Shown one piece after another: positions 1 to 64,000 of a stretch of 64,000 nucleotides of DNA; the first letter of the stretch is position 1; each line of letters opens with the position of its first letter. Made by a program: the position numbers and the translations under genes. Origin of the DNA: Planctomycetaceae bacterium (GTDB lineage: Bacteria > Planctomycetota > Planctomycetia > Planctomycetales > Planctomycetaceae). The DNA lies in the NCBI GenBank assembly GCA_002726205.1, contig PBSL01000075.1, forward strand, positions 1 through 64,000, given 5' to 3'. The notes beneath the pieces were generated by a model. The model ran no database searches and was not told where the DNA came from. It saw nothing but the letters and a program-made list of their open reading frames with translations.

Positions 1-1092
1 GCCGGCTGCGATGATCCCTCCGATCACGCCTGGCTGCACCCGGCACTGGCCGATGCCAAGAACAAAGTCGCCGTCGGCTTTGGTATCCGGACCACCTTCC
101 AGGCATTTGAAGACGGCGCCGAGTCCAACGGCGGACGAACCCGGGACTTCAACCTCGACAACGTCCGGATTTTTCTTTCAGGAAAAATCAGCGAAAAGAT
201 CAGTGCGAACTTCCACACTGATATCAACGGTGCCCAGCCCGGTCACGGAACCGACAACGATGGCCTTCACGTCCTCGATGCGGTCATCAACTACGAGTTG
301 ACCGATACGATCGGTGTCAAGTTCGGCCGCTTCCTGCCGCCGACCGACCGGTCCAATCTCAGTGGCCCGTTCTTCATCAACGCCTGGGAATTCCCCTGGG
401 TACAGTACACCAACGGGTACTACGACATCTTCCAGGGTCGCGACGACGGCGTGGTGTTGCACGGCGAAATGGGCGACGACACCCAGATCAAGTGGTCGTT
501 CGGAATCTTCGAAGGCTACGACACGACCGGAGTTGCCGGCGATGACAACGTGTGGGTTGTCGGCCGCGTCGTCGCCAACTTCCTGGACAAGGAAGAAGGC
601 TACTTCAACTCGAGTACCTACTACGGCGAGAAGGACATTGCGGCGATCGGCATGTCGTTCTCCAACCAGGCCGACGCTCATGGCGATGGGATCGACTACA
701 CCTCCTGGAGCCTGGACGCCCTCTACGAGAAGAAGACTGACGGCGGTGGCGTGTTGACGGCCGAGGCCGCCTACTACGACCGTGACCATGATGGAGATGC
801 AGGCTTCCAGGATCTGGAAGGCGAAGGCTACTTCATGCTCGTCAGCTACCTCTTCTCGAATTCGACCAGCCTGGGCAACCTCGAAGGGCGACTGCAGCCC
901 TCGATCCGATACCAGGAATCGGATCGCCAGGCTCCCGGCGTCGGGAACCGTGAGAACCAGGTGGATTACGCTCTGAACTACATCATCCACGGTCACTCGG
1001 CCCGTCTGTCGCTGGTGTTTTCCGACATCGGCTACTCGGGTGGTGTCGAGGATGAGCAACGCGTGACCATCGGCGGTCAGATCCGCTTCTAG
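1..1092 (+). CDS. Phosphate-selective OprO/OprP-type porin, 5' end missing
   Basis: Outer-membrane beta-barrel protein, probably an anion or small-solute channel. The reading frame is open from base 1, so the signal peptide and N-terminus lie outside the window; 363 residues are visible. The visible protein has alternating aromatic and charged strands, many GxxYxx segments such as GRFLPPTDRSNL, and ends in a typical barrel strand with a C-terminal Phe (GQIRF), the signal for BAM-mediated insertion. A strong hairpin terminator follows the stop codon. Position just upstream of the urea operon is suggestive of urea or solute entry, but the terminator separates the two transcription units. Family assignment is confident; substrate is unknown. 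Confidence 0.8.
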   Translation, partial: AGCDDPSDHAWLHPALADAKNKVAVGFGIRTTFQAFEDGAESNGGRTRDFNLDNVRIFLSGKISEKISANFHTDINGAQPGHGTDNDGLHVLDAVINYELTDTIGVKFGRFLPPTDRSNLSGPFFINAWEFPWVQYTNGYYDIFQGRDDGVVLHGEMGDDTQIKWSFGIFEGYDTTGVAGDDNVWVVGRVVANFLDKEEGYFNSSTYYGEKDIAAIGMSFSNQADAHGDGIDYTSWSLDALYEKKTDGGGVLTAEAAYYDRDHDGDAGFQDLEGEGYFMLVSYLFSNSTSLGNLEGRLQPSIRYQESDRQAPGVGNRENQVDYALNYIIHGHSARLSLVFSDIGYSGGVEDEQRVTIGGQIRF

Positions 1093-1141
1093 GATCAGTT
1101 GATCCAACCCGGTCCGTCCTGCGGGCCGATACGACACGTCG

Positions 1142-1184
1142 AACCCCGGTTCCACACTCGCGTGGAGCCGGGGTTCTTCTTTTT
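1142..1184 (+). terminator. Rho-independent terminator of the porin gene
   Basis: Left arm 1142-1155 and right arm 1162-1175 form a 14-pair stem with one G-U wobble and a six-base loop, followed by the T-rich tract CTTCTTTTT at 1176-1184. It lies 50 bases after the porin stop. Confidence 0.85.
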
Positions 1185-1219
1185 GTTGCCAGCCTCCGAC
1201 CGACCGCTCGATGCCCAGA

Positions 1220-1237
1220 GCACAGGCATTGCTGTGC
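1220..1237. promoter_or_regulatory. Inverted repeat, possible upstream activator site
   Basis: GCACAG and CTGTGC arms separated by six bases. It sits about 100 bases upstream of the sigma-54 element, where enhancer-binding activators usually bind. The core GCAC-N10-GTGC resembles NtrC half-sites, but NtrC normally has about seven bases between them, so identity is uncertain. Confidence 0.3.
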
Positions 1238-1333
1238 AACAGCGTGGCAGTCCTCAGGAGTCGGTCCGATTTCTCGCGTCACGAAGTCCGCAGAAAACAC
1301 GGATATCCGATCCGAGGGTTTCTTTCCGGGGTT

Positions 1334-1350
1334 TTGGCATCACGTTTGCT
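1334..1350 (+). promoter_or_regulatory. Sigma-54 (RpoN) promoter of the urt-ure operon
   Basis: TTGGCATCACGTTTGCT matches the -24/-12 consensus TTGGCACGRNNNTTGCW. The invariant GG (1336-1337) and GC (1348-1349) have the required ten bases between them, and the TTGCT block is exact. Predicted transcription start is near 1360, giving a leader of about 155 bases. Sigma-54 control fits a nitrogen-scavenging operon. Confidence 0.7.
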
Positions 1351-1375
1351 GATTACCTGTGGATGGACAGACCGA

Positions 1376-1398
1376 TTCACCGGCAGATCGCCGGTGAA
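1376..1398. promoter_or_regulatory. Perfect 9-base dyad in the urtA leader
   Basis: TTCACCGGC (1376-1384) and GCCGGTGAA (1390-1398) around AGATC. It begins about 15 bases after the predicted start site, so it could be an operator or an mRNA hairpin. There is no T-tract, so it is not a terminator. Confidence 0.45.
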
Positions 1399-1517
1399 CG
1401 GCTTGGGGAGTGTTTCAGGAAGAAACCGATCAACACCACACACGGGCGGGCCGCGAGAGAAGGAACCGGGCGCGTCGGTCATCGGCATCATTGAAGATGC
1501 GAGAAGGAATGCGAGAC

Positions 1518-2858
1518 ATGTTGCGTAAGACGCTAGCGACCCTGTTGTTTGGACTGAGTACGGCACTGCTGCTGGGCGGCTGTGGAACCGACAGTTCACC
1601 CGAGAGCACCAATTTGGCACCGGCCAGCAATGGCGGATCTGCCGCGGAGACCATCACCCGGGTCACCGATGATCCGATCGAAGCGGCCTACTTCGGCGTG
1701 TACGTCTGGAAGGCGGCGGTCGAGAAGGCCCAGAGCTTCGAGATCGACAAGGTCCGTGAGGCCGTTTACGGGCTCGAGTTCAACGCCCCCGGCGGCAAGA
1801 AGGTGATGCACGCCGACAACCAGCACACGCTCAAGCCAGTCTACATCGGTGAGATCCTCAAGGACGGCCAGTTCAAGATCGTCAAGGCGATCGACGACGG
1901 CAAGCTCGTCTCGCCCGATTCCTACAGCAGCTACCTGCATGAGAAGGGCAAGGCGCCCGCCCCCACCGGCGGTCCCCAGGAAGGCAAGGAGTACCCCGCG
2001 GCCGATGTCACCGAGGAGACCGTCAAGATCGGTATCCTTCACTCGCTTTCAGGCACGATGGCCATCTCCGAAACCTCGCTCAAGGACGTCGTGCTTTACG
2101 CCGTCGACGAGATCAACTCGGCCGGTGGAGTGCTGGGTCGCAAGATCGAGCCGGTCATCGAAGACGGAGCCAGCGACTGGCCCCTGTTCGCCGAAAAGGC
2201 CCGCAAGATGATCACGCAGGACAAGGTGTCGGTGATCTTTGGTTGCTGGACCTCGGTCAGCCGCAAGAGCGTGCTGCCGGTCTTCGAGGAATACAACCAC
2301 CTGCTCTTCTACCCGGTGCAGTACGAGGGTGAAGAACAGTCGAAGAACGTGTTCTACACGGCGGCCACCCCGAACCAGCAGCTGGTTCCGGCCGCCCAGT
2401 ACATGATCGACCAGGGAGCCAAGAAGTTCTACCTGCTCGGCACCGATTACGTCTTCCCGCGGACGGCCAACAAGGTCCTCAAGGCCTTCCTGAAGACCAA
2501 GGATGTTCCCGATGAGAACATCATCGAGAAGTACACGCCGTTCCATCACCAGGACTACCAGACGTACGTCCAGGAGATCAAGAAGTTTGCCGCCGGTGGC
2601 GATGCCTGCGTGCTCTCCACGATCAACGGCGACAGCAACGTGCCGTTCTACAAGGAGTTCGCCAACCAGGGCCTGAAGGCTGCCGACTGCCCGATCATGG
2701 CTTTCTCGGTTGCCGAGGACGAACTGCGGGCGATGGATGTCCCGCCGCTGATCGGTCACCTGGCCTGCTGGAACTACTACCAGAGCATCGACACGCCGGA
2801 AAACAAGGCGTTCGTCGCAGGTTTCCAGGCATTCTGCAAGAAGAACAACCTGAAGTAG
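1518..2858 (+). CDS. urtA: Urea ABC transporter substrate-binding lipoprotein UrtA, circularly permuted
   Basis: Binds urea in the periplasm and delivers it to UrtB/UrtCD. The start at 1518 was chosen for GAGAAGGA nine bases upstream and because it gives a lipoprotein signal peptide with lipobox LGGC (Cys22); 446 residues. UrtA hallmarks are plain: [48 protein letters not shown] and [14 protein letters not shown]. The order of segments is odd. The segment [19 protein letters not shown] through the DNQHT...[10 protein letters not shown] hairpin, which ends ordinary UrtA proteins, lies at residues 48-144. A Pro/Gly-rich linker (about 145-167) follows, then the normal N-terminal strand [10 protein letters not shown] at 170. 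The protein stops at residue 446, just where the moved segment would normally follow. One open frame, no duplication: a circular permutation. Confidence 0.93.
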
Positions 2859-2896
2859 GACTGGCGAACTCCCCAAGCTCTGTCAGTCTTCTCGGG

Positions 2897-2925
2897 GACC
2901 CGGTGTCCATCCCGGACACCGGGTC
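2897..2925 (+). terminator. Intra-operon hairpin between urtA and urtB
   Basis: Perfect 12-pair stem (2897-2908 with 2914-2925) around ATCCC. Only TCTTCGG follows, so it is a weak terminator or an mRNA 3'-end stabiliser. Such a structure after the binding-protein gene would make urtA mRNA more abundant than that of the membrane subunits. Confidence 0.6.
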
Positions 2926-3006
2926 TTCGGCGTTGGCTGGTGCGGGCCCGGCAACCCATTCCGAGTGCGTTGCCGCCGCACCAGTGTTGTGCTACTGGAT
3001 GGTCCC

Positions 3007-4713
3007 ATGCTGTTCGCGGATTCCCGCTGCTCGCGCCGTGGTTCGTCGCTGTTGCTGCTGCTGGTCTTGCTCGGGCCGAGTGCCCCGATCCTGGCGGCCG
3101 ACGCTGTCGACATCGCCGGGGAACTGCGGAAACTGGTCTCCGGCGATCGCCCGCAACGCCAGGCGGCGCTGCGGCAACTGGTCGCTTCGCGCGACGGGCG
3201 ACTGGTGACATTTCTCGAGGCCTACCAGCAGGGCAACGTCTATCTTCACGAGGACCAGGTCGTCGTCTGCCTGGAAACAAAGAAGTTCAACGGCAGGGAA
3301 ATGGCATCACTCATCGATCCCATACACCTGGATCCCCTCACCGGAAGACCCCCGGTTGACGCCCCAGCTTCTGCGCAGGTCGTCCCCACGTCGGAATTGA
3401 AGTCACTCGGGCCAAGTGGCCGCGAGCGACGCGAGGTCGCCGACGCCATCCGACTGCTGCAATTGTGGTCCCACGAAACGGAAAACCGACTGGCAGCGAT
3501 TCGCAGGTTCGGCGACAGTCGCAAGGCCGAATTCCTGGAACCGCTGGGCGAATTGATCGAGTCGGTTGAAGTGCCCGAGACGATTCGCCAAAAGGCCCGG
3601 GAAAGCGTAGCCCTGATCGAACTGGGCTCGGAAGAAACGGCCGATTCACCGGAAACACGAACCGCCGCGGCCCGGCTGCTGGGCGAACTGGCCAGTGCCC
3701 GCGCTCTTCCGGTCCTGACCGACCTGCTGAAAACCCCCGCTTCACTGACCGCCGAAGAACGGACGGCTTTCACCGAGGCGACCAGGGCGATCGAATCCTA
3801 CCAGTGGAAAATCAGCTGGGTCCAGAATCTCTTCTACGGACTCTCACTGGGCAGCGTGCTGATCCTGGTGGCGCTGGGGCTGGCGATCATCTTCGGCCAG
3901 ATGGGCGTGATCAACATGGCTCACGGCGAATTGATGATGATCGGGGCCTACACCACCTACGAGGTCCAGCGGCTTTTCGGTCACACGCCCGACGATCCGG
4001 TCAACCTGTTCTACATTGCCGCGCTGCCGGCCTCGTTCCTGGTCGCGGCCCTGGTCGGCTGGTTGATCGAACGTTTGATTGTCCGGCACCTTTACGGTCG
4101 GCCGCTGGAGACACTCCTGGCAACCTGGGGCGTGGGGCTGATCCTGATCCAGGCCGTCCGGATTCGCTACGGTGACAACATCGGGGTCAACAGCCCGACC
4201 TGGCTGCTGGGCAGTTTTGAACCGATCCAGGACCTGAGCATTTCCTACAACCGCGTGTTCATCATGGCGTTGTGTTTTCTGTGCGTCCTGGCCGTCGCGG
4301 CGATCATGAATTTCACGCGACAGGGGCTATTGATCCGGGCCACGGTCCAGAATCGTCAAACCGCCGAGACCCTGGGCGTCAACACGCATCGTACCGACGG
4401 CCTGACGTTTGCGCTGGGCGCCGGCCTGGCGGGAATCGCCGGTTACGCCTGGACACTGATCGGCGGTGTCACGCCCGACATGGGACAAAACCACATCGTC
4501 GACGCCTTCCTGGTCGTGGTGACCGGCGGCGTCGGGGAACTGGCCGGCAGTGTCTGGGCCGGAATGGGGCTGGGCGTCATCAACAAGCTGATCGAGCCGG
4601 CGCTGGGATCGGCCACCTGGGCCAAGGTCATCCTGCTGCTGCTGGTAATTGGTTTCATCCAGTGGAAGCCGGCCGGGCTGTTCCCCCCGAAGGGGAGGCT
4701 GGCCGATGTCTGA
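3007..4713 (+). CDS. urtB: Urea ABC transporter permease UrtB
   Basis: Integral membrane subunit of the LivH class. The start at 3007 gives a hydrophobic signal-like segment (about residues 13-31), then a helical extracytoplasmic domain (about 35-265) typical of UrtB, which begins with GELRKLVSGDRPQRQAALRQL. Multiple membrane spans run from about residue 277 to the end, with the family block IFGQMGVINMAHGELMMIGAY and the coupling-loop region FTRQGLLIRATVQNRQTAETLG. 568 residues, slightly longer than common UrtB. Its stop overlaps the start of urtCD by eight bases, indicating translational coupling. Confidence 0.93.
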   Translation: MLFADSRCSRRGSSLLLLLVLLGPSAPILAADAVDIAGELRKLVSGDRPQRQAALRQLVASRDGRLVTFLEAYQQGNVYLHEDQVVVCLETKKFNGREMASLIDPIHLDPLTGRPPVDAPASAQVVPTSELKSLGPSGRERREVADAIRLLQLWSHETENRLAAIRRFGDSRKAEFLEPLGELIESVEVPETIRQKARESVALIELGSEETADSPETRTAAARLLGELASARALPVLTDLLKTPASLTAEERTAFTEATRAIESYQWKISWVQNLFYGLSLGSVLILVALGLAIIFGQMGVINMAHGELMMIGAYTTYEVQRLFGHTPDDPVNLFYIAALPASFLVAALVGWLIERLIVRHLYGRPLETLLATWGVGLILIQAVRIRYGDNIGVNSPTWLLGSFEPIQDLSISYNRVFIMALCFLCVLAVAAIMNFTRQGLLIRATVQNRQTAETLGVNTHRTDGLTFALGAGLAGIAGYAWTLIGGVTPDMGQNHIVDAFLVVVTGGVGELAGSVWAGMGLGVINKLIEPALGSATWAKVILLLLVIGFIQWKPAGLFPPKGRLADV

Positions 4714-6991
4714 CCCGACCGGAAGCTTCGACGACGGCCGTTCCCTGGTCAAGCAATGGAGCAACCGGTTGCCGGCGTTGCTGATGCTGCTGATCGGTTT
4801 CGGAGTCGTGCCGTTGCTCTACTCCAACGGTGAGATCGGCATCGAATCGGTCAACATGCTCGGCCGCTATCTCTGCTTTGCCCTGCTTGCGCTGAGTCTC
4901 GACCTGCTCTGGGGTTACGGGGGCATGCTGTGTCTCTGCCAGAGCTTCTTTTTCTCGCTGGGTGGCTACGCGATGGGCATGTTCCTGGCCCATCACGGCG
5001 GTCCCGAGGGAATCATCGACGCCACCGGGTGGAAGCTGCCGGCCTGCCTGTTTGTGGTCTACCCCTACGAGGTCGGCCAGGCTCCCGGCGAGGCACTGGT
5101 TCCCTTGTTCTGGAAACCTTTCTGGAGCCTGCCGGTCACGCTGCTGCTGGGGATGCTGATCCCTGGAGTGGTCGCCGGTACGATCGGCTTTTTCGTGTTT
5201 CGCAGCCGCGTCCGCGGCGTGTTTTTCGCGATCCTGACACAGGCCATCACGCTGGCCGCGTGGCTCGTGTTCTCGATGAACCAGATGTATCTCTGCGGCA
5301 CAAACGGGCTGACCCGCTTCGATCGGATCACGACCGGATTCACCGAGGTTGTCACGATCGAGGTCGACCCGGCGTCGCTGGCCGAGAAACAACTCTCGCT
5401 CGACAATGTCCGCCTGGCCCTGGAAGCCTACCAGGCCGAACACGGAGGAACACTCGACCAGTCCGGATCCGTCTTCACCAGCCGACCACGGAAATTCCAG
5501 AGCATCGATACTGACTTTGCCGGCCTGGCGTTGAACACCGAGCCCCCGGTGAAACTCGACGACGTGGCCGACCTCGACCTCGACGGCTGGCGGCTCAGCG
5601 CCACGCGTGTCAAGTTCGGGCTGTACCTGGTCACCCTGGCATCGCTGGCGGTGGTTTTCCTGGGCTGCCGGTTCATGATCGGGTCGCGTTTTGGTCGCGT
5701 GCTGGTTGCTGTCCGCGACAACGAAACCCGGCTGCGTTTTTCCGGCTACAAACCCTACGTCTTCAAGATGCTCGTGTTCGCTGTCTCGGCGATGATCGCC
5801 GGCCTGGCCGGGATGCTCTATGTCCCACAGATGCAGATCTTCACTCCAACCAGCCTCGAACCGAAAGCATCGATCCTGGTCGTCGTCTGGGTCGCCTTCG
5901 GCGGCCGGGCCACGCTGACGGGACCGATCGCCGGCGCCCTGCTGGTCAACCTGTTCTACTTCTACCTGACCGGCTTGAGCCCCGAGGCCTGGCCGTTCCT
6001 GCTGGGAGGCCTGTTCGTCTTCGTGGTGCTGGCGATCCCCGACGGCGTGATGGGAGTCTGGCACAGCCTGGTGGAACGGCTCTCGGAAAAAGGACTCTTT
6101 GGCAACGAAGACCTGGTTTCGATCGACTCGCTGCTGCATGAGACACCCGGTGATCCAGGCGAAGACGATCAACTGTCGAGGGAAATGACCCCGCTCACCG
6201 CGCGTCTCAATGCGCTGGCTCTCCGCCGGCGAACCGAGACCAGCCAATCGCAGTTGGACAGCCCCCTGTTGCAGGTCGACGACATCCAGGTTCATTTCGA
6301 CGGTTTCCGGGCACTCGATGTCGAAACCTACACGGTCCCCCACTACGCGCTCAACGTGATCATCGGCCCCAACGGGGCCGGCAAGACCACCCTCTGTGAC
6401 GTCATCAGCGGCAAGACGCGTGTCAGCCAGGGACGGATCCGGTTCGCCGGCGAGGACATCACCTGGATGGCTGAAGTTGAGATCGCCCGAATGGGCGTGG
6501 GGCGTAAGTTCCAGACACCGACGGTCTTCGACAGCCTCAACGTTCGGCAGAACATGGAACTGGCTCTCCCGAACCGCCAGCGTCTGGGTCGCAACCTGCA
6601 ACAGCGGTCCACTGCCGAAGAAACCGATCGGATCAATGGAATTCTCGAGCGGGTCCGGTTGCTCGATGACGCGAACCGGACAGTGAAGTACCTCAGCCAC
6701 GGGCAACGCCAGTGGCTGGAAATCAGCATGTTGATCCTCTCGCGACCGCAACTGCTGCTTGTCGATGAACCGGCGGCCGGATTGACCGACGAGGAAACCG
6801 TGCTCACCGCCGAGTTGTTGATGGAACTCCAGGACGAACACAGCATCATCGTGATCGAACACGACATGGAATTCGTCCGGCTGCTGAATTCCCGCGTGAC
6901 CGTGCTCAACGAGGGCCGGATCATCGCGGATGGCTCGCTGGATCAAATCAAGGAGAACCCCGAGGTGATCGAGGCCTACCTGGGCCGCTGA
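4706..6991 (+). CDS. urtC/urtD: Fused urea transporter permease-ATPase (UrtC-UrtD)
   Basis: One 761-residue polypeptide carrying the second membrane subunit and the first ATPase of the urea importer, normally separate genes. The start at 4706 overlaps urtB and has GGGGAGG at 4692-4698. Residues 1-460 are UrtC (LivM-like spans; RFGRVLVAVRDNETRLRFSGY; WVAFGGRATLTGPIAGA). Residues about 212-298 are a hydrophilic insertion, rich in Asp/Glu, between spans, not expected in ordinary UrtC. Residues 461-520 are a charged linker. Residues 521-761 are UrtD: Walker A GPNGAGKT (554-561), signature LSHGQ (663-667), Walker B LLLVDE (683-688), switch His719. All ATPase motifs are intact, so the fusion should be functional. 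Confidence 0.93.
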   Translation: MSDPTGSFDDGRSLVKQWSNRLPALLMLLIGFGVVPLLYSNGEIGIESVNMLGRYLCFALLALSLDLLWGYGGMLCLCQSFFFSLGGYAMGMFLAHHGGPEGIIDATGWKLPACLFVVYPYEVGQAPGEALVPLFWKPFWSLPVTLLLGMLIPGVVAGTIGFFVFRSRVRGVFFAILTQAITLAAWLVFSMNQMYLCGTNGLTRFDRITTGFTEVVTIEVDPASLAEKQLSLDNVRLALEAYQAEHGGTLDQSGSVFTSRPRKFQSIDTDFAGLALNTEPPVKLDDVADLDLDGWRLSATRVKFGLYLVTLASLAVVFLGCRFMIGSRFGRVLVAVRDNETRLRFSGYKPYVFKMLVFAVSAMIAGLAGMLYVPQMQIFTPTSLEPKASILVVVWVAFGGRATLTGPIAGALLVNLFYFYLTGLSPEAWPFLLGGLFVFVVLAIPDGVMGVWHSLVERLSEKGLFGNEDLVSIDSLLHETPGDPGEDDQLSREMTPLTARLNALALRRRTETSQSQLDSPLLQVDDIQVHFDGFRALDVETYTVPHYALNVIIGPNGAGKTTLCDVISGKTRVSQGRIRFAGEDITWMAEVEIARMGVGRKFQTPTVFDSLNVRQNMELALPNRQRLGRNLQQRSTAEETDRINGILERVRLLDDANRTVKYLSHGQRQWLEISMLILSRPQLLLVDEPAAGLTDEETVLTAELLMELQDEHSIIVIEHDMEFVRLLNSRVTVLNEGRIIADGSLDQIKENPEVIEAYLGR

Positions 6992-7006
6992 CCTTCGACC
7001 CCAACC

Positions 7007-7732
7007 ATGCTGACCATCGAAGACCTGTCGTTTTCCTACGGCACCATCCAGACCCTGCACGGGGTCTCCGCGACAATGTCGCCGGGACGTGTCACCTGCG
7101 TGATCGGTCGCAACGGTGTCGGCAAGACCACCCTGATGAAGTTGATCATGGGTACCCTGCGATCCGACGCCGGCACAATCCGCATCGACGACCATGTCTG
7201 CCTCGCGAACCGTGAACTCTCCGTCAACCTCACCAACCGCCCGGCCAGCCAGCGGGCCCGGCAGGGCGTTGCCCTGGTCCCGCAGGGTCGACAGATTTTC
7301 CCCAAGCTCTCCGTCGCCGACAATCTCCGCGTGGGACTCGAAGCAATCCGGCCGCGAACAAGACACGTTCCCCAGGAAATCTATGACCTGTTCCCGATTC
7401 TCTGGGACAACCGCCTGCGTCCCGGCGGCAACCTTTCCGGCGGCATGCAGCAACAGCTGGCGATCGCCCGGGCCCTGGTCAGCAACCCGCGCGTGCTGCT
7501 GCTTGATGAGCCGACCGAGGGCATCCAGCCCAATATCATCCAGCAGATCGGCGAGGTCCTCGGCAACCTGGTTGCCGAGAGGAACATGACCGTGGTGCTT
7601 GTCGAGCAGTACCTTGACTTCGTCAAGGAATTCGGTCACGACTTCTACATCATGAACCGGGGTCGAGTCACCGCGGGAGGCGAGACGTCCGAGTTGACCC
7701 AGGAACTCATCTCCACCTACCTCAGCGTCTAG
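7007..7732 (+). CDS. urtE: Urea ABC transporter ATPase UrtE
   Basis: Second, LivF-type ATP-binding subunit, 241 residues and normal length. It shows Walker A GRNGVGKTTLMK, signature LSGGMQQQLAIARAL, Walker B LLLDEPTEGIQPN (the EGIQPNII wording is typical of UrtE) and the switch VVLVEQYLDF. It begins 15 bases after urtCD and would pair with the UrtD half of the fusion. The ribosome binding site is weak, so translation is probably coupled. Confidence 0.95.
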   Translation: MLTIEDLSFSYGTIQTLHGVSATMSPGRVTCVIGRNGVGKTTLMKLIMGTLRSDAGTIRIDDHVCLANRELSVNLTNRPASQRARQGVALVPQGRQIFPKLSVADNLRVGLEAIRPRTRHVPQEIYDLFPILWDNRLRPGGNLSGGMQQQLAIARALVSNPRVLLLDEPTEGIQPNIIQQIGEVLGNLVAERNMTVVLVEQYLDFVKEFGHDFYIMNRGRVTAGGETSELTQELISTYLSV

Positions 7733-7744
7733 CCGGTACAACGC

Positions 7745-8650
7745 GTGAGCCCGTCCAGCACCTCCGTCCTGCAACCCGACACCGGCTCCGGGCAATCCCC
7801 GCCCAGGCGTCCGCTGGGCCGTTTTCCGGCCTCACCGGCGCTGCAACCCGGCCAGGGAGTGGCCCGGGTGGCCCGGGTGGACGGTCGCAGTCGCGTGATT
7901 CGCAGCCGCGCCACCAACCCCTTGAAACTCTGGTCGCCACGTCGTCCGGGTACGGATGCCTGGATCTACTCCACGACGTTTGGCGGAGGACTGGTTTCCG
8001 GCGACCGGGTGCAACTCGATCTCGATATCGAACCCGACGCCACCGCGGTCCTGACCACCCAGGCTTCCACGAAGGTCTATCGTTCGCTTCGTTCCCGGCC
8101 CTGCAGTCAACAACTCACCGCCCGACTCGGCAGCGCTGCCACGCTCGTGATCACTCCCGATCCACTGGTCTGCTTTCGCGGAGCAATCTACGAGCAGTTC
8201 AACCGGATCCACCTGGCCGATGACTCGTCCCTGGTCCACATCGACTGGTTGACCAGTGGCCGCAGTGCCTGCGGCGAGTGCTGGAAGTTTGCTCGACTGG
8301 CAACGCGGCTCGAAGTGATCCGCGACCGGCAAATGCTGTTGCTCGACTCGTTGACACTGGATCCTCGCGACGGTGCACTCGACGGACCGTTGCGAATGGG
8401 CGACTACCACTGCCTGGCCACGGTCGTCATTCTTGGCCCGCCGCTGGAGAATGCCGCGGCCACGATCCGCGAGGACGTCGACGACTCGAACCCGGACTCC
8501 GGCTGCCTGGAAGCGGCCAGCCCGCTTGCCGAGGGAACGATCTGGAGAATTCTCGGGCCGACCACCGAAGCGGTGGGCACGCGACTGCGACAGCGACTGG
8601 CCTTCCTCGCCGACCACCTCGACGAAACCCCCTGGAACCGAAAATGGTAA
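7745..8650 (+). CDS. ureD: Urease accessory protein UreD
   Basis: Chaperone that binds the urease apoenzyme and, with UreF and UreG, helps insert nickel. Family signatures include [12 protein letters not shown] and [13 protein letters not shown]-like wording (here [18 protein letters not shown]) plus the [12 protein letters not shown] block. The GTG start at 7745, 12 bases after urtE, gives 301 residues with a Pro/Ser-rich first 40 residues of doubtful reality; a GTG near 7859 preceded by AGGGA is an alternative start. Placed between transport and structural genes. Confidence 0.88.
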
Positions 8651-8705
8651 CTCGACGTCCCCAGCGGCCCCGACCGGTCGCCACGTCATCAAGGAGACCC
8701 CGCCG

Positions 8706-9464
8706 ATGCGCCTGACCCCTCGCGAAATCGAGAAGCTGATGCTGCACAACGCCGGGTTTGTCGCCCAGAAGCGACTGGCCCGTGGCCTGAAACTCAACCA
8801 CCCCGAAGCGGTGGCGCTGGTCGCGGCACAGTTGCTCGAACTGATCCGCGATGGCCGGACCGTTGCCGAACTGATGGACATCGGACGGCAGTTTCTTGGT
8901 CGCCGCCAGGTTATCGACGGCGTGGCCGAGATGCTCGACGAGGTGCAGGTCGAGGGGACGTTTCCCGACGGAACCAAGCTGGTCACCGTCCATTCCCCGG
9001 TCTCCGATCTCGACGGCAACCTCGAACTGGCACTCTACGGCAGCGGCCTGCCGATCCCGGACCTGTCGGTGTTCGGGGACAGTTCCTCGGACGAGGCGAT
9101 CCCCGGAGCCTGCCTCGCCGGCGAAGAAACACTGGTCCTGAATGCCGGCCGCGAAACCGTCTCGCTCGAGGTCACCAATCTCGGTGACCGGCCGATCCAG
9201 GTCGGCAGCCACTACCATTTCGTGGAAACCAACGCCCGGCTCGAATTCGATCGGTCCGCCGCCTACGGCAAGCGACTCGATATCCCCGCCGGAACCGCCG
9301 TGCGATTCGAACCCGGCGAGACGCGGACGGTCACGCTGGTCGATATCGCCGGAAATCGCGTGATCCGTGGCGGAAACAACCTGGCCGACGGTCCAGTCGA
9401 CGACGCCGGCCGCGAGGCGATGCTCGAGAAGGTGTCGCAGCAGGAATTCGCCAACCGGTCCTGA
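8706..9464 (+). CDS. ureAB: Fused urease gamma-beta subunit (UreA-UreB)
   Basis: Structural urease subunit, 252 residues. Residues 1-100 are the gamma subunit ([37 protein letters not shown]); residues about 120-250 are the beta subunit ([56 protein letters not shown]). The fusion has the arrangement of the Helicobacter UreA chain. The start follows AAGGAGACC with appropriate spacing. The linker joining the domains is short. It assembles with UreC into the cytoplasmic enzyme. Confidence 0.95.
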
Positions 9465-9499
9465 CCCGGGTTTCCGTCCTCCCAAGAAAGACAGCTACG

Positions 9500-11215
9500 A
9501 TGGCTTACGAAATCAAGCGATCCAGTTACGCGGAAATCTACGGTCCCACCACCGGGGACCGGCTGCGACTGGGTGACACCTCGCTGGTCCTGGAAGTCGA
9601 AAAGGACCATGCCGTCTACGGTGACGAGTGCAAGTTCGGAGGCGGGAAGGTCCTGCGGGAAGGCATGGGACAGGCCGCCGGTGTCTCGCAGGCCGATGCA
9701 CTCGACCTGCTGATCACCAACGCGCTGGTGGTCGATTACACCGGGATCTACAAGGCCGACGTCGGGATCAAGCAGGGCCGGATCGTGGGAATCGGCAAGG
9801 CCGGCAATCCCGATGTCATGGCGGGTGTCGATCCGAACATGGTGGTGGGGGTCACCACCGAGGTGGTTGCCGGGGAGGGAAAGATCCTGACCGCCGGAGG
9901 ACTCGACACTCACATTCACTTCATCTGCCCCCAGCAGGCCCTGGAAGCGATCGCCAGCGGACTGACCACGATGCTCGGCGGCGGAACGGGACCGGCCACC
10001 GGGACCTGCGCGACCACCTGCACGCCCGGTGCCGACCACGTCCGGATGATGCTGCAGGCCACCGACGACCTGCCGCTGAACTTTGCCTTTCTCGGCAAGG
10101 GAAACACGGCCAAGCCCGAGGGGCTTGCCGAACAGATCGTGGGCGGGGCCGTCGGCCTGAAACTCCACGAGGACTGGGGAACAACCCCCGCGGCAATCGA
10201 CTGTTGCCTGGGCGTTGCCGAGGACTACGACGTGCAGGTCTGCATCCACACCGACACGCTCAACGAATCGGGGTTCGTCGAGGCATCGATCGCCGCCTTC
10301 GATGGTCGCACGATCCACACCTACCACTCCGAGGGAGCCGGCGGTGGACACGCCCCGGACATTCTCACCGTCTGCGGCCAACCCAACGTCCTGCCCAGTT
10401 CGACCAACCCCACACGACCATTCACCCGCAACACGATCGACGAACACCTCGACATGCTGATGGTCTGCCATCACCTCGACAAGAACCTGCCCGAGGACGT
10501 GGCGTTTGCCGAGAGCCGGATTCGCGGTGAGACGATCGCCGCCGAGGACATCCTGCACGACATGGGCGCGATCAGCATCATGGGATCCGACTCCCAGGCG
10601 ATGGGACGCGTCGGCGAGGTGATCACGCGGACCTGGCAAACCGCCGACAAGATGCTGGCTCAACGGGGACGCCTGGACGAGGAAACCGGGGACAATGACA
10701 ACCAGCGGATCCGCCGTTACATCGCCAAGTACACGATCAATCCGGCAATCGCACACGGGATGAGCCACGAGATCGGGTCGATCGAGGTGGGTAAGCTGGC
10801 CGACCTGGCACTCTGGCACCCGGCATTCTTCGGAGCCAAGCCGGAGATGGTCATCAAGGGCGGCATCATCGCCTACAGCCAGATGGGCGACCCGAACGCG
10901 TCGATTCCCACCCCCCAGCCGGTGTTCATGCGACCGATGTTTGGCGGTTACGGCCGCGCGGCCGCGCCGATCTCGCTGGCCTTCGTCAGCCAGGCCTGCC
11001 TGGACCAGGGTGCCGCCGCCGACTACGGGCTCTCCAAGACGCTCGCGGCCGTCAGCAACTGCCGATCGATCGGCAAGCAGGACATGGCTCTCAACGATGC
11101 CACCCCGGAACTTCACGTTGACCCCGAGACCTACCAGGTGACCGCCGACGGGCAGGAACTGACCTGCGAACCCGCCGAACAACTCCCGCTGGCCCAGCGT
11201 TACTTCCTGTTCTGA
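9500..11215 (+). CDS. ureC: Urease alpha (catalytic) subunit UreC
   Basis: Hydrolyses urea to ammonia and carbamate at a di-nickel centre. 571 residues, full length. All active-site residues are present, with numbering offset +4 from Klebsiella: nickel ligands His138 and His140 (THIHF), carbamylated Lys221 (GLKLHEDWG), His250, His276 and Asp364 ([10 protein letters not shown]), plus flap Cys323 and His324 (MVCHHLD). It is the last gene of the operon; ureE, ureF and ureG do not follow. Its last 16 bases overlap the end of the convergent sulfatase gene. Confidence 0.97.
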
Positions 11216-12807
11216 GATTTCGCGACACGCCGCACCCGGCGGCTGTCGCGGAACCCGATCCGGCAGGCCACCGCCCGCAGGGAAGTTCCCGACGGCACGC
11301 GGAAGGCCCCGTGGTAGAGTCGCCATCCGGTTCGGCCGGCCACGACCGGGCCCGTCGCGTAGGCGATCGAGGCCCCCGGCGTTGCCGAGGCCATCGTCAC
11401 CGTCATCTTCTTTTCACCGGGAACCGGCCGCAGGCTGATCACCGGATCAGCGGTCACCTGGTAGCGGTTCCCCGGACGCATCGCCTCGGCCAACAGCGGC
11501 TCGGGAACCAGTCCCTGGTCACCGATTTCCTCCTGCCAGCCCTCCAACACCCCCCTCAACCTCTTCAAAGTGGCCGCCTGCCGGGGATCGGCGGCGAGGT
11601 TACGGACCTCGTGAGGATCACTCTGCAGATCGTACAACTCTTCGACCGGCTTGGTCGGCTCGAAATACTGCCGCAGGGCGACCGTGTCGAGCTTTCCGGC
11701 CGCGTGCAACCGTCGCATGTCGATCATCGTCGGCATCTTGTTCATGTAGTCGATGTTCTGGGCCCGGGTCCGCTGCGGCATCAGGTTTCGAATGTACTTG
11801 TAACGCTTGTCGCGAACGGCGCGGATCAGGTCATAGGCCTCGTCCATGCGATCACGGTGGGCGAAGATGTAGGATCGCGGCGGCGCGGTGTGTTTGCCGA
11901 GAAACACCTGGCCGTGCATGTAGTCGGGTGGCGTCAACCCGGCCAGCGACAGCGTGGTCGGTGCAAAATCAAGGAAGCAGACCAGGTCGTCGCGCGTGGT
12001 ACCTGCCTTGACCTGGCCGGGCCAGCGAACGACCAGCGGCACGCGGATTCCCGAGTCGTAGATCCAGCGCTTGCCCCGGGGCAACCCCTCGCCGTGATCG
12101 CCCCAGAAGAGGACGATCGTCTTGTCGGCCAGCCCGTCGGCCTCGAGCCGCTCGAGAATCTCGCCGACCTGGCGGTCCATCAGCGTGATGATGTCATAGT
12201 AGCGAGCCCGGTCGCGGCGGGCGGCGGGCGTGTCGGGGATGTAGGGTGGCAAGCGAACCCGGACCGGATCATGCACCGGCTTGTCGAACTTCGCCCGGAT
12301 CCGACTCTCGTGCGAAACCGTCAGGTTGATCACGCTGAAGAACGGCTGGTCCTTCGCGCGGCCCCGCCAGTCCCGGCTCTTGCGACCGCTTTCATCCCAG
12401 GCCGTCAGTGGGGGCTCGAAGTTGTAGTCGGTCTTGGAGCGATTCGTGCAGTAGTACCCCCTCGCCCTCAGGAACTCGGTGAAGCAGTGGATGTGTGGCG
12501 GGGGAACGATCCGTGACCGCATGTGCTGGCTGCCGATCGAGACCGGGTAAACGCCGGTGATCAGCCCGGACCGGGCCACCGCGCAGACACCCGCGTGAGA
12601 AAAACAGCGACTGAAGACAGCACCCTCGGCGGCCAACCCGTCGATGTTCGGAGTGGTGGCATAGTCGTCGCCGTAGCAACCGAGGTTCGGACTGATGTCC
12701 TCGCAACTGATCCAGAGGATATTGGGACGGTCGGCGGCCTCGATGGTCGTGGCACCGATCGCCGCCAGGCCAAACAGCGTCAGCAGCAAGCAGGTGATCC
12801 TCATCAC
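11200..12807 (-). CDS. Secreted sulfatase (alkaline-phosphatase superfamily)
   Basis: Type I sulfatase with a signal peptide (about residues 1-24), then [20 protein letters not shown], holding metal-binding Asp. The segment [19 protein letters not shown] carries the nucleophile Cys to be converted to formylglycine, but the usual C-x-P-x-R is C-A-V-A-R, with Val for Pro. [15 protein letters not shown] supplies the second metal site. 535 residues; the last five are read from the antisense of ureC. Start at 12807 has AGGAGGAGA and overlaps the stop of the upstream HEAT gene by four bases. Substrate not determinable; many planctomycete relatives act on sulfated polysaccharides. Confidence 0.88.
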
Positions 12808-13397
12808 TTCTCCTCCTGGCGGACCATTCGAATCCGCCGCAGGGCTTCCCGCGCCGCCCCCTTGACGTGGTAATCCTTGTGCATCATGGCCGCCTGCAGC
12901 GCGTCGACGGCGGCGGCGGCCGGCGGACCAATCCGGGCCAGGAAATCAGCCGCCGAGCAGGCCACGCCCCGCTGGGGATGCTCGAGAGCCTTGATCAACA
13001 CGGGCAGGCCCGACCCGGCCTTTCCCAGCCGACACAGGGCGTAGGCCGCGCTGGCTCGAAGGCCGATCGATTTGTGTTTCGCCAGTTGCTCGAGCGTTGC
13101 AAGAACAGGCTTGGTCCGAGCCGACTTGTGCGCCAGGTCTCCCAGGCCATTGGCGGCCCAATAGCGGACCGCCTCGTCGGCATGCCCCAGGGATTTTGCC
13201 AGTGGTTCCACCGCCGTGGCACCAAACGACGGCAGTGTCAACACGGCCCGTAGACGACGGCTGCGTTTTTTTGACTCGAGTTGCCCGGTCCACTCTCCCA
13301 ACGTGCGACCGGCAACCCGGTCGGGACCTTCCGCCAGGCCCGACAGCGGCATCAAACCTGCCAGGCAGGCGACCAGCAACATCAACGAGCATCTCAT
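12804..13397 (-). CDS. Secreted HEAT-repeat protein
   Basis: 197 residues: signal peptide (1-22), then four or five HEAT/PBS-like helical repeats (for example ADEAVRYWAANGLGDLAHKS and HKSIGLRASAAYALCRLGKA). No catalytic residues are recognisable; the repeats suggest a protein-interaction role. The start has GAGGAA eight bases upstream. It is first in an operon with the sulfatase (four-base overlap), so a role alongside the sulfatase outside the cytoplasm is plausible but inferred. Confidence 0.75.
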   Translation of the reverse strand: MRCSLMLLVACLAGLMPLSGLAEGPDRVAGRTLGEWTGQLESKKRSRRLRAVLTLPSFGATAVEPLAKSLGHADEAVRYWAANGLGDLAHKSARTKPVLATLEQLAKHKSIGLRASAAYALCRLGKAGSGLPVLIKALEHPQRGVACSAADFLARIGPPAAAAVDALQAAMMHKDYHVKGAAREALRRIRMVRQEEK

Positions 13398-13409
13398 GAT
13401 CGTATTCCT

Positions 13410-13787
13410 CTAATCGGCAACCAGGGGGAACCCCAGCGCATGCCAGCCGCTGATTCCCCCGTCCATCGACACGACGTTGGTGTATCCCATCTGCTGCAGG
13501 GCATCACCGGCCAATGCCGACCGGAAGCCACCGCCGCAGTACAGCACGATCTCGACAGCGTGGTCCGGGATCACCCGCTCGACATCACGCTCGATGACTC
13601 CCTTGCCCAGGGAGATCGCTCCGGGAAGTCGAGCCTGAGCCCACTCACTTTCCTCGCGGACATCCACCAGTTGGAATTCTCGACCCTCGGTCTGCCATTG
13701 CCTGACATCCGAACACGTGCACTCGCGGACACGCTGTTTGGCCGCGTTGACGAGGTCGAGAAATCCGGTCGAGTGGTCCTTGGCCAT
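13410..13787 (-). CDS. Rhodanese-domain protein
   Basis: 125-residue single-domain rhodanese: FQLVDVREESEWAQARLPGAISL, then the active-site loop with Cys84 in LYCGGGFRS, and the closing VVSMDGGISGW. Persulfide carrier or thiosulfate sulfurtransferase, cytoplasmic (no signal peptide). The ATG at 13787 with GGAGACTCC upstream was chosen; the frame stays open far upstream, but that is antisense of the permease. It lies 12 bases ahead of the HEAT gene and may head that operon. Confidence 0.85.
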   Translation of the reverse strand: MAKDHSTGFLDLVNAAKQRVRECTCSDVRQWQTEGREFQLVDVREESEWAQARLPGAISLGKGVIERDVERVIPDHAVEIVLYCGGGFRSALAGDALQQMGYTNVVSMDGGISGWHALGFPLVAD

Positions 13788-13919
13788 CCTGGAGTCTCCT
13801 GTAGCAAACTGTCCATCGTAATAAAGCCGGCCGCGTTGAGGAATGAGGGCATAGCCGACGACGTTGGCACCTGTCAGAATACCCGGCAGCACTGATTTCC
13901 TCATCCAACCCAACTGCCC

Positions 13920-15467
13920 GTGTCCAAGCAACGCACCGAACTGGCCCACTACGAAGAGGTCGGCCAGGACTACCTCGAGAAGCGGAAACTCCGTCCCAGC
14001 GCCGGGTGGGTCCTGCTGTGGGCACTCGGTGTCGGCGCCGTGATCTCGGGTGACTTCGCCGGCTGGCAGACCGGACTGCTGCTGGGAGGCTTCTGGGGAC
14101 TGGCCGCCGCGACCTTGTTGATGGCGGTGATGTATGTCTGCATGGTGTTCACGATCGCCGAGTTGTCCTCGGCACTGCCGCACGCCGGCGGATTCTTCAG
14201 CTTCACCCGCAACGCGCTGGGCCCGCTGGGTGGATTTCTGTGCGGGCTGACCGACACGATCGAGTACGTCCTGACACCGGCGGTGATCGTCTACTACATC
14301 GGCGGCTACCTCAACGCGCTGGTCTACCAGGACCCGAACCTGGCTCCCGCCTGGCTGGCACCGGTCTGGTGGGTGGTGGCCTACGGGGTGTTCGTGGCGA
14401 TCAACATCCGGGGCGTGGAACTGACGCTGAAGATCGGGCTGGTGGTCACCGCCCTGGCGATCGGTGTCCTGGTCGTGTTCTACGTGGGGGCGTTGGCGAC
14501 CGGGGCATTTGACGCAGAGCTGCTGTTCACAGTCGAAGCCGATCCGGGCCATTCGCAACGCGGGCTGCCGCACGGCCTGTTCGGCGTCTTTGCCTCGTTG
14601 CCATTCGCGATCTGGTTCTACCTGGCAATCGAGCAGCTGCCGCTGGCAGCCGAAGAATCCAACAACGTGGTCCGCGACATGCCACGAGCACTGTTGCTGG
14701 GCATCGGCACGCTGCTGGTGCTGTCGCTGCTGACACTGGTACTCAACAGCGGAGTGGGGGGGGGAGCCGCCACGATCGGCAACTCGGATGCACCGCTCGA
14801 AGAAGGCTTCCGGGCAGTCTTCGGGCTGGGAGCGACCAGCCGCGTGCTGGGCCTGGTGGCGCTGACCGGTCTGATCGCCAGTTTCCATACGATCATCTAT
14901 GCCTACGGCCGCGTCTTGTTCGCGCTATCACGGGCCGGTTACTTCCCCCGCTGGATCTCGATCACCGGCCGGCAGCAGACCCCCTGGGTGGCATTGATCC
15001 TGGGCGCCGTCGTCGGCCTGGGTTGTGCCGCGGCGATCGAGTGGACCCAGGTCCAAAACACGTCGACAACCGGCGGCGAACCGTCGGCGATCACCACCGG
15101 TTCGGTGCTGTTGAACATGGCCGTCTTCGGTGCCGTGATCTCCTATGCCATGGTGATGATCAGCTACATCGTGCTGAGGATCACACGGCCCGAACTGCCC
15201 CGGCCGTATCGCAGCCCGCTGGGCGTGCCCGGGGCCGTCATCGGGGCGATGTTGTCACTGCTCGCCCTGGCGGCCACGTTCTCGGTCACGCAGTTTCGGC
15301 CCGGTGTCTGGGGTGTTGCCGTCTTCCTGGTCATCGGACTGGCCTGGTTCCTCTGCTACAGTCGACATCACCTGGTCGCGCAGGCACCCGAGGAGGAAGT
15401 GGCCCTGCTGTCAGAAGCTCACCAGGAACTCTCGCGGGACCAGCAACCGACACCGCCCACGGTCTGA
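13920..15467 (+). CDS. APC-superfamily permease, ethanolamine-permease (Eat) type
   Basis: Inner-membrane amine importer of 515 residues with about 12 spans. The N-terminal block GWVLLWALGVGAVISGDFAGW and the following LMAVMYVCMVFTIAELSSALPHAGGFFSF match the ethanolamine permease family closely. GTG start at 13920. It heads a run of four genes (permease, ligase, amidase, SDR) with short gaps, which supports uptake of an amine that is then gamma-glutamylated. The specific substrate (ethanolamine, another amino alcohol, or a polyamine) is inferred. Confidence 0.82.
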   Translation: MSKQRTELAHYEEVGQDYLEKRKLRPSAGWVLLWALGVGAVISGDFAGWQTGLLLGGFWGLAAATLLMAVMYVCMVFTIAELSSALPHAGGFFSFTRNALGPLGGFLCGLTDTIEYVLTPAVIVYYIGGYLNALVYQDPNLAPAWLAPVWWVVAYGVFVAINIRGVELTLKIGLVVTALAIGVLVVFYVGALATGAFDAELLFTVEADPGHSQRGLPHGLFGVFASLPFAIWFYLAIEQLPLAAEESNNVVRDMPRALLLGIGTLLVLSLLTLVLNSGVGGGAATIGNSDAPLEEGFRAVFGLGATSRVLGLVALTGLIASFHTIIYAYGRVLFALSRAGYFPRWISITGRQQTPWVALILGAVVGLGCAAAIEWTQVQNTSTTGGEPSAITTGSVLLNMAVFGAVISYAMVMISYIVLRITRPELPRPYRSPLGVPGAVIGAMLSLLALAATFSVTQFRPGVWGVAVFLVIGLAWFLCYSRHHLVAQAPEEEVALLSEAHQELSRDQQPTPPTV

Positions 15468-15506
15468 GACCCGATCCCGTTCCACCCCGTCGACGGATTC
15501 ACCACC

Positions 15507-16880
15507 ATGAACCGCCCCACCGGTTGCCTGACCCTCGAGCATCTCGCATCGCTGGCCGGCGAAGGCACGATCGACACCGTCATCGTCGGCGTCACCGACC
15601 TCTACGGCCGGCTGGTCGGCAAACGCTTCGATGCCGGGTTTTTTCTCGAAGAGGCCGCCGAGCACGGCACGCACGGTTGCGACTACCTGCTGACGGTCGA
15701 CATGGAGATGGAACCCGTCCCCGGTTACGCGTTCGCGAACTGGGAACAGGGTTACGGCGATGTTCACCTGGTGCCCGACCTGGCAACGCTGCGTCGGGTC
15801 GCCTGGCTGGATCGCACCGCCGTCGTGCTCTGTGACGTGGTCGACGACTCGACCGGCGACCTCGTCCCGCTCGCCCCCCGCTCACTGCTCAAATCGCAGG
15901 TCGCCGCCGCCGCGGACTGGACGGCCCAGGCCGCCTCGGAACTCGAATACTACCTGTTCCGCAACAGTTATCGCGACGCGGCCCGCTGTGGTTACGCGGG
16001 CCTGGAAGCGGGCGGCTGGTACCTCGAGGATTACCACCTGCTGCAGGGGAGCCGTGGCGAGGACATTCACGGAGCGGCCCGGCGTCACCTGGCCGCCTCG
16101 GGGATCCCCGTGGAGAACACCAAGGGCGAATGGGGACTGGGCCAGCACGAACTGAATATCCGCTACGCGCCGGTACTGGAGATGGCCGATCGTCACATCC
16201 TGCTCAAGCAGTGCCTCAAGGAAACCGCCGATGCCGCCGGAGCCGCGGTGACCTTCATGGCCAAATTCGATGCCCAGCAGGCCGGATCCAGTTGCCACGT
16301 GCACATCAGCCTCTGGCAGGGCGAGACCAACGCGTTTGCCGGTGAAGATTCGCTGGGACCGATCCGCTGCAGCCAGACCTTCCGCTGGTTCCTCGGTGGT
16401 TTCATGCACCGTCTGCCCGAGTTGATGGTGCTGCTGGCTCCGACGGTCAACTCCTACAAGCGATACCAGTCCGGATCCTGGGCTCCGACAAGAATCGCCT
16501 GGAGCCACGACAACCGCACCGCCGGGTTCCGGGTGGTCGGACATGACCAGTCACTGCGGATCGAGTGCCGCGTCCCGGGAGCCGACTGCAATCCCTACCT
16601 TGTTTACGCCGCGGCCCTGGCCGCCGGACTCGACGGAATTGCCGAGAAACGCGAACCGCCCCCGCACCACCAGGGGGATGTCTACCAGGCCGACCAGATC
16701 GCTCACGTCCCAGCATCGCTGAGGGAGGCCAGTGACCTGTTCACGGCCAGCGAGTTCGCCCGGGCCACGTTCGGGGATGCCGTCGTCGATCACTACACTC
16801 ATTTTTTCCGGAACGAGCAGGCCGCCTACGCCGCCGCGGTGACCGACTGGGAACGAAAGCGGTACTTCGAGAGAATCTGA
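15507..16880 (+). CDS. Glutamine-synthetase-like gamma-glutamyl-amine ligase
   Basis: 457 residues with the glutamine-synthetase catalytic fold: ELEYYLF (metal Glu), ENTKGEWGLGQHELNIRY (metal/ATP Glu and His), FMAKFDAQQAGSSCHVHISL, NSYKRYQSGSWAP and FRVVGHDQSLRIECRVPGADCNPY. The Tyr-adenylylation loop of ordinary GlnA is not evident, and the neighbourhood points to the PuuA/IpuC/GlnA4 class, which ligates glutamate to polyamines, isopropylamine or ethanolamine. It lies 39 bases after the permease and 10 before the amidase. True ammonium-assimilating activity is less likely. Confidence 0.82.
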   Translation: MNRPTGCLTLEHLASLAGEGTIDTVIVGVTDLYGRLVGKRFDAGFFLEEAAEHGTHGCDYLLTVDMEMEPVPGYAFANWEQGYGDVHLVPDLATLRRVAWLDRTAVVLCDVVDDSTGDLVPLAPRSLLKSQVAAAADWTAQAASELEYYLFRNSYRDAARCGYAGLEAGGWYLEDYHLLQGSRGEDIHGAARRHLAASGIPVENTKGEWGLGQHELNIRYAPVLEMADRHILLKQCLKETADAAGAAVTFMAKFDAQQAGSSCHVHISLWQGETNAFAGEDSLGPIRCSQTFRWFLGGFMHRLPELMVLLAPTVNSYKRYQSGSWAPTRIAWSHDNRTAGFRVVGHDQSLRIECRVPGADCNPYLVYAAALAAGLDGIAEKREPPPHHQGDVYQADQIAHVPASLREASDLFTASEFARATFGDAVVDHYTHFFRNEQAAYAAAVTDWERKRYFERI

Positions 16881-16890
16881 AGCGAAGCCC

Positions 16891-17607
16891 ATGTCCTTGC
16901 CATTGATCGGAATCACGACGTATGGACGCGGCGAGGACGGCAGATTCTCGCTACCGGACCAGTACGTCACCGCAACGCGACGAGCCGGGGGCCTGGTCGT
17001 GTTGTTGCCTCCCGGCGAAACGTTCATCGACGAGCTCTTCTCGAAACTCGACGGAATCGTGCTGGCCGGCGGAGGCGATATTGATCCGGATCTCTACGGG
17101 GGCGAGTTGCATCCGGAGGTCTACATGGTCGATCCCGACCGGGACGCCCTCGAACTGGCCCTGACCCGCCGCGTTCTCTCCGAGGGCCTGCCGACGCTGG
17201 CGATCTGCCGCGGAGCACAGATGGTCAACATCGCCCTGGGAGGAACGCTGCACGAACATCTTCCCGACGTGGTCGGCGAGTCGATCAAGCATCGCCTGCC
17301 TCCCCGTGAACCCACGCCCCACCCGGTGACCCTGGTGGAAGAAACCGGCCTGGCCCGTTTGCTCGGGCAATCCACCTTCGACGCCGCCAGCTGGCACCAC
17401 CAGGCGGTTGACCGTGCCGGTCGAGGGCTGGTGGTCTCGGCCCACGCTGCCGACGGCACGATCGAGGCTCTCGAGTTGCCCGACCATCCCTGGCTCTACG
17501 CGGTCCAGTGGCATCCCGAGCTCACTGCCGAAACCGACCCGATTCAACAGACACTGTTCAACGAACTGGTCACCGCCTGTCGACAGGACATCGACCAGGA
17601 GTGCTAG
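16891..17607 (+). CDS. PuuD-like gamma-glutamyl amide hydrolase (peptidase C26)
   Basis: Class I glutamine-amidotransferase fold of 238 residues. The nucleophile Cys is in LAICRGAQMVNIALGG, preceded by the GGGDIDPDLYG block typical of gamma-glutamyl-GABA hydrolases; the His-Glu pair is in AVQWHPELT. It would release glutamate from the gamma-glutamylated product made by the ligase and SDR steps. Position ten bases behind the ligase gene supports a common pathway. Confidence 0.85.
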   Translation: MSLPLIGITTYGRGEDGRFSLPDQYVTATRRAGGLVVLLPPGETFIDELFSKLDGIVLAGGGDIDPDLYGGELHPEVYMVDPDRDALELALTRRVLSEGLPTLAICRGAQMVNIALGGTLHEHLPDVVGESIKHRLPPREPTPHPVTLVEETGLARLLGQSTFDAASWHHQAVDRAGRGLVVSAHAADGTIEALELPDHPWLYAVQWHPELTAETDPIQQTLFNELVTACRQDIDQEC

Positions 17608-17676
17608 TCCCCCGGCAAGCACTCCCCAGAGGAAACCTCAGCACGATCGCCCGGCAGGGCAGGAACGGAAGACAAC

Positions 17677-18459
17677 ATGCCAGAGAGACTCGCTGAAAAA
17701 GTCGCCCTTGTCACCGGTGCCGGAGGAGGAATCGGCAGAGAAACCTGCCGGCTATTTGCCGACGAAGGGGCGAAAATCGTCGCCGTCGATCTCAACGAGG
17801 ATTCCGGCCAGGAGACGGTCGACGAGGTCGAAGCGCGTCATCCCGGCACCGCGATCTTCGTTCGTGCCGACGTCGCGGTGCCGCAGGATTGCCAGGCCAT
17901 GGTCACGGCAGCCGAAGAACGCTTCGGCCAACTTCACGTGTTGTTCAACAACGCCGGGATCATGGACGGCGACGATGGTGACGCGATCAGCACGACCATC
18001 GACACCTGGAACCGGACCATCGCGATCAACTTGACCGGGGTCTTTCTCGGTTGCAAGTACGGTGTGCCGGCCATCCTTCGCTCTGGTGGCGGGTCGATCA
18101 TCAACACGGCCTCGTTCGTGGCATTGATGGGTGCCGCCACGCCGCAACTGGCCTACACCGCCAGCAAGGGCGGTGTCCTGGCACTGACCCGCGAATTGGC
18201 GATCGTCCACGCCCGGGAGAACCTGAGAGTCAACGCGCTGTGTCCCGGCCCCCTGCGAACCGAGATGCTGATGAGTTTCCTGGACACCGAGGAAAAAAAA
18301 CAACGGCGGCTGGTACATGTCCCACTGGGCCGCTTCGGAGAGGCCTCGGAAATGGCCCAGGCCGCCCTCTATCTCGCCAGCAACGAGTCCAGCTATGTGA
18401 CCGGCACCGAGTTCGTTGTCGACGGTGGGATCACCGCCGCCTATGTCACACCCGAATAA
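17677..18459 (+). CDS. Short-chain dehydrogenase/reductase
   Basis: Classical SDR, 260 residues: NAD(P)-binding TGAGGGIGRE, acidic residue in AVDLNEDSG suggesting NAD preference, NNAGIM, catalytic Ser in NTASFVALMG and Y-T-A-S-K at about residue 165. C-terminal FVVDGGITAAYVTPE closes the fold. In the cluster it could oxidise the hydroxyl of a gamma-glutamylated amino alcohol; that role is inferred. Its stop abuts the stop of the convergent cyclase gene. Confidence 0.85.
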   Translation: MPERLAEKVALVTGAGGGIGRETCRLFADEGAKIVAVDLNEDSGQETVDEVEARHPGTAIFVRADVAVPQDCQAMVTAAEERFGQLHVLFNNAGIMDGDDGDAISTTIDTWNRTIAINLTGVFLGCKYGVPAILRSGGGSIINTASFVALMGAATPQLAYTASKGGVLALTRELAIVHARENLRVNALCPGPLRTEMLMSFLDTEEKKQRRLVHVPLGRFGEASEMAQAALYLASNESSYVTGTEFVVDGGITAAYVTPE

Positions 18460-19239
18460 TCACTTCGGGACCAGGGCCACGGCACGACACCAACCGGCAC
18501 TGGCACGGGCGATCTTTACCGGGAGACACGAAACCCAGAACCCGTGAGCCAGTGGAAGTTGGCCGAGGTTGGCAAGTTTTTCGATCTGGCAGTACTCGCG
18601 GGTGATCCCGGCGAAGTGCGCCGGCCAGATGTGGCGACCGTCGCCGGTACGACGGAAATCCGACACCATGGCTGCAAACGGTCGGTCCAGGGTGTAGGCG
18701 TCGATCCCGATCACCTTCACGCCCTGCTCGACCAACCACAGCACCCCGTCACGTCCCAACCCCGGCTGCTGAAAATACTCCGCTGACTCCAACCGCTCGT
18801 CGGCTCCGCTCCAGAGCATCACGATATCGCGGGGGGCGAGCGCGTGGTCAATCGCCTCCAGTGCCGATTCAAGATCCTCGACCGTGATCTCCTCACCGGC
18901 CGCCTTGTGCCGCACGTCCAGCCTCACACCCGGAGCAAAACACCACTCCAGTGGCACCTCGTCAATCCGTTTCGCCGGCCGCCCCTCCGATTCGGCCCCG
19001 TAATGGTACGGGGCGTCGACGTGCGTTCCGGTGTGGGTGATGGCCTGGATTTCCTCGATCGCCCATCCCTGCCCGTCCGAGTACACCAGATCCTGGGCAT
19101 CGACACCGAAGAACTGTTTCATCTGATCCAACCCGTCGGCCTCGTGGGTGACGTACCGGATCGCTGCCGGCATCGGTTCGCTGACGGCGGCGTCCTCCAG
19201 CGGCACCGACAGGTCGATCAGTTTCACGGAATCGAACAT
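18460..19239 (-). CDS. Cyclase/kynurenine-formamidase-like metal hydrolase
   Basis: 259 residues of the cyclase family (PF04199 type). It starts IDLSVPLED and has the metal-binding motif HTGTHVDAPYHYG, then GIDAYTLDRP. The ATG at 19239 was chosen because AAGGA lies seven bases upstream and the fold begins directly after it. The reaction is probably amide or lactone hydrolysis; the substrate is unknown. Divergent from the cupin gene. Confidence 0.8.
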   Translation of the reverse strand: MFDSVKLIDLSVPLEDAAVSEPMPAAIRYVTHEADGLDQMKQFFGVDAQDLVYSDGQGWAIEEIQAITHTGTHVDAPYHYGAESEGRPAKRIDEVPLEWCFAPGVRLDVRHKAAGEEITVEDLESALEAIDHALAPRDIVMLWSGADERLESAEYFQQPGLGRDGVLWLVEQGVKVIGIDAYTLDRPFAAMVSDFRRTGDGRHIWPAHFAGITREYCQIEKLANLGQLPLAHGFWVSCLPVKIARASAGWCRAVALVPK

Positions 19240-19339
19240 CTGCTGGTCCTTCGGCGACGGGAATGGCACGACGACCCGGTCATCGGTCACAATGGCCGCT
19301 GCGAAGTAAACCCTACCGTCGCCTGAAGGGCAAGCCGCG

Positions 19340-19714
19340 ATGAACCAACCCACAACCCAACCGCCTGCCAACCTGCTGGTTCGCCACGAGGCGACGGCTG
19401 AACGTGAACGCAGCACCTGTGGGTGGCGGCACCTGTTGCTGAGCCGACAGGACCGCGATGCCGGCCTGGCGGCCTGGGCCCACGCGGTCGACATCGACGG
19501 GGCCCGCGAACACTACCACAAGGTGGGCACCGAGTTGTACTACGTGCTCGATGGTGAAGGATCGGTAATGCTCGACGGCGTCGAACATCCGGTGACGGGG
19601 GGATCAATTGTCCACATCCCGCCCGGCGTGGTCCACGGTGCCAGGGGCCGAATGAGGGTACTCGTCGTCGGCATCCCTGACATCAGTGACGACGACCTGT
19701 ACTTTCCCGAATGA
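19340..19714 (+). CDS. Small cupin-domain protein
   Basis: 124-residue single cupin. Metal ligands are visible in EHYHKVGTELYYVLDGEG (His, His, Glu) and a later His in IPPGVVHGARG. It may be a small isomerase, a sugar-binding or a metal-binding protein. Promoter region is shared with the divergent cyclase gene; stop is three bases from the end of convergent mazG. Confidence 0.8.
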   Translation: MNQPTTQPPANLLVRHEATAERERSTCGWRHLLLSRQDRDAGLAAWAHAVDIDGAREHYHKVGTELYYVLDGEGSVMLDGVEHPVTGGSIVHIPPGVVHGARGRMRVLVVGIPDISDDDLYFPE

Positions 19715-19717
19715 CGT

Positions 19718-20599
19718 TCAGGATTCTCGACGCTTGGCCGCCTGGTAGTACTCTTCCATCTCCACCAACGTCGCATCGTCGATCGTCCGACCGTCGCCGA
19801 CCAGGCCCGCCTCGATCGCCTCGAACCGTCGTTGAAACTTGCGGGTGCTCTGCCGCAACGCCTCCTCCGGACTGACACCCCAGCGACGGGCGATGTTGGC
19901 CAGCACGAAGAGGATGTCGCCGATCTCGCCCTCGATCCGCTCTTGAGTGGACTCCTCCGGCGGTGGAACATCGGGCGTGACCTCAACATCCACCATCGCC
20001 GCCACCTCGGGAATCCGGCCATCCTCGAACAGTTCCACCGCCAACTCGGCGATCTCCTCGCGCAGCTTGTCGAAGAGCATCAAGCGGTCGGGAAAGTCGT
20101 AACCGATCCGGGCGGCTCGACCCGTCACACGGGCGGCCCGGGCCAGCGCCGGCAACTCCAGTGGCAGACCGTCCAGCACGCCATCCCGCTGCTTCTCGGC
20201 CTGTTTCGCCTCGTCCCAGTTTCGCCTGACGTCCTCGGGCGTCTCCGCAACCGTGTCGCCGAAGACGTGAGGATGGCGATCGACCAGCTTCCGTGTGATC
20301 CCTTCCACGACCTCGACCAGCCCGAACCGCCCTTCGTCGGATCCGATCTGGGCATCGAGGATGACCTGCAGCAGCACGTCACCAAGTTCCTCGACGATGG
20401 CCGCATCGTCCCCGGAATCGATCGCCTCGAGAAGTTCGTAGGTCTCCTCGAGCGTGTACGGCTTGATCGTCTCCAGGGTCTGCTGCCGATCCCAGGGGCA
20501 ACCGTCGGGACCCCGCAGGGTGGCAACGACCTCGCAAAGAGCCCGGAAGGCGGGCAGGAGTTGATCGAACGGGGGCGTCTGGCCAGGTGGACTGTTCAT
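19718..20599 (-). CDS. mazG: Nucleoside triphosphate pyrophosphohydrolase MazG
   Basis: Hydrolyses nucleoside triphosphates to monophosphate and pyrophosphate. Two MazG repeats: the first has [31 protein letters not shown] and [10 protein letters not shown] (metal-binding E-E-x-x-D pattern); the second has [13 protein letters not shown] and [19 protein letters not shown]. 293 residues from the ATG at 20599; the frame is open further upstream but conserved MazG sequence starts here. A Pro/Glu-rich stretch between the halves of the second repeat is somewhat long. Confidence 0.92.
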
Positions 20600-20669
20600 C
20601 ACTGCCGGAAACTGGTGTAGGATGGCTTTGCATGATAACGACTCAGAGACCGTGATGGAGACACCACTG

Positions 20670-21149
20670 ATGTACCACCTTCCCACCGCTCGCTGTTCGC
20701 TGCTCGTCTCGCTCATCCTCGCCGTGCTGGCCGGATCGGTTCCTGCCGCCGACAACGCCAAGCAGAAGTCGCGCGACGCGGCCTTCATCAAGGCCTTGTC
20801 GGGTACAACCCTGACCGGGTTCTTCACGATCGTCGGCGCGAAAAACGACGCGGCGCCCAAGTCCGACAGTTACCAGATCAGCAAGGTCACCAAGGGTGGC
20901 AATTTCTTCCTGTTCCACGCGAAATTCGGGAAGGCCAACCTGCCACCGTTGCCGTTGCGAGTCGTGTGGGCGGGCAACAAGCCGGTGATCACCATGGACA
21001 AGGTCGTGATACCGGCAATGGGGACCTTCTCGGTCCACCTGCTGATCGACGGGGACCGGTACGCCGGAACCTGGTCGCACGGCAAGACAGTCGGTCACAT
21101 GTGGGGCATGATCAAAAAGACCGCGACCAAGGCCGGCGCAAAGAAGTGA
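20670..21149 (+). CDS. Secreted protein of unknown function
   Basis: 159 residues: signal peptide (1-25, ending VPAAD), then a short all-beta-looking domain with [30 protein letters not shown] and a basic tail. The ATG at 20670 follows GGAG with nine-base spacing. The pattern of a ligand-binding or lipocalin-like domain is possible, but I do not recognise a family. It overlaps the GTG of the next gene by three bases (GTGA), so the two are co-translated. Confidence 0.65.
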
Positions 21150-22132
21150 TCCCCACGACACATGTCACGCGACTGCTGGTCGTCGGGTTTGCCATCACGC
21201 TCGCCGTGCCGGTTCGTGGTGACGAACCGCCGCCGCTTACAGAGATCAGCGTGACCAGCACGCTGGATGGGTCCCGGCAGCCTTCCAGGATCTGGGTTCC
21301 CGACGCGGCCGCAACGAAACCGGCTCCCCTGCTGGTCTACCTGCACACCTGGAGCGGTGATTACCGCCAGCAGAACGTTCCCTGGCTGCTCGAAGCGTCG
21401 CGGCGTGGCTGGATCTTTCTCGGGCCCAACTTTCGAGGTCGAAACGATACGCCGGCCGCCTGTGGTTCGAAGCTCGCCCGCCGCGACATCCTCGATGCGA
21501 TCGACTGGACCCGCAAGCACCATCGCGTTGACGGTCGGCGGATTTACCTGGCCGGCACTTCCGGGGGCGGTCACATGGCGATGCTGATGGCCGGTCATCA
21601 TCCCCGCAGGTTTTCGGCCGTCTCGGCCTGGGTCGGCATCAGCGACCTGTCCGCCTGGTACCGCTTTCACCTCAAGGACGGCAAACCTCAAGACTACGCC
21701 CGGATGATCCTCAAGTGCCTGGGCGGCCCACCCGGCCAATCGGTGGCCATCGATCGACAGTACCGCGATCGCTCGCCGTTGTTCTTCCTGGCCCGGGCCC
21801 GCGACGTGCCGCTGGACCTGTGTGCCGGCGTTCACGACGGCAAAACCGGGTCGGTGCGAATCCACCACACGCTGCTGGCCTGGAACGTCGTGGCCCGCGC
21901 CCGCAAGAGCCCGGTGATCAGCGACAAGGAGATCGAACAGTTGTGGACCGCGAGTCGGCTGCGTGAACCCGGTAAGGACGAGAACCGTGTCGATCCCGAA
22001 TTCAAACGCAAGATCCATCTGCGACGTCGGTCGGGACCGTCGCGGGTGACCATTTTCGAAGGCGGCCACGAGGGCCTGGCCGGGGCCAGTTGCCAATGGC
22101 TGTCACGACAATCAAGGCCGACGAATCGGTAA
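21146..22132 (+). CDS. Secreted alpha/beta hydrolase (dienelactone/prolyl-oligopeptidase type)
   Basis: 328 residues from a GTG overlapping the previous stop: signal peptide (about 1-24), then SRIWVPDA and LVYLHTWSGDY (oxyanion region), nucleophile Ser in AGTSGGGHMA, acid in DLCAGVHDGK and His in IFEGGHEG. Probably an esterase or peptidase acting outside the cytoplasm. The last 21 bases overlap the convergent apbE gene. Confidence 0.8.
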   Translation: MIPTTHVTRLLVVGFAITLAVPVRGDEPPPLTEISVTSTLDGSRQPSRIWVPDAAATKPAPLLVYLHTWSGDYRQQNVPWLLEASRRGWIFLGPNFRGRNDTPAACGSKLARRDILDAIDWTRKHHRVDGRRIYLAGTSGGGHMAMLMAGHHPRRFSAVSAWVGISDLSAWYRFHLKDGKPQDYARMILKCLGGPPGQSVAIDRQYRDRSPLFFLARARDVPLDLCAGVHDGKTGSVRIHHTLLAWNVVARARKSPVISDKEIEQLWTASRLREPGKDENRVDPEFKRKIHLRRRSGPSRVTIFEGGHEGLAGASCQWLSRQSRPTNR

Positions 22133-23152
22133 TCGATCGGACCAGCCGGTCGTTGAACGGACCCGGTGACGGCCGTCGATCCGCGTCACGAACATTGCCT
22201 GCACCCCCCTGGTCCGCTCGGCCAGTTCGATCCCGGCCACCGGCCCCATCACGCTGATTGCCGACGCCAGCCCATCGGCGGTGGTGGCATCCGGGGCCAC
22301 CACGGTCACGCTCGACGAGACCGAAAGGCCCAACCCGGTGCGAGGATCGAGAATGTGAGAATACCGGCGACCGTTGATCGTGACCGACTGATAAGCGTCG
22401 CCGGAGGTGGCGACCGCGGTATTGGCCAGGTCAAGAACCCGGGTCGGCGTGGCATCGGGATTCTTCAACGAGGCCACTGCCACCTGCCACCCGGAACGAC
22501 CTGGCGGAGGGTCGCCGACGGCGATGTCACCACTGCCATCGACCATCGCTCGCCTGATGCCGTGACGCGCCAGGATCTCGATGGCACGATCAACGGCGTA
22601 TCCCTTCGCGATGCCCCCGAGATCCAGTCGCATTCCCGCCCTCGCAAAGATCAGCTGCCGACCGTCGCGATCGACTTGCAGATGAGCGTGCCCGACCGCT
22701 CGCCTTGCCTGCAACAGGCGACGGGCCGACGGCAGGACCTTCCGGCGCCGCGCTCGCCGCCAGAGCTTCGTCAGCGGCCCCACGGTGACATCAAACGCAC
22801 CATGGGTCCGTCGAGCCAAGTGCTGGCTTCGGGCGAGGATCCGCGCCAGGTCCTCGCTGATCGACTCGGCCCGCCCCGGCAGCGCACGCGAGCACAGCTT
22901 CATCAACTCGCTGGTCCCGGAATAATCACTGCAGATGGCATCCAGGGCGGTGATCCGATCCAATGCGGCCCCGGCCGCCGTGTTTGCCTGAGATTTTTCC
23001 GGGGCATACAATACGATGGTGAACTGGACACCCATCGCTTTGCGACTGAACGTGAACCGCGTCTGCCGCTCGGAGGCGGCAACCGGAAAAGACCAGGCCA
23101 GGAGAACGACGAGTACGATGCTCCGGGCCGCCATCCTGCCGTTTTCACTCAC
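22112..23152 (-). CDS. apbE: FAD:protein FMN transferase ApbE
   Basis: Attaches FMN covalently to Thr/Ser of target flavoproteins in the periplasm. 346 residues with a signal peptide after the GTG start at 23152 (GGGAGG upstream). Family motifs: AMGVQFTIVLY, THGAFDVTVGPL, the FAD/Mg segment LDLGGIAKGYAVDRA, SGDAYQ and the HILDPRTG motif with its catalytic Asp. No Nqr/Rnf target gene is visible nearby. Confidence 0.92.
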   Translation of the reverse strand: MSENGRMAARSIVLVVLLAWSFPVAASERQTRFTFSRKAMGVQFTIVLYAPEKSQANTAAGAALDRITALDAICSDYSGTSELMKLCSRALPGRAESISEDLARILARSQHLARRTHGAFDVTVGPLTKLWRRARRRKVLPSARRLLQARRAVGHAHLQVDRDGRQLIFARAGMRLDLGGIAKGYAVDRAIEILARHGIRRAMVDGSGDIAVGDPPPGRSGWQVAVASLKNPDATPTRVLDLANTAVATSGDAYQSVTINGRRYSHILDPRTGLGLSVSSSVTVVAPDATTADGLASAISVMGPVAGIELAERTRGVQAMFVTRIDGRHRVRSTTGWSDRLPIRRP

Positions 23153-23176
23153 CGGGCACCTCCCAGTAGAACCAAC

Positions 23177-24265
23177 ATGATCAGGCTAACTGCATCGATG
23201 TCCTCACGACAACCCGTCCGGCCGTGGCTGACGCCGCTGCTGATCCTGGCATCGGCCACCACGCTCCTTGCCGCTGCTCCGCTGACGCCCGAACAGGCCA
23301 AGGCCAAAACAGCCGCGGAGATGAAGGCCTATACCCAGAAGATCCCCGGTACGGCGACGAAGTTCCGGATGGCTCCGATTCCCGCCGGCGAAGTGCTGAT
23401 GGGCAGCCCGGCGAGCGAAGCCAATCGAAACAAGGACGAAGGGCCGCAGGTCCGCGTCAAGATCTCGCCGTTCTGGATGGGAATCCACGAGGTCACCTGG
23501 GACGAGTACGACGTCTGGAGCTTCAGCCTGGATATCCAGCGACGCAAGTTGGCCAAGATCAAGCCGACGCCGCTGGACAAGTTCGCCGATGCCGTTACCC
23601 GCCCCACCAAGCCCTACGCCGACATGACCTTCGGTATGGGACACAACGGCTTCCCGGCGATCTGCATGACACAGCTGGCGGCAAAAATGTACTGCCGCTG
23701 GCTCTCGAAGAAGACCGGCCATTTCTACCGTCTACCGACAGAAGCCGAATGGGAGTACGCCTGCCGGGCCGGGACAACCACCGCCTACCATTTCGGGAAC
23801 ACCCCGGCGAAGTTGAAGGATCACGCGTGGTATTTCGACAACAGCGACGAGGCCTACCACAAGGTGGGATTGAAGAAACCCAACCCGTGGGGCCTTTACG
23901 ACATGCATGGTAATGTCAGCGAATGGGTACTCGACGCCTACGCGGCCAACCACTACGCCCGTTTTGCCGGCAAGAACAATCTCAAGCCGCTCGACCTGCT
24001 CTACCGCTCCAAGAAGCTCTACCCGCGAACCGTGCGAGGCGGCAGTTGGGATGACGATCCCGAGGAACTGCGATCGGCCAACCGCATCTTCTCCAGCCAG
24101 GACTGGAAGATGCAGGATCCGCAGTTGCCCCAGAGCATCTGGTACCACACCGACGCGGTCTTTGTCGGTTTCCGCATCATTCGACCGCTGCAGGTACCGC
24201 CCGAAGCCCTCCGTCGCAAGTACGGTCTCGATGCCCCGCCGGGCGTCAAGAACAACAAGGACTAG
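23177..24265 (+). CDS. Secreted formylglycine-generating-enzyme-like (SUMF1) protein
   Basis: 362 residues with a signal peptide (about 1-33) and one FGE-sulfatase domain: FRMAPIPAGEVLMGSP, FWMGIHEVTWDEYD, YRLPTEAEWEYACRAG, GLYDMHGNVSEWVLDAY and VRGGSWDDDPEELRSANR. True FGEs carry two copper-binding Cys just after the RGGSF motif; none is present here, so sulfatase-maturation activity is doubtful. Its fold may bind ligands instead. The stop shares a CTAG with the convergent isomerase gene. Start could also be the Met at 23198. Confidence 0.85.
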   Translation: MIRLTASMSSRQPVRPWLTPLLILASATTLLAAAPLTPEQAKAKTAAEMKAYTQKIPGTATKFRMAPIPAGEVLMGSPASEANRNKDEGPQVRVKISPFWMGIHEVTWDEYDVWSFSLDIQRRKLAKIKPTPLDKFADAVTRPTKPYADMTFGMGHNGFPAICMTQLAAKMYCRWLSKKTGHFYRLPTEAEWEYACRAGTTTAYHFGNTPAKLKDHAWYFDNSDEAYHKVGLKKPNPWGLYDMHGNVSEWVLDAYAANHYARFAGKNNLKPLDLLYRSKKLYPRTVRGGSWDDDPEELRSANRIFSSQDWKMQDPQLPQSIWYHTDAVFVGFRIIRPLQVPPEALRRKYGLDAPPGVKNNKD

Positions 24266-25188
24266 CGGGTCGCGAAGATCCGGTCCATTCGCTGCGAGAT
24301 GTCCCTCAGCCGCGCGGCATCACCGCCGGACACCTCGGCGGTCGCCCAGCCCTGGCCACCGCCGACGGGGAACTTGATCTCGTCCAGCGCCCGCATCACC
24401 GCCGGCCAGTCGCAATCGCCGTCACCGAGCTTGACACCAAAACCGGCATAGGGCCCCTTCTGATTCTGCAGCTTGCGACTGTATTCCTTGATGTCGAGTT
24501 TCTTGATGCGGTCGCCGAGCGTGCGAATCCACTGCTCGGGCCAGCCGAACCGCACGACGTTGCCGACATCGAAATAGGCGCCGACCAGCGGGCTCTTCAA
24601 CTCGTCGATGTAGCGGGCCGCTTCCAGGGGACTCAACAGCAGGTTGTTCCAGACGTTCTCGATCAGGATCTGGATGCCGAGTTTCTCGGCAAGCGGCAGG
24701 CACTTGCGAATTTCCGCCTGCGACCGCCGGTAGGCGTCCTGGTAGGAGACCTGCTTATTGGCGACGCCGGGAACGAGCAACGCGCTGGTCGCCCCGTAGG
24801 CCTTGGCATCCCGGATCGCCCCCAGGAAACTCTCGCGGCCCGCGTCCCGGACGCGGCGGTCCGGGTGCGAGAAGGGCTTGCGCCAGTGGTCGTAACCGAC
24901 CACACCGTGCACGACCAGCCCCGTCTTTTCACTGGCCTTGTTGACCTCGTCGTGATCCAATCGGACGTTGATGTCGACTCCTTCAAATCCCACGTCGACC
25001 AGCAGTTTGAACTTCTCGATCACGCTGGCCTTGCCGGCCACCATGCTGTACTTGACGGCCTTGCGAAGCCTGGTGCTGGGCTTTTTCTTCGCGGGCTTGT
25101 CGGCTTCCGCGGCGGGGGCTGCCGACGAGGCCGCCGTGGCAGCAGCCGCCACGGCCAGGAATTCGCGTCGATCGATCGGCTGGTTCAT
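24262..25188 (-). CDS. Tat-exported sugar phosphate isomerase/epimerase-like TIM barrel
   Basis: 308 residues. An N-terminal twin-arginine signal (RREFLAVAAAATAASS, cleavage near residue 28) precedes an AP-endonuclease-2 type barrel with VDINVRLDHDE, ILIENVWNNLLLSPLEAARYI and GAYFDVGNVVRFG, whose Glu/Asp residues bind metal in xylose-isomerase-like proteins. Likely epimerase, isomerase or keto-glycoside lyase on a sugar outside the cytoplasm; exact substrate unknown. Confidence 0.83.
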   Translation of the reverse strand: MNQPIDRREFLAVAAAATAASSAAPAAEADKPAKKKPSTRLRKAVKYSMVAGKASVIEKFKLLVDVGFEGVDINVRLDHDEVNKASEKTGLVVHGVVGYDHWRKPFSHPDRRVRDAGRESFLGAIRDAKAYGATSALLVPGVANKQVSYQDAYRRSQAEIRKCLPLAEKLGIQILIENVWNNLLLSPLEAARYIDELKSPLVGAYFDVGNVVRFGWPEQWIRTLGDRIKKLDIKEYSRKLQNQKGPYAGFGVKLGDGDCDWPAVMRALDEIKFPVGGGQGWATAEVSGGDAARLRDISQRMDRIFATR

Positions 25189-25370
25189 TGGTCACCAGTT
25201 CCTTTTGGGATTCGGCTCGATTGAGATGACCTGCATGATAGCCGGGGCGGGTTGCCCTTCCCACACCGCGAGCCTGACCGGATACGCTCGCCCCAGCCGA
25301 ACCGGGTGTGCTATTCTGGTGGACCCGGTAATCCGACCGGTTGGTCACGGCGATCAAGGAGATCCAACAG

Positions 25371-26648
25371 ATGACGACCTCACGACGCGACGCTCTGAAA
25401 ACAACCGCCACCGCACTGGGTGGTGCGCTGGCTGCCTCTCTTAACAGCGGGGTCTACGCGGCCGGCGCCACCGACACCCTGAAGGTCGGGCTGGTCGGCT
25501 GTGGCGGTCGCGGTGGCGGAGCAGCCGTCAACGCCCTGTCGGCGGACCCGCACACCCGCCTGGTCGCGATGGGAGATGTTTTCGGGGATCGGCTGGAGAA
25601 CAAGCTGACGGCACTGAAGAAGTCCGGTGTCGGTGACCGCGTCGACGTGGTTCCCGAAATGCGTTTCAGCGGCTTCGACAACTTCAAGCACGTCGCCGAC
25701 AACGTCGATGTCGTCATGCTGGCCACACCGCCCCACTTCCGTCCGCAACACCTTCGCTACGCCGTCGAAGCCGGCAAGCACGTCTTCGTCGAAAAACCGG
25801 TGGCCGTCGATGGCCCCGGGATTCGCAGCGTACTCGCATCGGTCAAGCTGGCAGCCCAGAAGAACCTCTCGATCGTGTCGGGCCTGTGCTGGCGGTATCA
25901 CCAGGGCATGCGCGAGACCTTCGCGAGGGTTCACGACGGAACGATCGGCGAAATCACCGCGTTGCAATGCAGCTACAACAGCGGTGGCGTCTGGGATCCC
26001 CGCAAGACCCGCGAGCAATGCAAGAGCGACATGGAGTACCAGTTGCGCAACTGGTACTACTACACGTGGCTGTCAGGGGACTTCAACGTCGAACAACACA
26101 TCCACAGCCTCGACAAAATCGGCTGGGCCATGCACGACAAACCGCCGGTGCGGGCCAGCGGCAGTGGCGGACGACAACAGCGAACCGCTGCGAAATATGG
26201 CAACATTTTCGATCACTTCAACATCGTCTACGAGTATGAGAACGGTGTGAAGGCCTTTGCCCGCTGCCGGCATTTCCGCGGCTGTGCCAACGACGTCACC
26301 GACCACATCTTCGGCAGCAAGGGACGCGTCGACGTGATGCGGCACCGCATCTTCGACCTCAAGGGCAACCTCGTCTGGAGGTTCAAAGGCCGCAGCAAGT
26401 CGATGTACCAGGTCGAACATGATGAGTTTTTCGCCAGCATCCGTGATGGCAAGCCGATCAACAACGGTGACTACATGAGCAAGAGCACGATGCTGGCGAT
26501 CATGGGACGGATGGTCGCCTACACCGGCAAACAACTCACCTGGGACCAGGTCCTCAACTCGAAGCAGGATCTGCGGCCACCGAAGTACGACTGGGGCAAA
26601 CTCGATGTCGCCCCGGTCGCGATCCCGGGCGTGACACCGTTCGCCTAG
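25371..26648 (+). CDS. Tat-exported Gfo/Idh/MocA oxidoreductase
   Basis: 425 residues from an ATG with AAGGAG upstream. Tat signal SRRDALKTTATALGGALAA, then a Rossmann fold LKVGLVGCGGRGGGAAV, the family EKPVAVD motif (about residue 140) and a C-terminal sugar-binding domain with QHIHSLDKIGWAM. Probably oxidises a sugar or glycoside using a tightly bound nicotinamide cofactor, as in glucose-fructose oxidoreductase. Divergent from the exported isomerase gene with 182 bases between starts, which suggests shared regulation. Confidence 0.88.
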   Translation: MTTSRRDALKTTATALGGALAASLNSGVYAAGATDTLKVGLVGCGGRGGGAAVNALSADPHTRLVAMGDVFGDRLENKLTALKKSGVGDRVDVVPEMRFSGFDNFKHVADNVDVVMLATPPHFRPQHLRYAVEAGKHVFVEKPVAVDGPGIRSVLASVKLAAQKNLSIVSGLCWRYHQGMRETFARVHDGTIGEITALQCSYNSGGVWDPRKTREQCKSDMEYQLRNWYYYTWLSGDFNVEQHIHSLDKIGWAMHDKPPVRASGSGGRQQRTAAKYGNIFDHFNIVYEYENGVKAFARCRHFRGCANDVTDHIFGSKGRVDVMRHRIFDLKGNLVWRFKGRSKSMYQVEHDEFFASIRDGKPINNGDYMSKSTMLAIMGRMVAYTGKQLTWDQVLNSKQDLRPPKYDWGKLDVAPVAIPGVTPFA

Positions 26649-26661
26649 ACCCTCCGGCGGC

Positions 26662-27132
26662 CTAGTCACCCGCCGAGCCGCGTGCCTGCCGGATCAGTTC
26701 GGCCTGTTTTCTCATCTCGAGATAATCCTGGATGATCTCCCGGTTCACCTCGATGTAGGTCACGTAGCCGGTGCCCCCCAGGTCAAAGACCCGTTCGATG
26801 ATCCGGGTGGCCTCGCGTTTCTGAGCCCACGACATCTGCCCCCAGCCTTCCAGTGCCCTCAACGCCGCGTTGGTGGCGGGCAAGTCGATCGGCGGCAGCG
26901 AACCTGTCGCAGCCAGTGCCCGCTGCTCTGGCGACGGTGGTTCCCACCACTTCGACTCGGGAGGTGCCGGCTGCGCCCACCACCAGACGGTAGCCACGCT
27001 GGCCACCAACACCGTCACCGTCAGCGCCGTTCGTCGTGCAGACCAGGACGGCGGCTCGGCCGACGGACCGCGACGCCCAGAATCCGACGGAAGCGGTGCC
27101 CGCACCGGGCGAAACACGTTGTCGGTTTCCAT
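26662..27132 (-). CDS. Single-span membrane protein of unknown function
   Basis: 156 residues: a Pro-rich cytoplasmic N-terminus, one span (about TALTVTVLVASVATVWWW), and a C-terminal part with WAQKREATRIIERVFDLGGTGYVTYIEVNREIIQDYLEMRKQ, predicted helical. No family recognised. The GTG two codons upstream is an alternative start. 23 bases beyond the next upstream gene, so possibly co-transcribed with it. Confidence 0.6.
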   Translation of the reverse strand: METDNVFRPVRAPLPSDSGRRGPSAEPPSWSARRTALTVTVLVASVATVWWWAQPAPPESKWWEPPSPEQRALAATGSLPPIDLPATNAALRALEGWGQMSWAQKREATRIIERVFDLGGTGYVTYIEVNREIIQDYLEMRKQAELIRQARGSAGD

Positions 27133-27155
27133 CGCCACCGTCGCCCCGTGGGAAC

Positions 27156-28151
27156 CTAGTCTCCAAACGCCGCGTCAAAACGATGACCGGACGGGTTGAA
27201 GTCCACGTTCTTGGTGAACTGGCAGGCCTCGGCGGCTCCCTGCTCCCGGTCCATGCCGATGTCTTCCCACTCGATCGAGAGTGGCCCCTTGTAGTCGATG
27301 GCATTGAGCGCCCGGATGATCTCCTCGAACCGTACCCCACCGCGACCGACGCTGCGGAAATCCCAGCCCCGGCGAGCGTCGCCCCAGACCAGGTGGCTGG
27401 TCAGGATCCCGGTGCGGCCGTTGAGCGTGACCGAAGCGTCCTTCATGTGGACGTGATAGATCCGTTCCGGGAAGAAGCGGATGAATTCGACCGGATCGAC
27501 CCCCTGCCAGATCAGGTGGCTGGGATCGAAATTGAAACCGAATTCCTCGCGGCCATCCAACGCCGCAACTGCACGTTCTGCCGAATAGATGTCAAAGGCG
27601 ATCTCGGTCGGGTGGACTTCCAGCGCGAACTTGATCCCACACTCCTGGAACACGTCCAGAATCGGATTCCAGCGTTCGGCGAGCAGGTCGAAGCCGGCGT
27701 CGATCATCGACGGCGGGGTCGGCGGGAAATCATAAATCAGGTGCCAGATGCTTGATCCGGTGAATCCGTTGACCACATCCGCCCCCAGCCGCTGGGCCGC
27801 CCGCGCCGTGTTCTTCATTTCTTCGGCCGCCCGCTGGTTGACTCCGTCCGGGTCACCGTCCTTCCAGACGTATTCGGGCAGGATGGCCTGGTGCCGCTCA
27901 TCAATCCGATCGAGCACGGCCTGGCCAACCAGGTGATTGGAGATCGAAAACAACTGCAGGCTGTGTTTCTCGAGCAGGTCTCGCTTGCGACTGCAATAGG
28001 TGTCGTCATCGAGCGCCTTGTCGACCTCGAAGTGGTCTCCCCAGCAGGCCAGTTCCAGGCCGTCATAGCCGAATTCAACGGCCTTCTTGCACAGATCTTC
28101 CAGGGGCAGGTCGGCCCACTGGCCGGTAAAAAGTGTCACGGGACGGGCCAT
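27156..28151 (-). CDS. Sugar phosphate isomerase/epimerase family protein
   Basis: 331-residue cytoplasmic TIM barrel. Conserved segments: [49 protein letters not shown] and IYHVHMKDA, with Glu, Asp and His residues placed as divalent-metal ligands. AGAAGGAAGA precedes the chosen ATG. Complementary to the exported isomerase nearby but without a signal. Probably acts on an oxidised sugar or inositol-type compound. Confidence 0.87.
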
Positions 28152-28284
28152 CGGTCTTCCTTCTTGTTCTAACGGGCCGTTGAATCGGCAATGGGCCTGG
28201 TGAACGCGGCTCGCGTGGCCACCCGGGGCCACGTGCGGGATCGCCGGTTGCGACAGGTCAAACTAGTTCGCCCCCGATGGAAAG

Positions 28285-31044
28285 TCAACGACCGGGCAGG
28301 GGCACCAGCAACACCTTGCGATAGGTGATCCCCCCGGCCACACCGTCCAGGGCCACGTGGCCGACGACGGGGATCTCGGGGTTTTCCGCCGACGTTTTCA
28401 GGACCGCGCGACCATTGATCTCGATCACCACCGCCTCACCATCCACTCGCAATTTCAGCGTGTTCCATTCGCCGGTCTCCTTGACCGCGTTGACCTCCGG
28501 TGGCGCAACCGCAAACAGCGCGCCGGTCGAGAACTGATCGCCATCGATCCCGAAATCGCTGGAAAGCTGAACCTTGAAGGACCGGTTCGACGTGGCCCCG
28601 CTGCCGGGATACCGGAAAAAGACTCCGCCCTGACCATTCTCACCTTCGGTCTTCCATTCGAGGGTCAGTTCAAACCGTGCCATTTCACGGGGCGAAACCA
28701 GCAACGCCCTGGCGGCACGCCCTGGGGCCGCCCGCCAGGCCGTTCCGTCGATCTTCCACTGCCTTGCCCCCAACCGGGACCATCCGGCCAGCGAATACAA
28801 GTCGGCCCAGACCCCGGGCAACTTCTTGACCGCCGACGTGCGGGAGAACGACTTCTCGATCTCGGCCAGCAACGGCAAAGCTCGTTCGGGCCGTCCCCGG
28901 GCGATCTCCGCCCGGGCCGTGCTGAGCAACCGCAGTCCCCTGCGGTCCAGGAAGACAGCACCGGCGGGGCCACCACGGACGAGTCGACGTTTCGCTGAAC
29001 TTCCCCGCCCCTTCAGATCGTGAAACAGAAAGATCCCGGCACGCAGTCTCGACTCGCGGTCATCGGCGGCAAGTGCCGGTTCCAGGATTCCGACCAGGTC
29101 ACTGCCGGTCATCGCGGTCAACGGCCGTTTCACCGGCTTGGACCGCCCCTGGGCCACGATCAGGCCAGCTTCGAAGCGAACAAACTTCAACCGCACACTG
29201 CCAATCCGCACCAGGTCACCAGGTTTCAATGCAGCGACCACCCGGCGAACATCCTTCCAGAAAGCCAGGACGTGAGCCAACTCCTCGGCATCCCAGCCGA
29301 TCTCCTCGGCCCAGGACGACATCCCGGGATCGCGCCGCGCCGTGGCCAGGTACTTGCTAGCGCCCTCGTAGTCCCGGGCGGCCAGCAGGTCACGCCAGCC
29401 GACCCGGTACCCGCTCACCGCCAACGGCGGAACCTTGACCGGTTTCGGCGGTGTCTTGGCCGAATCGACGGCCTCTTTTTTCTTCTTCAACGCCTTCGGA
29501 TCGATCACAAGCCCCGGAGCCGGTGTCTTGGCCACGGCCTGTTTTTTCGGATCGACCCGGGCAACCTTCGCACGCGGTGGCGCCAGGCGACCAACGGCAA
29601 CCACGCCCCAGAAAGGCCGCTCATGCAACCGCACCAGGAACAACCGGCCCCCGTCACGCGGATCGTCGCAGAAGATCATCCAACGCTCGTCATCCGAAAC
29701 CGTGAACTGTCGCGAATCCGGATCATCGACATAGTGCGCCAGTTCCAGCGTGGCCACGGTCTCATCCCGGGCAAATCGGCCACGGAGCGAACTGCGACGC
29801 CAGCGAACCAGCGTCTTGCCATCGAAGACGAATTGTCGCAGGCCATCAGCGGACAGACACGGTCTCGATCCCGGCATGTCGAACGGTTCGGCCGCTTCGA
29901 ACGGGGCATCCGTTTCGGCTCTGCCGGCATGAAAACTCGCAATTGTCTTGCCGGTCGTCTCTCGCCAGTACAGGTGCCGCCCGCCCCCGAGTACCTGGGC
30001 CGCCGTCCAACGCGGTGTGGCCTTGGGGCTGGAGATCAACGATCGCTTGTCGTCGAACGGGCTGAGCGGCCCACTGCGACTGGCGGCCCACAACGAGGCC
30101 TTTTCTGGTACGGCGTAGACCAGGAGTCCCCTGGCCGTCACGCTCGGCGACGCCCGTCGGTCGCGGCCACGAGTGACCGGGACCAGGCGGGGCTCATCGA
30201 AATCATGAAACGGGCTCGGCCGGGTCGCAAAGAACACGCCCTGCCCTCCGGTACGGTCCGCGACAAACCACAGCGACAGGCCATCAACACTCAGCCACGG
30301 ATCTCGTTGTCGTCCGACAGCGTTGATTGCCTTCAACGGCAGCGGCTCACCGACCCGGGCCTCCGCGAACCAACTGGCCGTCCGCAGGACACTTTCTCCC
30401 TTGCGACCCGCTTCGAAGATCACATCGACCTCCCGGGTTCCCACGCTGACCTGGCGGACCTGGTCCTGGAATCCATCGCGGACAATCGTGACCGCATGAG
30501 GTCCCTTGCTGATGGTGACGATGCACGGTGTCGGCTGCAACTTGCCCTGTTCGTCGTAAACCCGCTGGTCGTCAACGAGGACCGTGGCCCCGGGCGGCGT
30601 GGACTCGACGCGGATCGTCCCCACCGCGCGGCCGGCCGCCGGTGCGGGCTCTACCTGTTTTCCCCGGTCGCTCGAATCCGGACCGTTGGCACCATCATCG
30701 GCAACCGCTGCCGGCTCACCGTCAGCCGGAACGTCCGCCTGGTCCCCAGCGGACAACAGCATGACGGCAACCGCCACGGCCCCCAGCACGGCCGTCACGA
30801 TCAGCGGTCCCCACCTGGGAATCCCGCGTCGTTGTGTGGAACCGGATCCGGAGCGTGTCGAGGTCCTGGGTTGTTCTGACGGAGTCTCCACTGTGCGAAT
30901 CTCGGGCAGAACGGCCTCTTCAGCCACCTCGAGAACGAAGCGATGCTGGCAGTTGGGACATTTCGCCTGCTTCCCCAGCATGCTGCGATCGGGCAACACC
31001 AGGCGGCGTTCACAGGCCGGGCAGTCAATCGAAAAGCTGGACAT
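28285..31044 (-). CDS. Multidomain membrane protein: zinc ribbon, PEGA, beta-propeller-like, LamG/DUF1080-like
   Basis: 919 residues. Residues 1-40 form a zinc ribbon with Cys pairs at 8/11 and 29/32 (MJ0042-finger type), placed in the cytoplasm. A single span lies at about 79-99. The extracytoplasmic part has a PEGA domain (about 142-215: [17 protein letters not shown]), a WD40/TolB-like repeat region (about 230-500; [20 protein letters not shown]), a basic Ala/Lys/Pro linker, a helical part and a C-terminal jelly roll (about 740-919; [24 protein letters not shown]) like DUF1080. No enzyme residues are certain; the layout suggests an envelope sensor or carbohydrate-binding protein. Confidence 0.8.
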
Positions 31045-31240
31045 GGCCTGTTCAGTCGATCCGCGGGTGTCGAGAAAGCAATGTCCGGCTGGCCGGTTTG
31101 TGGCCCGGTTCCGACCCGACGGCCCCTATCCTATGCCGTCGCCGACCGGCTTGCCATGGGCTGTGGACACATCACCGCCACAGCCGTTACAGACGGACTG
31201 TCAGCAAACGTCCCAGCGGTCACGGGGCGATTACCAGACC

Positions 31241-31268
31241 TTCTCATCGCTCTCCTCCCTGATAAGAT
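31241..31268 (+). promoter_or_regulatory. Possible promoter of the aminotransferase gene
   Basis: TTCTCA (31241-31246) and TAAGAT (31263-31268) with a 16-base spacer, 60 bases before the start codon. Both boxes match four or five of six consensus bases; low certainty. Confidence 0.3.
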
Positions 31269-31330
31269 GGAACGAGGACGGAGCCGTCGTCGCCATTCCC
31301 GGCAATCTCACTCGCCCGGTCTCTCGTTCG

Positions 31331-32563
31331 ATGCGTAGCGAATCGGAAACTCCGTTCCGCGATGGCGATTTCACGATCCCCGTTGCCGACCGTGTCCGGC
31401 GATTGCCGCCCTATCTTTTCGGGCGGATCAACGCGTTGAAGACGCAGAAACGGTCCGAGGGCGTCGATGTGATCGACCTGGGAATGGGCAATCCCACCGA
31501 TCCTCCCGATCCGTTGATCCGCAACAAGCTGGCCGAGGCGGTCTCGGATCCGCGGAACCATCGTTACAGCGTGTCGTCGGGCATCTCGAACCTCCGCCGC
31601 GAAGTTGCCACCCGCTACTGGAAACGTTACGGCGTGCGGCTGGAGCCGGACAACGAGGTCATTGCCTGCATCGGTTCGAAGGAGGGATTCAGCCACATGT
31701 GCCTGGCGCTGATGGGGTCCGGTGACACGGCGATCGTGCCCGCTCCTTCCTTCCCGGTCCATGTCTACGCCGTGATGCTGGCCAGCGGCAACGTCATCGC
31801 GCTGGATTGCCGTGAACCGGACGCCTTCCTGTCCAACATTGCCTACGCCTGCCAGCACCTGGTGCCACGACCGAAGGTCGTGATCGTCAACTTCCCGCAC
31901 AATCCGACGACGGCCTGTGTCGAGGCCGAGTTCTACACCGATCTGGTCGGGCTGGCCAAGCGGTACGGGTTCCTGGTGATCAGCGACTTTGCCTACGCTG
32001 ACATCTGCTTTGATGGCTACCAGGCCCCCAGTTTCCTGGCGGCCCCGGGGGCACTGGAAGTGGGTGTCGAGTTCACGACGATGAGCAAGAGCTACAGCAT
32101 GGCCGGTTGGCGGATCGGATTCTGCCAGGGCAATGCCGAGATGATCCGGGCCCTGGCGACGATCAAGGGTTACTACGATTACGGGATCTTTCAGCCGGTG
32201 CAGATCGCCGCGATCGTGGCAATGCGACACTGTGACGCGGCAATCGAGAGCATCGCGACGGAATACCAGGTACGACGCGACGCGCTCTGCGACGGCCTCC
32301 AACGTCTGGGCTGGGAAGTCACACCACCGCGGGCCAGCATGTTCGTCTGGGTCAAGATCCCCGAACCCTGGGCTGGGATGGGATCGATCGAGTTCGCCAT
32401 GAAACTGCTCGATGAAGCCGGCGTCGCCGTCAGCCCGGGAAGAGGCTTCGGCGAGGAAGGCGAAGGATTCCTAAGAATGGCGATCGTCGAAAATGCCCAG
32501 CGGCTTCGCCAGGCGGTCAGACAGATCGACCGCTGCCTGAAGACAGAGGCCACCGGCTCCTGA
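31331..32563 (+). CDS. PLP-dependent class I/II aminotransferase (AlaC/DapL-like)
   Basis: 410 residues from ATG 31331. Fold type I aminotransferase: [42 protein letters not shown] (substrate-carboxylate Asn), ISDFAYADI (PLP-ring Asp) and [14 protein letters not shown] with the Schiff-base Lys. Wording is close to glutamate-pyruvate (alanine) or LL-diaminopimelate aminotransferases. Followed 15 bases later by a pyridoxamine-oxidase-like gene. Confidence 0.9.
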
Positions 32564-32578
32564 GAGACCCCGCCAGCG

Positions 32579-33028
32579 ATGAACCAGCCAGCACCTGACC
32601 CGATCGATCCTCTCGCACTGCCCGGTCTGGCCCGGGCCGTGATCGCCGCCGACAAGTTCCCCTGCCTGGCGACCATCGACGGCGACCACCCCAGACTCCG
32701 ACCGGTCTCGCCCGTCAGGACCGATGGTTTCACCGTCTATGTCGCCAACCTGCGGAGCTACTCCAAGACCGCCCAGATTGAAGCCAACCCGCACGTCGAA
32801 CTGTGCTACCTCGACGAGCAACACGACCAGGTCCGCATCGAGGGAACCGCCGGGGTGGTCGCCGAGCGAGAGATCCTCGAGGAAATCTGGACCGACAATC
32901 CACTGCTCAGACAATACCTCGGCTCGATCGACAATCCCGAATTGATTGTCTACCGCATCGTGCCCTCGCGAGTGAGATTCATGCGGGAATGGGCCCTGGA
33001 ATACCACGAGATCCCGCTGGAGAACTGA
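32579..33028 (+). CDS. Pyridoxamine 5'-phosphate oxidase family protein
   Basis: 149-residue split beta-barrel flavin-binding protein: KFPCLATIDGDHPRLRPVSP, YVANLRSYSKTAQIEANPHVELCYLDE and RIEGTAGVVAE. Probably binds FMN or F420 and acts as a small reductase; short members of this family are not true PdxH. Likely co-transcribed with the aminotransferase upstream (both handle B6-like chemistry, though that link is only positional). Confidence 0.82.
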   Translation: MNQPAPDPIDPLALPGLARAVIAADKFPCLATIDGDHPRLRPVSPVRTDGFTVYVANLRSYSKTAQIEANPHVELCYLDEQHDQVRIEGTAGVVAEREILEEIWTDNPLLRQYLGSIDNPELIVYRIVPSRVRFMREWALEYHEIPLEN

Positions 33029-33047
33029 TTTCTGTCGTTTGCCGATG

Positions 33048-33076
33048 TTCACCTGACCGGTCCTCTCTGGTAGACT
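33048..33076 (+). promoter_or_regulatory. Possible promoter of the VWA protein gene
   Basis: TTCACC (about 33048-33053) and TAGACT (33071-33076) with a 17-base spacer, 38 bases upstream of the start codon. Modest consensus match. Confidence 0.35.
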
Positions 33077-33113
33077 GGCACCGGATCCGGACGGGTCGCT
33101 GCGGAACAGTCCG

Positions 33114-35255
33114 ATGCTCCATGATGCTGCACTTCCAGACCACGATCCCGGCATCGTCTCCGATGTCGATGAGGGGCTGTTTTGCCCGGAGGCCGGTCCC
33201 GAGCCATCACCTGATGGCTCGCTGGAGAACCCCTGGGAAGGATGGAGTCCCGGTGTTCAAGAAACTCCGATGGTCCTCGAGGAGGAGATCATCGAGCTGG
33301 AACTGGCCGATCCCGACGACGGCGACGGACTCGCCCGTCGCATGGGCACGGCCGGCACCGTCGTCAGCCTGCTGTTTCACGCCTGGCTGGTCGTGAATCT
33401 CTCCGGGCTTTTCCTGGAACCCACAGAGGACAGGCCCTACATCCCGCTGATTGCCACGTTGATTGACGAACCGACCGTCGAAGAACTCGACGAGGTCATC
33501 GACTACGAGTTGGCCAATCCCGATGAGCGGGAACTGGAAGTTCGCGAGGTGATCAACGCCACCAGTGTTGGTGTCGCACAAAATGACGCCCCGAAGCCGG
33601 AGGCGGCCCCCACGCCGCTGCTGGAACGGCCACCGACGGAATTGCAGCAGACGGCTTACGACATTCCCGAGGGGATCGAGGTCGATGACCGGGTCGTTGT
33701 GAAGGGGGCCATCGGCGAAAGCGTGGTCCAGCTGGAGTCGGCACTCGACCTGGTGACCTGGGAGATTGCCAACAACCTGAAGGAACGCAGGCTCCTGGTC
33801 GTCTGGCTGCTCGACGCCTCAAGCAGCCTCAATCCCAAGCGGCAGATCATCCGGAAACGCCTGCGGCGGATCTATGGAGAACTCAACGCCTTGAAACGCA
33901 TCGGCCAGTTGCCGATGCGTGAACAGCCGATGCTCTCGGCGGTCGTCTCCTACGGACAGCGAACCAACTACTTGACCAAGACTCCGACCGATCGGTTCAG
34001 CGAGATCGAGAAGGCGTTCGGCGAGGTCAAGACCGACGTCAGCGGCAAGGAGAACGTCTTCACGGCGGTCTGCCAGGTCATGAACCTGTGGGGTCATTAC
34101 CGCGGCAAGCAGGGACGTCGCATCCTGTTGGTGGCGATCACCGACGAGGCCGGTGACGACCACGGCCCGCCCCTGGAAGTGGCCATCAACCGCTGTCGGC
34201 GACGCGGGGCCAAGGCCTACGTGATCGGCCCGTCAGCCCCCTTCGGGGCCCGCAAGGGCTATGTCCCCTATGTCGCACCGGAGAACGGCAAGACCTACCA
34301 GTTGCCGGTCGATCTCGGCCCCGAAGCCGCCATCCCCGATCATATCAACCTGCCCTTCTGGTTCAGTGGCCCCCAGTACGATCGACCGCCACTCTCCTCG
34401 GGATTCGCCCCTTATGCCCTGGCACGACTGGTCAGCGAAACCGGGGGGATGTATTTCATGACCAACATGACGACGATGGCCGGACTGGCTCCACTGGGCC
34501 ATTTCGACGCCGCCGCACTGCGTCCGTTCGAACCCGACTACAGCTATTCCTCACCCCAGGACTGCCTCAATGACGTGATGAAACACCCGCTGCGGATGGC
34601 CGTCTACAACGCGGCAATGATCAGCCGGAAGTTCAAGGCCGGCAGCACGCCCTCACTGAGCCTCCGCGTGACGCCACAGAACTTCAAGGACATCGCCAGC
34701 GAGGCCCAGAAGACGGTGGCCCGAAGTGAACTGATGATCAACGAGATCCTCAAGGCGTTTCCCCGGGGAATTGAACAGGCCTACAACAATGAAGATTCTC
34801 CCCGCTGGCGAATGGCGTTTGCACTGGCCTACGGCCGGCTTTTGGCCCAGAAGATCCGCTGCATGGAATACAACTACGCCTGTGCCCAGTTGAAGAACGA
34901 CCTGACGCCACAGGATGTCGGCAGCACGTCGAATCACTGGATTTTCCGACCCGACGACAAGCTGAACTTTGCCACCTCCGCCCGCAAGATGGCCAGCCAG
35001 GCGACGGAAATGCTCGAGCGAGTGGCCAACGAGGCTCCGGGCACCCCGTTTGCCGTGATGGCAGCCCGCGAGTTGAAGGATCCGCTCGGGATGAAAATCA
35101 TCCAACGCTACGTCCCACCGGTGCAGCGACGCGCGGGACGCCCGACGCCCGCGGCCCCCAACCGGCCCCGCGTGCTCTTCGCCAGGAAGAACAACAACAC
35201 GCCGCCGCCAAAACCGCCACCGCCGCCAAAGCCACCAAAACTTCCCCGGCTCTAG
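33114..35255 (+). CDS. VWA-domain membrane protein
   Basis: 713 residues. Acidic N-terminus (about 1-75), one membrane span (about GTAGTVVSLLFHAWLVVNLSG), then a von Willebrand A-type domain (about 225-400) with the metal-site motif DASSS and VAITDEAGDDHG. The remainder is helical, and the tail is very Pro/Lys-rich (PPPKPPPPPKPPKLP), suited to spanning the wall or binding partners. I do not recognise a narrower family. The last bases share a CTAG with the convergent PLP gene. Confidence 0.72.
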   Translation: MLHDAALPDHDPGIVSDVDEGLFCPEAGPEPSPDGSLENPWEGWSPGVQETPMVLEEEIIELELADPDDGDGLARRMGTAGTVVSLLFHAWLVVNLSGLFLEPTEDRPYIPLIATLIDEPTVEELDEVIDYELANPDERELEVREVINATSVGVAQNDAPKPEAAPTPLLERPPTELQQTAYDIPEGIEVDDRVVVKGAIGESVVQLESALDLVTWEIANNLKERRLLVVWLLDASSSLNPKRQIIRKRLRRIYGELNALKRIGQLPMREQPMLSAVVSYGQRTNYLTKTPTDRFSEIEKAFGEVKTDVSGKENVFTAVCQVMNLWGHYRGKQGRRILLVAITDEAGDDHGPPLEVAINRCRRRGAKAYVIGPSAPFGARKGYVPYVAPENGKTYQLPVDLGPEAAIPDHINLPFWFSGPQYDRPPLSSGFAPYALARLVSETGGMYFMTNMTTMAGLAPLGHFDAAALRPFEPDYSYSSPQDCLNDVMKHPLRMAVYNAAMISRKFKAGSTPSLSLRVTPQNFKDIASEAQKTVARSELMINEILKAFPRGIEQAYNNEDSPRWRMAFALAYGRLLAQKIRCMEYNYACAQLKNDLTPQDVGSTSNHWIFRPDDKLNFATSARKMASQATEMLERVANEAPGTPFAVMAARELKDPLGMKIIQRYVPPVQRRAGRPTPAAPNRPRVLFARKNNNTPPPKPPPPPKPPKLPRL

Positions 35256-36331
35256 CCCGCGGCCGGTGTGGCCAGCGACCGGGCGGCAATCTGTTCGGCC
35301 AGGATCTCGTTGTAGGCAAACAGTGCCGGCGTGCCGCCGGTGTGAACAAAGACGACCGGCTGCTCGGAATCGAACCGGCCTCCACGGATGTGGTCGATCA
35401 GCCCGGCCAGGGCCTTGCCGCTGTAGGACGGGTCGACCAGGATGCCCTCGGTCCGGGCCAGCAGGGCCATCGCTTCCAGGCAGCCCGGGGTGACCTCGCC
35501 GTAGGCGGGTCCCACGTATTCCTCGAACAACTCGATGTCGTCGGCCTCGAACCGGGCCTCGACGTCAATCCGGTCGGCCGCCTCGTTGGCGATCTTGGCC
35601 ATGTCGGCTCGCGTGTCCCAGGGCCAGACGATCGGAGCAACGTGGCGAATCGGGAAGCCAACTCCCAGAGCCGCGGCGGCCACGACGAGTCCCGCTCCGG
35701 TCGATCCGGCCGAGCAACCGTAGCAGGCCTGCGGGGCGAAACCGGACTTCTCGGCCTGCTCGATGATCTCGACCAGGCACAGCACGTAACTGACCGCCGC
35801 CAACGACTTGACCGTGTACCTGTCCCATTCGTAGACGTTGCGACCGGCCTCGCGATATTCCGCAGCGACCTCCGCGATCCGGGCATCAACCTCCGGCCCG
35901 ACCTGCCCATCGATGATCTCGACATGGGCGCCGACCAGGTGATCCAGCAACAGGTTGCCCTGGATCGGGTCCGGGCCGTCGGCCGGCTTGCCGCGTCCGA
36001 GAACCAGGTGAATATCGAGTCCGGCCTTGGCACATGCCGCGGCAGTCTGGCGACAGTTGTTACTCTGGACGCCCGCCCCCCAGACAACCAGGTCGGCCCC
36101 CTTCGCCAGTGCGTCGGCGATCAGGAACTCGTTGTGCCGCGTCTTGTTACCACCAAAGGCCAGTCCCGTGCAGTCGTCTCGCTTGATGTAGACCGGGGGC
36201 CCCCCGATGGCCTTCGAGAACCGTGGCAGGTGCTCCAGGGGTGTCGGCAGGTGGCCGAGTGGATACTGCGGCAACCGGTCGACCCGATCCCGTAACTCGA
36301 CGGTGGAAAACGTGGTCGCGGCCTCGGTCAT
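35252..36331 (-). CDS. D-cysteine desulfhydrase / ACC deaminase family PLP enzyme
   Basis: 359 residues; start ATG 36331 has AAGGAG six bases upstream. Fold type II PLP enzyme: HLPTPLEHLPRFSKAIGGPPVYIKRDDCTGLAFGGNKTRHNEF holds the catalytic Lys in GGNKTR, VQSNNCRQTAAACAKAGL is the phosphate and substrate loop, and GCSAGSTGAG binds PLP phosphate. It would release ammonia and pyruvate (plus sulfide) from D-cysteine, or deaminate ACC; the sequence alone does not decide. Confidence 0.85.
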   Translation of the reverse strand: MTEAATTFSTVELRDRVDRLPQYPLGHLPTPLEHLPRFSKAIGGPPVYIKRDDCTGLAFGGNKTRHNEFLIADALAKGADLVVWGAGVQSNNCRQTAAACAKAGLDIHLVLGRGKPADGPDPIQGNLLLDHLVGAHVEIIDGQVGPEVDARIAEVAAEYREAGRNVYEWDRYTVKSLAAVSYVLCLVEIIEQAEKSGFAPQACYGCSAGSTGAGLVVAAAALGVGFPIRHVAPIVWPWDTRADMAKIANEAADRIDVEARFEADDIELFEEYVGPAYGEVTPGCLEAMALLARTEGILVDPSYSGKALAGLIDHIRGGRFDSEQPVVFVHTGGTPALFAYNEILAEQIAARSLATPAAG

Positions 36332-36388
36332 CACCGGCTCCTTGGCTGGACTTCCCCGGAAAATTCCTTCAGAAAAAACACGAGGCGA

Positions 36389-37357
36389 TCACTTCGTTTC
36401 GACGAGCCAGATGTTGCGGAAGCGGACCGGGTTCCCGTGATTTTGCAGGTACAGCGCACCGGGTTTCTCGTCATTCTGACCGCCACCAGCGGTCACCTTC
36501 AGGGTCAACTTGTCGTGAATCACGACCCCGTTGTGACGAATGGTTGTCACGGCCGAGGCGACCTTCTTGCCCGCCTTGTCGAACCGGGCGGCCGTGAAAT
36601 CCACATCGTAGGTCTGCCAGGAAAGCGGTGGGAGACACATGTTGACCACCGGGCGGGCCACCTTGTAGATGCCGCCGCATTCGTTGTCGAGGCCGGCCAG
36701 GCCGAACGAATCAAGCACCTGGCACTCGTACTGATCTGCCAGGTACATCCCGCTGTTCCCGCGACCCTGACCTCGTGCGAACGGCATAAACGGTGTGCGA
36801 AATTCCAGGTGCAGGTGGAAGTTTCCGAATTTTTGATTGGTCCGGACACCCACGTTGAGCAACCCGCCCTCCTCGACCTTGCCACCCTTCCAGGCCTTGG
36901 CCGATTTCCCGTCAAACAGCACGACAGCCCCGGCCGGCGGCTTGGCCCCCAGCGTCGTCGACTTGCGAAGGACCTTCTTGGCCTCGTAGCGAACATCAAC
37001 CTTGGCTCCACCACTGAACACCCCACCGGCGACCTGGCCGCTGATGTTTTTTCCCTTGAACGTCACTTTTCCATCGACGGTCTGGCCCGTGAGGCGTGTC
37101 CTGGTCTTGGCATCCCAACCGGCACCGGGCAGTCCCCCGGCATACATCACCGCGTTGAAGCGTCCCTTGCCGAGAGCAATGACCTGGATCCCCAGCTTCC
37201 GCGCCTTGCCGATCGTCCCCACGTACTCCCCCTGGACAACGAAATCGGGGCCGGCCGACTTGGCGTCGACGAACGTGGTCTTGGGCTTCTGGGCCGAGGC
37301 GGTCAGGGAAACGGTCACGAGGACCACGACGGCGGCCAGCAGGGGACGGATCGACAT
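36389..37357 (-). CDS. Secreted DUF1080 (3-keto-disaccharide hydrolase family) protein
   Basis: 322 residues from ATG 37357 (GAGAGGAAG upstream), with a signal peptide (1-23). The N-terminal half is a small beta domain (VVQGEYVGTIGKARKLGIQVIALG); the C-terminal half is a concanavalin-like DUF1080 domain (GAVVLFDGKSAKAW, FHLHLEFRTPFMP, GNSGMYLADQYECQVLDSFG, LYLQNHGNPVRFRNIWL). Members bind or cleave oxidised glycosides, matching the Gfo/Idh and isomerase genes in this window. Confidence 0.87.
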   Translation of the reverse strand: MSIRPLLAAVVVLVTVSLTASAQKPKTTFVDAKSAGPDFVVQGEYVGTIGKARKLGIQVIALGKGRFNAVMYAGGLPGAGWDAKTRTRLTGQTVDGKVTFKGKNISGQVAGGVFSGGAKVDVRYEAKKVLRKSTTLGAKPPAGAVVLFDGKSAKAWKGGKVEEGGLLNVGVRTNQKFGNFHLHLEFRTPFMPFARGQGRGNSGMYLADQYECQVLDSFGLAGLDNECGGIYKVARPVVNMCLPPLSWQTYDVDFTAARFDKAGKKVASAVTTIRHNGVVIHDKLTLKVTAGGGQNDEKPGALYLQNHGNPVRFRNIWLVETK

Positions 37358-37409
37358 GGGGAGATCTTCCTCTCTACGGTGAGTAAATCCACGGTAAGGC
37401 GTCACCAGC

Positions 37410-38819
37410 CTACACGGACTCCACCACCGACTCCAGCGCCTCGACAATCCGCGAATCGTCTTCGGCCAACACGCTGCGAAGATCGACCAGGACCTGGTCG
37501 TTCTGGATCCGCGTGAACAGTCGCTGTGGTCCCGTTCTCAATCGCAGGGCCAACTCGTCGGCCGAGGTCTCCGCCCGCGTCACCGCCAGCACGGCCGTCG
37601 GCAGTTCGGCACCCGGCAGCGATCCTCCGCCCACCAGTGCCGTGTCCGGCCGCACCGTGACCGTCAGCGACTCGAGAGCACCGAGCTTCTTCGCGATCGC
37701 CTCGGCCCGGGCCACCAGGTCGGACTCGGTCGCGGCCAACAGCCGAAGCAGCGGGATCTCGGTTTCCGCCCGGCCGCGGCCATACGCATCCAGTGTGGCC
37801 GACAACGCGGCCAGCGTCAGCTTGCCGACGCGGACGGCCCGGGCCAGTGGGTGCTGGCGGATCGGTTCGACGAACTCCCGTTTGCCGAGGATGATTCCCG
37901 CCTGGGGGCCCCCCATCAGCTTGTCACCGCTTCCCAGCACGACGTCAGCCCCCTCGGCCAGGCTCTCGCGAAACGTCGGTTCACTGGGCAGACCGAACTT
38001 CTCCACGTCGATCATTGCCCCGCTGCCGATGTCATCGATCGCGATCAGTCCATGCTCGTGGGCCAGCGGGGCCAGCAGATCGATGCCGGGCGTGTCGGTG
38101 AATCCCACCACGCGATAGTTGGATGTGTGAACATGCATGATCGCGGCCGTGTCGGGTCCAATCGCCTGGGCATAGTCGCTCACGCTGGTGCGGTTGGTCG
38201 TGCCAACCTCTCGCAGCACCACACCGGAAAGCTCAAAGATCTCCGGCAGGCGAAAAGAACCCCCGATCTCGATCAGTTGACCACGGGAGATGATCACCTC
38301 GCGACCGGCGCACAACGCCTGCAACGTCAACAGCGTGGCGGCGGCATTGTTGTTGACCACCACCGAGTCCTCGGCACCGCACAAAGCCCGCCAGGTGGCC
38401 TGCAACTGGTGACCACGGTAACGCCGCTCCCCCGTCTCCAGGTCCACCTCGACATTTCCCGCACCCCCGAGTTCATCGATGGCATCGCGGGCGGTTGCCG
38501 AGAGCGGGGATCGCCCCAGCCCGGTGTGCAACACGACCCCGGTCGCATTGATCACCCGATCGAACCGTCTCAACCGAGACCTGATCGACTGCTCCACGAC
38601 GGCCTCGATCACCCTCCCTGTCAACGACTCCCGATTCTCCTCCCCGGTCGATTCATCGGTCGCAAGCAACCAGTCACGGACATCGTCGAGCGCCTGGCGG
38701 ATCCAATCGACAACCGATTCCCGTCCCGCCTCGTCGATCAACGCCGCGACCCGTTGATCGTCGATCAGTTCGGTGACAGGGGGCAAAATTCTCAATAATT
38801 CCTGGTGATCTGAATTCAC
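37410..38819 (-). CDS. selA: L-seryl-tRNA(Sec) selenium transferase SelA
   Basis: Converts seryl-tRNA(Sec) to selenocysteinyl-tRNA(Sec) using selenophosphate. 469 residues from a GTG at 38819; the frame runs further upstream into selB, but SelA sequence begins at ELLRILPPVTELID. Landmarks: RRFDRVINATGVVLHTGLGRSPLS, GHQLQATWRALCGAEDSVVVNNNAAA and the PLP Lys in VLGSGDKLMGGPQAGI. Forms an operon with selB, 43 bases upstream. Its presence means the organism can use UGA for selenocysteine. Confidence 0.95.
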   Translation of the reverse strand: MNSDHQELLRILPPVTELIDDQRVAALIDEAGRESVVDWIRQALDDVRDWLLATDESTGEENRESLTGRVIEAVVEQSIRSRLRRFDRVINATGVVLHTGLGRSPLSATARDAIDELGGAGNVEVDLETGERRYRGHQLQATWRALCGAEDSVVVNNNAAATLLTLQALCAGREVIISRGQLIEIGGSFRLPEIFELSGVVLREVGTTNRTSVSDYAQAIGPDTAAIMHVHTSNYRVVGFTDTPGIDLLAPLAHEHGLIAIDDIGSGAMIDVEKFGLPSEPTFRESLAEGADVVLGSGDKLMGGPQAGIILGKREFVEPIRQHPLARAVRVGKLTLAALSATLDAYGRGRAETEIPLLRLLAATESDLVARAEAIAKKLGALESLTVTVRPDTALVGGGSLPGAELPTAVLAVTRAETSADELALRLRTGPQRLFTRIQNDQVLVDLRSVLAEDDSRIVEALESVVESV

Positions 38820-38862
38820 GATTCCTGGTCCTTGCAACCAACCTGGTCGGCGTCGCCGGTAG

Positions 38863-40800
38863 TCATCCCAACGGAATTGCCAGTTTCGGCCCGGGCACCC
38901 GGACGTCACCGCGACGAATGGTGATCTCTGCCTGGTCAAAGTGCTCACACAACGGCACGGCAAACTTGCGGCTGATCCCCCAGGCTTCCCGTAACTGTGA
39001 CATCGTCGCCTCGCCTTGCTGCTCGAGCACGTCCCGGCAGATGTCTCGTCCTTGCTCGATCGCTTCGGGAGCAAAGAACAGGTCCTCGGAAACGGCCACG
39101 GCCAGGCCGTCCTCGACGCACAGTCGCAGCAGCGACTGGACCTGGTCCTTTGCCTGGCCAAGCTCCTCGGCAAGTTCCTTGACCGTCGGGGGTGTCATCC
39201 CGCCGACCTGAATCTGCTCGATCATCCCGTCGCGTGCGGCCCGCTGTGCCTTGGTCAACTGGACCTGTGCATCGGCCGGTCCGAGGTTGCCCGCGGCGGT
39301 GACCAGTTCTCCCGAATCGGCCAGGTAAGACAGAACCGCCTCAAGCAGCGCCGGTCGCATGATCTCGCGGCACGACGCAACCACCGTTGCTCGCGGCAGC
39401 GTCCGCCGCGGTTGCTGGCGTTGCAGTTCTTCCCGGATGGTCTTCATCACACTGCCGGCAAGTCCGGTCAAGCGTTCGCGGTGCACGGCCACCGGGCGAT
39501 CGACGGGGCCGACGGTGACAATCGTCCCGTCGTCCTTGAGTTCCTCGAGCAATTCCATGTAGCGGCGACTGCCGACACCGGCACGCCACCGTGCCGCCAG
39601 CGGGGTTTCCGGGATATCATCGAGAGTGGCCACCAGTCCCGAGAGTCGATCCCGTTCGCCGGGTTGATCCAACGCCTCGCCAGCCAACTGGAGATCACGA
39701 ACCCGTTTGCCCAGCGGAAGCCAGGGATCCAGTACGCGGCCGCCAGCCACCGTCAGTGCCGGCGACACGCGACGGAGGATGTAGCGTTGTCCGTGAGCGG
39801 CCACGATTTCCTCGGCCAACCGCAGTTCGGCATAAGCTCGCTCGCCGGGTTTGAGTTGACGCCCTTTCAGGATCACCCGCGCCGGGACCTCCCGGGTACC
39901 GATGTGCAGGTTCAACTCCATCCGATCCTTCAACTGCAACGGCGAGCTCGACAGCAGCTTCAGATCAACCAGCAGTCGGCGGGTGGGTTGCAGCAGGCCG
40001 ACGGTCGCCAGTTCGACCCCTCGTGATACCTCGTCGTTTTTCACCCCGGCAAGATTGATCGCCGTACGTTGCCTGGCCCCGGCATCGGCGGAGTCGGCCC
40101 CGTGATTTTGCACGCTGCGAACGCGAACCTCGCGCCCCTCGGGCCACAGCTCCAGTGTATCACCGGCCCGAACCTCGCCACTGACCACGCTGCCGGTGAC
40201 AATCGTCCCGTGGCCGGGAAGCGAGATCGCCCGGTCGACTGGCATCCGGAACACCGGTTCCTGCTCGGCAAGCGTCACCTGCCGAGAGACCTCGAGCAGC
40301 GTCTCCTTGAGTGACTCGATCCCCTCGCCGGTCTCCGACGACACCGGCACGATCGGGCAACCCTCCAGGAACGTGCCCGTGACAACTTCCTCGACTTCCG
40401 CCTCGACCAGTTCGACGAAGTCCTCCTCGACCAGGTCAATCTTGGTGACGGCGATCACTCCCGCCTCGATCCCCAGCAGGTCCATGATCTCCAGGTGTTC
40501 CCGCGTCTGCGGCATCACGCTGTCATCGGCGGCCACCACCAGCAGGGCGACGTTCACACCGGTGGCCCCGGCCACCATGTTCTTGACGAACCGCTCGTGG
40601 CCAGGCACGTCGATGATCCCGAACTGGAACCCCTCGGCCTGCCAGTGAGCAAAACCAAGGTCGATCGAGATCCCGCGGGCCTTCTCCTCGGGCAGGCGAT
40701 CGGTGTCAATCTCGGTCAACCGACCCACCAACCGCGTCTTGCCGTGGTCGATGTGTCCGGCGGTGCCGATCAGAATGTGCGTCAGGTCGCTGGCGGACAT
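38863..40800 (-). CDS. selB: Selenocysteine-specific elongation factor SelB
   Basis: 645-residue EF-Tu-like GTPase: G1 [12 protein letters not shown]3 DVPGHERF, G4 TKID, followed by two beta-barrel domains and C-terminal winged helices (about 400-645) that in this family bind the SECIS hairpin of selenoprotein mRNAs. Length is usual. Transcribed ahead of selA. selD and tRNA-Sec are not in the window. Confidence 0.95.
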
Positions 40801-40895
40801 GGGAAGGCACAGCCAAAATGAGGAACCACGTGGCGTCGCTGGATCAATCTTCGAGAATCAGCAACCATGCCGCAAGAGCCGACCAGGAGACACCG

Positions 40896-41774
40896 ATGAG
40901 CAACCGTGTTACGACCGACTACCGATACGAAAAACTGACCTGGCCGGAAATCAACGACGCCGTCGCGGCGCGGCAGGTCTGCATCCTGCCCTGCGGGGCC
41001 GTCGAACAGCATGGACACCACCTGCCCCTGGATGTCGACCTGGTTTGTCCCGGTGGAATCGCCCGTGGTTGCGGCGAGTCGATGCCCGAGAAGGTGCTGG
41101 TGCTGCCCACGATCGCCTACGGATACACCGGGCACGTGATGGACTTCCCCGGAACGATCAACACGCACTACGAAACGTTCATCCGCCAGGTGACCGACGT
41201 CACCCGCTCGCTGGCCTACCACGGTTTCAAGAAGATCATCCTGCTCAACGGCCACGGTTCGAACATGCCCAACCTCGACCTGGCCGCCCGCCGCACCAAC
41301 CTCGAAACCGATGCCGAGTGCGTGCTGGTGGCCTGGTGGAACCTGTTGACCGTCGACAAGCAATTCCTGCCGTCCTGGCGGGAAAGCAAGATCCCCGGTG
41401 GCTGCTCGCACGCGGGAGAACTCGAAACGTCGTTGTACCTCTACCTGGCCGAGGACGACGTCCGCAAGGACCGCATCAAGAGCGGTACGATCAAGATGAA
41501 CGACGAGAACAACGACTACAACTGGGTCGACCTGTTCGCCGCCGGCCCCGCCTCGCTGATCTCCTGGACCAGCAGCTACTCGGAGACCGGCGTACTCGGA
41601 GACGCGGAAAAGGGAAGCGTCGAGAAGGGGCAACGGGCTTACGAGGAAGCGGTCAGGCAACTGTGCGGCTTTGTCGATTACTTCCGCGATCGCCCCCGCG
41701 ACACCCGTCACCGCGAACAGCAACCCGAACCGTCGATGCCCATCCCCTGGAACCAACGCCACCAGATCGATTGA
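40896..41774 (+). CDS. Creatininase-family amidohydrolase
   Basis: 292 residues from ATG 40896 (AGGAGA upstream). Metal-binding motifs of the family: LPCGAVEQHGHHLPLDVD (Glu, His, Asp), LNGHGSNMPNLD and, later, the Glu of SHAGELETS. Activity could be creatininase or, commonly in bacteria, hydrolysis of a formamide or cyclic amide in cofactor metabolism. Placed seven bases ahead of aroB and divergent from selB. Confidence 0.87.
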   Translation: MSNRVTTDYRYEKLTWPEINDAVAARQVCILPCGAVEQHGHHLPLDVDLVCPGGIARGCGESMPEKVLVLPTIAYGYTGHVMDFPGTINTHYETFIRQVTDVTRSLAYHGFKKIILLNGHGSNMPNLDLAARRTNLETDAECVLVAWWNLLTVDKQFLPSWRESKIPGGCSHAGELETSLYLYLAEDDVRKDRIKSGTIKMNDENNDYNWVDLFAAGPASLISWTSSYSETGVLGDAEKGSVEKGQRAYEEAVRQLCGFVDYFRDRPRDTRHREQQPEPSMPIPWNQRHQID

Positions 41775-41781
41775 CCCGACC

Positions 41782-42867
41782 ATGCCCACCGTTCACGTCT
41801 CGCTTGCCCACCGCAGCTACGACATCCAGATTGGCTCCGGCCTGCTGGAAACAACCGCCCGTCATTGTCAGGCCTGGTGTGGTCTCGACACGCCCGGTTC
41901 GGCACTGATGGTGACCGACTCGCATCTGACCGATTTGCACGCCGCGGTGGTCCTGGCGAACCTGCAGCAGAACGGCTGGACCGTCGGGCAGCACGTGCTC
42001 GAAGCGGGCGAACCGTCGAAGTCGCTCGAGGTCGCCGCGACGATTTTCGACGCGCTGGTCGATCTGCCCGCCGACCGACAGACGCTCGTCATCGCCGTCG
42101 GCGGCGGCGTGGTCGGTGACGCGGCCGGGTTCGCGGCCGCCACCTACGCACGGGGCATCCGCTACGTACAGGTGCCGACCACGCTGCTGGCCCAGGTCGA
42201 CAGTTCGGTGGGCGGCAAGGTCGCCGTCAATCATCGCCAGGCCAAGAACCTGATCGGTGCCTTTCACCAGCCGACTGGCGTGCTGATCGACACGGCCACG
42301 CTCGAGACACTGCCCGAGCGGGATTACCGCAGCGGGCTGGCCGAGGTGATCAAGTACGGGGTGATCCTCGACGCCGACTTCTTCACCTATCTCGAACAGC
42401 ACAGCGACGAACTCAACCGCCGAGACCCCGATGTGCTGGCACACGTCGTCGCCCGCAGCTGCGAGCTGAAGGCTGAGATCGTCGAACAGGACGAGCGGGA
42501 AACGACCGGCGTGAGAGCGGTGCTCAACTACGGCCACACCTTCGCCCATGCCCACGAGACCCTGGCCGGTTACGGGGAACTGCTGCACGGCGAGGCCGTG
42601 GCGATCGGGATGATCCAGGCCAGTCGACTGGCCGAACGCCTGGACCGGATCTCGCCGGAAGTCACCGAGCGCCAGGTCCAGTTGCTGACCGCCGTCGGAC
42701 TGCCGGTCACGCCCCCCGACGGACCCGGCACGGATGAGATTCTCGCTCGAATGAAGCTCGACAAGAAAACCACCGCCGGCCAACTGCGGTTCGTACTCCC
42801 CAGCCGGATGGGGCACGTCGAACTGGTCGAGGACGTGGCAGAGGAACTGGTCCGGCAACTGGTCTAG
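41782..42867 (+). CDS. aroB: 3-Dehydroquinate synthase AroB
   Basis: Second step of the shikimate pathway: DAHP to 3-dehydroquinate, with NAD and Zn. 361 residues. Signatures: VIAVGGGVVGDAAGFAAATYARGIRYVQVPTTLLAQVDSSVGGK (NAD-binding and substrate loop), IKYGVILD, LNYGHTFAHAHE and GEAVAIGM (zinc ligands). Start ATG 41782 follows the creatininase-family stop. Its stop shares a CTAG with the convergent MFS gene. Confidence 0.95.
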   Translation: MPTVHVSLAHRSYDIQIGSGLLETTARHCQAWCGLDTPGSALMVTDSHLTDLHAAVVLANLQQNGWTVGQHVLEAGEPSKSLEVAATIFDALVDLPADRQTLVIAVGGGVVGDAAGFAAATYARGIRYVQVPTTLLAQVDSSVGGKVAVNHRQAKNLIGAFHQPTGVLIDTATLETLPERDYRSGLAEVIKYGVILDADFFTYLEQHSDELNRRDPDVLAHVVARSCELKAEIVEQDERETTGVRAVLNYGHTFAHAHETLAGYGELLHGEAVAIGMIQASRLAERLDRISPEVTERQVQLLTAVGLPVTPPDGPGTDEILARMKLDKKTTAGQLRFVLPSRMGHVELVEDVAEELVRQLV

Positions 42868-44207
42868 CCGGGTCCGTTTTCATCGCCGCGATCCGAAAGG
42901 ACCATTTCGTCACGATCGTTGGCCAGCACGGGGATCGTGCAGTTGACCAGCAGCCACGTCAGGGCGCAGGCCACGTAGGCCCCGCAGGCCACCCAGAAGA
43001 CGACCCGCCAGCCGTGGACATCGGAGATGTACCCGTAGACGGCCGGGATCCCCATGACGATGGCGCTGGCCACCGAGTTATTGAAGGCAAACACCGACGC
43101 GGTGGCCCGGCCGCCGATATCAGTAATCGTCCCCCACCGCGTCGTCAGGCTGATATCGGCGAACAACTTGACGACGAACAGCATGCCGCAGAAGGCATAG
43201 GGATCGTCGTAGAAGAAAACGATTCCGGCGGCCAGCGCGATCGCGGCCAGGAACTTGCCGGCGAAGCCGACCAGGCTGCGAACCCAGCGACGGCTGCCGG
43301 TCAGGCGAATCAGCCAGTCGTTGACATACCCGCCGACGATTCCCCCGGTGACACCACCCAGCAGCGGCAGGGCGGAGTAGATGCCCATCTCTTTGAACTT
43401 CAGCTGGTACTCGGCAACCAGGAACAGGGGGATCCAGTGAGAGTAGATGTGGTCGGCAATCGAACTGAAAGTCGAAGAGGCGTTGACCGCGACCAGGTTG
43501 AGGATCGAACGACGATCCATCTGACGAACCAGTTCGCTGATCTTCAGTGGCTTTTCCTTCTCCTGCTGCGTATTGCCGGCAACCAGGTCGGCCTCGGCCT
43601 CGTTCGCCCACGGGTGCTCGGCCGGTGAATTGCGGAACAACGCCAGGAAGACCAATCCGTGAGTGATACCGACACCGGCCAGGATGTACAGTGCCAGCTG
43701 CCACTTGACTCCCATGATCCCGATCATCACCGTCATCAGCAGCAGATTGGCCGACAGGCCGCCCAACCGACCTGCGGCCACGCCGATCCAGCCCTGGGCG
43801 GTGGTCCGGACACTCATGGGAATCCACGACCGGGTCAGGCGGCCCACCAGGGAAAACACGCCGGCCTGCCCGGCTCCCAGCAGGGCCCGGGCGGCATACA
43901 AGATCTTTATATTGGGTGCCCAGGCATGCATCGCCAGAGACACCGACCACAACAGGATCAGCCCGCCCAGCAACCAGTGCACACCGGCGACGTCTCCCCA
44001 CAACCCGGTCGGAAACTGTGCTCCGAAATAGGTCGCCCCAAACACGGCATCCATGTATCCGAGCTCGGTGTTGCTGACCTTCAGTTCCTCCTTCAGGAAC
44101 GGCTTGATCAGGGCAAACGAGTAGCGATGCAGATAGAGCAGCCAACTCGTACCGAAACCCAGCACGAAGACCATCCAGCGGACATTGGTTGGACGGTTGC
44201 CGTTCAC
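42864..44207 (-). CDS. MFS transporter (ACS/hexuronate-like), downstream paralogue
   Basis: 447 residues, about 12 spans. Family features: VRWMVFVLGFGTSWLLYLHRYSFALIKPFLKEEL at the start, GARALLGAGQAGVFSLVGRLTRSWIP-like loop, and central hydrophilic loop EAEADLVAGNTQQEKEKP. Probably takes up an organic anion or sugar acid. Its ATG overlaps the stop of the upstream MFS gene (four bases), and the two proteins align along their length, so they are recent or maintained paralogues that may form a pair. Confidence 0.85.
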   Translation of the reverse strand: MNGNRPTNVRWMVFVLGFGTSWLLYLHRYSFALIKPFLKEELKVSNTELGYMDAVFGATYFGAQFPTGLWGDVAGVHWLLGGLILLWSVSLAMHAWAPNIKILYAARALLGAGQAGVFSLVGRLTRSWIPMSVRTTAQGWIGVAAGRLGGLSANLLLMTVMIGIMGVKWQLALYILAGVGITHGLVFLALFRNSPAEHPWANEAEADLVAGNTQQEKEKPLKISELVRQMDRRSILNLVAVNASSTFSSIADHIYSHWIPLFLVAEYQLKFKEMGIYSALPLLGGVTGGIVGGYVNDWLIRLTGSRRWVRSLVGFAGKFLAAIALAAGIVFFYDDPYAFCGMLFVVKLFADISLTTRWGTITDIGGRATASVFAFNNSVASAIVMGIPAVYGYISDVHGWRVVFWVACGAYVACALTWLLVNCTIPVLANDRDEMVLSDRGDENGPG

Positions 44208-45586
44208 GCGCTCGGGTCCAGGTCAACTGGCGGGGTGTCGACCATGTCGCCACCGGGTGCCAGACGCTTCTCGAGCGACTCGGTGCAGTCGACACAGAAC
44301 CAGCACACGGCACTGATCAGGTACATCACCGCCATCGTGACAAACAGCGGGTTGTAGTCGGTCACCTTGCCGACGGTGTTCCAATCGAGGATGAGTCCGA
44401 ACATGAGCGGTGAAATGAGGCCACCGATCGAGCCGGAGGTATTGATCACGCCGAAAACGGTTGCCGAGTAGCGGCCACCCAGGTCGGTGCAGGTCCCCCA
44501 GACAGTCGGCTGGCTCCAGTCGGAAAAGAACTTGACGGCAAACAGGGCCCAGGCCGCAGCGACGCCGTCGTCCTGGGCGATCGCAACGAAGACCAGCCAG
44601 CAGGCGAGGAATTTCCCGGTGAACCCGACCAGGCTTCGCCCCCAGCGGCGGCTCCCGGTCCAGGAGATCATCAGGTCGTTGCAGACTCCGCCCAGCATGC
44701 CGCCGATCGCTCCACCCCACAGCGGCAGGCTGATCAGCCAACCGGCCTTGACCATCTCGAAGCCCTTGACGTTCAGAAAATAATCACCCATGTACAGCAC
44801 GTAGACCCCGTCGGCCCCGGCGCTCATGATCTGCTGGATCACAAAAAACAGCATGCTGCGATTCTTGAGCACGCGTCGGAACGGAAGCACGGGCGGTTCC
44901 TGCGGGTCCGGCGGTGGCGTCCCCTCGGCAATCAACGCCCGCTCGGCATCATTGACCCGACCGTCGACGGCCGGCGAGTTGCGGAACAACAGCAGGAAGA
45001 CCACTCCGTAGAGCATTCCGACGCCGCCCATCACGACCAGCGCCCACTTCCAGGTCATCCCCACCAGCCCGATCAGGACCGTCCCCAGGATGATCGACGA
45101 CATCGCCCCACCACTGCGGCCGAAGAATGTCGCCACCCAGCCCTGGACCACCGTCCGTGTCTTGACCGGAAACCACGTCTCGGTGATCTTCGAGAGCGCC
45201 GGATAGGTCCCCGCCTGGGTGGCTCCAAACGCCAACCGGACCGCGCCCAGGCCAGCCTTCGACCCCCCCACCAAGCCGTACATCGGGAACACCAGCGACC
45301 AGGCAACGATAATCACGCCCAGGAACAGGTGCGGACCCATCCAGTCGCAGACGATGCCGCTGGGAATCTGCAGCACCCCGTAGGTCGGCGTGAACAGGGT
45401 GAAGATCGCTGACAGCTCGAGGTTGTTGAAGCCGTAGTCTTCCTTCAGGAAGGGCGCGATCACGTTCCAGGTGTAGCGATGCAGGTAGAGAAACCACGAC
45501 GATCCACACGCCAGCACGAAGATCAACCAGCGAACTCCCGTGGGACGCTCGACCTCGAGAGGAGACGATTCCTGGGCCATCGACAT
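44204..45586 (-). CDS. MFS transporter (ACS/hexuronate-like), upstream paralogue
   Basis: 460 residues from ATG 45586 (an ATG two codons later is possible). The N-terminal block VRWLIFVLACGSSWFLYLHRYTWNVIAPFLKEDYG parallels the neighbouring carrier; GLGAVRLAFGATQAGTYPALSKITETWFP is the conserved loop after span 4. Substrate unknown. Translationally coupled to the second carrier. The start is about 70 bases before the end of the dihydrouridine synthase gene (45657), same strand. Confidence 0.85.
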   Translation of the reverse strand: MSMAQESSPLEVERPTGVRWLIFVLACGSSWFLYLHRYTWNVIAPFLKEDYGFNNLELSAIFTLFTPTYGVLQIPSGIVCDWMGPHLFLGVIIVAWSLVFPMYGLVGGSKAGLGAVRLAFGATQAGTYPALSKITETWFPVKTRTVVQGWVATFFGRSGGAMSSIILGTVLIGLVGMTWKWALVVMGGVGMLYGVVFLLLFRNSPAVDGRVNDAERALIAEGTPPPDPQEPPVLPFRRVLKNRSMLFFVIQQIMSAGADGVYVLYMGDYFLNVKGFEMVKAGWLISLPLWGGAIGGMLGGVCNDLMISWTGSRRWGRSLVGFTGKFLACWLVFVAIAQDDGVAAAWALFAVKFFSDWSQPTVWGTCTDLGGRYSATVFGVINTSGSIGGLISPLMFGLILDWNTVGKVTDYNPLFVTMAVMYLISAVCWFCVDCTESLEKRLAPGGDMVDTPPVDLDPSA

Positions 45587-45656
45587 CACAAGACCTGGTT
45601 GGAGACGCGTGGAAGCGGTCGCACTGTCGAATAGTCTCGGGCGGATTGCAAGCGAT

Positions 45657-46742
45657 TTACCACCGCTCGACCGGACCATTGGGTACCTTGATCAGCGCCG
45701 TCGCCACGTCGGTCTGACGGGTTCCGTGCCGCTGCCGGATTTCCTCGACGATCGTGTCGAACGCAGCGAACGACTCGAATCGCCTCAACCGGTCCTCGAG
45801 ATCCTCGGGAATCCCCAGCTTCGCCCCGTACCAGCCGGCGAATTTCCGGAATAGCTGGCAGCTGTACTCACCGTGCTGCTGGGCCATCAGGCGGAAATGC
45901 CGCACCAGAAAGTCCACCTGCTGGTCGGCCGACGGGTTCCCGTCAGCCGGATTGGCGGCCACCGCCGCTGCGATGCGGGCGAAGATCCACGGATCCAGCA
46001 TTGCGCCGCGGCCGATCGCCACCGCATCGCAGCCGGTCGTCCGTCGCATCGCGAACGCATCCCCGGGCGAACGCACATCCCCGTTGCCCACCACCGGGAT
46101 CGCCTCGACCGCCTCGACGGTCGCCCGGATTCCCTCCAGGTCCACCGACCCGGAAAAACCCTGCGCCCGGGTCCGTCCGTGCACGGTAATCGCCGCGGCG
46201 CCCACCTGTTCAAATTCCCGCGCCAGTGCCGGTGCCGTCAGCTGTTCGCGATCCCAGCCCAGCCTCATCTTGACCGAAACCGGCAACGAGACGGCCCGGA
46301 CCACCTGCGAGACCATCTCGCAGGCCCCGTCGCTGTCGCACATCAAGCGAGCCCCACCCCCGCGGCTGTTGACCTTCGCCATCGGGCAGCCCATGTTGAT
46401 GTCGACCCCCTCGTAGCCATGATCCTCGAGCCACACCGCCGCCTCGACGAGGTGATCGATTCGTCCGCTGAAGACCTGGACCGACAACGGCCGGTCATCC
46501 GGGTGCGTGGCGACCAGTTCCAGCGCCTGACGGCGACCGGAAAGCAGCGTGGTGGCCTGCACCAGGTCGGTCGTCGCCAGGCCAACGCCGCCCAGGTCAC
46601 GGATCACCCGCCGAAATGCCAGGTGCGTGTAACCGGCCAGCGGGGCCAGGAAATAGCGAGTGGGCAACCGACGCCTGCCAACCAGCAACGACGGATCGTC
46701 GTCGATCAACGGCAGACAACTCTCGGCGGCATCAACCGACAT
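45657..46742 (-). CDS. tRNA-dihydrouridine synthase family protein
   Basis: 361 residues from ATG 46742, which lies inside the end of maf (11-base overlap). FMN TIM barrel: FLAPLAGYTHLAFRRVIRDLGG, VDINMGCPMAKVNSRGGGARLM with catalytic Cys, VSVKMRLGWD, ITVHGRTRAQGFSG and VVGNGDVRSPGDA. Reduces uridine in tRNA. Which Dus class it belongs to is not clear. Confidence 0.9.
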   Translation of the reverse strand: MSVDAAESCLPLIDDDPSLLVGRRRLPTRYFLAPLAGYTHLAFRRVIRDLGGVGLATTDLVQATTLLSGRRQALELVATHPDDRPLSVQVFSGRIDHLVEAAVWLEDHGYEGVDINMGCPMAKVNSRGGGARLMCDSDGACEMVSQVVRAVSLPVSVKMRLGWDREQLTAPALAREFEQVGAAAITVHGRTRAQGFSGSVDLEGIRATVEAVEAIPVVGNGDVRSPGDAFAMRRTTGCDAVAIGRGAMLDPWIFARIAAAVAANPADGNPSADQQVDFLVRHFRLMAQQHGEYSCQLFRKFAGWYGAKLGIPEDLEDRLRRFESFAAFDTIVEEIRQRHGTRQTDVATALIKVPNGPVERW

Positions 46743-47400
46743 CAATTCCCAACTCCACAAACATCTCGGCCAGCGCTTCCAACGGCAACCCGATCACGTT
46801 GCTCAGGCTGCCCTCGATCCGATCGATAAACACCCGGGCCTCTCCCTGCACGGCATACCCGCCGGCCTTGCCCACCGACTCACCGGTCGCCAGGTACCAG
46901 TCCAGTTCAGACTCCATCCCCGCCCGGAACGTCACCTGCGATTCTACCACGCGGCTCAGAACCCGTCCCGCGCCTGTCACCAGGCAGATCGACGTGGCGG
47001 CGGTGTGCGTCCGGCCCAGATAGTACCTCAGGAACCAGTCCCGCACCGTCTGTTTCCAGTTCTCCAGTGGCGGTTGTTCCAGCACGCGAGGTGCCTCGCC
47101 GGGTTCCCCTGCCACGATCACCGTGTCGGCACAGACAATCGCCGCCATTCCCGTGGCGCGACGCTGGACGCCCAGCTGCAGGCGGACATCAACGGCCTTG
47201 GCCCGGGCAATCTCGGTCAATCGCTGCCGGATTCCCGGCCAGTCCGATACGCCTGCGAACCCGGTTTCCTCGACCGATGACGGTGGCAGGACCTCGATGT
47301 CGATCCCCCGCTCCCCCACCAGCTCCAGGAGCAACTCGTGTCGCCGGGGCGATCGGCTTCCCAGGACAATGCGTGCAGGCAGGACCCCCGGCACGGCCAC
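46732..47400 (-). CDS. maf: Maf-family nucleoside triphosphate pyrophosphatase
   Basis: 222 residues, GTG start at 47400 immediately after the upstream SGNH-hydrolase stop. Motifs: IVLGSRSPRRHELL at the N-terminus and IVCADTVIV in the middle; GGYAVQGEARVFIDRIEGSLSNVIGLPL at the C-terminus. Removes non-canonical or modified nucleotides. Two stretches between motifs (around GMAAIVCADTVIVAGEPGEAPRVLEQ and RTHTAATSICLVTGAG) are slightly divergent. Confidence 0.88.
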   Translation of the reverse strand: MAVPGVLPARIVLGSRSPRRHELLLELVGERGIDIEVLPPSSVEETGFAGVSDWPGIRQRLTEIARAKAVDVRLQLGVQRRATGMAAIVCADTVIVAGEPGEAPRVLEQPPLENWKQTVRDWFLRYYLGRTHTAATSICLVTGAGRVLSRVVESQVTFRAGMESELDWYLATGESVGKAGGYAVQGEARVFIDRIEGSLSNVIGLPLEALAEMFVELGIDVG

Positions 47401-48501
47401 TCACTCCGTCGCCTTGAGAATCGGACCCAGCACCCGGGCAAAGGCTTCGGCCTGCCGAACGAACCCGAGGTCGGTCGGGTGCGAACTGTCGACGGTCGCC
47501 TCGCCATCGTCACCGAGCAGGTGCTCGCCCTCGAGGTAGTGCAGCCCACCCACGCCGGCTTTCTTCAGGTTGTCCCAGGCCGCTTTCAACGCCCGGCGAC
47601 TGTCCAGGTTCCGCTTTCTCTTGGAAGTGACAAGGAACGAGTCGGCATAGGATCGGTCTTCGACGAGCAGAATCGGGGTCTTGGGTCGAGACTTTCGCAG
47701 CCGGTGCACGAACGGTTCGACACGGCGAGCCACCGCCCGGGCATCCATGTTCGGCAGGCAGTCGAGCACGTACACGACCGGGTCGAGCGTGGCCAGGAGA
47801 TCGGCCAACTCGATCTCCATTCGGCCGTTGCCGGAAAACCCGAGGTTGATCACCGGTCGCTCGAACCGCCGACCGAGAATGGCCGGATGCGGCATGCCCG
47901 GCCGCGAGGCACAGGCACCGTGAGTGATCGAGGTCCCGTAGAAGAGGATCGGCTTGCGGTGCGAGGCGGGACGGGCCGGCGCCTTGTCCAGCGAAGTCCC
48001 CGCGGGGGTTCCGACTTCCACCGCGGTCACCCCGTTGTACAGCGGCAGGTACAGCAGGAATTCACGGCGACCGGCCGGGATGCCCGTGACCAGTCGTACC
48101 GAGTTGGTCGGGAACTGCGTCGGTCGACCACACGCCAGCCAACGCCAGCGGCCTCGATTGTCACGGACGTACAGGTCGACACCACTGACCCCGGTGGCGG
48201 GCATGTGGGGCATCGCCAGCCGTTCACTGCGGAGTGTCCATCGGGCGTGCAACGTGGTCGCCCCGGTGACAAAACGAACACACATCCCGGCCGAATGGCG
48301 ACTGAGCGACCAGACGGGCGAGCGGACCAGTTTTTCGGCCGCCGCCGGCAGGCGATCAAAGAAGACGGAGGTCTTGTCGAAGCCACGTCCTTCAACCCCC
48401 AGTGGCTTGATGTCGTGCCACTTGATGTCCTGGGCGGTTAGCGGGACCACGAGAACGGAAAAGAAAACCGGCAACATGGCCCGGAATACTCGAATCGGCA
48501 T
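47401..48501 (-). CDS. Secreted SGNH hydrolase with N-terminal beta domain
   Basis: 366 residues from ATG 48501 (GGGGAGA upstream), signal peptide (1-23). Residues about 25-170 form a beta-sandwich; the hydrolase part shows block I LFYGTSITHGAC (Ser nucleophile in GTS), block II NLGFSGNGRME, block III LDCLPNMDA and block V VDSSHPTDLG with the Asp-His pair. Likely esterase or deacetylase on a polysaccharide. First gene of a run with maf and dus; their housekeeping roles give no clue to its substrate. Confidence 0.85.
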   Translation of the reverse strand: MPIRVFRAMLPVFFSVLVVPLTAQDIKWHDIKPLGVEGRGFDKTSVFFDRLPAAAEKLVRSPVWSLSRHSAGMCVRFVTGATTLHARWTLRSERLAMPHMPATGVSGVDLYVRDNRGRWRWLACGRPTQFPTNSVRLVTGIPAGRREFLLYLPLYNGVTAVEVGTPAGTSLDKAPARPASHRKPILFYGTSITHGACASRPGMPHPAILGRRFERPVINLGFSGNGRMEIELADLLATLDPVVYVLDCLPNMDARAVARRVEPFVHRLRKSRPKTPILLVEDRSYADSFLVTSKRKRNLDSRRALKAAWDNLKKAGVGGLHYLEGEHLLGDDGEATVDSSHPTDLGFVRQAEAFARVLGPILKATE

Positions 48502-48614
48502 CGGAATCTCCCCTGAAGTGATCCTGCCATGATAGACGGAAGGTCGGCCAACTTCAGTCTTGGACACTCTCCCCAGCGGAACGGCATGGAATTCCTCCCG
48601 TGGCGGACTGCGGT

Positions 48615-48620
48615 TAGACT
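48615..48620 (+). promoter_or_regulatory. Possible -10 element of the selenoprotein gene
   Basis: TAGACT, 32 bases before the start codon, the same hexamer seen upstream of the VWA gene. No good -35 box is visible 17 bases further upstream. Confidence 0.22.
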
Positions 48621-48652
48621 GGATGTACCACTGTCTTAACCGGGAGACCGAA

Positions 48653-49915
48653 ATGTCACGCACGGCACTGCTTGCAGCCACCATGCTGGCCACGACCGCG
48701 ACATCCCTGCTGGCCGAGAAAATCCCCGCCCAGAAGGTCGACGGTCGAATCGACTGGGTCTATGACTACCAACGGGGCCGCTCGCTGGCCAAGCAGACCG
48801 GCAAACCGATGTTCGTTGTCTTTCGCTGCGAACGCTGACAGGCCTGCAACGATTTCGACGGGCAGGTTGTCCGTCAAGACCCCGAGGTGGCTCGCCTGGC
48901 ACGACGGTTTGTCTGCGTGCGGATCCAGTCGATGAACGGCATCAACCTGGACCTGTTCCAGTTCGAGTTCGACCTGACCTGGATGTCATTCTTCATGGAC
49001 GCGGAGAACCGGTTCTACGCACGCTATGGCGGTCGCGAGGACAGTGGCCCTGAATCGCACCTCAATCGCGAATCACTGACCCGCGTGATGAACCAGGTCC
49101 TGGGTCTCCACGAAAAACACCAGGTACAAACAGGCCGCCACGAGCCCAGCGGGCGATCAAGAAGAACGCCCGAGCAGATTCCCCCGATGCGGGCGATGAT
49201 CGCCAAGCGAAAGAACAAGTGCATCCACTGCCACGACGTCAAGGTCGCCACCCTGCGTGATCTCCGTCGCGGAAACCGCTTGCGGCGCGAGATGGTCTTC
49301 ACCTACCCGACACCAGCCAACCTGGGAATCGCCATCGATCCCCGACGGCAGGACCACGTCGAAGCGGTCCGACCCGGGACGCCGGCCACGCGGGCTGGCA
49401 TTCGCCGCGGCGACCGGATCATCAGCGCCGACGGTCAACGCGTGTTGACACTCGCCGACTTCTCACGGGTGCTGGAACGAACGCCCACGCAGGCCACACT
49501 GCCACTGACGCTGCAACGCGACGGGCAGTCGATCACGACCCGCCTGCGGCTGTCGGCGGGTTGGCGGCGGACACCCGATCCCTCCTGGAGAGAGTCGCTG
49601 CACGTCGTCGGTCCCGGCTGTGGCCTGTGGGGACGCAGGCTCAGCGCCAAGGAACGTCGCCGACTGAAACTCCCGGCCCGGAAACTGGCGTTGAAGGTCA
49701 CCTTCATCTGGGGTCCACACACCCGCCGTGCCGGGATCCGCGTCGGCGACGTGATCGTCCGACTCGACAACGTCGACGGCGACCTGACCATCAAGCAGTT
49801 CAATGCCCAGCCGATGCTCAACAACACCTGGGGTGACACGATCCCGATCGTGCTCAGGCGAAAGGGCCGCGAGATGACCGTGAAGATGACGTTTCCCCGC
49901 CAACCGGTCGACTAG
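48653..49915 (+). CDS. Predicted selenoprotein: thioredoxin-like, CxxCH and PDZ domains
   Basis: 420 residues if the TGA at 48836-48838 is read as selenocysteine (residue 62). Start ATG 48653 has GGGAGA upstream and a signal peptide (1-21). Thioredoxin-like domain about 34-150 with the redox site FRCERUQACNDFD (Cys59, Sec62, Cys65), where related planctomycete proteins are expected to carry Cys. A CIHCH motif at 190-194 could bind c-type heme. PDZ-like parts at about 220-290 (GTPATRAGIRRGDRIISADGQ) and about 305-420 (AGIRVGDVIVRLDN). The frame stays open for 359 codons after TGA, and selA and selB are in the window. Possibly an envelope redox protein. Confidence 0.85.
48836..48868 (+). promoter_or_regulatory. 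UGA codon and candidate bacterial SECIS hairpin
   Basis: After the UGA, GGCCTGC (48841-48847) can pair with GCAGGTT (48862-48868), giving seven pairs (two G-U) around a 14-base loop that may itself pair CGA with TCG. Distance to the UGA fits bacterial SECIS elements; loop details are variable, so this is a candidate only. Confidence 0.5.
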
Positions 49916-49977
49916 GCCGACGCCCGCACTTTACCCGAATCGCTTGCCGTGAGAACTGGTCGCCGCGCCGACTCTCT

Positions 49978-50415
49978 TCAATTGCCCGAGTCCACCGAGT
50001 ACTTGTCCTCGATCTCGCGTTTTCTCTTCAGGTAAATCGCCTGGTCCATCTGGCCATCCTCGAGTTGCCTGTCGAGCTGCTTGATTTCCTTTTCGCGCCT
50101 GGCTTCCAACGCCGCCAGTGTGGCGTAGAAGTTGATCTTCCTGGCCGCGTCGGCACCGCTGATCGGGTCCCAGAGGATGGAATACGGCCATGCCGCAAGA
50201 TTGACGATCCCGAGTCCAATTTCACCCGTGTAGAAGGAACCACCACCGGGAAGAATTCCCAACGCTGCAGCCAGCTTGGGGTCCTTTTCCTCGACAATCA
50301 TTCCTCTCGCAGCCAGGGCCCCGTACTCGGATTTCTGGACGCTGCTCAACGGTGTCACACAACCCGGCAGAGAACATGCCAGGACCAGCAGCAATGGAAT
50401 CGTCCTTCGGTTCAT
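49978..50415 (-). CDS. Lipoprotein of unknown function
   Basis: 145 residues from ATG 50415 (AAGGACG upstream). Lipoprotein signal with lipobox LPGC at about residue 18. Then a hydrophobic stretch (AAALGILPGGGSFYTGEIGLGIVNLAAWPYSILWDP), which resembles small envelope proteins with a glycine-rich hairpin, and a charged helical tail (ARREKEIKQLDRQLEDGQMD). No family assigned. Confidence 0.7.
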   Translation of the reverse strand: MNRRTIPLLLVLACSLPGCVTPLSSVQKSEYGALAARGMIVEEKDPKLAAALGILPGGGSFYTGEIGLGIVNLAAWPYSILWDPISGADAARKINFYATLAALEARREKEIKQLDRQLEDGQMDQAIYLKRKREIEDKYSVDSGN

Positions 50416-50638
50416 TGCGATTTTCGTCCTTTTTTCAGGATGTTGGTGTGTGGTTGCAGCCGACATCGGAGATGGGAACGGGAACGTAATGGAACGGCAC
50501 GACACCAGCAAGACGAAACCCTGTTCTCAGCCACGTTGACCAGTTCTGACCGGTTGACGGCTCTCCTGCTCTGGCCCGTTTCCACCGAATCAATACAATG
50601 CGACGCTGTTTGAGTTGACCGGAAGGGTGGAGACGTCG

Positions 50639-52762
50639 ATGAGCGAACGGCGGATCTTGGTGACCGCGGCGTTGCCGTATGCCAATGGGCACATCCATAT
50701 CGGCCACCTGGTCGAGTACATCCAGACCGACATCTGGGTCCGGTTCCAGAAGTTGCGCGGCCACCACTGCATCTACCTCTGCGCCGACGACACCCACGGC
50801 ACCGCGATCATGATCCGTGCCCGCCAGGAAGGTCGCAGCGAGGAAGAGTTGATCGCCGAGATGCAGGCGGCGCATGTCCGGGACTTCTCCGAGTTCGACA
50901 TCGTCTTCGACAACTACGGCAGCACCAACAGCAATGAAAACCGAGAGCAGTGTGCCAAGATCTGGACGTCACTTCGCGAGGCCGGGCTGATTCACCAACG
51001 GGAGGTCACGCAGCTGTTTGACCCGGTCGAGCAGACATTCCTGGCCGACCGCTTCGTCCGCGGAGGCTGCCCGAAATGCGGGGCCCCCGACCAGTACGGG
51101 GACAACTGCGACCAGTGCCTGGCCAATTTCAGCCCGACCGACCTGGTCGACCCCCGCAGCACGCTTTCGGGGGCCACTCCCGAGGTTCGCTCGGCCGAGC
51201 ACCTCTTCGTCCAGATCGAACAGCTCCACGGGTTCCTCGACGAGTGGACCCAGGACGGCAAGCACCTGCAAGCCGAGGTGGCCAACTACCTGAAGGGGCA
51301 TTTCCTGGGCGATCCGCTTCGCGACTGGGACGTCTCGCGACCGGCCCCCTACTTCGGATTCGAGATCCCCGACGCCCCCGGCCACTACTGGTACGTCTGG
51401 TTCGACGCGCCGATCGGCTACATGGCCTCGACTCACCAGTGGTGCGCCGCTCACGGCGAAGACTTCGACACGTGGTGGCGTGACCCCGACACCGAAGTCC
51501 ACCACTTCATCGGCAAGGACATCACCTACTTCCACACGCTGTTCTGGCCGGCAATGCTCAAGACCGCCGGGTACAACCTGCCGACAAAGGTCCACATCCA
51601 CGGCTTCCTGACCGTCGATGGCCGGAAGATGTCAAAATCCGAGGGCACCTTTGTCCAGGCCTCGACCTACCGGGAACACCTCGACCCCGCCTACCTCCGC
51701 TACTACTACGCCTCGAAACTCGGGCCCCGCCTCGACGACCTTGATCTCAACCTCGAGGAGTTCGTGACCAAGGTCAACACCGACCTGGTCGGCAAGGTCG
51801 TCAACCTGGCCAGCCGAACCGCCCGCTTCCTGGCCAACAGGACGCTGGCCGCGGAATACCCCGACGACGGGGGGTTGTTCGAAGCGGCAGCAGCCCGGGG
51901 CGAGGCGATTGCCGAATCCTACGAGCGATGCGATCTCAACGCCGCCATGCGTGACGTCATGGCCCTGGCCGACGCGGCCAACAAGTACGTCGAGGATGCC
52001 GCCCCCTGGGTACTCAACAAGGACCCCGACCGCGATGACCAACTGGTGGCCACCTGCAGCGTCGCGCTGAACCTGTTCCGCCAGTTGGCCATCTACCTCT
52101 CCCCGGTGCTGCCCCGCCTCGCCGAACAGACCGCCGCACTGCTGGGGCAACCCCTTGACGGTTGGGACCAATCCCAGGCCCCGCTGACCGGAACACCGGT
52201 CGCTGAATTTCAACACATGCTGCAACGTGTCGACCCCCAACAGGTACAAGCCATGATCGATGACAGCCGCGAAGCCCTCCCGAGCGACGAGACTCCCGAC
52301 GAGCAGCCGGCAGCCGCCGAGGCCATCGGGGAAACGCCGGACGAGGCCCCGGCAGCTGATGACACCGAGGTCACCGAGGTCACCGAACCGGTGGCCGCCT
52401 GCGAGGCTCACGCACAGGAACCGTTGACCGAGCAGCACTGCTCGTTTGACGAGTTCATGAAGATCGACATGCGGGTCGCCCGCGTGGCAGAAGCCGGTCA
52501 CGTCGAGGGCGCCGACAAGCTGTTGCAACTGGTACTCGACCTCGGCGGTAACGTCCGCAAAACGGTCTTCGCCGGGATCAAGGGGGTTTATCAGCCCGAG
52601 GATCTCGTCGACCGGCTGGTGATCTGCTGTGCCAACCTCGCGCCGCGAAAGATGCGGTTCGGTACCAGCGAGGGCATGGTGCTGGCTGCCGGACCCGGCG
52701 ACGAGAACATCTTCCTGCTCTCACCCGACTCGGGCGCCGTCCCCGGACAACGGGTTCACTAG
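50639..52762 (+). CDS. metG: Methionyl-tRNA synthetase MetG
   Basis: Charges tRNA-Met. 707 residues from ATG 50639 (GGTGGAGA upstream). Class I HIGH motif in [10 protein letters not shown], zinc knuckle [22 protein letters not shown] in [14 protein letters not shown]. An acidic linker (about 540-600, rich in Glu, Asp and Ala) joins the C-terminal tRNA-binding domain ([34 protein letters not shown]) also found in EMAPII. The last 42 bases overlap the convergent membrane-protein gene. Confidence 0.96.
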
Positions 52763-54772
52763 CCCGGCAGGCCGACAGCTGACCATCTGGCCCGTCGTGC
52801 CCTCGACGGCCTTAGCGGCCGGCAGGACCAGCACCGCCAGTGTCCAGACGGCAAGAGGTGTCAACTCGGCCACCAACCGTCCCGCCGCCCACTCGAGATT
52901 GTCTTCCCAACGGGGAATCACCAGGAACGGGAGGCAACAGGCTGCCAGCATCAGCCCACAGGTTGCCAAGGGCCAGGCCACCTCCGCCTGTCGCCAGCGA
53001 CCCCGGCTCTGCCAGGCCGTCAACAGCAGCAGCAGTCCCAGCGCACCGAAGCGGGGTGACAAGAAGGCCGTGAACAGAAAATGCCCGGCGACCCGAGGCA
53101 GCCGCGGGATACCCGCCAACACCCCGGTCGGCGTCAACAGTTCGCGATAGTCATCCGGCAGGATTCCACCCACCACCACACGGGTGAAAACCAGTTCGTG
53201 AACCAGCAAGACGGCCAGGACCACCAGTCCAACGCCGACGGCAAAACGGCGAGGTGTCGCCTTGCCGGCTCGCCACATCAACAACCACGACGTGACCAGC
53301 ATCACGACCACGTGAACCGCCCCCTCGGCCTTGGCCAGGCCGGCAACCACCAGGAACAGTCCCGACAACACGTACCAGCCTCGATGTCCCTCGCGCCAGC
53401 CGGCCAGCCCGCTGGCTGCCGCCGCCAGCAACCCGATTCCCAGGACCTGTTCCGGACAGCCGTTGAACGCTGCCAGGTTGTCCCGACCGTAGTCAAACCC
53501 ACACCAGGCCGGCAGCACCAGCAGCATCAGGCCACCGACGGCTCCGTGGGCCACCTCCAATCGACACAGGCTGCCTCCCAGCACCACCGCCGCGGCGAGC
53601 AGTGAGAGCGGAAACAGGACGACCGCGGCCACCTCACGGAATCCCGAACTCCCGGCATCAAGACCTCCTCCCAGCCCTCCCAGCACCGCCTCGCTCGCCG
53701 GTACGAGCAGGGGATAACGCGGATGAAAGTGCACGTGATCGGTGTCCTGAAACACCGATTCCCCGCGCGGCCCGGCCTGGTCCAACATCAGCCGGGCCTT
53801 GTAAGCCCATTGCATCCGCTGGTCAAAACCGTCGATCCCCCGGCTGACGGCAATCCCCAGGCTGGCCAACACAACAAGTCCTCCCAGCCCGATCACCAGG
53901 AAGGAAGCCGGTGGAGATGCCGGTCCGGCCACCAAAGGCTCAGGGGTTGTCCGACTCCTGCGTCCCACCAGTCCGCCGACTGCGGCCAGAATCACCGCCG
54001 GCAGCAGGGCGACCAGCGGATGAACCGGCCAACCGATCACGAAAGCCACCATCGCGATGATCGCCATCCCGAAGACACCCACCAGCCACGACCACGCGAG
54101 TCGTTCCCAGCGGCCGGAGATCTCGACATCCAGGCCCAGCAACTGCAATGTTCCCCGACCGGCCGCCACACAGATCCCCATGCCCAGGACAACCAACAGC
54201 CAGCCGACGACGCCGGGACCAGCCAGCACGCTGGGCAGGCGAGTGTTTCCGGAAACTGGAGGAGGTTCTGACTGCCGACCGTCCGAGAAATCCTGGTCAA
54301 CACGATCCGGGTTCACCGGGACCAGCGCCAGGCCCTTGACTCCCCAGCGGATCCGCCGTTGGGAGACAAACTCCGAGAGGGTCCGGCCCGACCTCTTGAT
54401 CGCGGCAGCCGAATAGACCCGGCGAGGAAAGACCCAGTAGGCCAGTTCTCGCTCCAGGAACTGGTCGGCCGGCACCCGCGGAGCTTGCCAGGTGTCCACC
54501 AACACGCCATCACGTGGTGGCACCTCGTTCTCGATCTCCTCGACCAGTCCCGCCATTCTCCCCAGGGCATTGGCGGCCCGGCCCGGCGACGGGTTGTCCG
54601 AGACCTTCTCGGCAACCGACTCGAGAGCGTGAGAGCCCAGGCTGACCAGGGCCAGGATCGTCCAGGCAAACACGACGATCTTCCAGGGAGCCGGGCCAGA
54701 CAGGATCGAACGTTTCGCGGTCACGCCGAAAGAACTCCAGAAAATTTCACGCGGATCAGGATAGCACAACAC
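52721..54772 (-). CDS. Polytopic membrane protein, GT39/ArnT-like layout
   Basis: 683 residues from a GTG at 54772. One N-terminal span (about [19 protein letters not shown]), a soluble segment to about 175, then 10 or more spans. The loop [25 protein letters not shown] and the acidic [20 protein letters not shown] resemble glycosyltransferases of the lipid-linked GT-C type, but no catalytic motif is certain. Its C-terminal 14 codons are antisense to metG. Divergent from the SGNH gene at 54805. Confidence 0.7.
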
Positions 54773-54787
54773 CCGGGGACGACCGGC

Positions 54788-54793
54788 TATAAT
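54788..54793 (+). promoter_or_regulatory. Consensus -10 box of the SGNH gene; near-leaderless start
   Basis: Perfect TATAAT ending 11 bases before the ATG. Transcription would begin around 54800, leaving about five untranslated bases and no room for a ribosome binding site. No -35 match is visible. Confidence 0.4.
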
Positions 54794-54804
54794 ACGCCAG
54801 CATC

Positions 54805-55851
54805 ATGGCGTCCTCCTCTCCCGACACTCCGACCGCTTCCTCTCCTCGCCGCCGACGGCGATTCGTGCTGATCTACGTCGCGTTTCTGCTGGCATTGATC
54901 CTCGGGTCGTTGAGGCTGATCCACATCGAAGCGGATGTGTGGGACTACTACTATCCCGAGATCGCGGCAACCGGTGCCTCAACCGCCTCGGAGGACCGTT
55001 CCGACCGGGCGTTTGACATTCTCACACTCGGTGGCTCGGTGATGCTGCAGGTCGAAGATGCTCTGGAAATGCGACTGCAAAAAAACCTGGATGGACGTGT
55101 TCGCTGTTTTCATCTCGCCACGACTGCCCACACCTCGCGAGACAGTTGGCTGAAATACCAGCGGCTGGCCGGCCAGAAGTTTGACCTGGTCATCGTCTGT
55201 CACGGCATCAACGACGTCCGGATGAACTACTGGTCGGCCAACCAGTTTCGCGACGACTACACGCACTGCCCCTGGTACGCCAACCTCGCCCGTGACACCC
55301 GTTCGGGCCAATTGACACTCGGGGCACGCCTGTTGCGATTTGCCCGGCAGCAGGGACTCGGTCCACCGACCGCCGCTGACTACGCCCATGGAGAGACCCT
55401 GAAAACCGGAGCCACGTTCGAGGCAAATCTCGAGCTGTTGGCCAGCGAGGCGACTGTGCGGGGCGACCGTGTGCTGCTGCTGTCGATGCCGGCCCACCTT
55501 CCCGACAACTACACCCGCTCCCGTTTTGAAGCCGGAGAACTCGACTACGGCGCCGGCCCGGTAAAACACCCCGCCGAATTGTGGGGTTCGCCGACACAGG
55601 TTTGGCAGGGCATCACCGCGCACAATCGCCGCACCCGTACCGTCGCCGGTCGTCACCAGCACGTGCAACTGATTGACCTGCCCGAGAAGATCTCGGCCAC
55701 CGGAGCCAACTTCAGTGACATCTGCCACCTGACCGCCGTCGGCCGACAACGCCTGGTCGATGCGGTGGCACCGCTGATCACCGAGATCCTCGGCAGCAGA
55801 ACTCACCAGCGACCCACCGGCACAGTTCACACGGATCACGGTTCCTTATAG
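54805..55851 (+). CDS. Membrane-anchored SGNH/GDSL hydrolase-like protein
   Basis: 348 residues: a basic N-terminus, one span (about FVLIYVAFLLALILGSLRLI) and an extracytoplasmic SGNH domain with block I ILTLGGSVMLQ (Ser in GGS), block III VCHGINDVR and block V SDICHLTAVG (Asp-His). Probably removes or adds acyl groups on a polysaccharide. Divergent from the polytopic membrane protein; the two might act on the same glycan, which is inferred only from position. Confidence 0.78.
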   Translation: MASSSPDTPTASSPRRRRRFVLIYVAFLLALILGSLRLIHIEADVWDYYYPEIAATGASTASEDRSDRAFDILTLGGSVMLQVEDALEMRLQKNLDGRVRCFHLATTAHTSRDSWLKYQRLAGQKFDLVIVCHGINDVRMNYWSANQFRDDYTHCPWYANLARDTRSGQLTLGARLLRFARQQGLGPPTAADYAHGETLKTGATFEANLELLASEATVRGDRVLLLSMPAHLPDNYTRSRFEAGELDYGAGPVKHPAELWGSPTQVWQGITAHNRRTRTVAGRHQHVQLIDLPEKISATGANFSDICHLTAVGRQRLVDAVAPLITEILGSRTHQRPTGTVHTDHGSL

Positions 55852-56004
55852 ATCGTTCTCCCGACGAGCGGGAATCGTCACAACCCGGATTATCAGGAAA
55901 ATAGGCCCAATTTGAGAAACCGGAAAAATCTGCAATGTCTTCCAGGCCGATAAGATAGAAGTGGTAGCGTCGTTGCTTCTCCCGGAAATGGCAGACTATC
56001 GACA

Positions 56005-57528
56005 ATGGACGGACGGATTTTTCAGCAAGCAACGACGGCACTCCTGGTCGTGTGTTGTTGGGTGACAAGTTCGGTATCCGCCCAGGAATTGGCCCTGCTC
56101 GAGCAACTTCAGCAGCAGGTCAATAACCAGGAAGCCGAACTGGCGACCTTGTGGCAGATCCTGGAAGGTCGGGAATCGGCCGTCGAGGAGCAACGGAATT
56201 CCTCGACGACGGCGTCAGAGATCGGGCTGGTCACCGACGGTCGTGCCGGAGATGACGATGGCATTCGAGTCGAAGATACGCTGGCCGCATTCCACAAGCA
56301 GCTCGACGGGACCGTCAGGCCAGGCACATCGGCGTCGCAGATGAAGGTTGTCGGCCGCGTGCATGTCGACTACTGGGGCTTCCCGGGCTCGACGGCAGGC
56401 ATCAACGCCATCGAAACCGGCGACTCGACGATCACGCCTCAGGATCGAGTCGGTTTCCGTCGAATACGGTTTGGCGTTCGAGGCAACGTGGACCCAAACA
56501 TGGAATACCGGGTCGAGATGGAGTTCGCCGGCGGGAACAATTCGGAATTTCGTGACGCGTGGCTCGGTTTTCACGACATGTCGTTTCTGCAAACGGTACT
56601 GATCGGCAACCAGAAACGGCCCTACGGACTGGCTCACCTCAACAGCAGCCGCTTCAGCCTCTTCATCGAGCGCGCGTTCGTGATCGAATCGTTCAACCAG
56701 GACGCCCGTCGCCTGGGAATCGCCTCCTACGGCATCTCGGATGATCTCGAATGGAACTGGCGATACGGAGTCTACAACCAGCGATTGATCCAGGATGAGG
56801 GGCAGTACATCAACGACCACCTGCAGGCTGAGATCGCTGGCCGCTTGGCCAACACCTATCTCTGGGAAGACGATGGTCGCGATCACGCCCACTGGGCCAT
56901 CAACGGCACAATTGCCCACCCCGATGGATCGGCCCCCAACGATGGCCTCCGCGACAACGAAGCTCGCTTCCGCCACCGGCCAGAAGCCCGCAGTGTCAAT
57001 CGCTGGCTTGACACCGGGCGCATTGACGGAGCCGACTGGTACTCGGTGCTCGGATTCGAGTCGCTGATGAACTTCGGACCACTGCAGTTGTGTGGCGAGT
57101 ACCAGAGCCTGTGGTTGGATCGCGATGCGGGATTCGGTGACAACGTGCACCTGATGGGCGGCTATGCCTACGCGGCGTATTTTCTGACAGACGATCACAT
57201 GGTCTGGTCGAGACGCACCGGCACACTGGGACGGATGACACCCCGTGAGAACTTCTTCCTGGCACCCGACGGAGAAGCCGGAGGCTGGGGAGCCTGGCAG
57301 GTCGTGCTGCGATGGTCCTACGCCGACTTTTCTGACCAGGACGTCTTGGGAGGCGTCGGAGAAGCCCTGACCGTGGGCTTCAACTGGTACTGGAATTCCA
57401 ACGCCCGGATGCAGTTCAACTACATCGATGGCCGAGTCGCCGAGCGCTCTGTCAACGACTCAAACGGTCTAACGTTCACCGGTGGCGACTACCAGATCGT
57501 CGGCGCCCGATTCATGATCGACTTCTAG
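56005..57528 (+). CDS. OprO/OprP-type porin
   Basis: 507 residues: signal peptide (1-27, ending SVSAQE), a short coiled-coil (LLEQLQQQVNNQEAELATLWQILE) typical of trimeric OprP porins, then a beta barrel (DRVGFRRIRFGVRGNVDPNMEYRVEMEF, LIGNQKRPYG) ending in ARFMIDF. Probably an anion-selective channel. A TAAGAT hexamer at 55951-55956 is a possible -10 box. The next locus is a decayed copy of a related porin. Confidence 0.85.
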   Translation: MDGRIFQQATTALLVVCCWVTSSVSAQELALLEQLQQQVNNQEAELATLWQILEGRESAVEEQRNSSTTASEIGLVTDGRAGDDDGIRVEDTLAAFHKQLDGTVRPGTSASQMKVVGRVHVDYWGFPGSTAGINAIETGDSTITPQDRVGFRRIRFGVRGNVDPNMEYRVEMEFAGGNNSEFRDAWLGFHDMSFLQTVLIGNQKRPYGLAHLNSSRFSLFIERAFVIESFNQDARRLGIASYGISDDLEWNWRYGVYNQRLIQDEGQYINDHLQAEIAGRLANTYLWEDDGRDHAHWAINGTIAHPDGSAPNDGLRDNEARFRHRPEARSVNRWLDTGRIDGADWYSVLGFESLMNFGPLQLCGEYQSLWLDRDAGFGDNVHLMGGYAYAAYFLTDDHMVWSRRTGTLGRMTPRENFFLAPDGEAGGWGAWQVVLRWSYADFSDQDVLGGVGEALTVGFNWYWNSNARMQFNYIDGRVAERSVNDSNGLTFTGGDYQIVGARFMIDF

Positions 57529-57625
57529 GTTTGTCTCACCGAGACAGGATATTCCTCTCGTAACAGTATCCTCGACTGGCCAGCCAGGTGATCGAGTCGC
57601 ACGGCCCATCCGCCCGGTTTCTGCG

Positions 57626-58106
57626 GTGAAGGGCAGAGCGTGTGCCCCCGCTACCGTGGGATCGGCTCCGAAAGTAGTCACGTTGCTCGTGGCTCTGACG
57701 GCCTGGCTGCACGGCACATCCTGTCTGCTGGGCCAGGAAACCAAAGCAAACGAGTCGCCCCGGCAGATGTTGGCCACGTCCAACGACACGTCCTTGTTGC
57801 AGGATCTCCAGCGGAGGGTCGGTCACCGGCGACATCGACACACGTGGCTTCGTCGTCGATGTCGGGTACATGCTGGTGCCGCAGTCGGTGGAAGTCATGG
57901 CACGGATCGACGCTGTCAACTCGGCATACGGAGACACCTGGGAATACGCCGCCGGCATCAACTGGTTCATCAACGGGACGCACAGTCACAAGCTGACATT
58001 TGACGTCTCCGAACTCGACGATGTGCCCGCCGGCAGTTCCAGTCCCAACTTTGAAACCGGCCAAGTCGGGACACTGTTCCGGCTGCAGTACCAGGTCGCC
58101 TTCTAG
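57626..58106 (+). pseudogene. Decayed porin: N-terminus and C-terminus in different frames
   Basis: A signal-peptide-like start (from 57626: VVTLLVALTAWLHGTSCLLGQE, then NDTSLLQDLQRRV, the usual coiled start) is followed after about 190 bases by the end of a porin in another frame (from about 57820: GDIDTRGFVVDVGYMLVPQS, then INWFINGTHSHKLTFDVSELDD, ending LFRLQYQVAF). The barrel middle, roughly 350 residues, is missing. So this is a porin with an internal deletion and a frame change, not a gene. A sequencing error alone could not restore it. Confidence 0.7.
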
Positions 58107-58262
58107 CAGCCCGTTGAACGGCTCTGGGCCTGGAATCGTTCATGGCTTAGTACTATCCGACAAAGTAGAATGCGCGGACGCTGCGGGGCTGATCTATCTC
58201 ACCATGATGCGAGATTCGACTTGTCGGCTCTTGCTGGCCGACCTCTTGGGAGCCCAGAGACA

Positions 58263-59498
58263 ATGACGAATCGATTCGAGGCGAGTGGATACGATCGACG
58301 AAAATTCCTGGCGTCAACTGCCGCCCTGGGCACGGGGGCACTGGGACTGGTCGACCGCGACGTGTTGGCTGCTGATCCTCCCAATTCCTCCCAGGTGGTA
58401 ACCGGCAAGAACGCACAACTCGTCGTGCACACGTCCACGATCCCCCAGCTCGAAACACCACCCGCGCTACTCGATTCACAGATCACACCGTTGGACGTCC
58501 TGTTCGTCCGGAACAACCAGCCCCTGGCAAACGTTGCCACATTGAAACCGTTTCCCTCGAAGGGCTGGAAGATCTCGCTGACCGGAAGAGTCGACAAGCC
58601 ACGCAGCCTCAACGCCGAGAGGCTCGCCGGGATGGAACAGGTCGAACACGAGATGGTGCTGCAATGCTGCGGCAACGGACGATCGCTGTTTGCCAGTTCG
58701 GTGAAGGCCAAGGGGACACAATGGACGCGGGGCGGGATGGGCAACATCCGTGTCAGCGGGGTGAGGCTCTCGGAACTGGTCAGGAAGCTGGGTGTTCGCA
58801 TCGGCAGGAAGGCCCGCTTCTTGACTGTCGAAGGCAAGGACATCCCGCTACCGGACAAGGAGGATTTCGAGCACAGCCTGCCACTGGACGAGGCGATGGA
58901 ACACTCGCTGCTGGCAACGCGGATCAACGGCCAGCCGATTCCCGCGGTTCACGGTGGCCCGGTCCGACTGATGACACCTGGTTACTACGGCACCATGCAC
59001 GTCAAGTGGGTTTCGCGACTGCGATTCGAGGATGACGAGACCGACAACTACAATCACATTCCCCGCTACCGTGTGCCTCGTGAACGGCTACAGCCCGGGA
59101 AGCCGATCAAGTACACGTTTTCCAACAGCAAGGCCTGCTGGCGAATGAAAACCAAGTGCGTGGTTCTCTCGCCACAGCCGGATGCCGCCGTGAGGGCCGG
59201 CAAGCCGTTGGAGGTTCGTGGTGTCGCGTTCAACGATGGCAGCACGCGGATTGACTCGGTCCAGTTGTCGACCGACGGGGGACAGACTTGGAGCCGTGTC
59301 CGGCTGAACATTCCCAGCGGCCCTTTTGCCTGGTACCGCTGGTCGGCAACCGTCACGTTGCCGGCCGGAAAACGGCAACTCTGGGCCCGCACCGTCGATG
59401 CCCTGGGACGCACTCAACCACTGGACGGTTCGATCCACTGGAATCCTTCGGGATACGAGTGGAACGGTGTCGAGAAGATTGCGGTGACGGCCAGCTAG
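58263..59498 (+). CDS. Tat-exported sulfite-oxidase-family molybdopterin enzyme
   Basis: 411 residues: Tat signal YDRRKFLASTAALGTGALG, then a molybdopterin domain (about 65-270) with the Mo-ligand Cys in VLQCCGNGRSLF and GGPVRLMTPGYYGTMHVKWV, and a C-terminal dimerisation domain (about 290-405; VRGVAFNDGSTRIDSVQLSTDGGQTW). Oxidises sulfite or a related sulfur or nitrogen compound in the periplasm. A partner cytochrome is not adjacent. Start ATG 58263 was chosen because the Tat motif follows at once. Confidence 0.88.
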   Translation: MTNRFEASGYDRRKFLASTAALGTGALGLVDRDVLAADPPNSSQVVTGKNAQLVVHTSTIPQLETPPALLDSQITPLDVLFVRNNQPLANVATLKPFPSKGWKISLTGRVDKPRSLNAERLAGMEQVEHEMVLQCCGNGRSLFASSVKAKGTQWTRGGMGNIRVSGVRLSELVRKLGVRIGRKARFLTVEGKDIPLPDKEDFEHSLPLDEAMEHSLLATRINGQPIPAVHGGPVRLMTPGYYGTMHVKWVSRLRFEDDETDNYNHIPRYRVPRERLQPGKPIKYTFSNSKACWRMKTKCVVLSPQPDAAVRAGKPLEVRGVAFNDGSTRIDSVQLSTDGGQTWSRVRLNIPSGPFAWYRWSATVTLPAGKRQLWARTVDALGRTQPLDGSIHWNPSGYEWNGVEKIAVTAS

Positions 59499-59577
59499 GA
59501 CATTGCCAAGATCGTCGGTGCTCGTGTGGATCGGAAGCCTGGTCGATTGAGTATCCGGCGGGTCGGTCTCCGCGTCC

Positions 59578-60861
59578 CTACCGGCTGTACCAGGCAATCA
59601 GTCGTTCGATGTCCCCGGTATGAGCCAGCATTCCCAGTTGCCAACGGTACTGGTGCCGGTTGAACTGCGGGGTGTAGCCGTGGTAGTGGTCGGCCACCTC
59701 AATCGCGCGGGCCACATCCGACGTCTCGAGCCGATCGCGGCCGTCGGCAGCGACCATCAGGCGAGCCAACCAGAGCATCGAGGGAAAGACCAGCGCCAGC
59801 GATCGAAATCCCTCGACCAGGCCGAACCCGAAAAATGCCCGGCCACAAAACTGCAGTCCCTGGATCTTGACGCGGAAGTACCGTGTGAACATTTCCTCGG
59901 CCTCGGGGGTCAGTGACCCGAAGGGCTCTTCGAGCCGATCAAAGCGAACCGGCCGGTCGATGTCCTGCAACGGCGGCACCCGGCCACGGCCCAGCGCAAA
60001 CCGCAGCCCGACCTTCAGCAGCCGAATTCGTCCTCGCCAGCCCGTCTGCCAGTTCGACAGCGAGTCGTTTCGGGCGTACTGTGCCGCCAGCATGCGGAAC
60101 AGCAGCCGCCCGACCCGCGTCAGTGGTTCGGGCTCTTCCCCGGTTCGCTCCCGATCGGCCTCGACCTCGCATCGAGCCGCCTCCGCGATGATCTCGACGA
60201 ACTCAACCACCTGCTCGATGCTCAATTGATCGACCCGGGCCGTCGAGACCATCGTCGCGAACCGGCAGGCGTGACGCAGTTTCACAGCGACCGGCATATC
60301 CTCGGTGGCCAGGATCTTCTCCAGCGCCATCGAGAACTGCCGGAATGTGATCCAGTCCAGATCACCGGCCGTCTTGATCCCCGGAGCCAGCGCAGCCGTC
60401 ACGTTGGCGGGAACCGACTCGCGGGCCATCGCCTTGAGAGTCTCGCGCTGGTCGGTGACCGGCCGTCCCCTGTTCTCGACGACCGACGGGCAACTGAACC
60501 GCAGGCTGACGGTCACCTGCTTTCCCTGGGGATGAAAAGCGTAGGGGTACACCCGGCACGCCAGGGGTTTGGTCGGTTCCCCGAACTTCGCGTGGATCCG
60601 GCACAGACCCTGCTCGTCAAGAAACACGCAGGCCCCGTCGGGACGCTGGCCCAACCTCCAGCGGCGGTTCCAGAACGACCCCTGATCGCGGACCAGGATC
60701 GGCGTGCCCTCGGTGAACTCGTCGTCGTCGGACCAGCCCTGGTCGAGAATTGTCTGTCGCTCCTCGGTGGTGATCTCGACAATGTGACGCGAGCAGCAAT
60801 CACTGCAACTGTGACAATCCCAGTTCTGGATCGTCGGCAACTGCAGTCCGAAACCGTCCAT
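59578..60861 (-). CDS. YkgJ-type cysteine-cluster protein
   Basis: 427 residues from ATG 60861; the frame stays open upstream, but the conserved part begins near LPTIQNWDCHSCSDCCSRHIV. The CxxCxxCC start, then CVFLDEQGLCRIH, LACRVYPYAF and SLRFSCPSV, match the zinc/iron-chelating CxxCxCC family. The C-terminal half (about 180-427) is helical and not recognised. It may hold an Fe-S or zinc site. Lies 37 bases beyond the ThiF-like gene, probably co-transcribed. Confidence 0.78.
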   Translation of the reverse strand: MDGFGLQLPTIQNWDCHSCSDCCSRHIVEITTEERQTILDQGWSDDDEFTEGTPILVRDQGSFWNRRWRLGQRPDGACVFLDEQGLCRIHAKFGEPTKPLACRVYPYAFHPQGKQVTVSLRFSCPSVVENRGRPVTDQRETLKAMARESVPANVTAALAPGIKTAGDLDWITFRQFSMALEKILATEDMPVAVKLRHACRFATMVSTARVDQLSIEQVVEFVEIIAEAARCEVEADRERTGEEPEPLTRVGRLLFRMLAAQYARNDSLSNWQTGWRGRIRLLKVGLRFALGRGRVPPLQDIDRPVRFDRLEEPFGSLTPEAEEMFTRYFRVKIQGLQFCGRAFFGFGLVEGFRSLALVFPSMLWLARLMVAADGRDRLETSDVARAIEVADHYHGYTPQFNRHQYRWQLGMLAHTGDIERLIAWYSR

Positions 60862-60898
60862 CAGCAAGTTCCAACGAATCCGAAACCGCCCGGGATGA

Positions 60899-61939
60899 TC
60901 AGTTGCCGATGTAACGAGCGTACAGCGAGCGGGCCACGCCGATGTCCTGGGTCCCCTTGACGATCGCCCGTCCGTCGGCAAACACGGTCAGGTCGTAATC
61001 GGAATCGGCAAGAACCAGTCGCAACAGGTAGGGGTTGGCGGTGACCTGGCCATTGCCCTCGAGCCGTCCGGCAAGATCTTCCAGCGACAACGACAGCCCC
61101 GGTGGCGGTGCCACCTGCACGGCGTCGCGCCCGCACAACACCGTGGTCTCGGTGCCACGCACCCCGTCCAGCCACACCCGTTCACCCCCGACACACGCCG
61201 GGCACTCGGTCCGCTCTCTCAGGTCACCGGTGTTCATCGTGCGAAACGTACCATCCCAGACATCGATGACCGTCAACAGCGGATCCACCCGCTCGGGGTG
61301 GCCGGTGAGGATTTTCAGCGCGGCGACGGTCTGCAGCGAGGCGACCACGTTGATCGCGGCTCCCAGCACGCCGGCGGTATCGCAGGTCTCGGCCGCCCCC
61401 GGGGGCGGCACATCCTCGATCAGGCAACGCAGGCAGGCCGACTCGCCCGGAAAAATGGTCATCGTCTGACCGTGGCTGCCGATGCAGCCCCCGTAGACCC
61501 ACGGCGTTGCGGTCGCCAGGGTCGCGTCGTTGACCAGGAATCGCACCTCGAAGTTGTCGGTGCCGTCGACGACGAGATCGATTCCGTCGAGAAACCGCAG
61601 GATGTTGGTGTGGTCGATGTCGGCGACGATCGGCTCGATGGTGATACCGGAGTTGATCCGCCCGAGTTTCTCGGCGGCGGCAACCGCCTTGGGCATTCGC
61701 CGGGCAACGTCGTCCTCGTCGAAGAGTACCTGCCGCTGCAGGTTGCTGAGTTCAACGAAATCACGATCGACGATCCTCAGGAAGCCCACCCCGGCACGGG
61801 CCAGGCTGTCGGCGAGCACGCTGCCCAGGGCCCCGCAACCGCAGACCAGCACGCGGCTCGCCAGCAGTGATCGCTGCCCCGCTTCGCCGATGTCGGCCAG
61901 CAACATCTGGCGGCTGTATCGTTCCAGATCCCCGGTCAT
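60899..61939 (-). CDS. ThiF/MoeB-family E1-like adenylyltransferase
   Basis: 346 residues from ATG 61939 (GGAGG eight bases upstream; an ATG two codons earlier is closer to it). ATP-binding VLVCGCGALGSVLADSLARAGVG, metal/ATP Asp and Arg in DRDFVELSNLQRQ, GTDNFEVR, and zinc Cys pairs CLRC and CPAC. A C-terminal ThiS-interacting domain (about 265-346; DGRAIVKGTQDIGVARSLYARYIG). Activates a ThiS or MoaD C-terminus for sulfur transfer; which carrier is unknown, as none is visible nearby. Confidence 0.87.
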   Translation of the reverse strand: MTGDLERYSRQMLLADIGEAGQRSLLASRVLVCGCGALGSVLADSLARAGVGFLRIVDRDFVELSNLQRQVLFDEDDVARRMPKAVAAAEKLGRINSGITIEPIVADIDHTNILRFLDGIDLVVDGTDNFEVRFLVNDATLATATPWVYGGCIGSHGQTMTIFPGESACLRCLIEDVPPPGAAETCDTAGVLGAAINVVASLQTVAALKILTGHPERVDPLLTVIDVWDGTFRTMNTGDLRERTECPACVGGERVWLDGVRGTETTVLCGRDAVQVAPPPGLSLSLEDLAGRLEGNGQVTANPYLLRLVLADSDYDLTVFADGRAIVKGTQDIGVARSLYARYIGN

Positions 61940-62103
61940 CGTCATCGCCTCCGACTCGACTGTACTGGTGTCACAAGGCCGCTGCCAACCGTTTGCCGTC
62001 CAATTACGCCACCGATACAGGGAACCTGATTGGGCGTGCCTCAGGACGATTGATCTGTCATGATCATCGCGGCGTGAGGACCTTGAATCAGGACGAGGCT
62101 TCG

Positions 62104-62592
62104 ATGAGCGACGACCCTGCCGATGGCCCCGGAAAATCCACTCCCCTGGTACTGGCACGGCCCAGGCGAATCCGCCGACCGATCATCATGACGGTGCTAA
62201 CGGTGATCGTGTTACCAACCGTGGTGATCGTATTGCTGGAGATCCTGCCCGAGGATGTCGGTGGTCTGGTGGAATGCCGGGGCACCGTGCGATTCAACGG
62301 CCAGCCCCTGACCATGGGAACGGTAACGATCCGAAACGACAACGCGAAGGACGACGACCTGAATTCCACGGGACCGATCAACGAGGATGGATGGTTCACG
62401 CTGAGCACAGAAGGCAAGCCCGGAGCTCCCGTGGGACGGTACCGGGCAATGGTAGTCCTTCCTCAAGGGGCGCCGGGACCGAACCTCCCGAAGCCCTATC
62501 GGTCACTGGAAACCACGCCGCTGTCGGTCGATATTCAACCGGAGTCCCGATTCAACGTGTTCACGTTGGAGCTCACCGACCGTCAGCAGTGA
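62104..62592 (+). CDS. Small membrane-anchored transthyretin-like protein
   Basis: 162 residues: basic N-terminus (to about 30), one span (IIMTVLTVIVLPTVVIVLLEIL), then a beta-sandwich with CRGTVRFNGQPLTMGTVTIRND, DGWFTLSTEGKPGAPVGRYRAMV, the carboxypeptidase-regulatory-like pattern common in planctomycete surface proteins. Function unknown. Confidence 0.7.
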   Translation: MSDDPADGPGKSTPLVLARPRRIRRPIIMTVLTVIVLPTVVIVLLEILPEDVGGLVECRGTVRFNGQPLTMGTVTIRNDNAKDDDLNSTGPINEDGWFTLSTEGKPGAPVGRYRAMVVLPQGAPGPNLPKPYRSLETTPLSVDIQPESRFNVFTLELTDRQQ

Positions 62593-62618
62593 GCGATGCG
62601 GTGGACTGCGGTGGGCGA

Positions 62619-63377
62619 CTAGGCGGCTTTTGCGACGACTTCCTCGTCGGTGGTGGCCCAACGATCCGGGAGTGGCCCTCTTCCGTGGCGGGCCGCCAGG
62701 TCGGTCAGATCGTCCATCGCCTGCTGGACAATCCTGGTGTATTCCTCGATCCCGTCACGCTTGATCCCGGCGGGAACGCGGATCGGTTCTCCAAAGAAGA
62801 CCCAGGTTCGTGCGAAGGGCCTGGGGAGCACCAGGTCGGTCCATCGGCCCCGGATCACCAGCGGTCGGGTCGTGGCAGCCGAGCAGGGAACGATGGCACA
62901 GCCGGTTCGCGAGGCAAGAAAGACGATGCCTTCCTTGAGGCGGCGTCGAGGTCCACGTGGTCCGTCGGGCGAGATGGCCACGTGTCGTGACCTGGTGATC
63001 TCGATCATCGCGCGAACCGCCTGGGTTCCACCCCGGCTCGATGATCCCCGGACGGTCGTCAGTCCCATGACCTTCAGAGCGCCGTCGAGCAACGAGCCGT
63101 CGCGATGCCGGCTGACCAGTGCCGAGGCACGATGGCTCTTGCGGGCATGGGTTCCAAACAGCAGGTTCTCGTGCCAGACGCAAAAGAGAAACTGTTCGGA
63201 ACCTGCCTTGTCGTAGGGACTGGTCCCCTCGCGTGCAAACACCAGTTTCATCCGCTGGGAACGGAAAAGCAGCCGGATGCCCCAGCCGATGATCCAACCG
63301 GCCAACCCCATCAAGCGTGGTCTCAAGCGTTTGAACACGCCGGTCCGTCCCTGCCCGTCCCTGGAAGAATCGTCCAC
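62619..63377 (-). CDS. Lysophospholipid acyltransferase-like protein (DUF374)
   Basis: 252 residues, GTG start (uncertain) and an N-terminal hydrophobic segment (MGLAGWIIGWGIRLLF). HARKSHRASALVSRHRDGSLL and AISPDGPRGPRRRLKEGIVFLASRTGCAIVP are the conserved blocks of the DUF374 family related to LpxL-type acyltransferases. Probably modifies lipid A or another glycerolipid. Confidence 0.83.
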   Translation of the reverse strand: MDDSSRDGQGRTGVFKRLRPRLMGLAGWIIGWGIRLLFRSQRMKLVFAREGTSPYDKAGSEQFLFCVWHENLLFGTHARKSHRASALVSRHRDGSLLDGALKVMGLTTVRGSSSRGGTQAVRAMIEITRSRHVAISPDGPRGPRRRLKEGIVFLASRTGCAIVPCSAATTRPLVIRGRWTDLVLPRPFARTWVFFGEPIRVPAGIKRDGIEEYTRIVQQAMDDLTDLAARHGRGPLPDRWATTDEEVVAKAA

Positions 63378-63451
63378 TCCGCCCGAACAGGACGGATCCG
63401 CATTCTAGTGATCGGGGCGACGACGCCAAGACGAGTCTGTCATTGGCCGGT

Positions 63452-64000
63452 CTAGCGGGACTTGTAGCGTCGCGGCTTTCCTTCGGCGCCGATCTGCACG
63501 GTGTAGCGTTTGCCGCGTGGTGCGATGCTGGCCTTGATCCAGACACCCTCGCAGCCTTCGGTCTGGCCGCTGTTGGCGATGAAGCTGGCGGGCGTCTGGG
63601 CCTCGGGGCCGAGCTTGACGTTGCGGTGAAGTTGGTAGAGCGCCTTGAGCGACTTGCCTTCCTGGAGCGTGCTGATGACCTCGGCTGCCCCTCCCTTGGT
63701 GGGACCGTTGCACATGACGGCCACGCGGGGATCCAGGGCATGGACCAGCACGGGATTGTTGCTCGACGGCAAGCCGTGGTGAGTGACCATGTACATGTCG
63801 ATCCGTCCGATCGGATTCTTCGGCGTGACCAGCTTCGCTTCGATGTTCCACGTCAGATCACCACAGCAGAGGAAGGTGAAGCGACCGAATTTCAGCAGGA
63901 AGCTGACACTGTCGGCATTGTCGGACTTGTCGACCGGCTTGGGCTTGTGCAGCTTGGCGAACGGGTTCGTCTTGCCGGTATTGGGGATCACCCCCCGACT
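63452..64000 (-). CDS. ComEC-like metallo-beta-lactamase-fold hydrolase, 5' end missing
   Basis: 183 C-terminal residues are visible and the frame is open to the last base, so the gene continues beyond the window. SVSFLLKFGRFTFLCCGDLTW is the strand with the metal Asp (LCCGD) and YMVTHHGLPSSNN the His pair of the ComEC/Rec2 C-terminal hydrolase. A basic C-terminal extension (IKASIAPRGKRYTVQIGAEG) follows. Whether it is full ComEC or a stand-alone hydrolase cannot be seen. Confidence 0.72.
   Translation of the reverse strand, partial: SRGVIPNTGKTNPFAKLHKPKPVDKSDNADSVSFLLKFGRFTFLCCGDLTWNIEAKLVTPKNPIGRIDMYMVTHHGLPSSNNPVLVHALDPRVAVMCNGPTKGGAAEVISTLQEGKSLKALYQLHRNVKLGPEAQTPASFIANSGQTEGCEGVWIKASIAPRGKRYTVQIGAEGKPRRYKSR

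Follow-up and report, generated by a model that had tools for sequence, protein, structure and literature searches.

The central question raised by this locus is whether the TGA at codon 62 of a long plus-strand reading frame encodes selenocysteine (Sec) or ends translation. Within the window, by which we mean the whole 64,000-nucleotide stretch analysed here, this frame starts with ATG at 48653 and runs to the stop codon TAG at 49913-49915, giving 420 residues with a sole in-frame TGA, around which residues 59-65 would read CERUQAC. An earlier note on this DNA had predicted an exported selenoprotein with a CxxCH motif and PDZ repeats, and translation and Pfam searches indeed revealed a signal-like N-terminus, the CxxCH and tandem PDZ domains, with two matches to PDZ_6 (6.9e-19) (Table 1). 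Alternatively, the TGA might genuinely end translation or reflect a sequencing error, leaving either a pseudogene or two genes, a 61-residue peptide followed by a 342-aa ORF. Such an ORF, beginning at GTG 48887, is present in the list of open reading frames, and the source genome is a 76-contig assembly in which errors are possible. Nevertheless, the aggregate data described below argue for a selenoprotein of the NCBIfam family NF041199, a reading to which we assign a probability of about 95%. TGA62 is a selenocysteine codon because it is conserved as either TGA or Cys, because the genome encodes the Sec machinery, and because a covarying SECIS hairpin is confined to the family members that carry TGA.

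Table 1. Coordinates of the selenoprotein gene, its domains and motifs, and the nearby Sec genes in the window.
Feature	Position	Strand	Basis or remark
selA, Sec synthase	37410-39173	-	TIGR00474, 509.5 bits, cutoff 268
selB, Sec-specific elongation factor	38863-40800	-	TIGR00475, 356.4 bits, cutoff 242
Selenoprotein gene, NF041199 (Trx7/PDZ seleno) family	48653-49915	+	420 aa, one Sec; translation, Pfam, NCBIfam
Signal-peptide-like N-terminus MSRTALLAATMLATTATSLLA	48653-48715	+	by eye
Thioredoxin_7 domain, residues 34-96	48752-48940	+	Pfam E 6.1e-11; fold in AlphaFold model agrees
Cys59 codon TGC	48827-48829	+	homologue alignment
Sec62 codon TGA, canonical N-terminal (nucleophile) position of thioredoxin motif	48836-48838	+	translation, alignment, structures, model
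Cys65, resolving-Cys position	48845-48847	+	alignment, solved structures
bSECIS hairpin GACGGGC-AGGUU-GUCCGUC, within codons 69-75	48857-48875	+	stem starts 18 nt past UGA
Thr109, at expected cis-Pro position	48977-48979	+	alignment of 134
CIHCH, residues 190-194, c-type haem-type motif	49220-49234	+	alignment of 134
First PDZ domain, residues 236-289	49358-49519	+	Pfam
Second PDZ domain, about residues 352-413, limits approximate	49706-49891	+	second Pfam stretch; fold in model

To follow codon 62 across the family, 392 planctomycete genomes were searched, of which 124 contained a homologue at E <= 1e-12, and 134 members from these loci were aligned for codon counts. Codon 62 is TGA in 95 of the members and Cys in 39, and nothing else, so that the proposed replacement of a redox Cys by an in-frame TGA, and the Cys- or TGA-containing homologues that the earlier note had suggested looking for, are borne out across the entire set. 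The source genome itself encodes a paralogue on another contig (L002, G000:C69:60376-61536), 34% identical to the window protein, whose corresponding codon is likewise TGA, within RCETUPEC. TGA thus recurs at one codon far more often than chance would allow: it is found in the paralogue as well as in 95 of the 134 homologues, which come from many independent assemblies, and the rest have Cys. This pattern stands against a stop or a sequencing error. A wider scan of 84,980 species genomes, which used a narrow clade alignment and is thereby biased to that clade, yielded 80 loci in which codons 59 and 62 read only UU, CU or CC, with four rows read by eye. These loci, some of which overlap with the first set, come from records labelled Planctomycetota, Verrucomicrobia, Kiritimatiellia, Poribacteria and others.

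The RNA sequence downstream of the TGA was also conserved in a manner expected for Sec insertion. Sec members share a stem of seven pairs, with AGGUU or the variant AGUU as its loop, that starts 18 nt past the TGA and overlaps codons 69-75. Across the 95 TGA members the mean number of contiguous pairs was 6.03, as compared to 2.70 +/- 0.18 when synonymous codons were resampled with the protein kept. For the five-base-loop class (61 distinct sequences) 94.1% of cells were paired, as compared to at most 51% for slid partners; this class was chosen by pairing ability and its percentage is therefore partly built in, the whole set of 95 being the independent test. Compensatory changes on both sides of the stem occurred in 40 cells of these 61 sequences, as compared to 9.0 +/- 3.6 in shuffles, none of 500 being as high. 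The hairpin is absent from Cys members, 30 of 39 having two contiguous pairs or fewer; by a simple count it reaches three base pairs at most in 5 of the 95 TGA members. Residues 70-71, which it overlaps, are mostly Gly-Gln in Sec members and mostly acidic pairs in Cys members. The published bSECIS model describes a loop of 3-9 nt located 16-37 nt from the UGA, with an MFE of -7.5 kcal/mol or lower and a G within the first two bases of the loop, usually with G or U next (PMC13188914), and the window hairpin agrees with it, its AGGUU loop lying 25 nt after the UGA and its energy being -10.5 kcal/mol. Folding of the whole stretch from the TGA gave no signal over 65 nt (z -0.72) or 47 nt (z 0.16), while the short stem alone was significant (z -4.1). 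A covarying hairpin found only in TGA members is again at odds with a stop or an error, and together codon conservation and SECIS covariation lead us to reject a stop, an error or a pair of genes, to which we give almost no weight.

Moreover, the Sec machinery of the genome is complete, which also counts against the TGA being a stop. The earlier note had placed selA and selB about 8 kb away; indeed, the end of selB lies about 7.9 kb from the selenoprotein gene with selA just past it, both genes being about 8 to 11 kb upstream. The profile match of selA begins at residue 127, and its real start is therefore probably near 38795. The suggested search for selD and tRNA-Sec found both elsewhere in the genome: selD (G000:C13:116990-117913) at 347 bits (cutoff 125), and a tRNA-Sec at 69.6 bits (gathering score 47) whose anticodon loop, TTTCAAA, gives the anticodon TCA as read from the sequence. 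The genome thus contains selA, selB, selD and tRNA-Sec, the set expected for a bacterial selenoprotein. A corrected sequence with TGC or TGG at the codon, or a genome missing selD and tRNA-Sec together with translation ending at the UGA, had been named in advance as outcomes that would overturn the proposal, and both matters were settled in favour of the selenoprotein. Among the genomes with family members, tRNA-Sec was found in 62 of 73 with a Sec member versus 9 of the 34 whose members all have Cys (Fisher p 5e-9, in a test that ignores relatedness among genomes), and the 11 genomes with a Sec member and without tRNA-Sec are all rated 62-88% complete. The selD of the source genome is itself a selenoprotein gene, with TGA inside CAGUAGK.

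With residue 62 read as Sec, we consider its register within the thioredoxin fold. The earlier note had described the redox site as C-x-x-U-x-x-C; Sec does occupy the position of a redox Cys, but its pairing with Cys59 did not stand, as the canonical CxxC of solved thioredoxin-like structures falls on residues 62 and 65 when aligned. In an AlphaFold model (pLDDT 85.8, pTM 0.86) a helix spans model residues 42-52, corresponding to protein residues 63-73, which places Sec62 at the N-terminal end of the helix that follows the first core strand, where thioredoxin folds carry their active residue. Because the structures align in this way and the modelled helix starts at 63, we conclude, with the model as a guide, that Sec62 is in the nucleophile position (U62xxC65) and that Cys59 is an extra residue, which corrects the catalytic pair to U62-C65. 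The Thioredoxin_7 family (PF13899; solved relatives such as PDB 3fk8 and 2lst, AGR2/AGR3 and the DsbD C-terminal domain) shares the fold and has its active-site pair at the positions of residues 62 and 65. Unlike these relatives, the window family has Sec62, the extra Cys or Sec at 59, Thr or Ser for the cis-Pro, and a fused CxxCH and two PDZ domains. Residue 65 is Cys in 124 of 134 homologues. The ten members without it (L033, L086, L096, L109, L137 and others) nevertheless have Sec or Cys at both 59 and 62, and in them the resolving role may fall to residue 59.

In 127 of the 134 homologues, Thr or Ser occupies the position of the cis-Pro, which was assigned by sequence pattern. The proline typical of thioredoxin-fold oxidoreductases is thus missing, and ordinary thiol-disulfide exchange is not assured. 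In thioredoxin the cis-Pro keeps metals off the active site. It is therefore worth considering that Cys/Sec-x-x-Sec-x-x-Cys without a cis-Pro, beside CxHCH, might form a centre that binds a metal or Fe-S, or delivers a metal, instead of serving as a thiol oxidoreductase, as three chalcogen ligands stand in a row in most members, Thr or Ser replaces the cis-Pro, and the CxxCH is invariant. We regard such a centre as unlikely: 10 of the 134 members lack the third Cys, whereas residues 59 and 62 are never other than Cys or Sec, the domain matches thioredoxin-like oxidoreductases, and a redox-active motif is present in most characterised selenoproteins of thioredoxin-like fold (PMC13188914). An oxidoreductase role for the window protein is the likely one. 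UGA62 would be decoded as Sec in a SelB-dependent manner via the hairpin in the coding sequence 18 nt downstream, and the protein, judging from its sequence, is probably exported and may act in the planctomycete envelope, as the earlier note suggested. Sec62, at the start of the helix, would then attack a disulfide, peroxide or similar substrate, and the intermediate would be resolved by Cys65 or residue 59, while the two DegP-like PDZ domains could hold protein ends or partners. No conserved neighbour pointing to a substrate was found, the commonest neighbour cluster occurring in 11 genomes and in mixed orientations.

A seemingly new feature of this family is a pair of Sec in one active site, carried by almost half of the 134 relatives from planctomycetes. 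Codon 59 is TGA in 63 of the members and Cys in 71; each of the 63 also has Sec62, and none of the 134 combines Sec59 with Cys62. Both Sec codons of these members are apparently served by one RNA signal, as the hairpin loop lies 34 nt past UGA59 and 25 nt past UGA62, both inside the 16-37 nt range. On a quick maximum-likelihood tree built without the active-site columns, about 4 changes were needed to explain residue 62, as compared to about 21 for residue 59, counts that cannot tell gain from loss and that come from a tree including near relatives and many weakly supported branches. We propose that, given UGA62 and its hairpin, one base substitution would suffice to turn residue 59 from Cys (TGC) into Sec (TGA) or back, and second selenocysteines would therefore come and go freely. 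On balance we lean towards a scheme in which one hairpin decodes two UGAs nine bases apart, Sec59 is gained or lost freely, and the hairpin disappears when Sec62 is lost, a step that is seldom or never undone. The two-Sec members would have a U-x-x-U-x-x-C site capable of forming a diselenide, and the window protein, with Cys59, would represent one state of this switch. The occurrence of Sec59 only with Sec62 in the 134 homologues is thus a natural experiment on adding a second Sec, and bears on the question of one SECIS serving two close UGA codons. The UxxU Prx-like 2 selenoproteins similarly have two Sec, two residues apart, in one redox motif (PMC2398784), but they belong to a different family, and in NF041199 members the second Sec is upstream of the canonical thioredoxin pair. 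Some genomes were also observed to hold several family copies with differing Sec/Cys states, adjacent or a few kb apart (L080, L094, L102 and L088), for example UU with CU in L080 and UU with CC in L088.

Both Cys and the final His of the CxxCH are invariant in all 134 homologues, as haem attachment demands, and cytochrome c assembly genes are present in the source genome, which together make haem plausible. From the sequence we put the odds that this motif carries haem at roughly even, and it could bind something other than haem. If haem is present, covalent haem c might pass electrons to or from the selenol site. Rather tentatively, one can instead suppose that the motif binds a metal or has a structural role, the protein lacking haem and working purely as a thioredoxin-like selenoenzyme targeted by its PDZ domains. 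Pfam revealed no cytochrome c domain around the CxxCH above its cutoff (a NapB match was weak, E 0.09), only about 30 residues separate the motif from the first PDZ region, and for a second ligand there is no more than a candidate, His153, conserved in 119 of 134. Against this, the CxxCH is invariant, the protein looks exported from a cell with cytochrome c assembly genes, and the magnetosome proteins MamE and MamP join mono-haem mini-domains to PDZ domains (PMC3971196). The window protein likewise pairs CxxCH with PDZ in one polypeptide. Unlike MamE/MamP, it has a single CxxCH and a Sec thioredoxin fold, and their profiles match it over the PDZ region only.

The match to NF041199, 'Trx7/PDZ domain-containing (seleno)protein', scored 449.6 bits (cutoff 300) and covers residues 34-413 and profile positions 2-389 of 390, indicating that the window gene is a new planctomycete member of a family already catalogued but uncharacterised. 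The family is listed with a CxxU motif and one Sec in a 2026 review (PMC13188914), which cites the 2008 GOS study, and is also listed in PMC9312934. It is probably the entry that Zhang and Gladyshev (2008) reported in that GOS study as 'putative secreted serine protease MucD', CxxU, with two Sec sequences (PMC2398784). The window protein resembles NF041199 in its full-length match, its Trx7-then-PDZ order and its Sec at the listed CxxU position, and shows no essential difference from it; among its relatives, however, 63 of 134 have two Sec (UxxUxxC) versus the one in the review, and no published mention of this form was found in the literature searched. The label 'serine protease MucD' was ruled out for the window protein, which has no trypsin-like protease domain. 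HtrA profiles and structures match it only over the PDZ region, and the tandem PDZ domains of DegP/DegQ (HtrA) proteases are alike in sequence and fold; the trypsin-like domain of these proteases is replaced here by a thioredoxin fold, and the old name is therefore misleading. Similarly, the best 50 matches in a structure search with the whole model showed only PDZ-level likeness, to DegP/DegQ and relatives, and none of the matches listed had the same overall architecture. Gene callers that take TGA as a stop would cut or misplace this selenoprotein, which is common in planctomycetes and related phyla.

A few additional observations were made. The paralogue L002 is the sole one of the 134 members with Arg for His inside CxHCH (CIRCH). 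On the strand opposite to the selenoprotein gene, a GDSL/SGNH hydrolase gene (47401-48693, minus strand) overlaps its start if GTG 48693 is taken as the hydrolase start, which probably lies further in. Finally, Rfam 5_ureB_sRNA, which we take to be antisense to ureB, matched positions 9653-9947 on the minus strand of the window at 101 bits, and this match therefore probably just marks a urease ureB gene.
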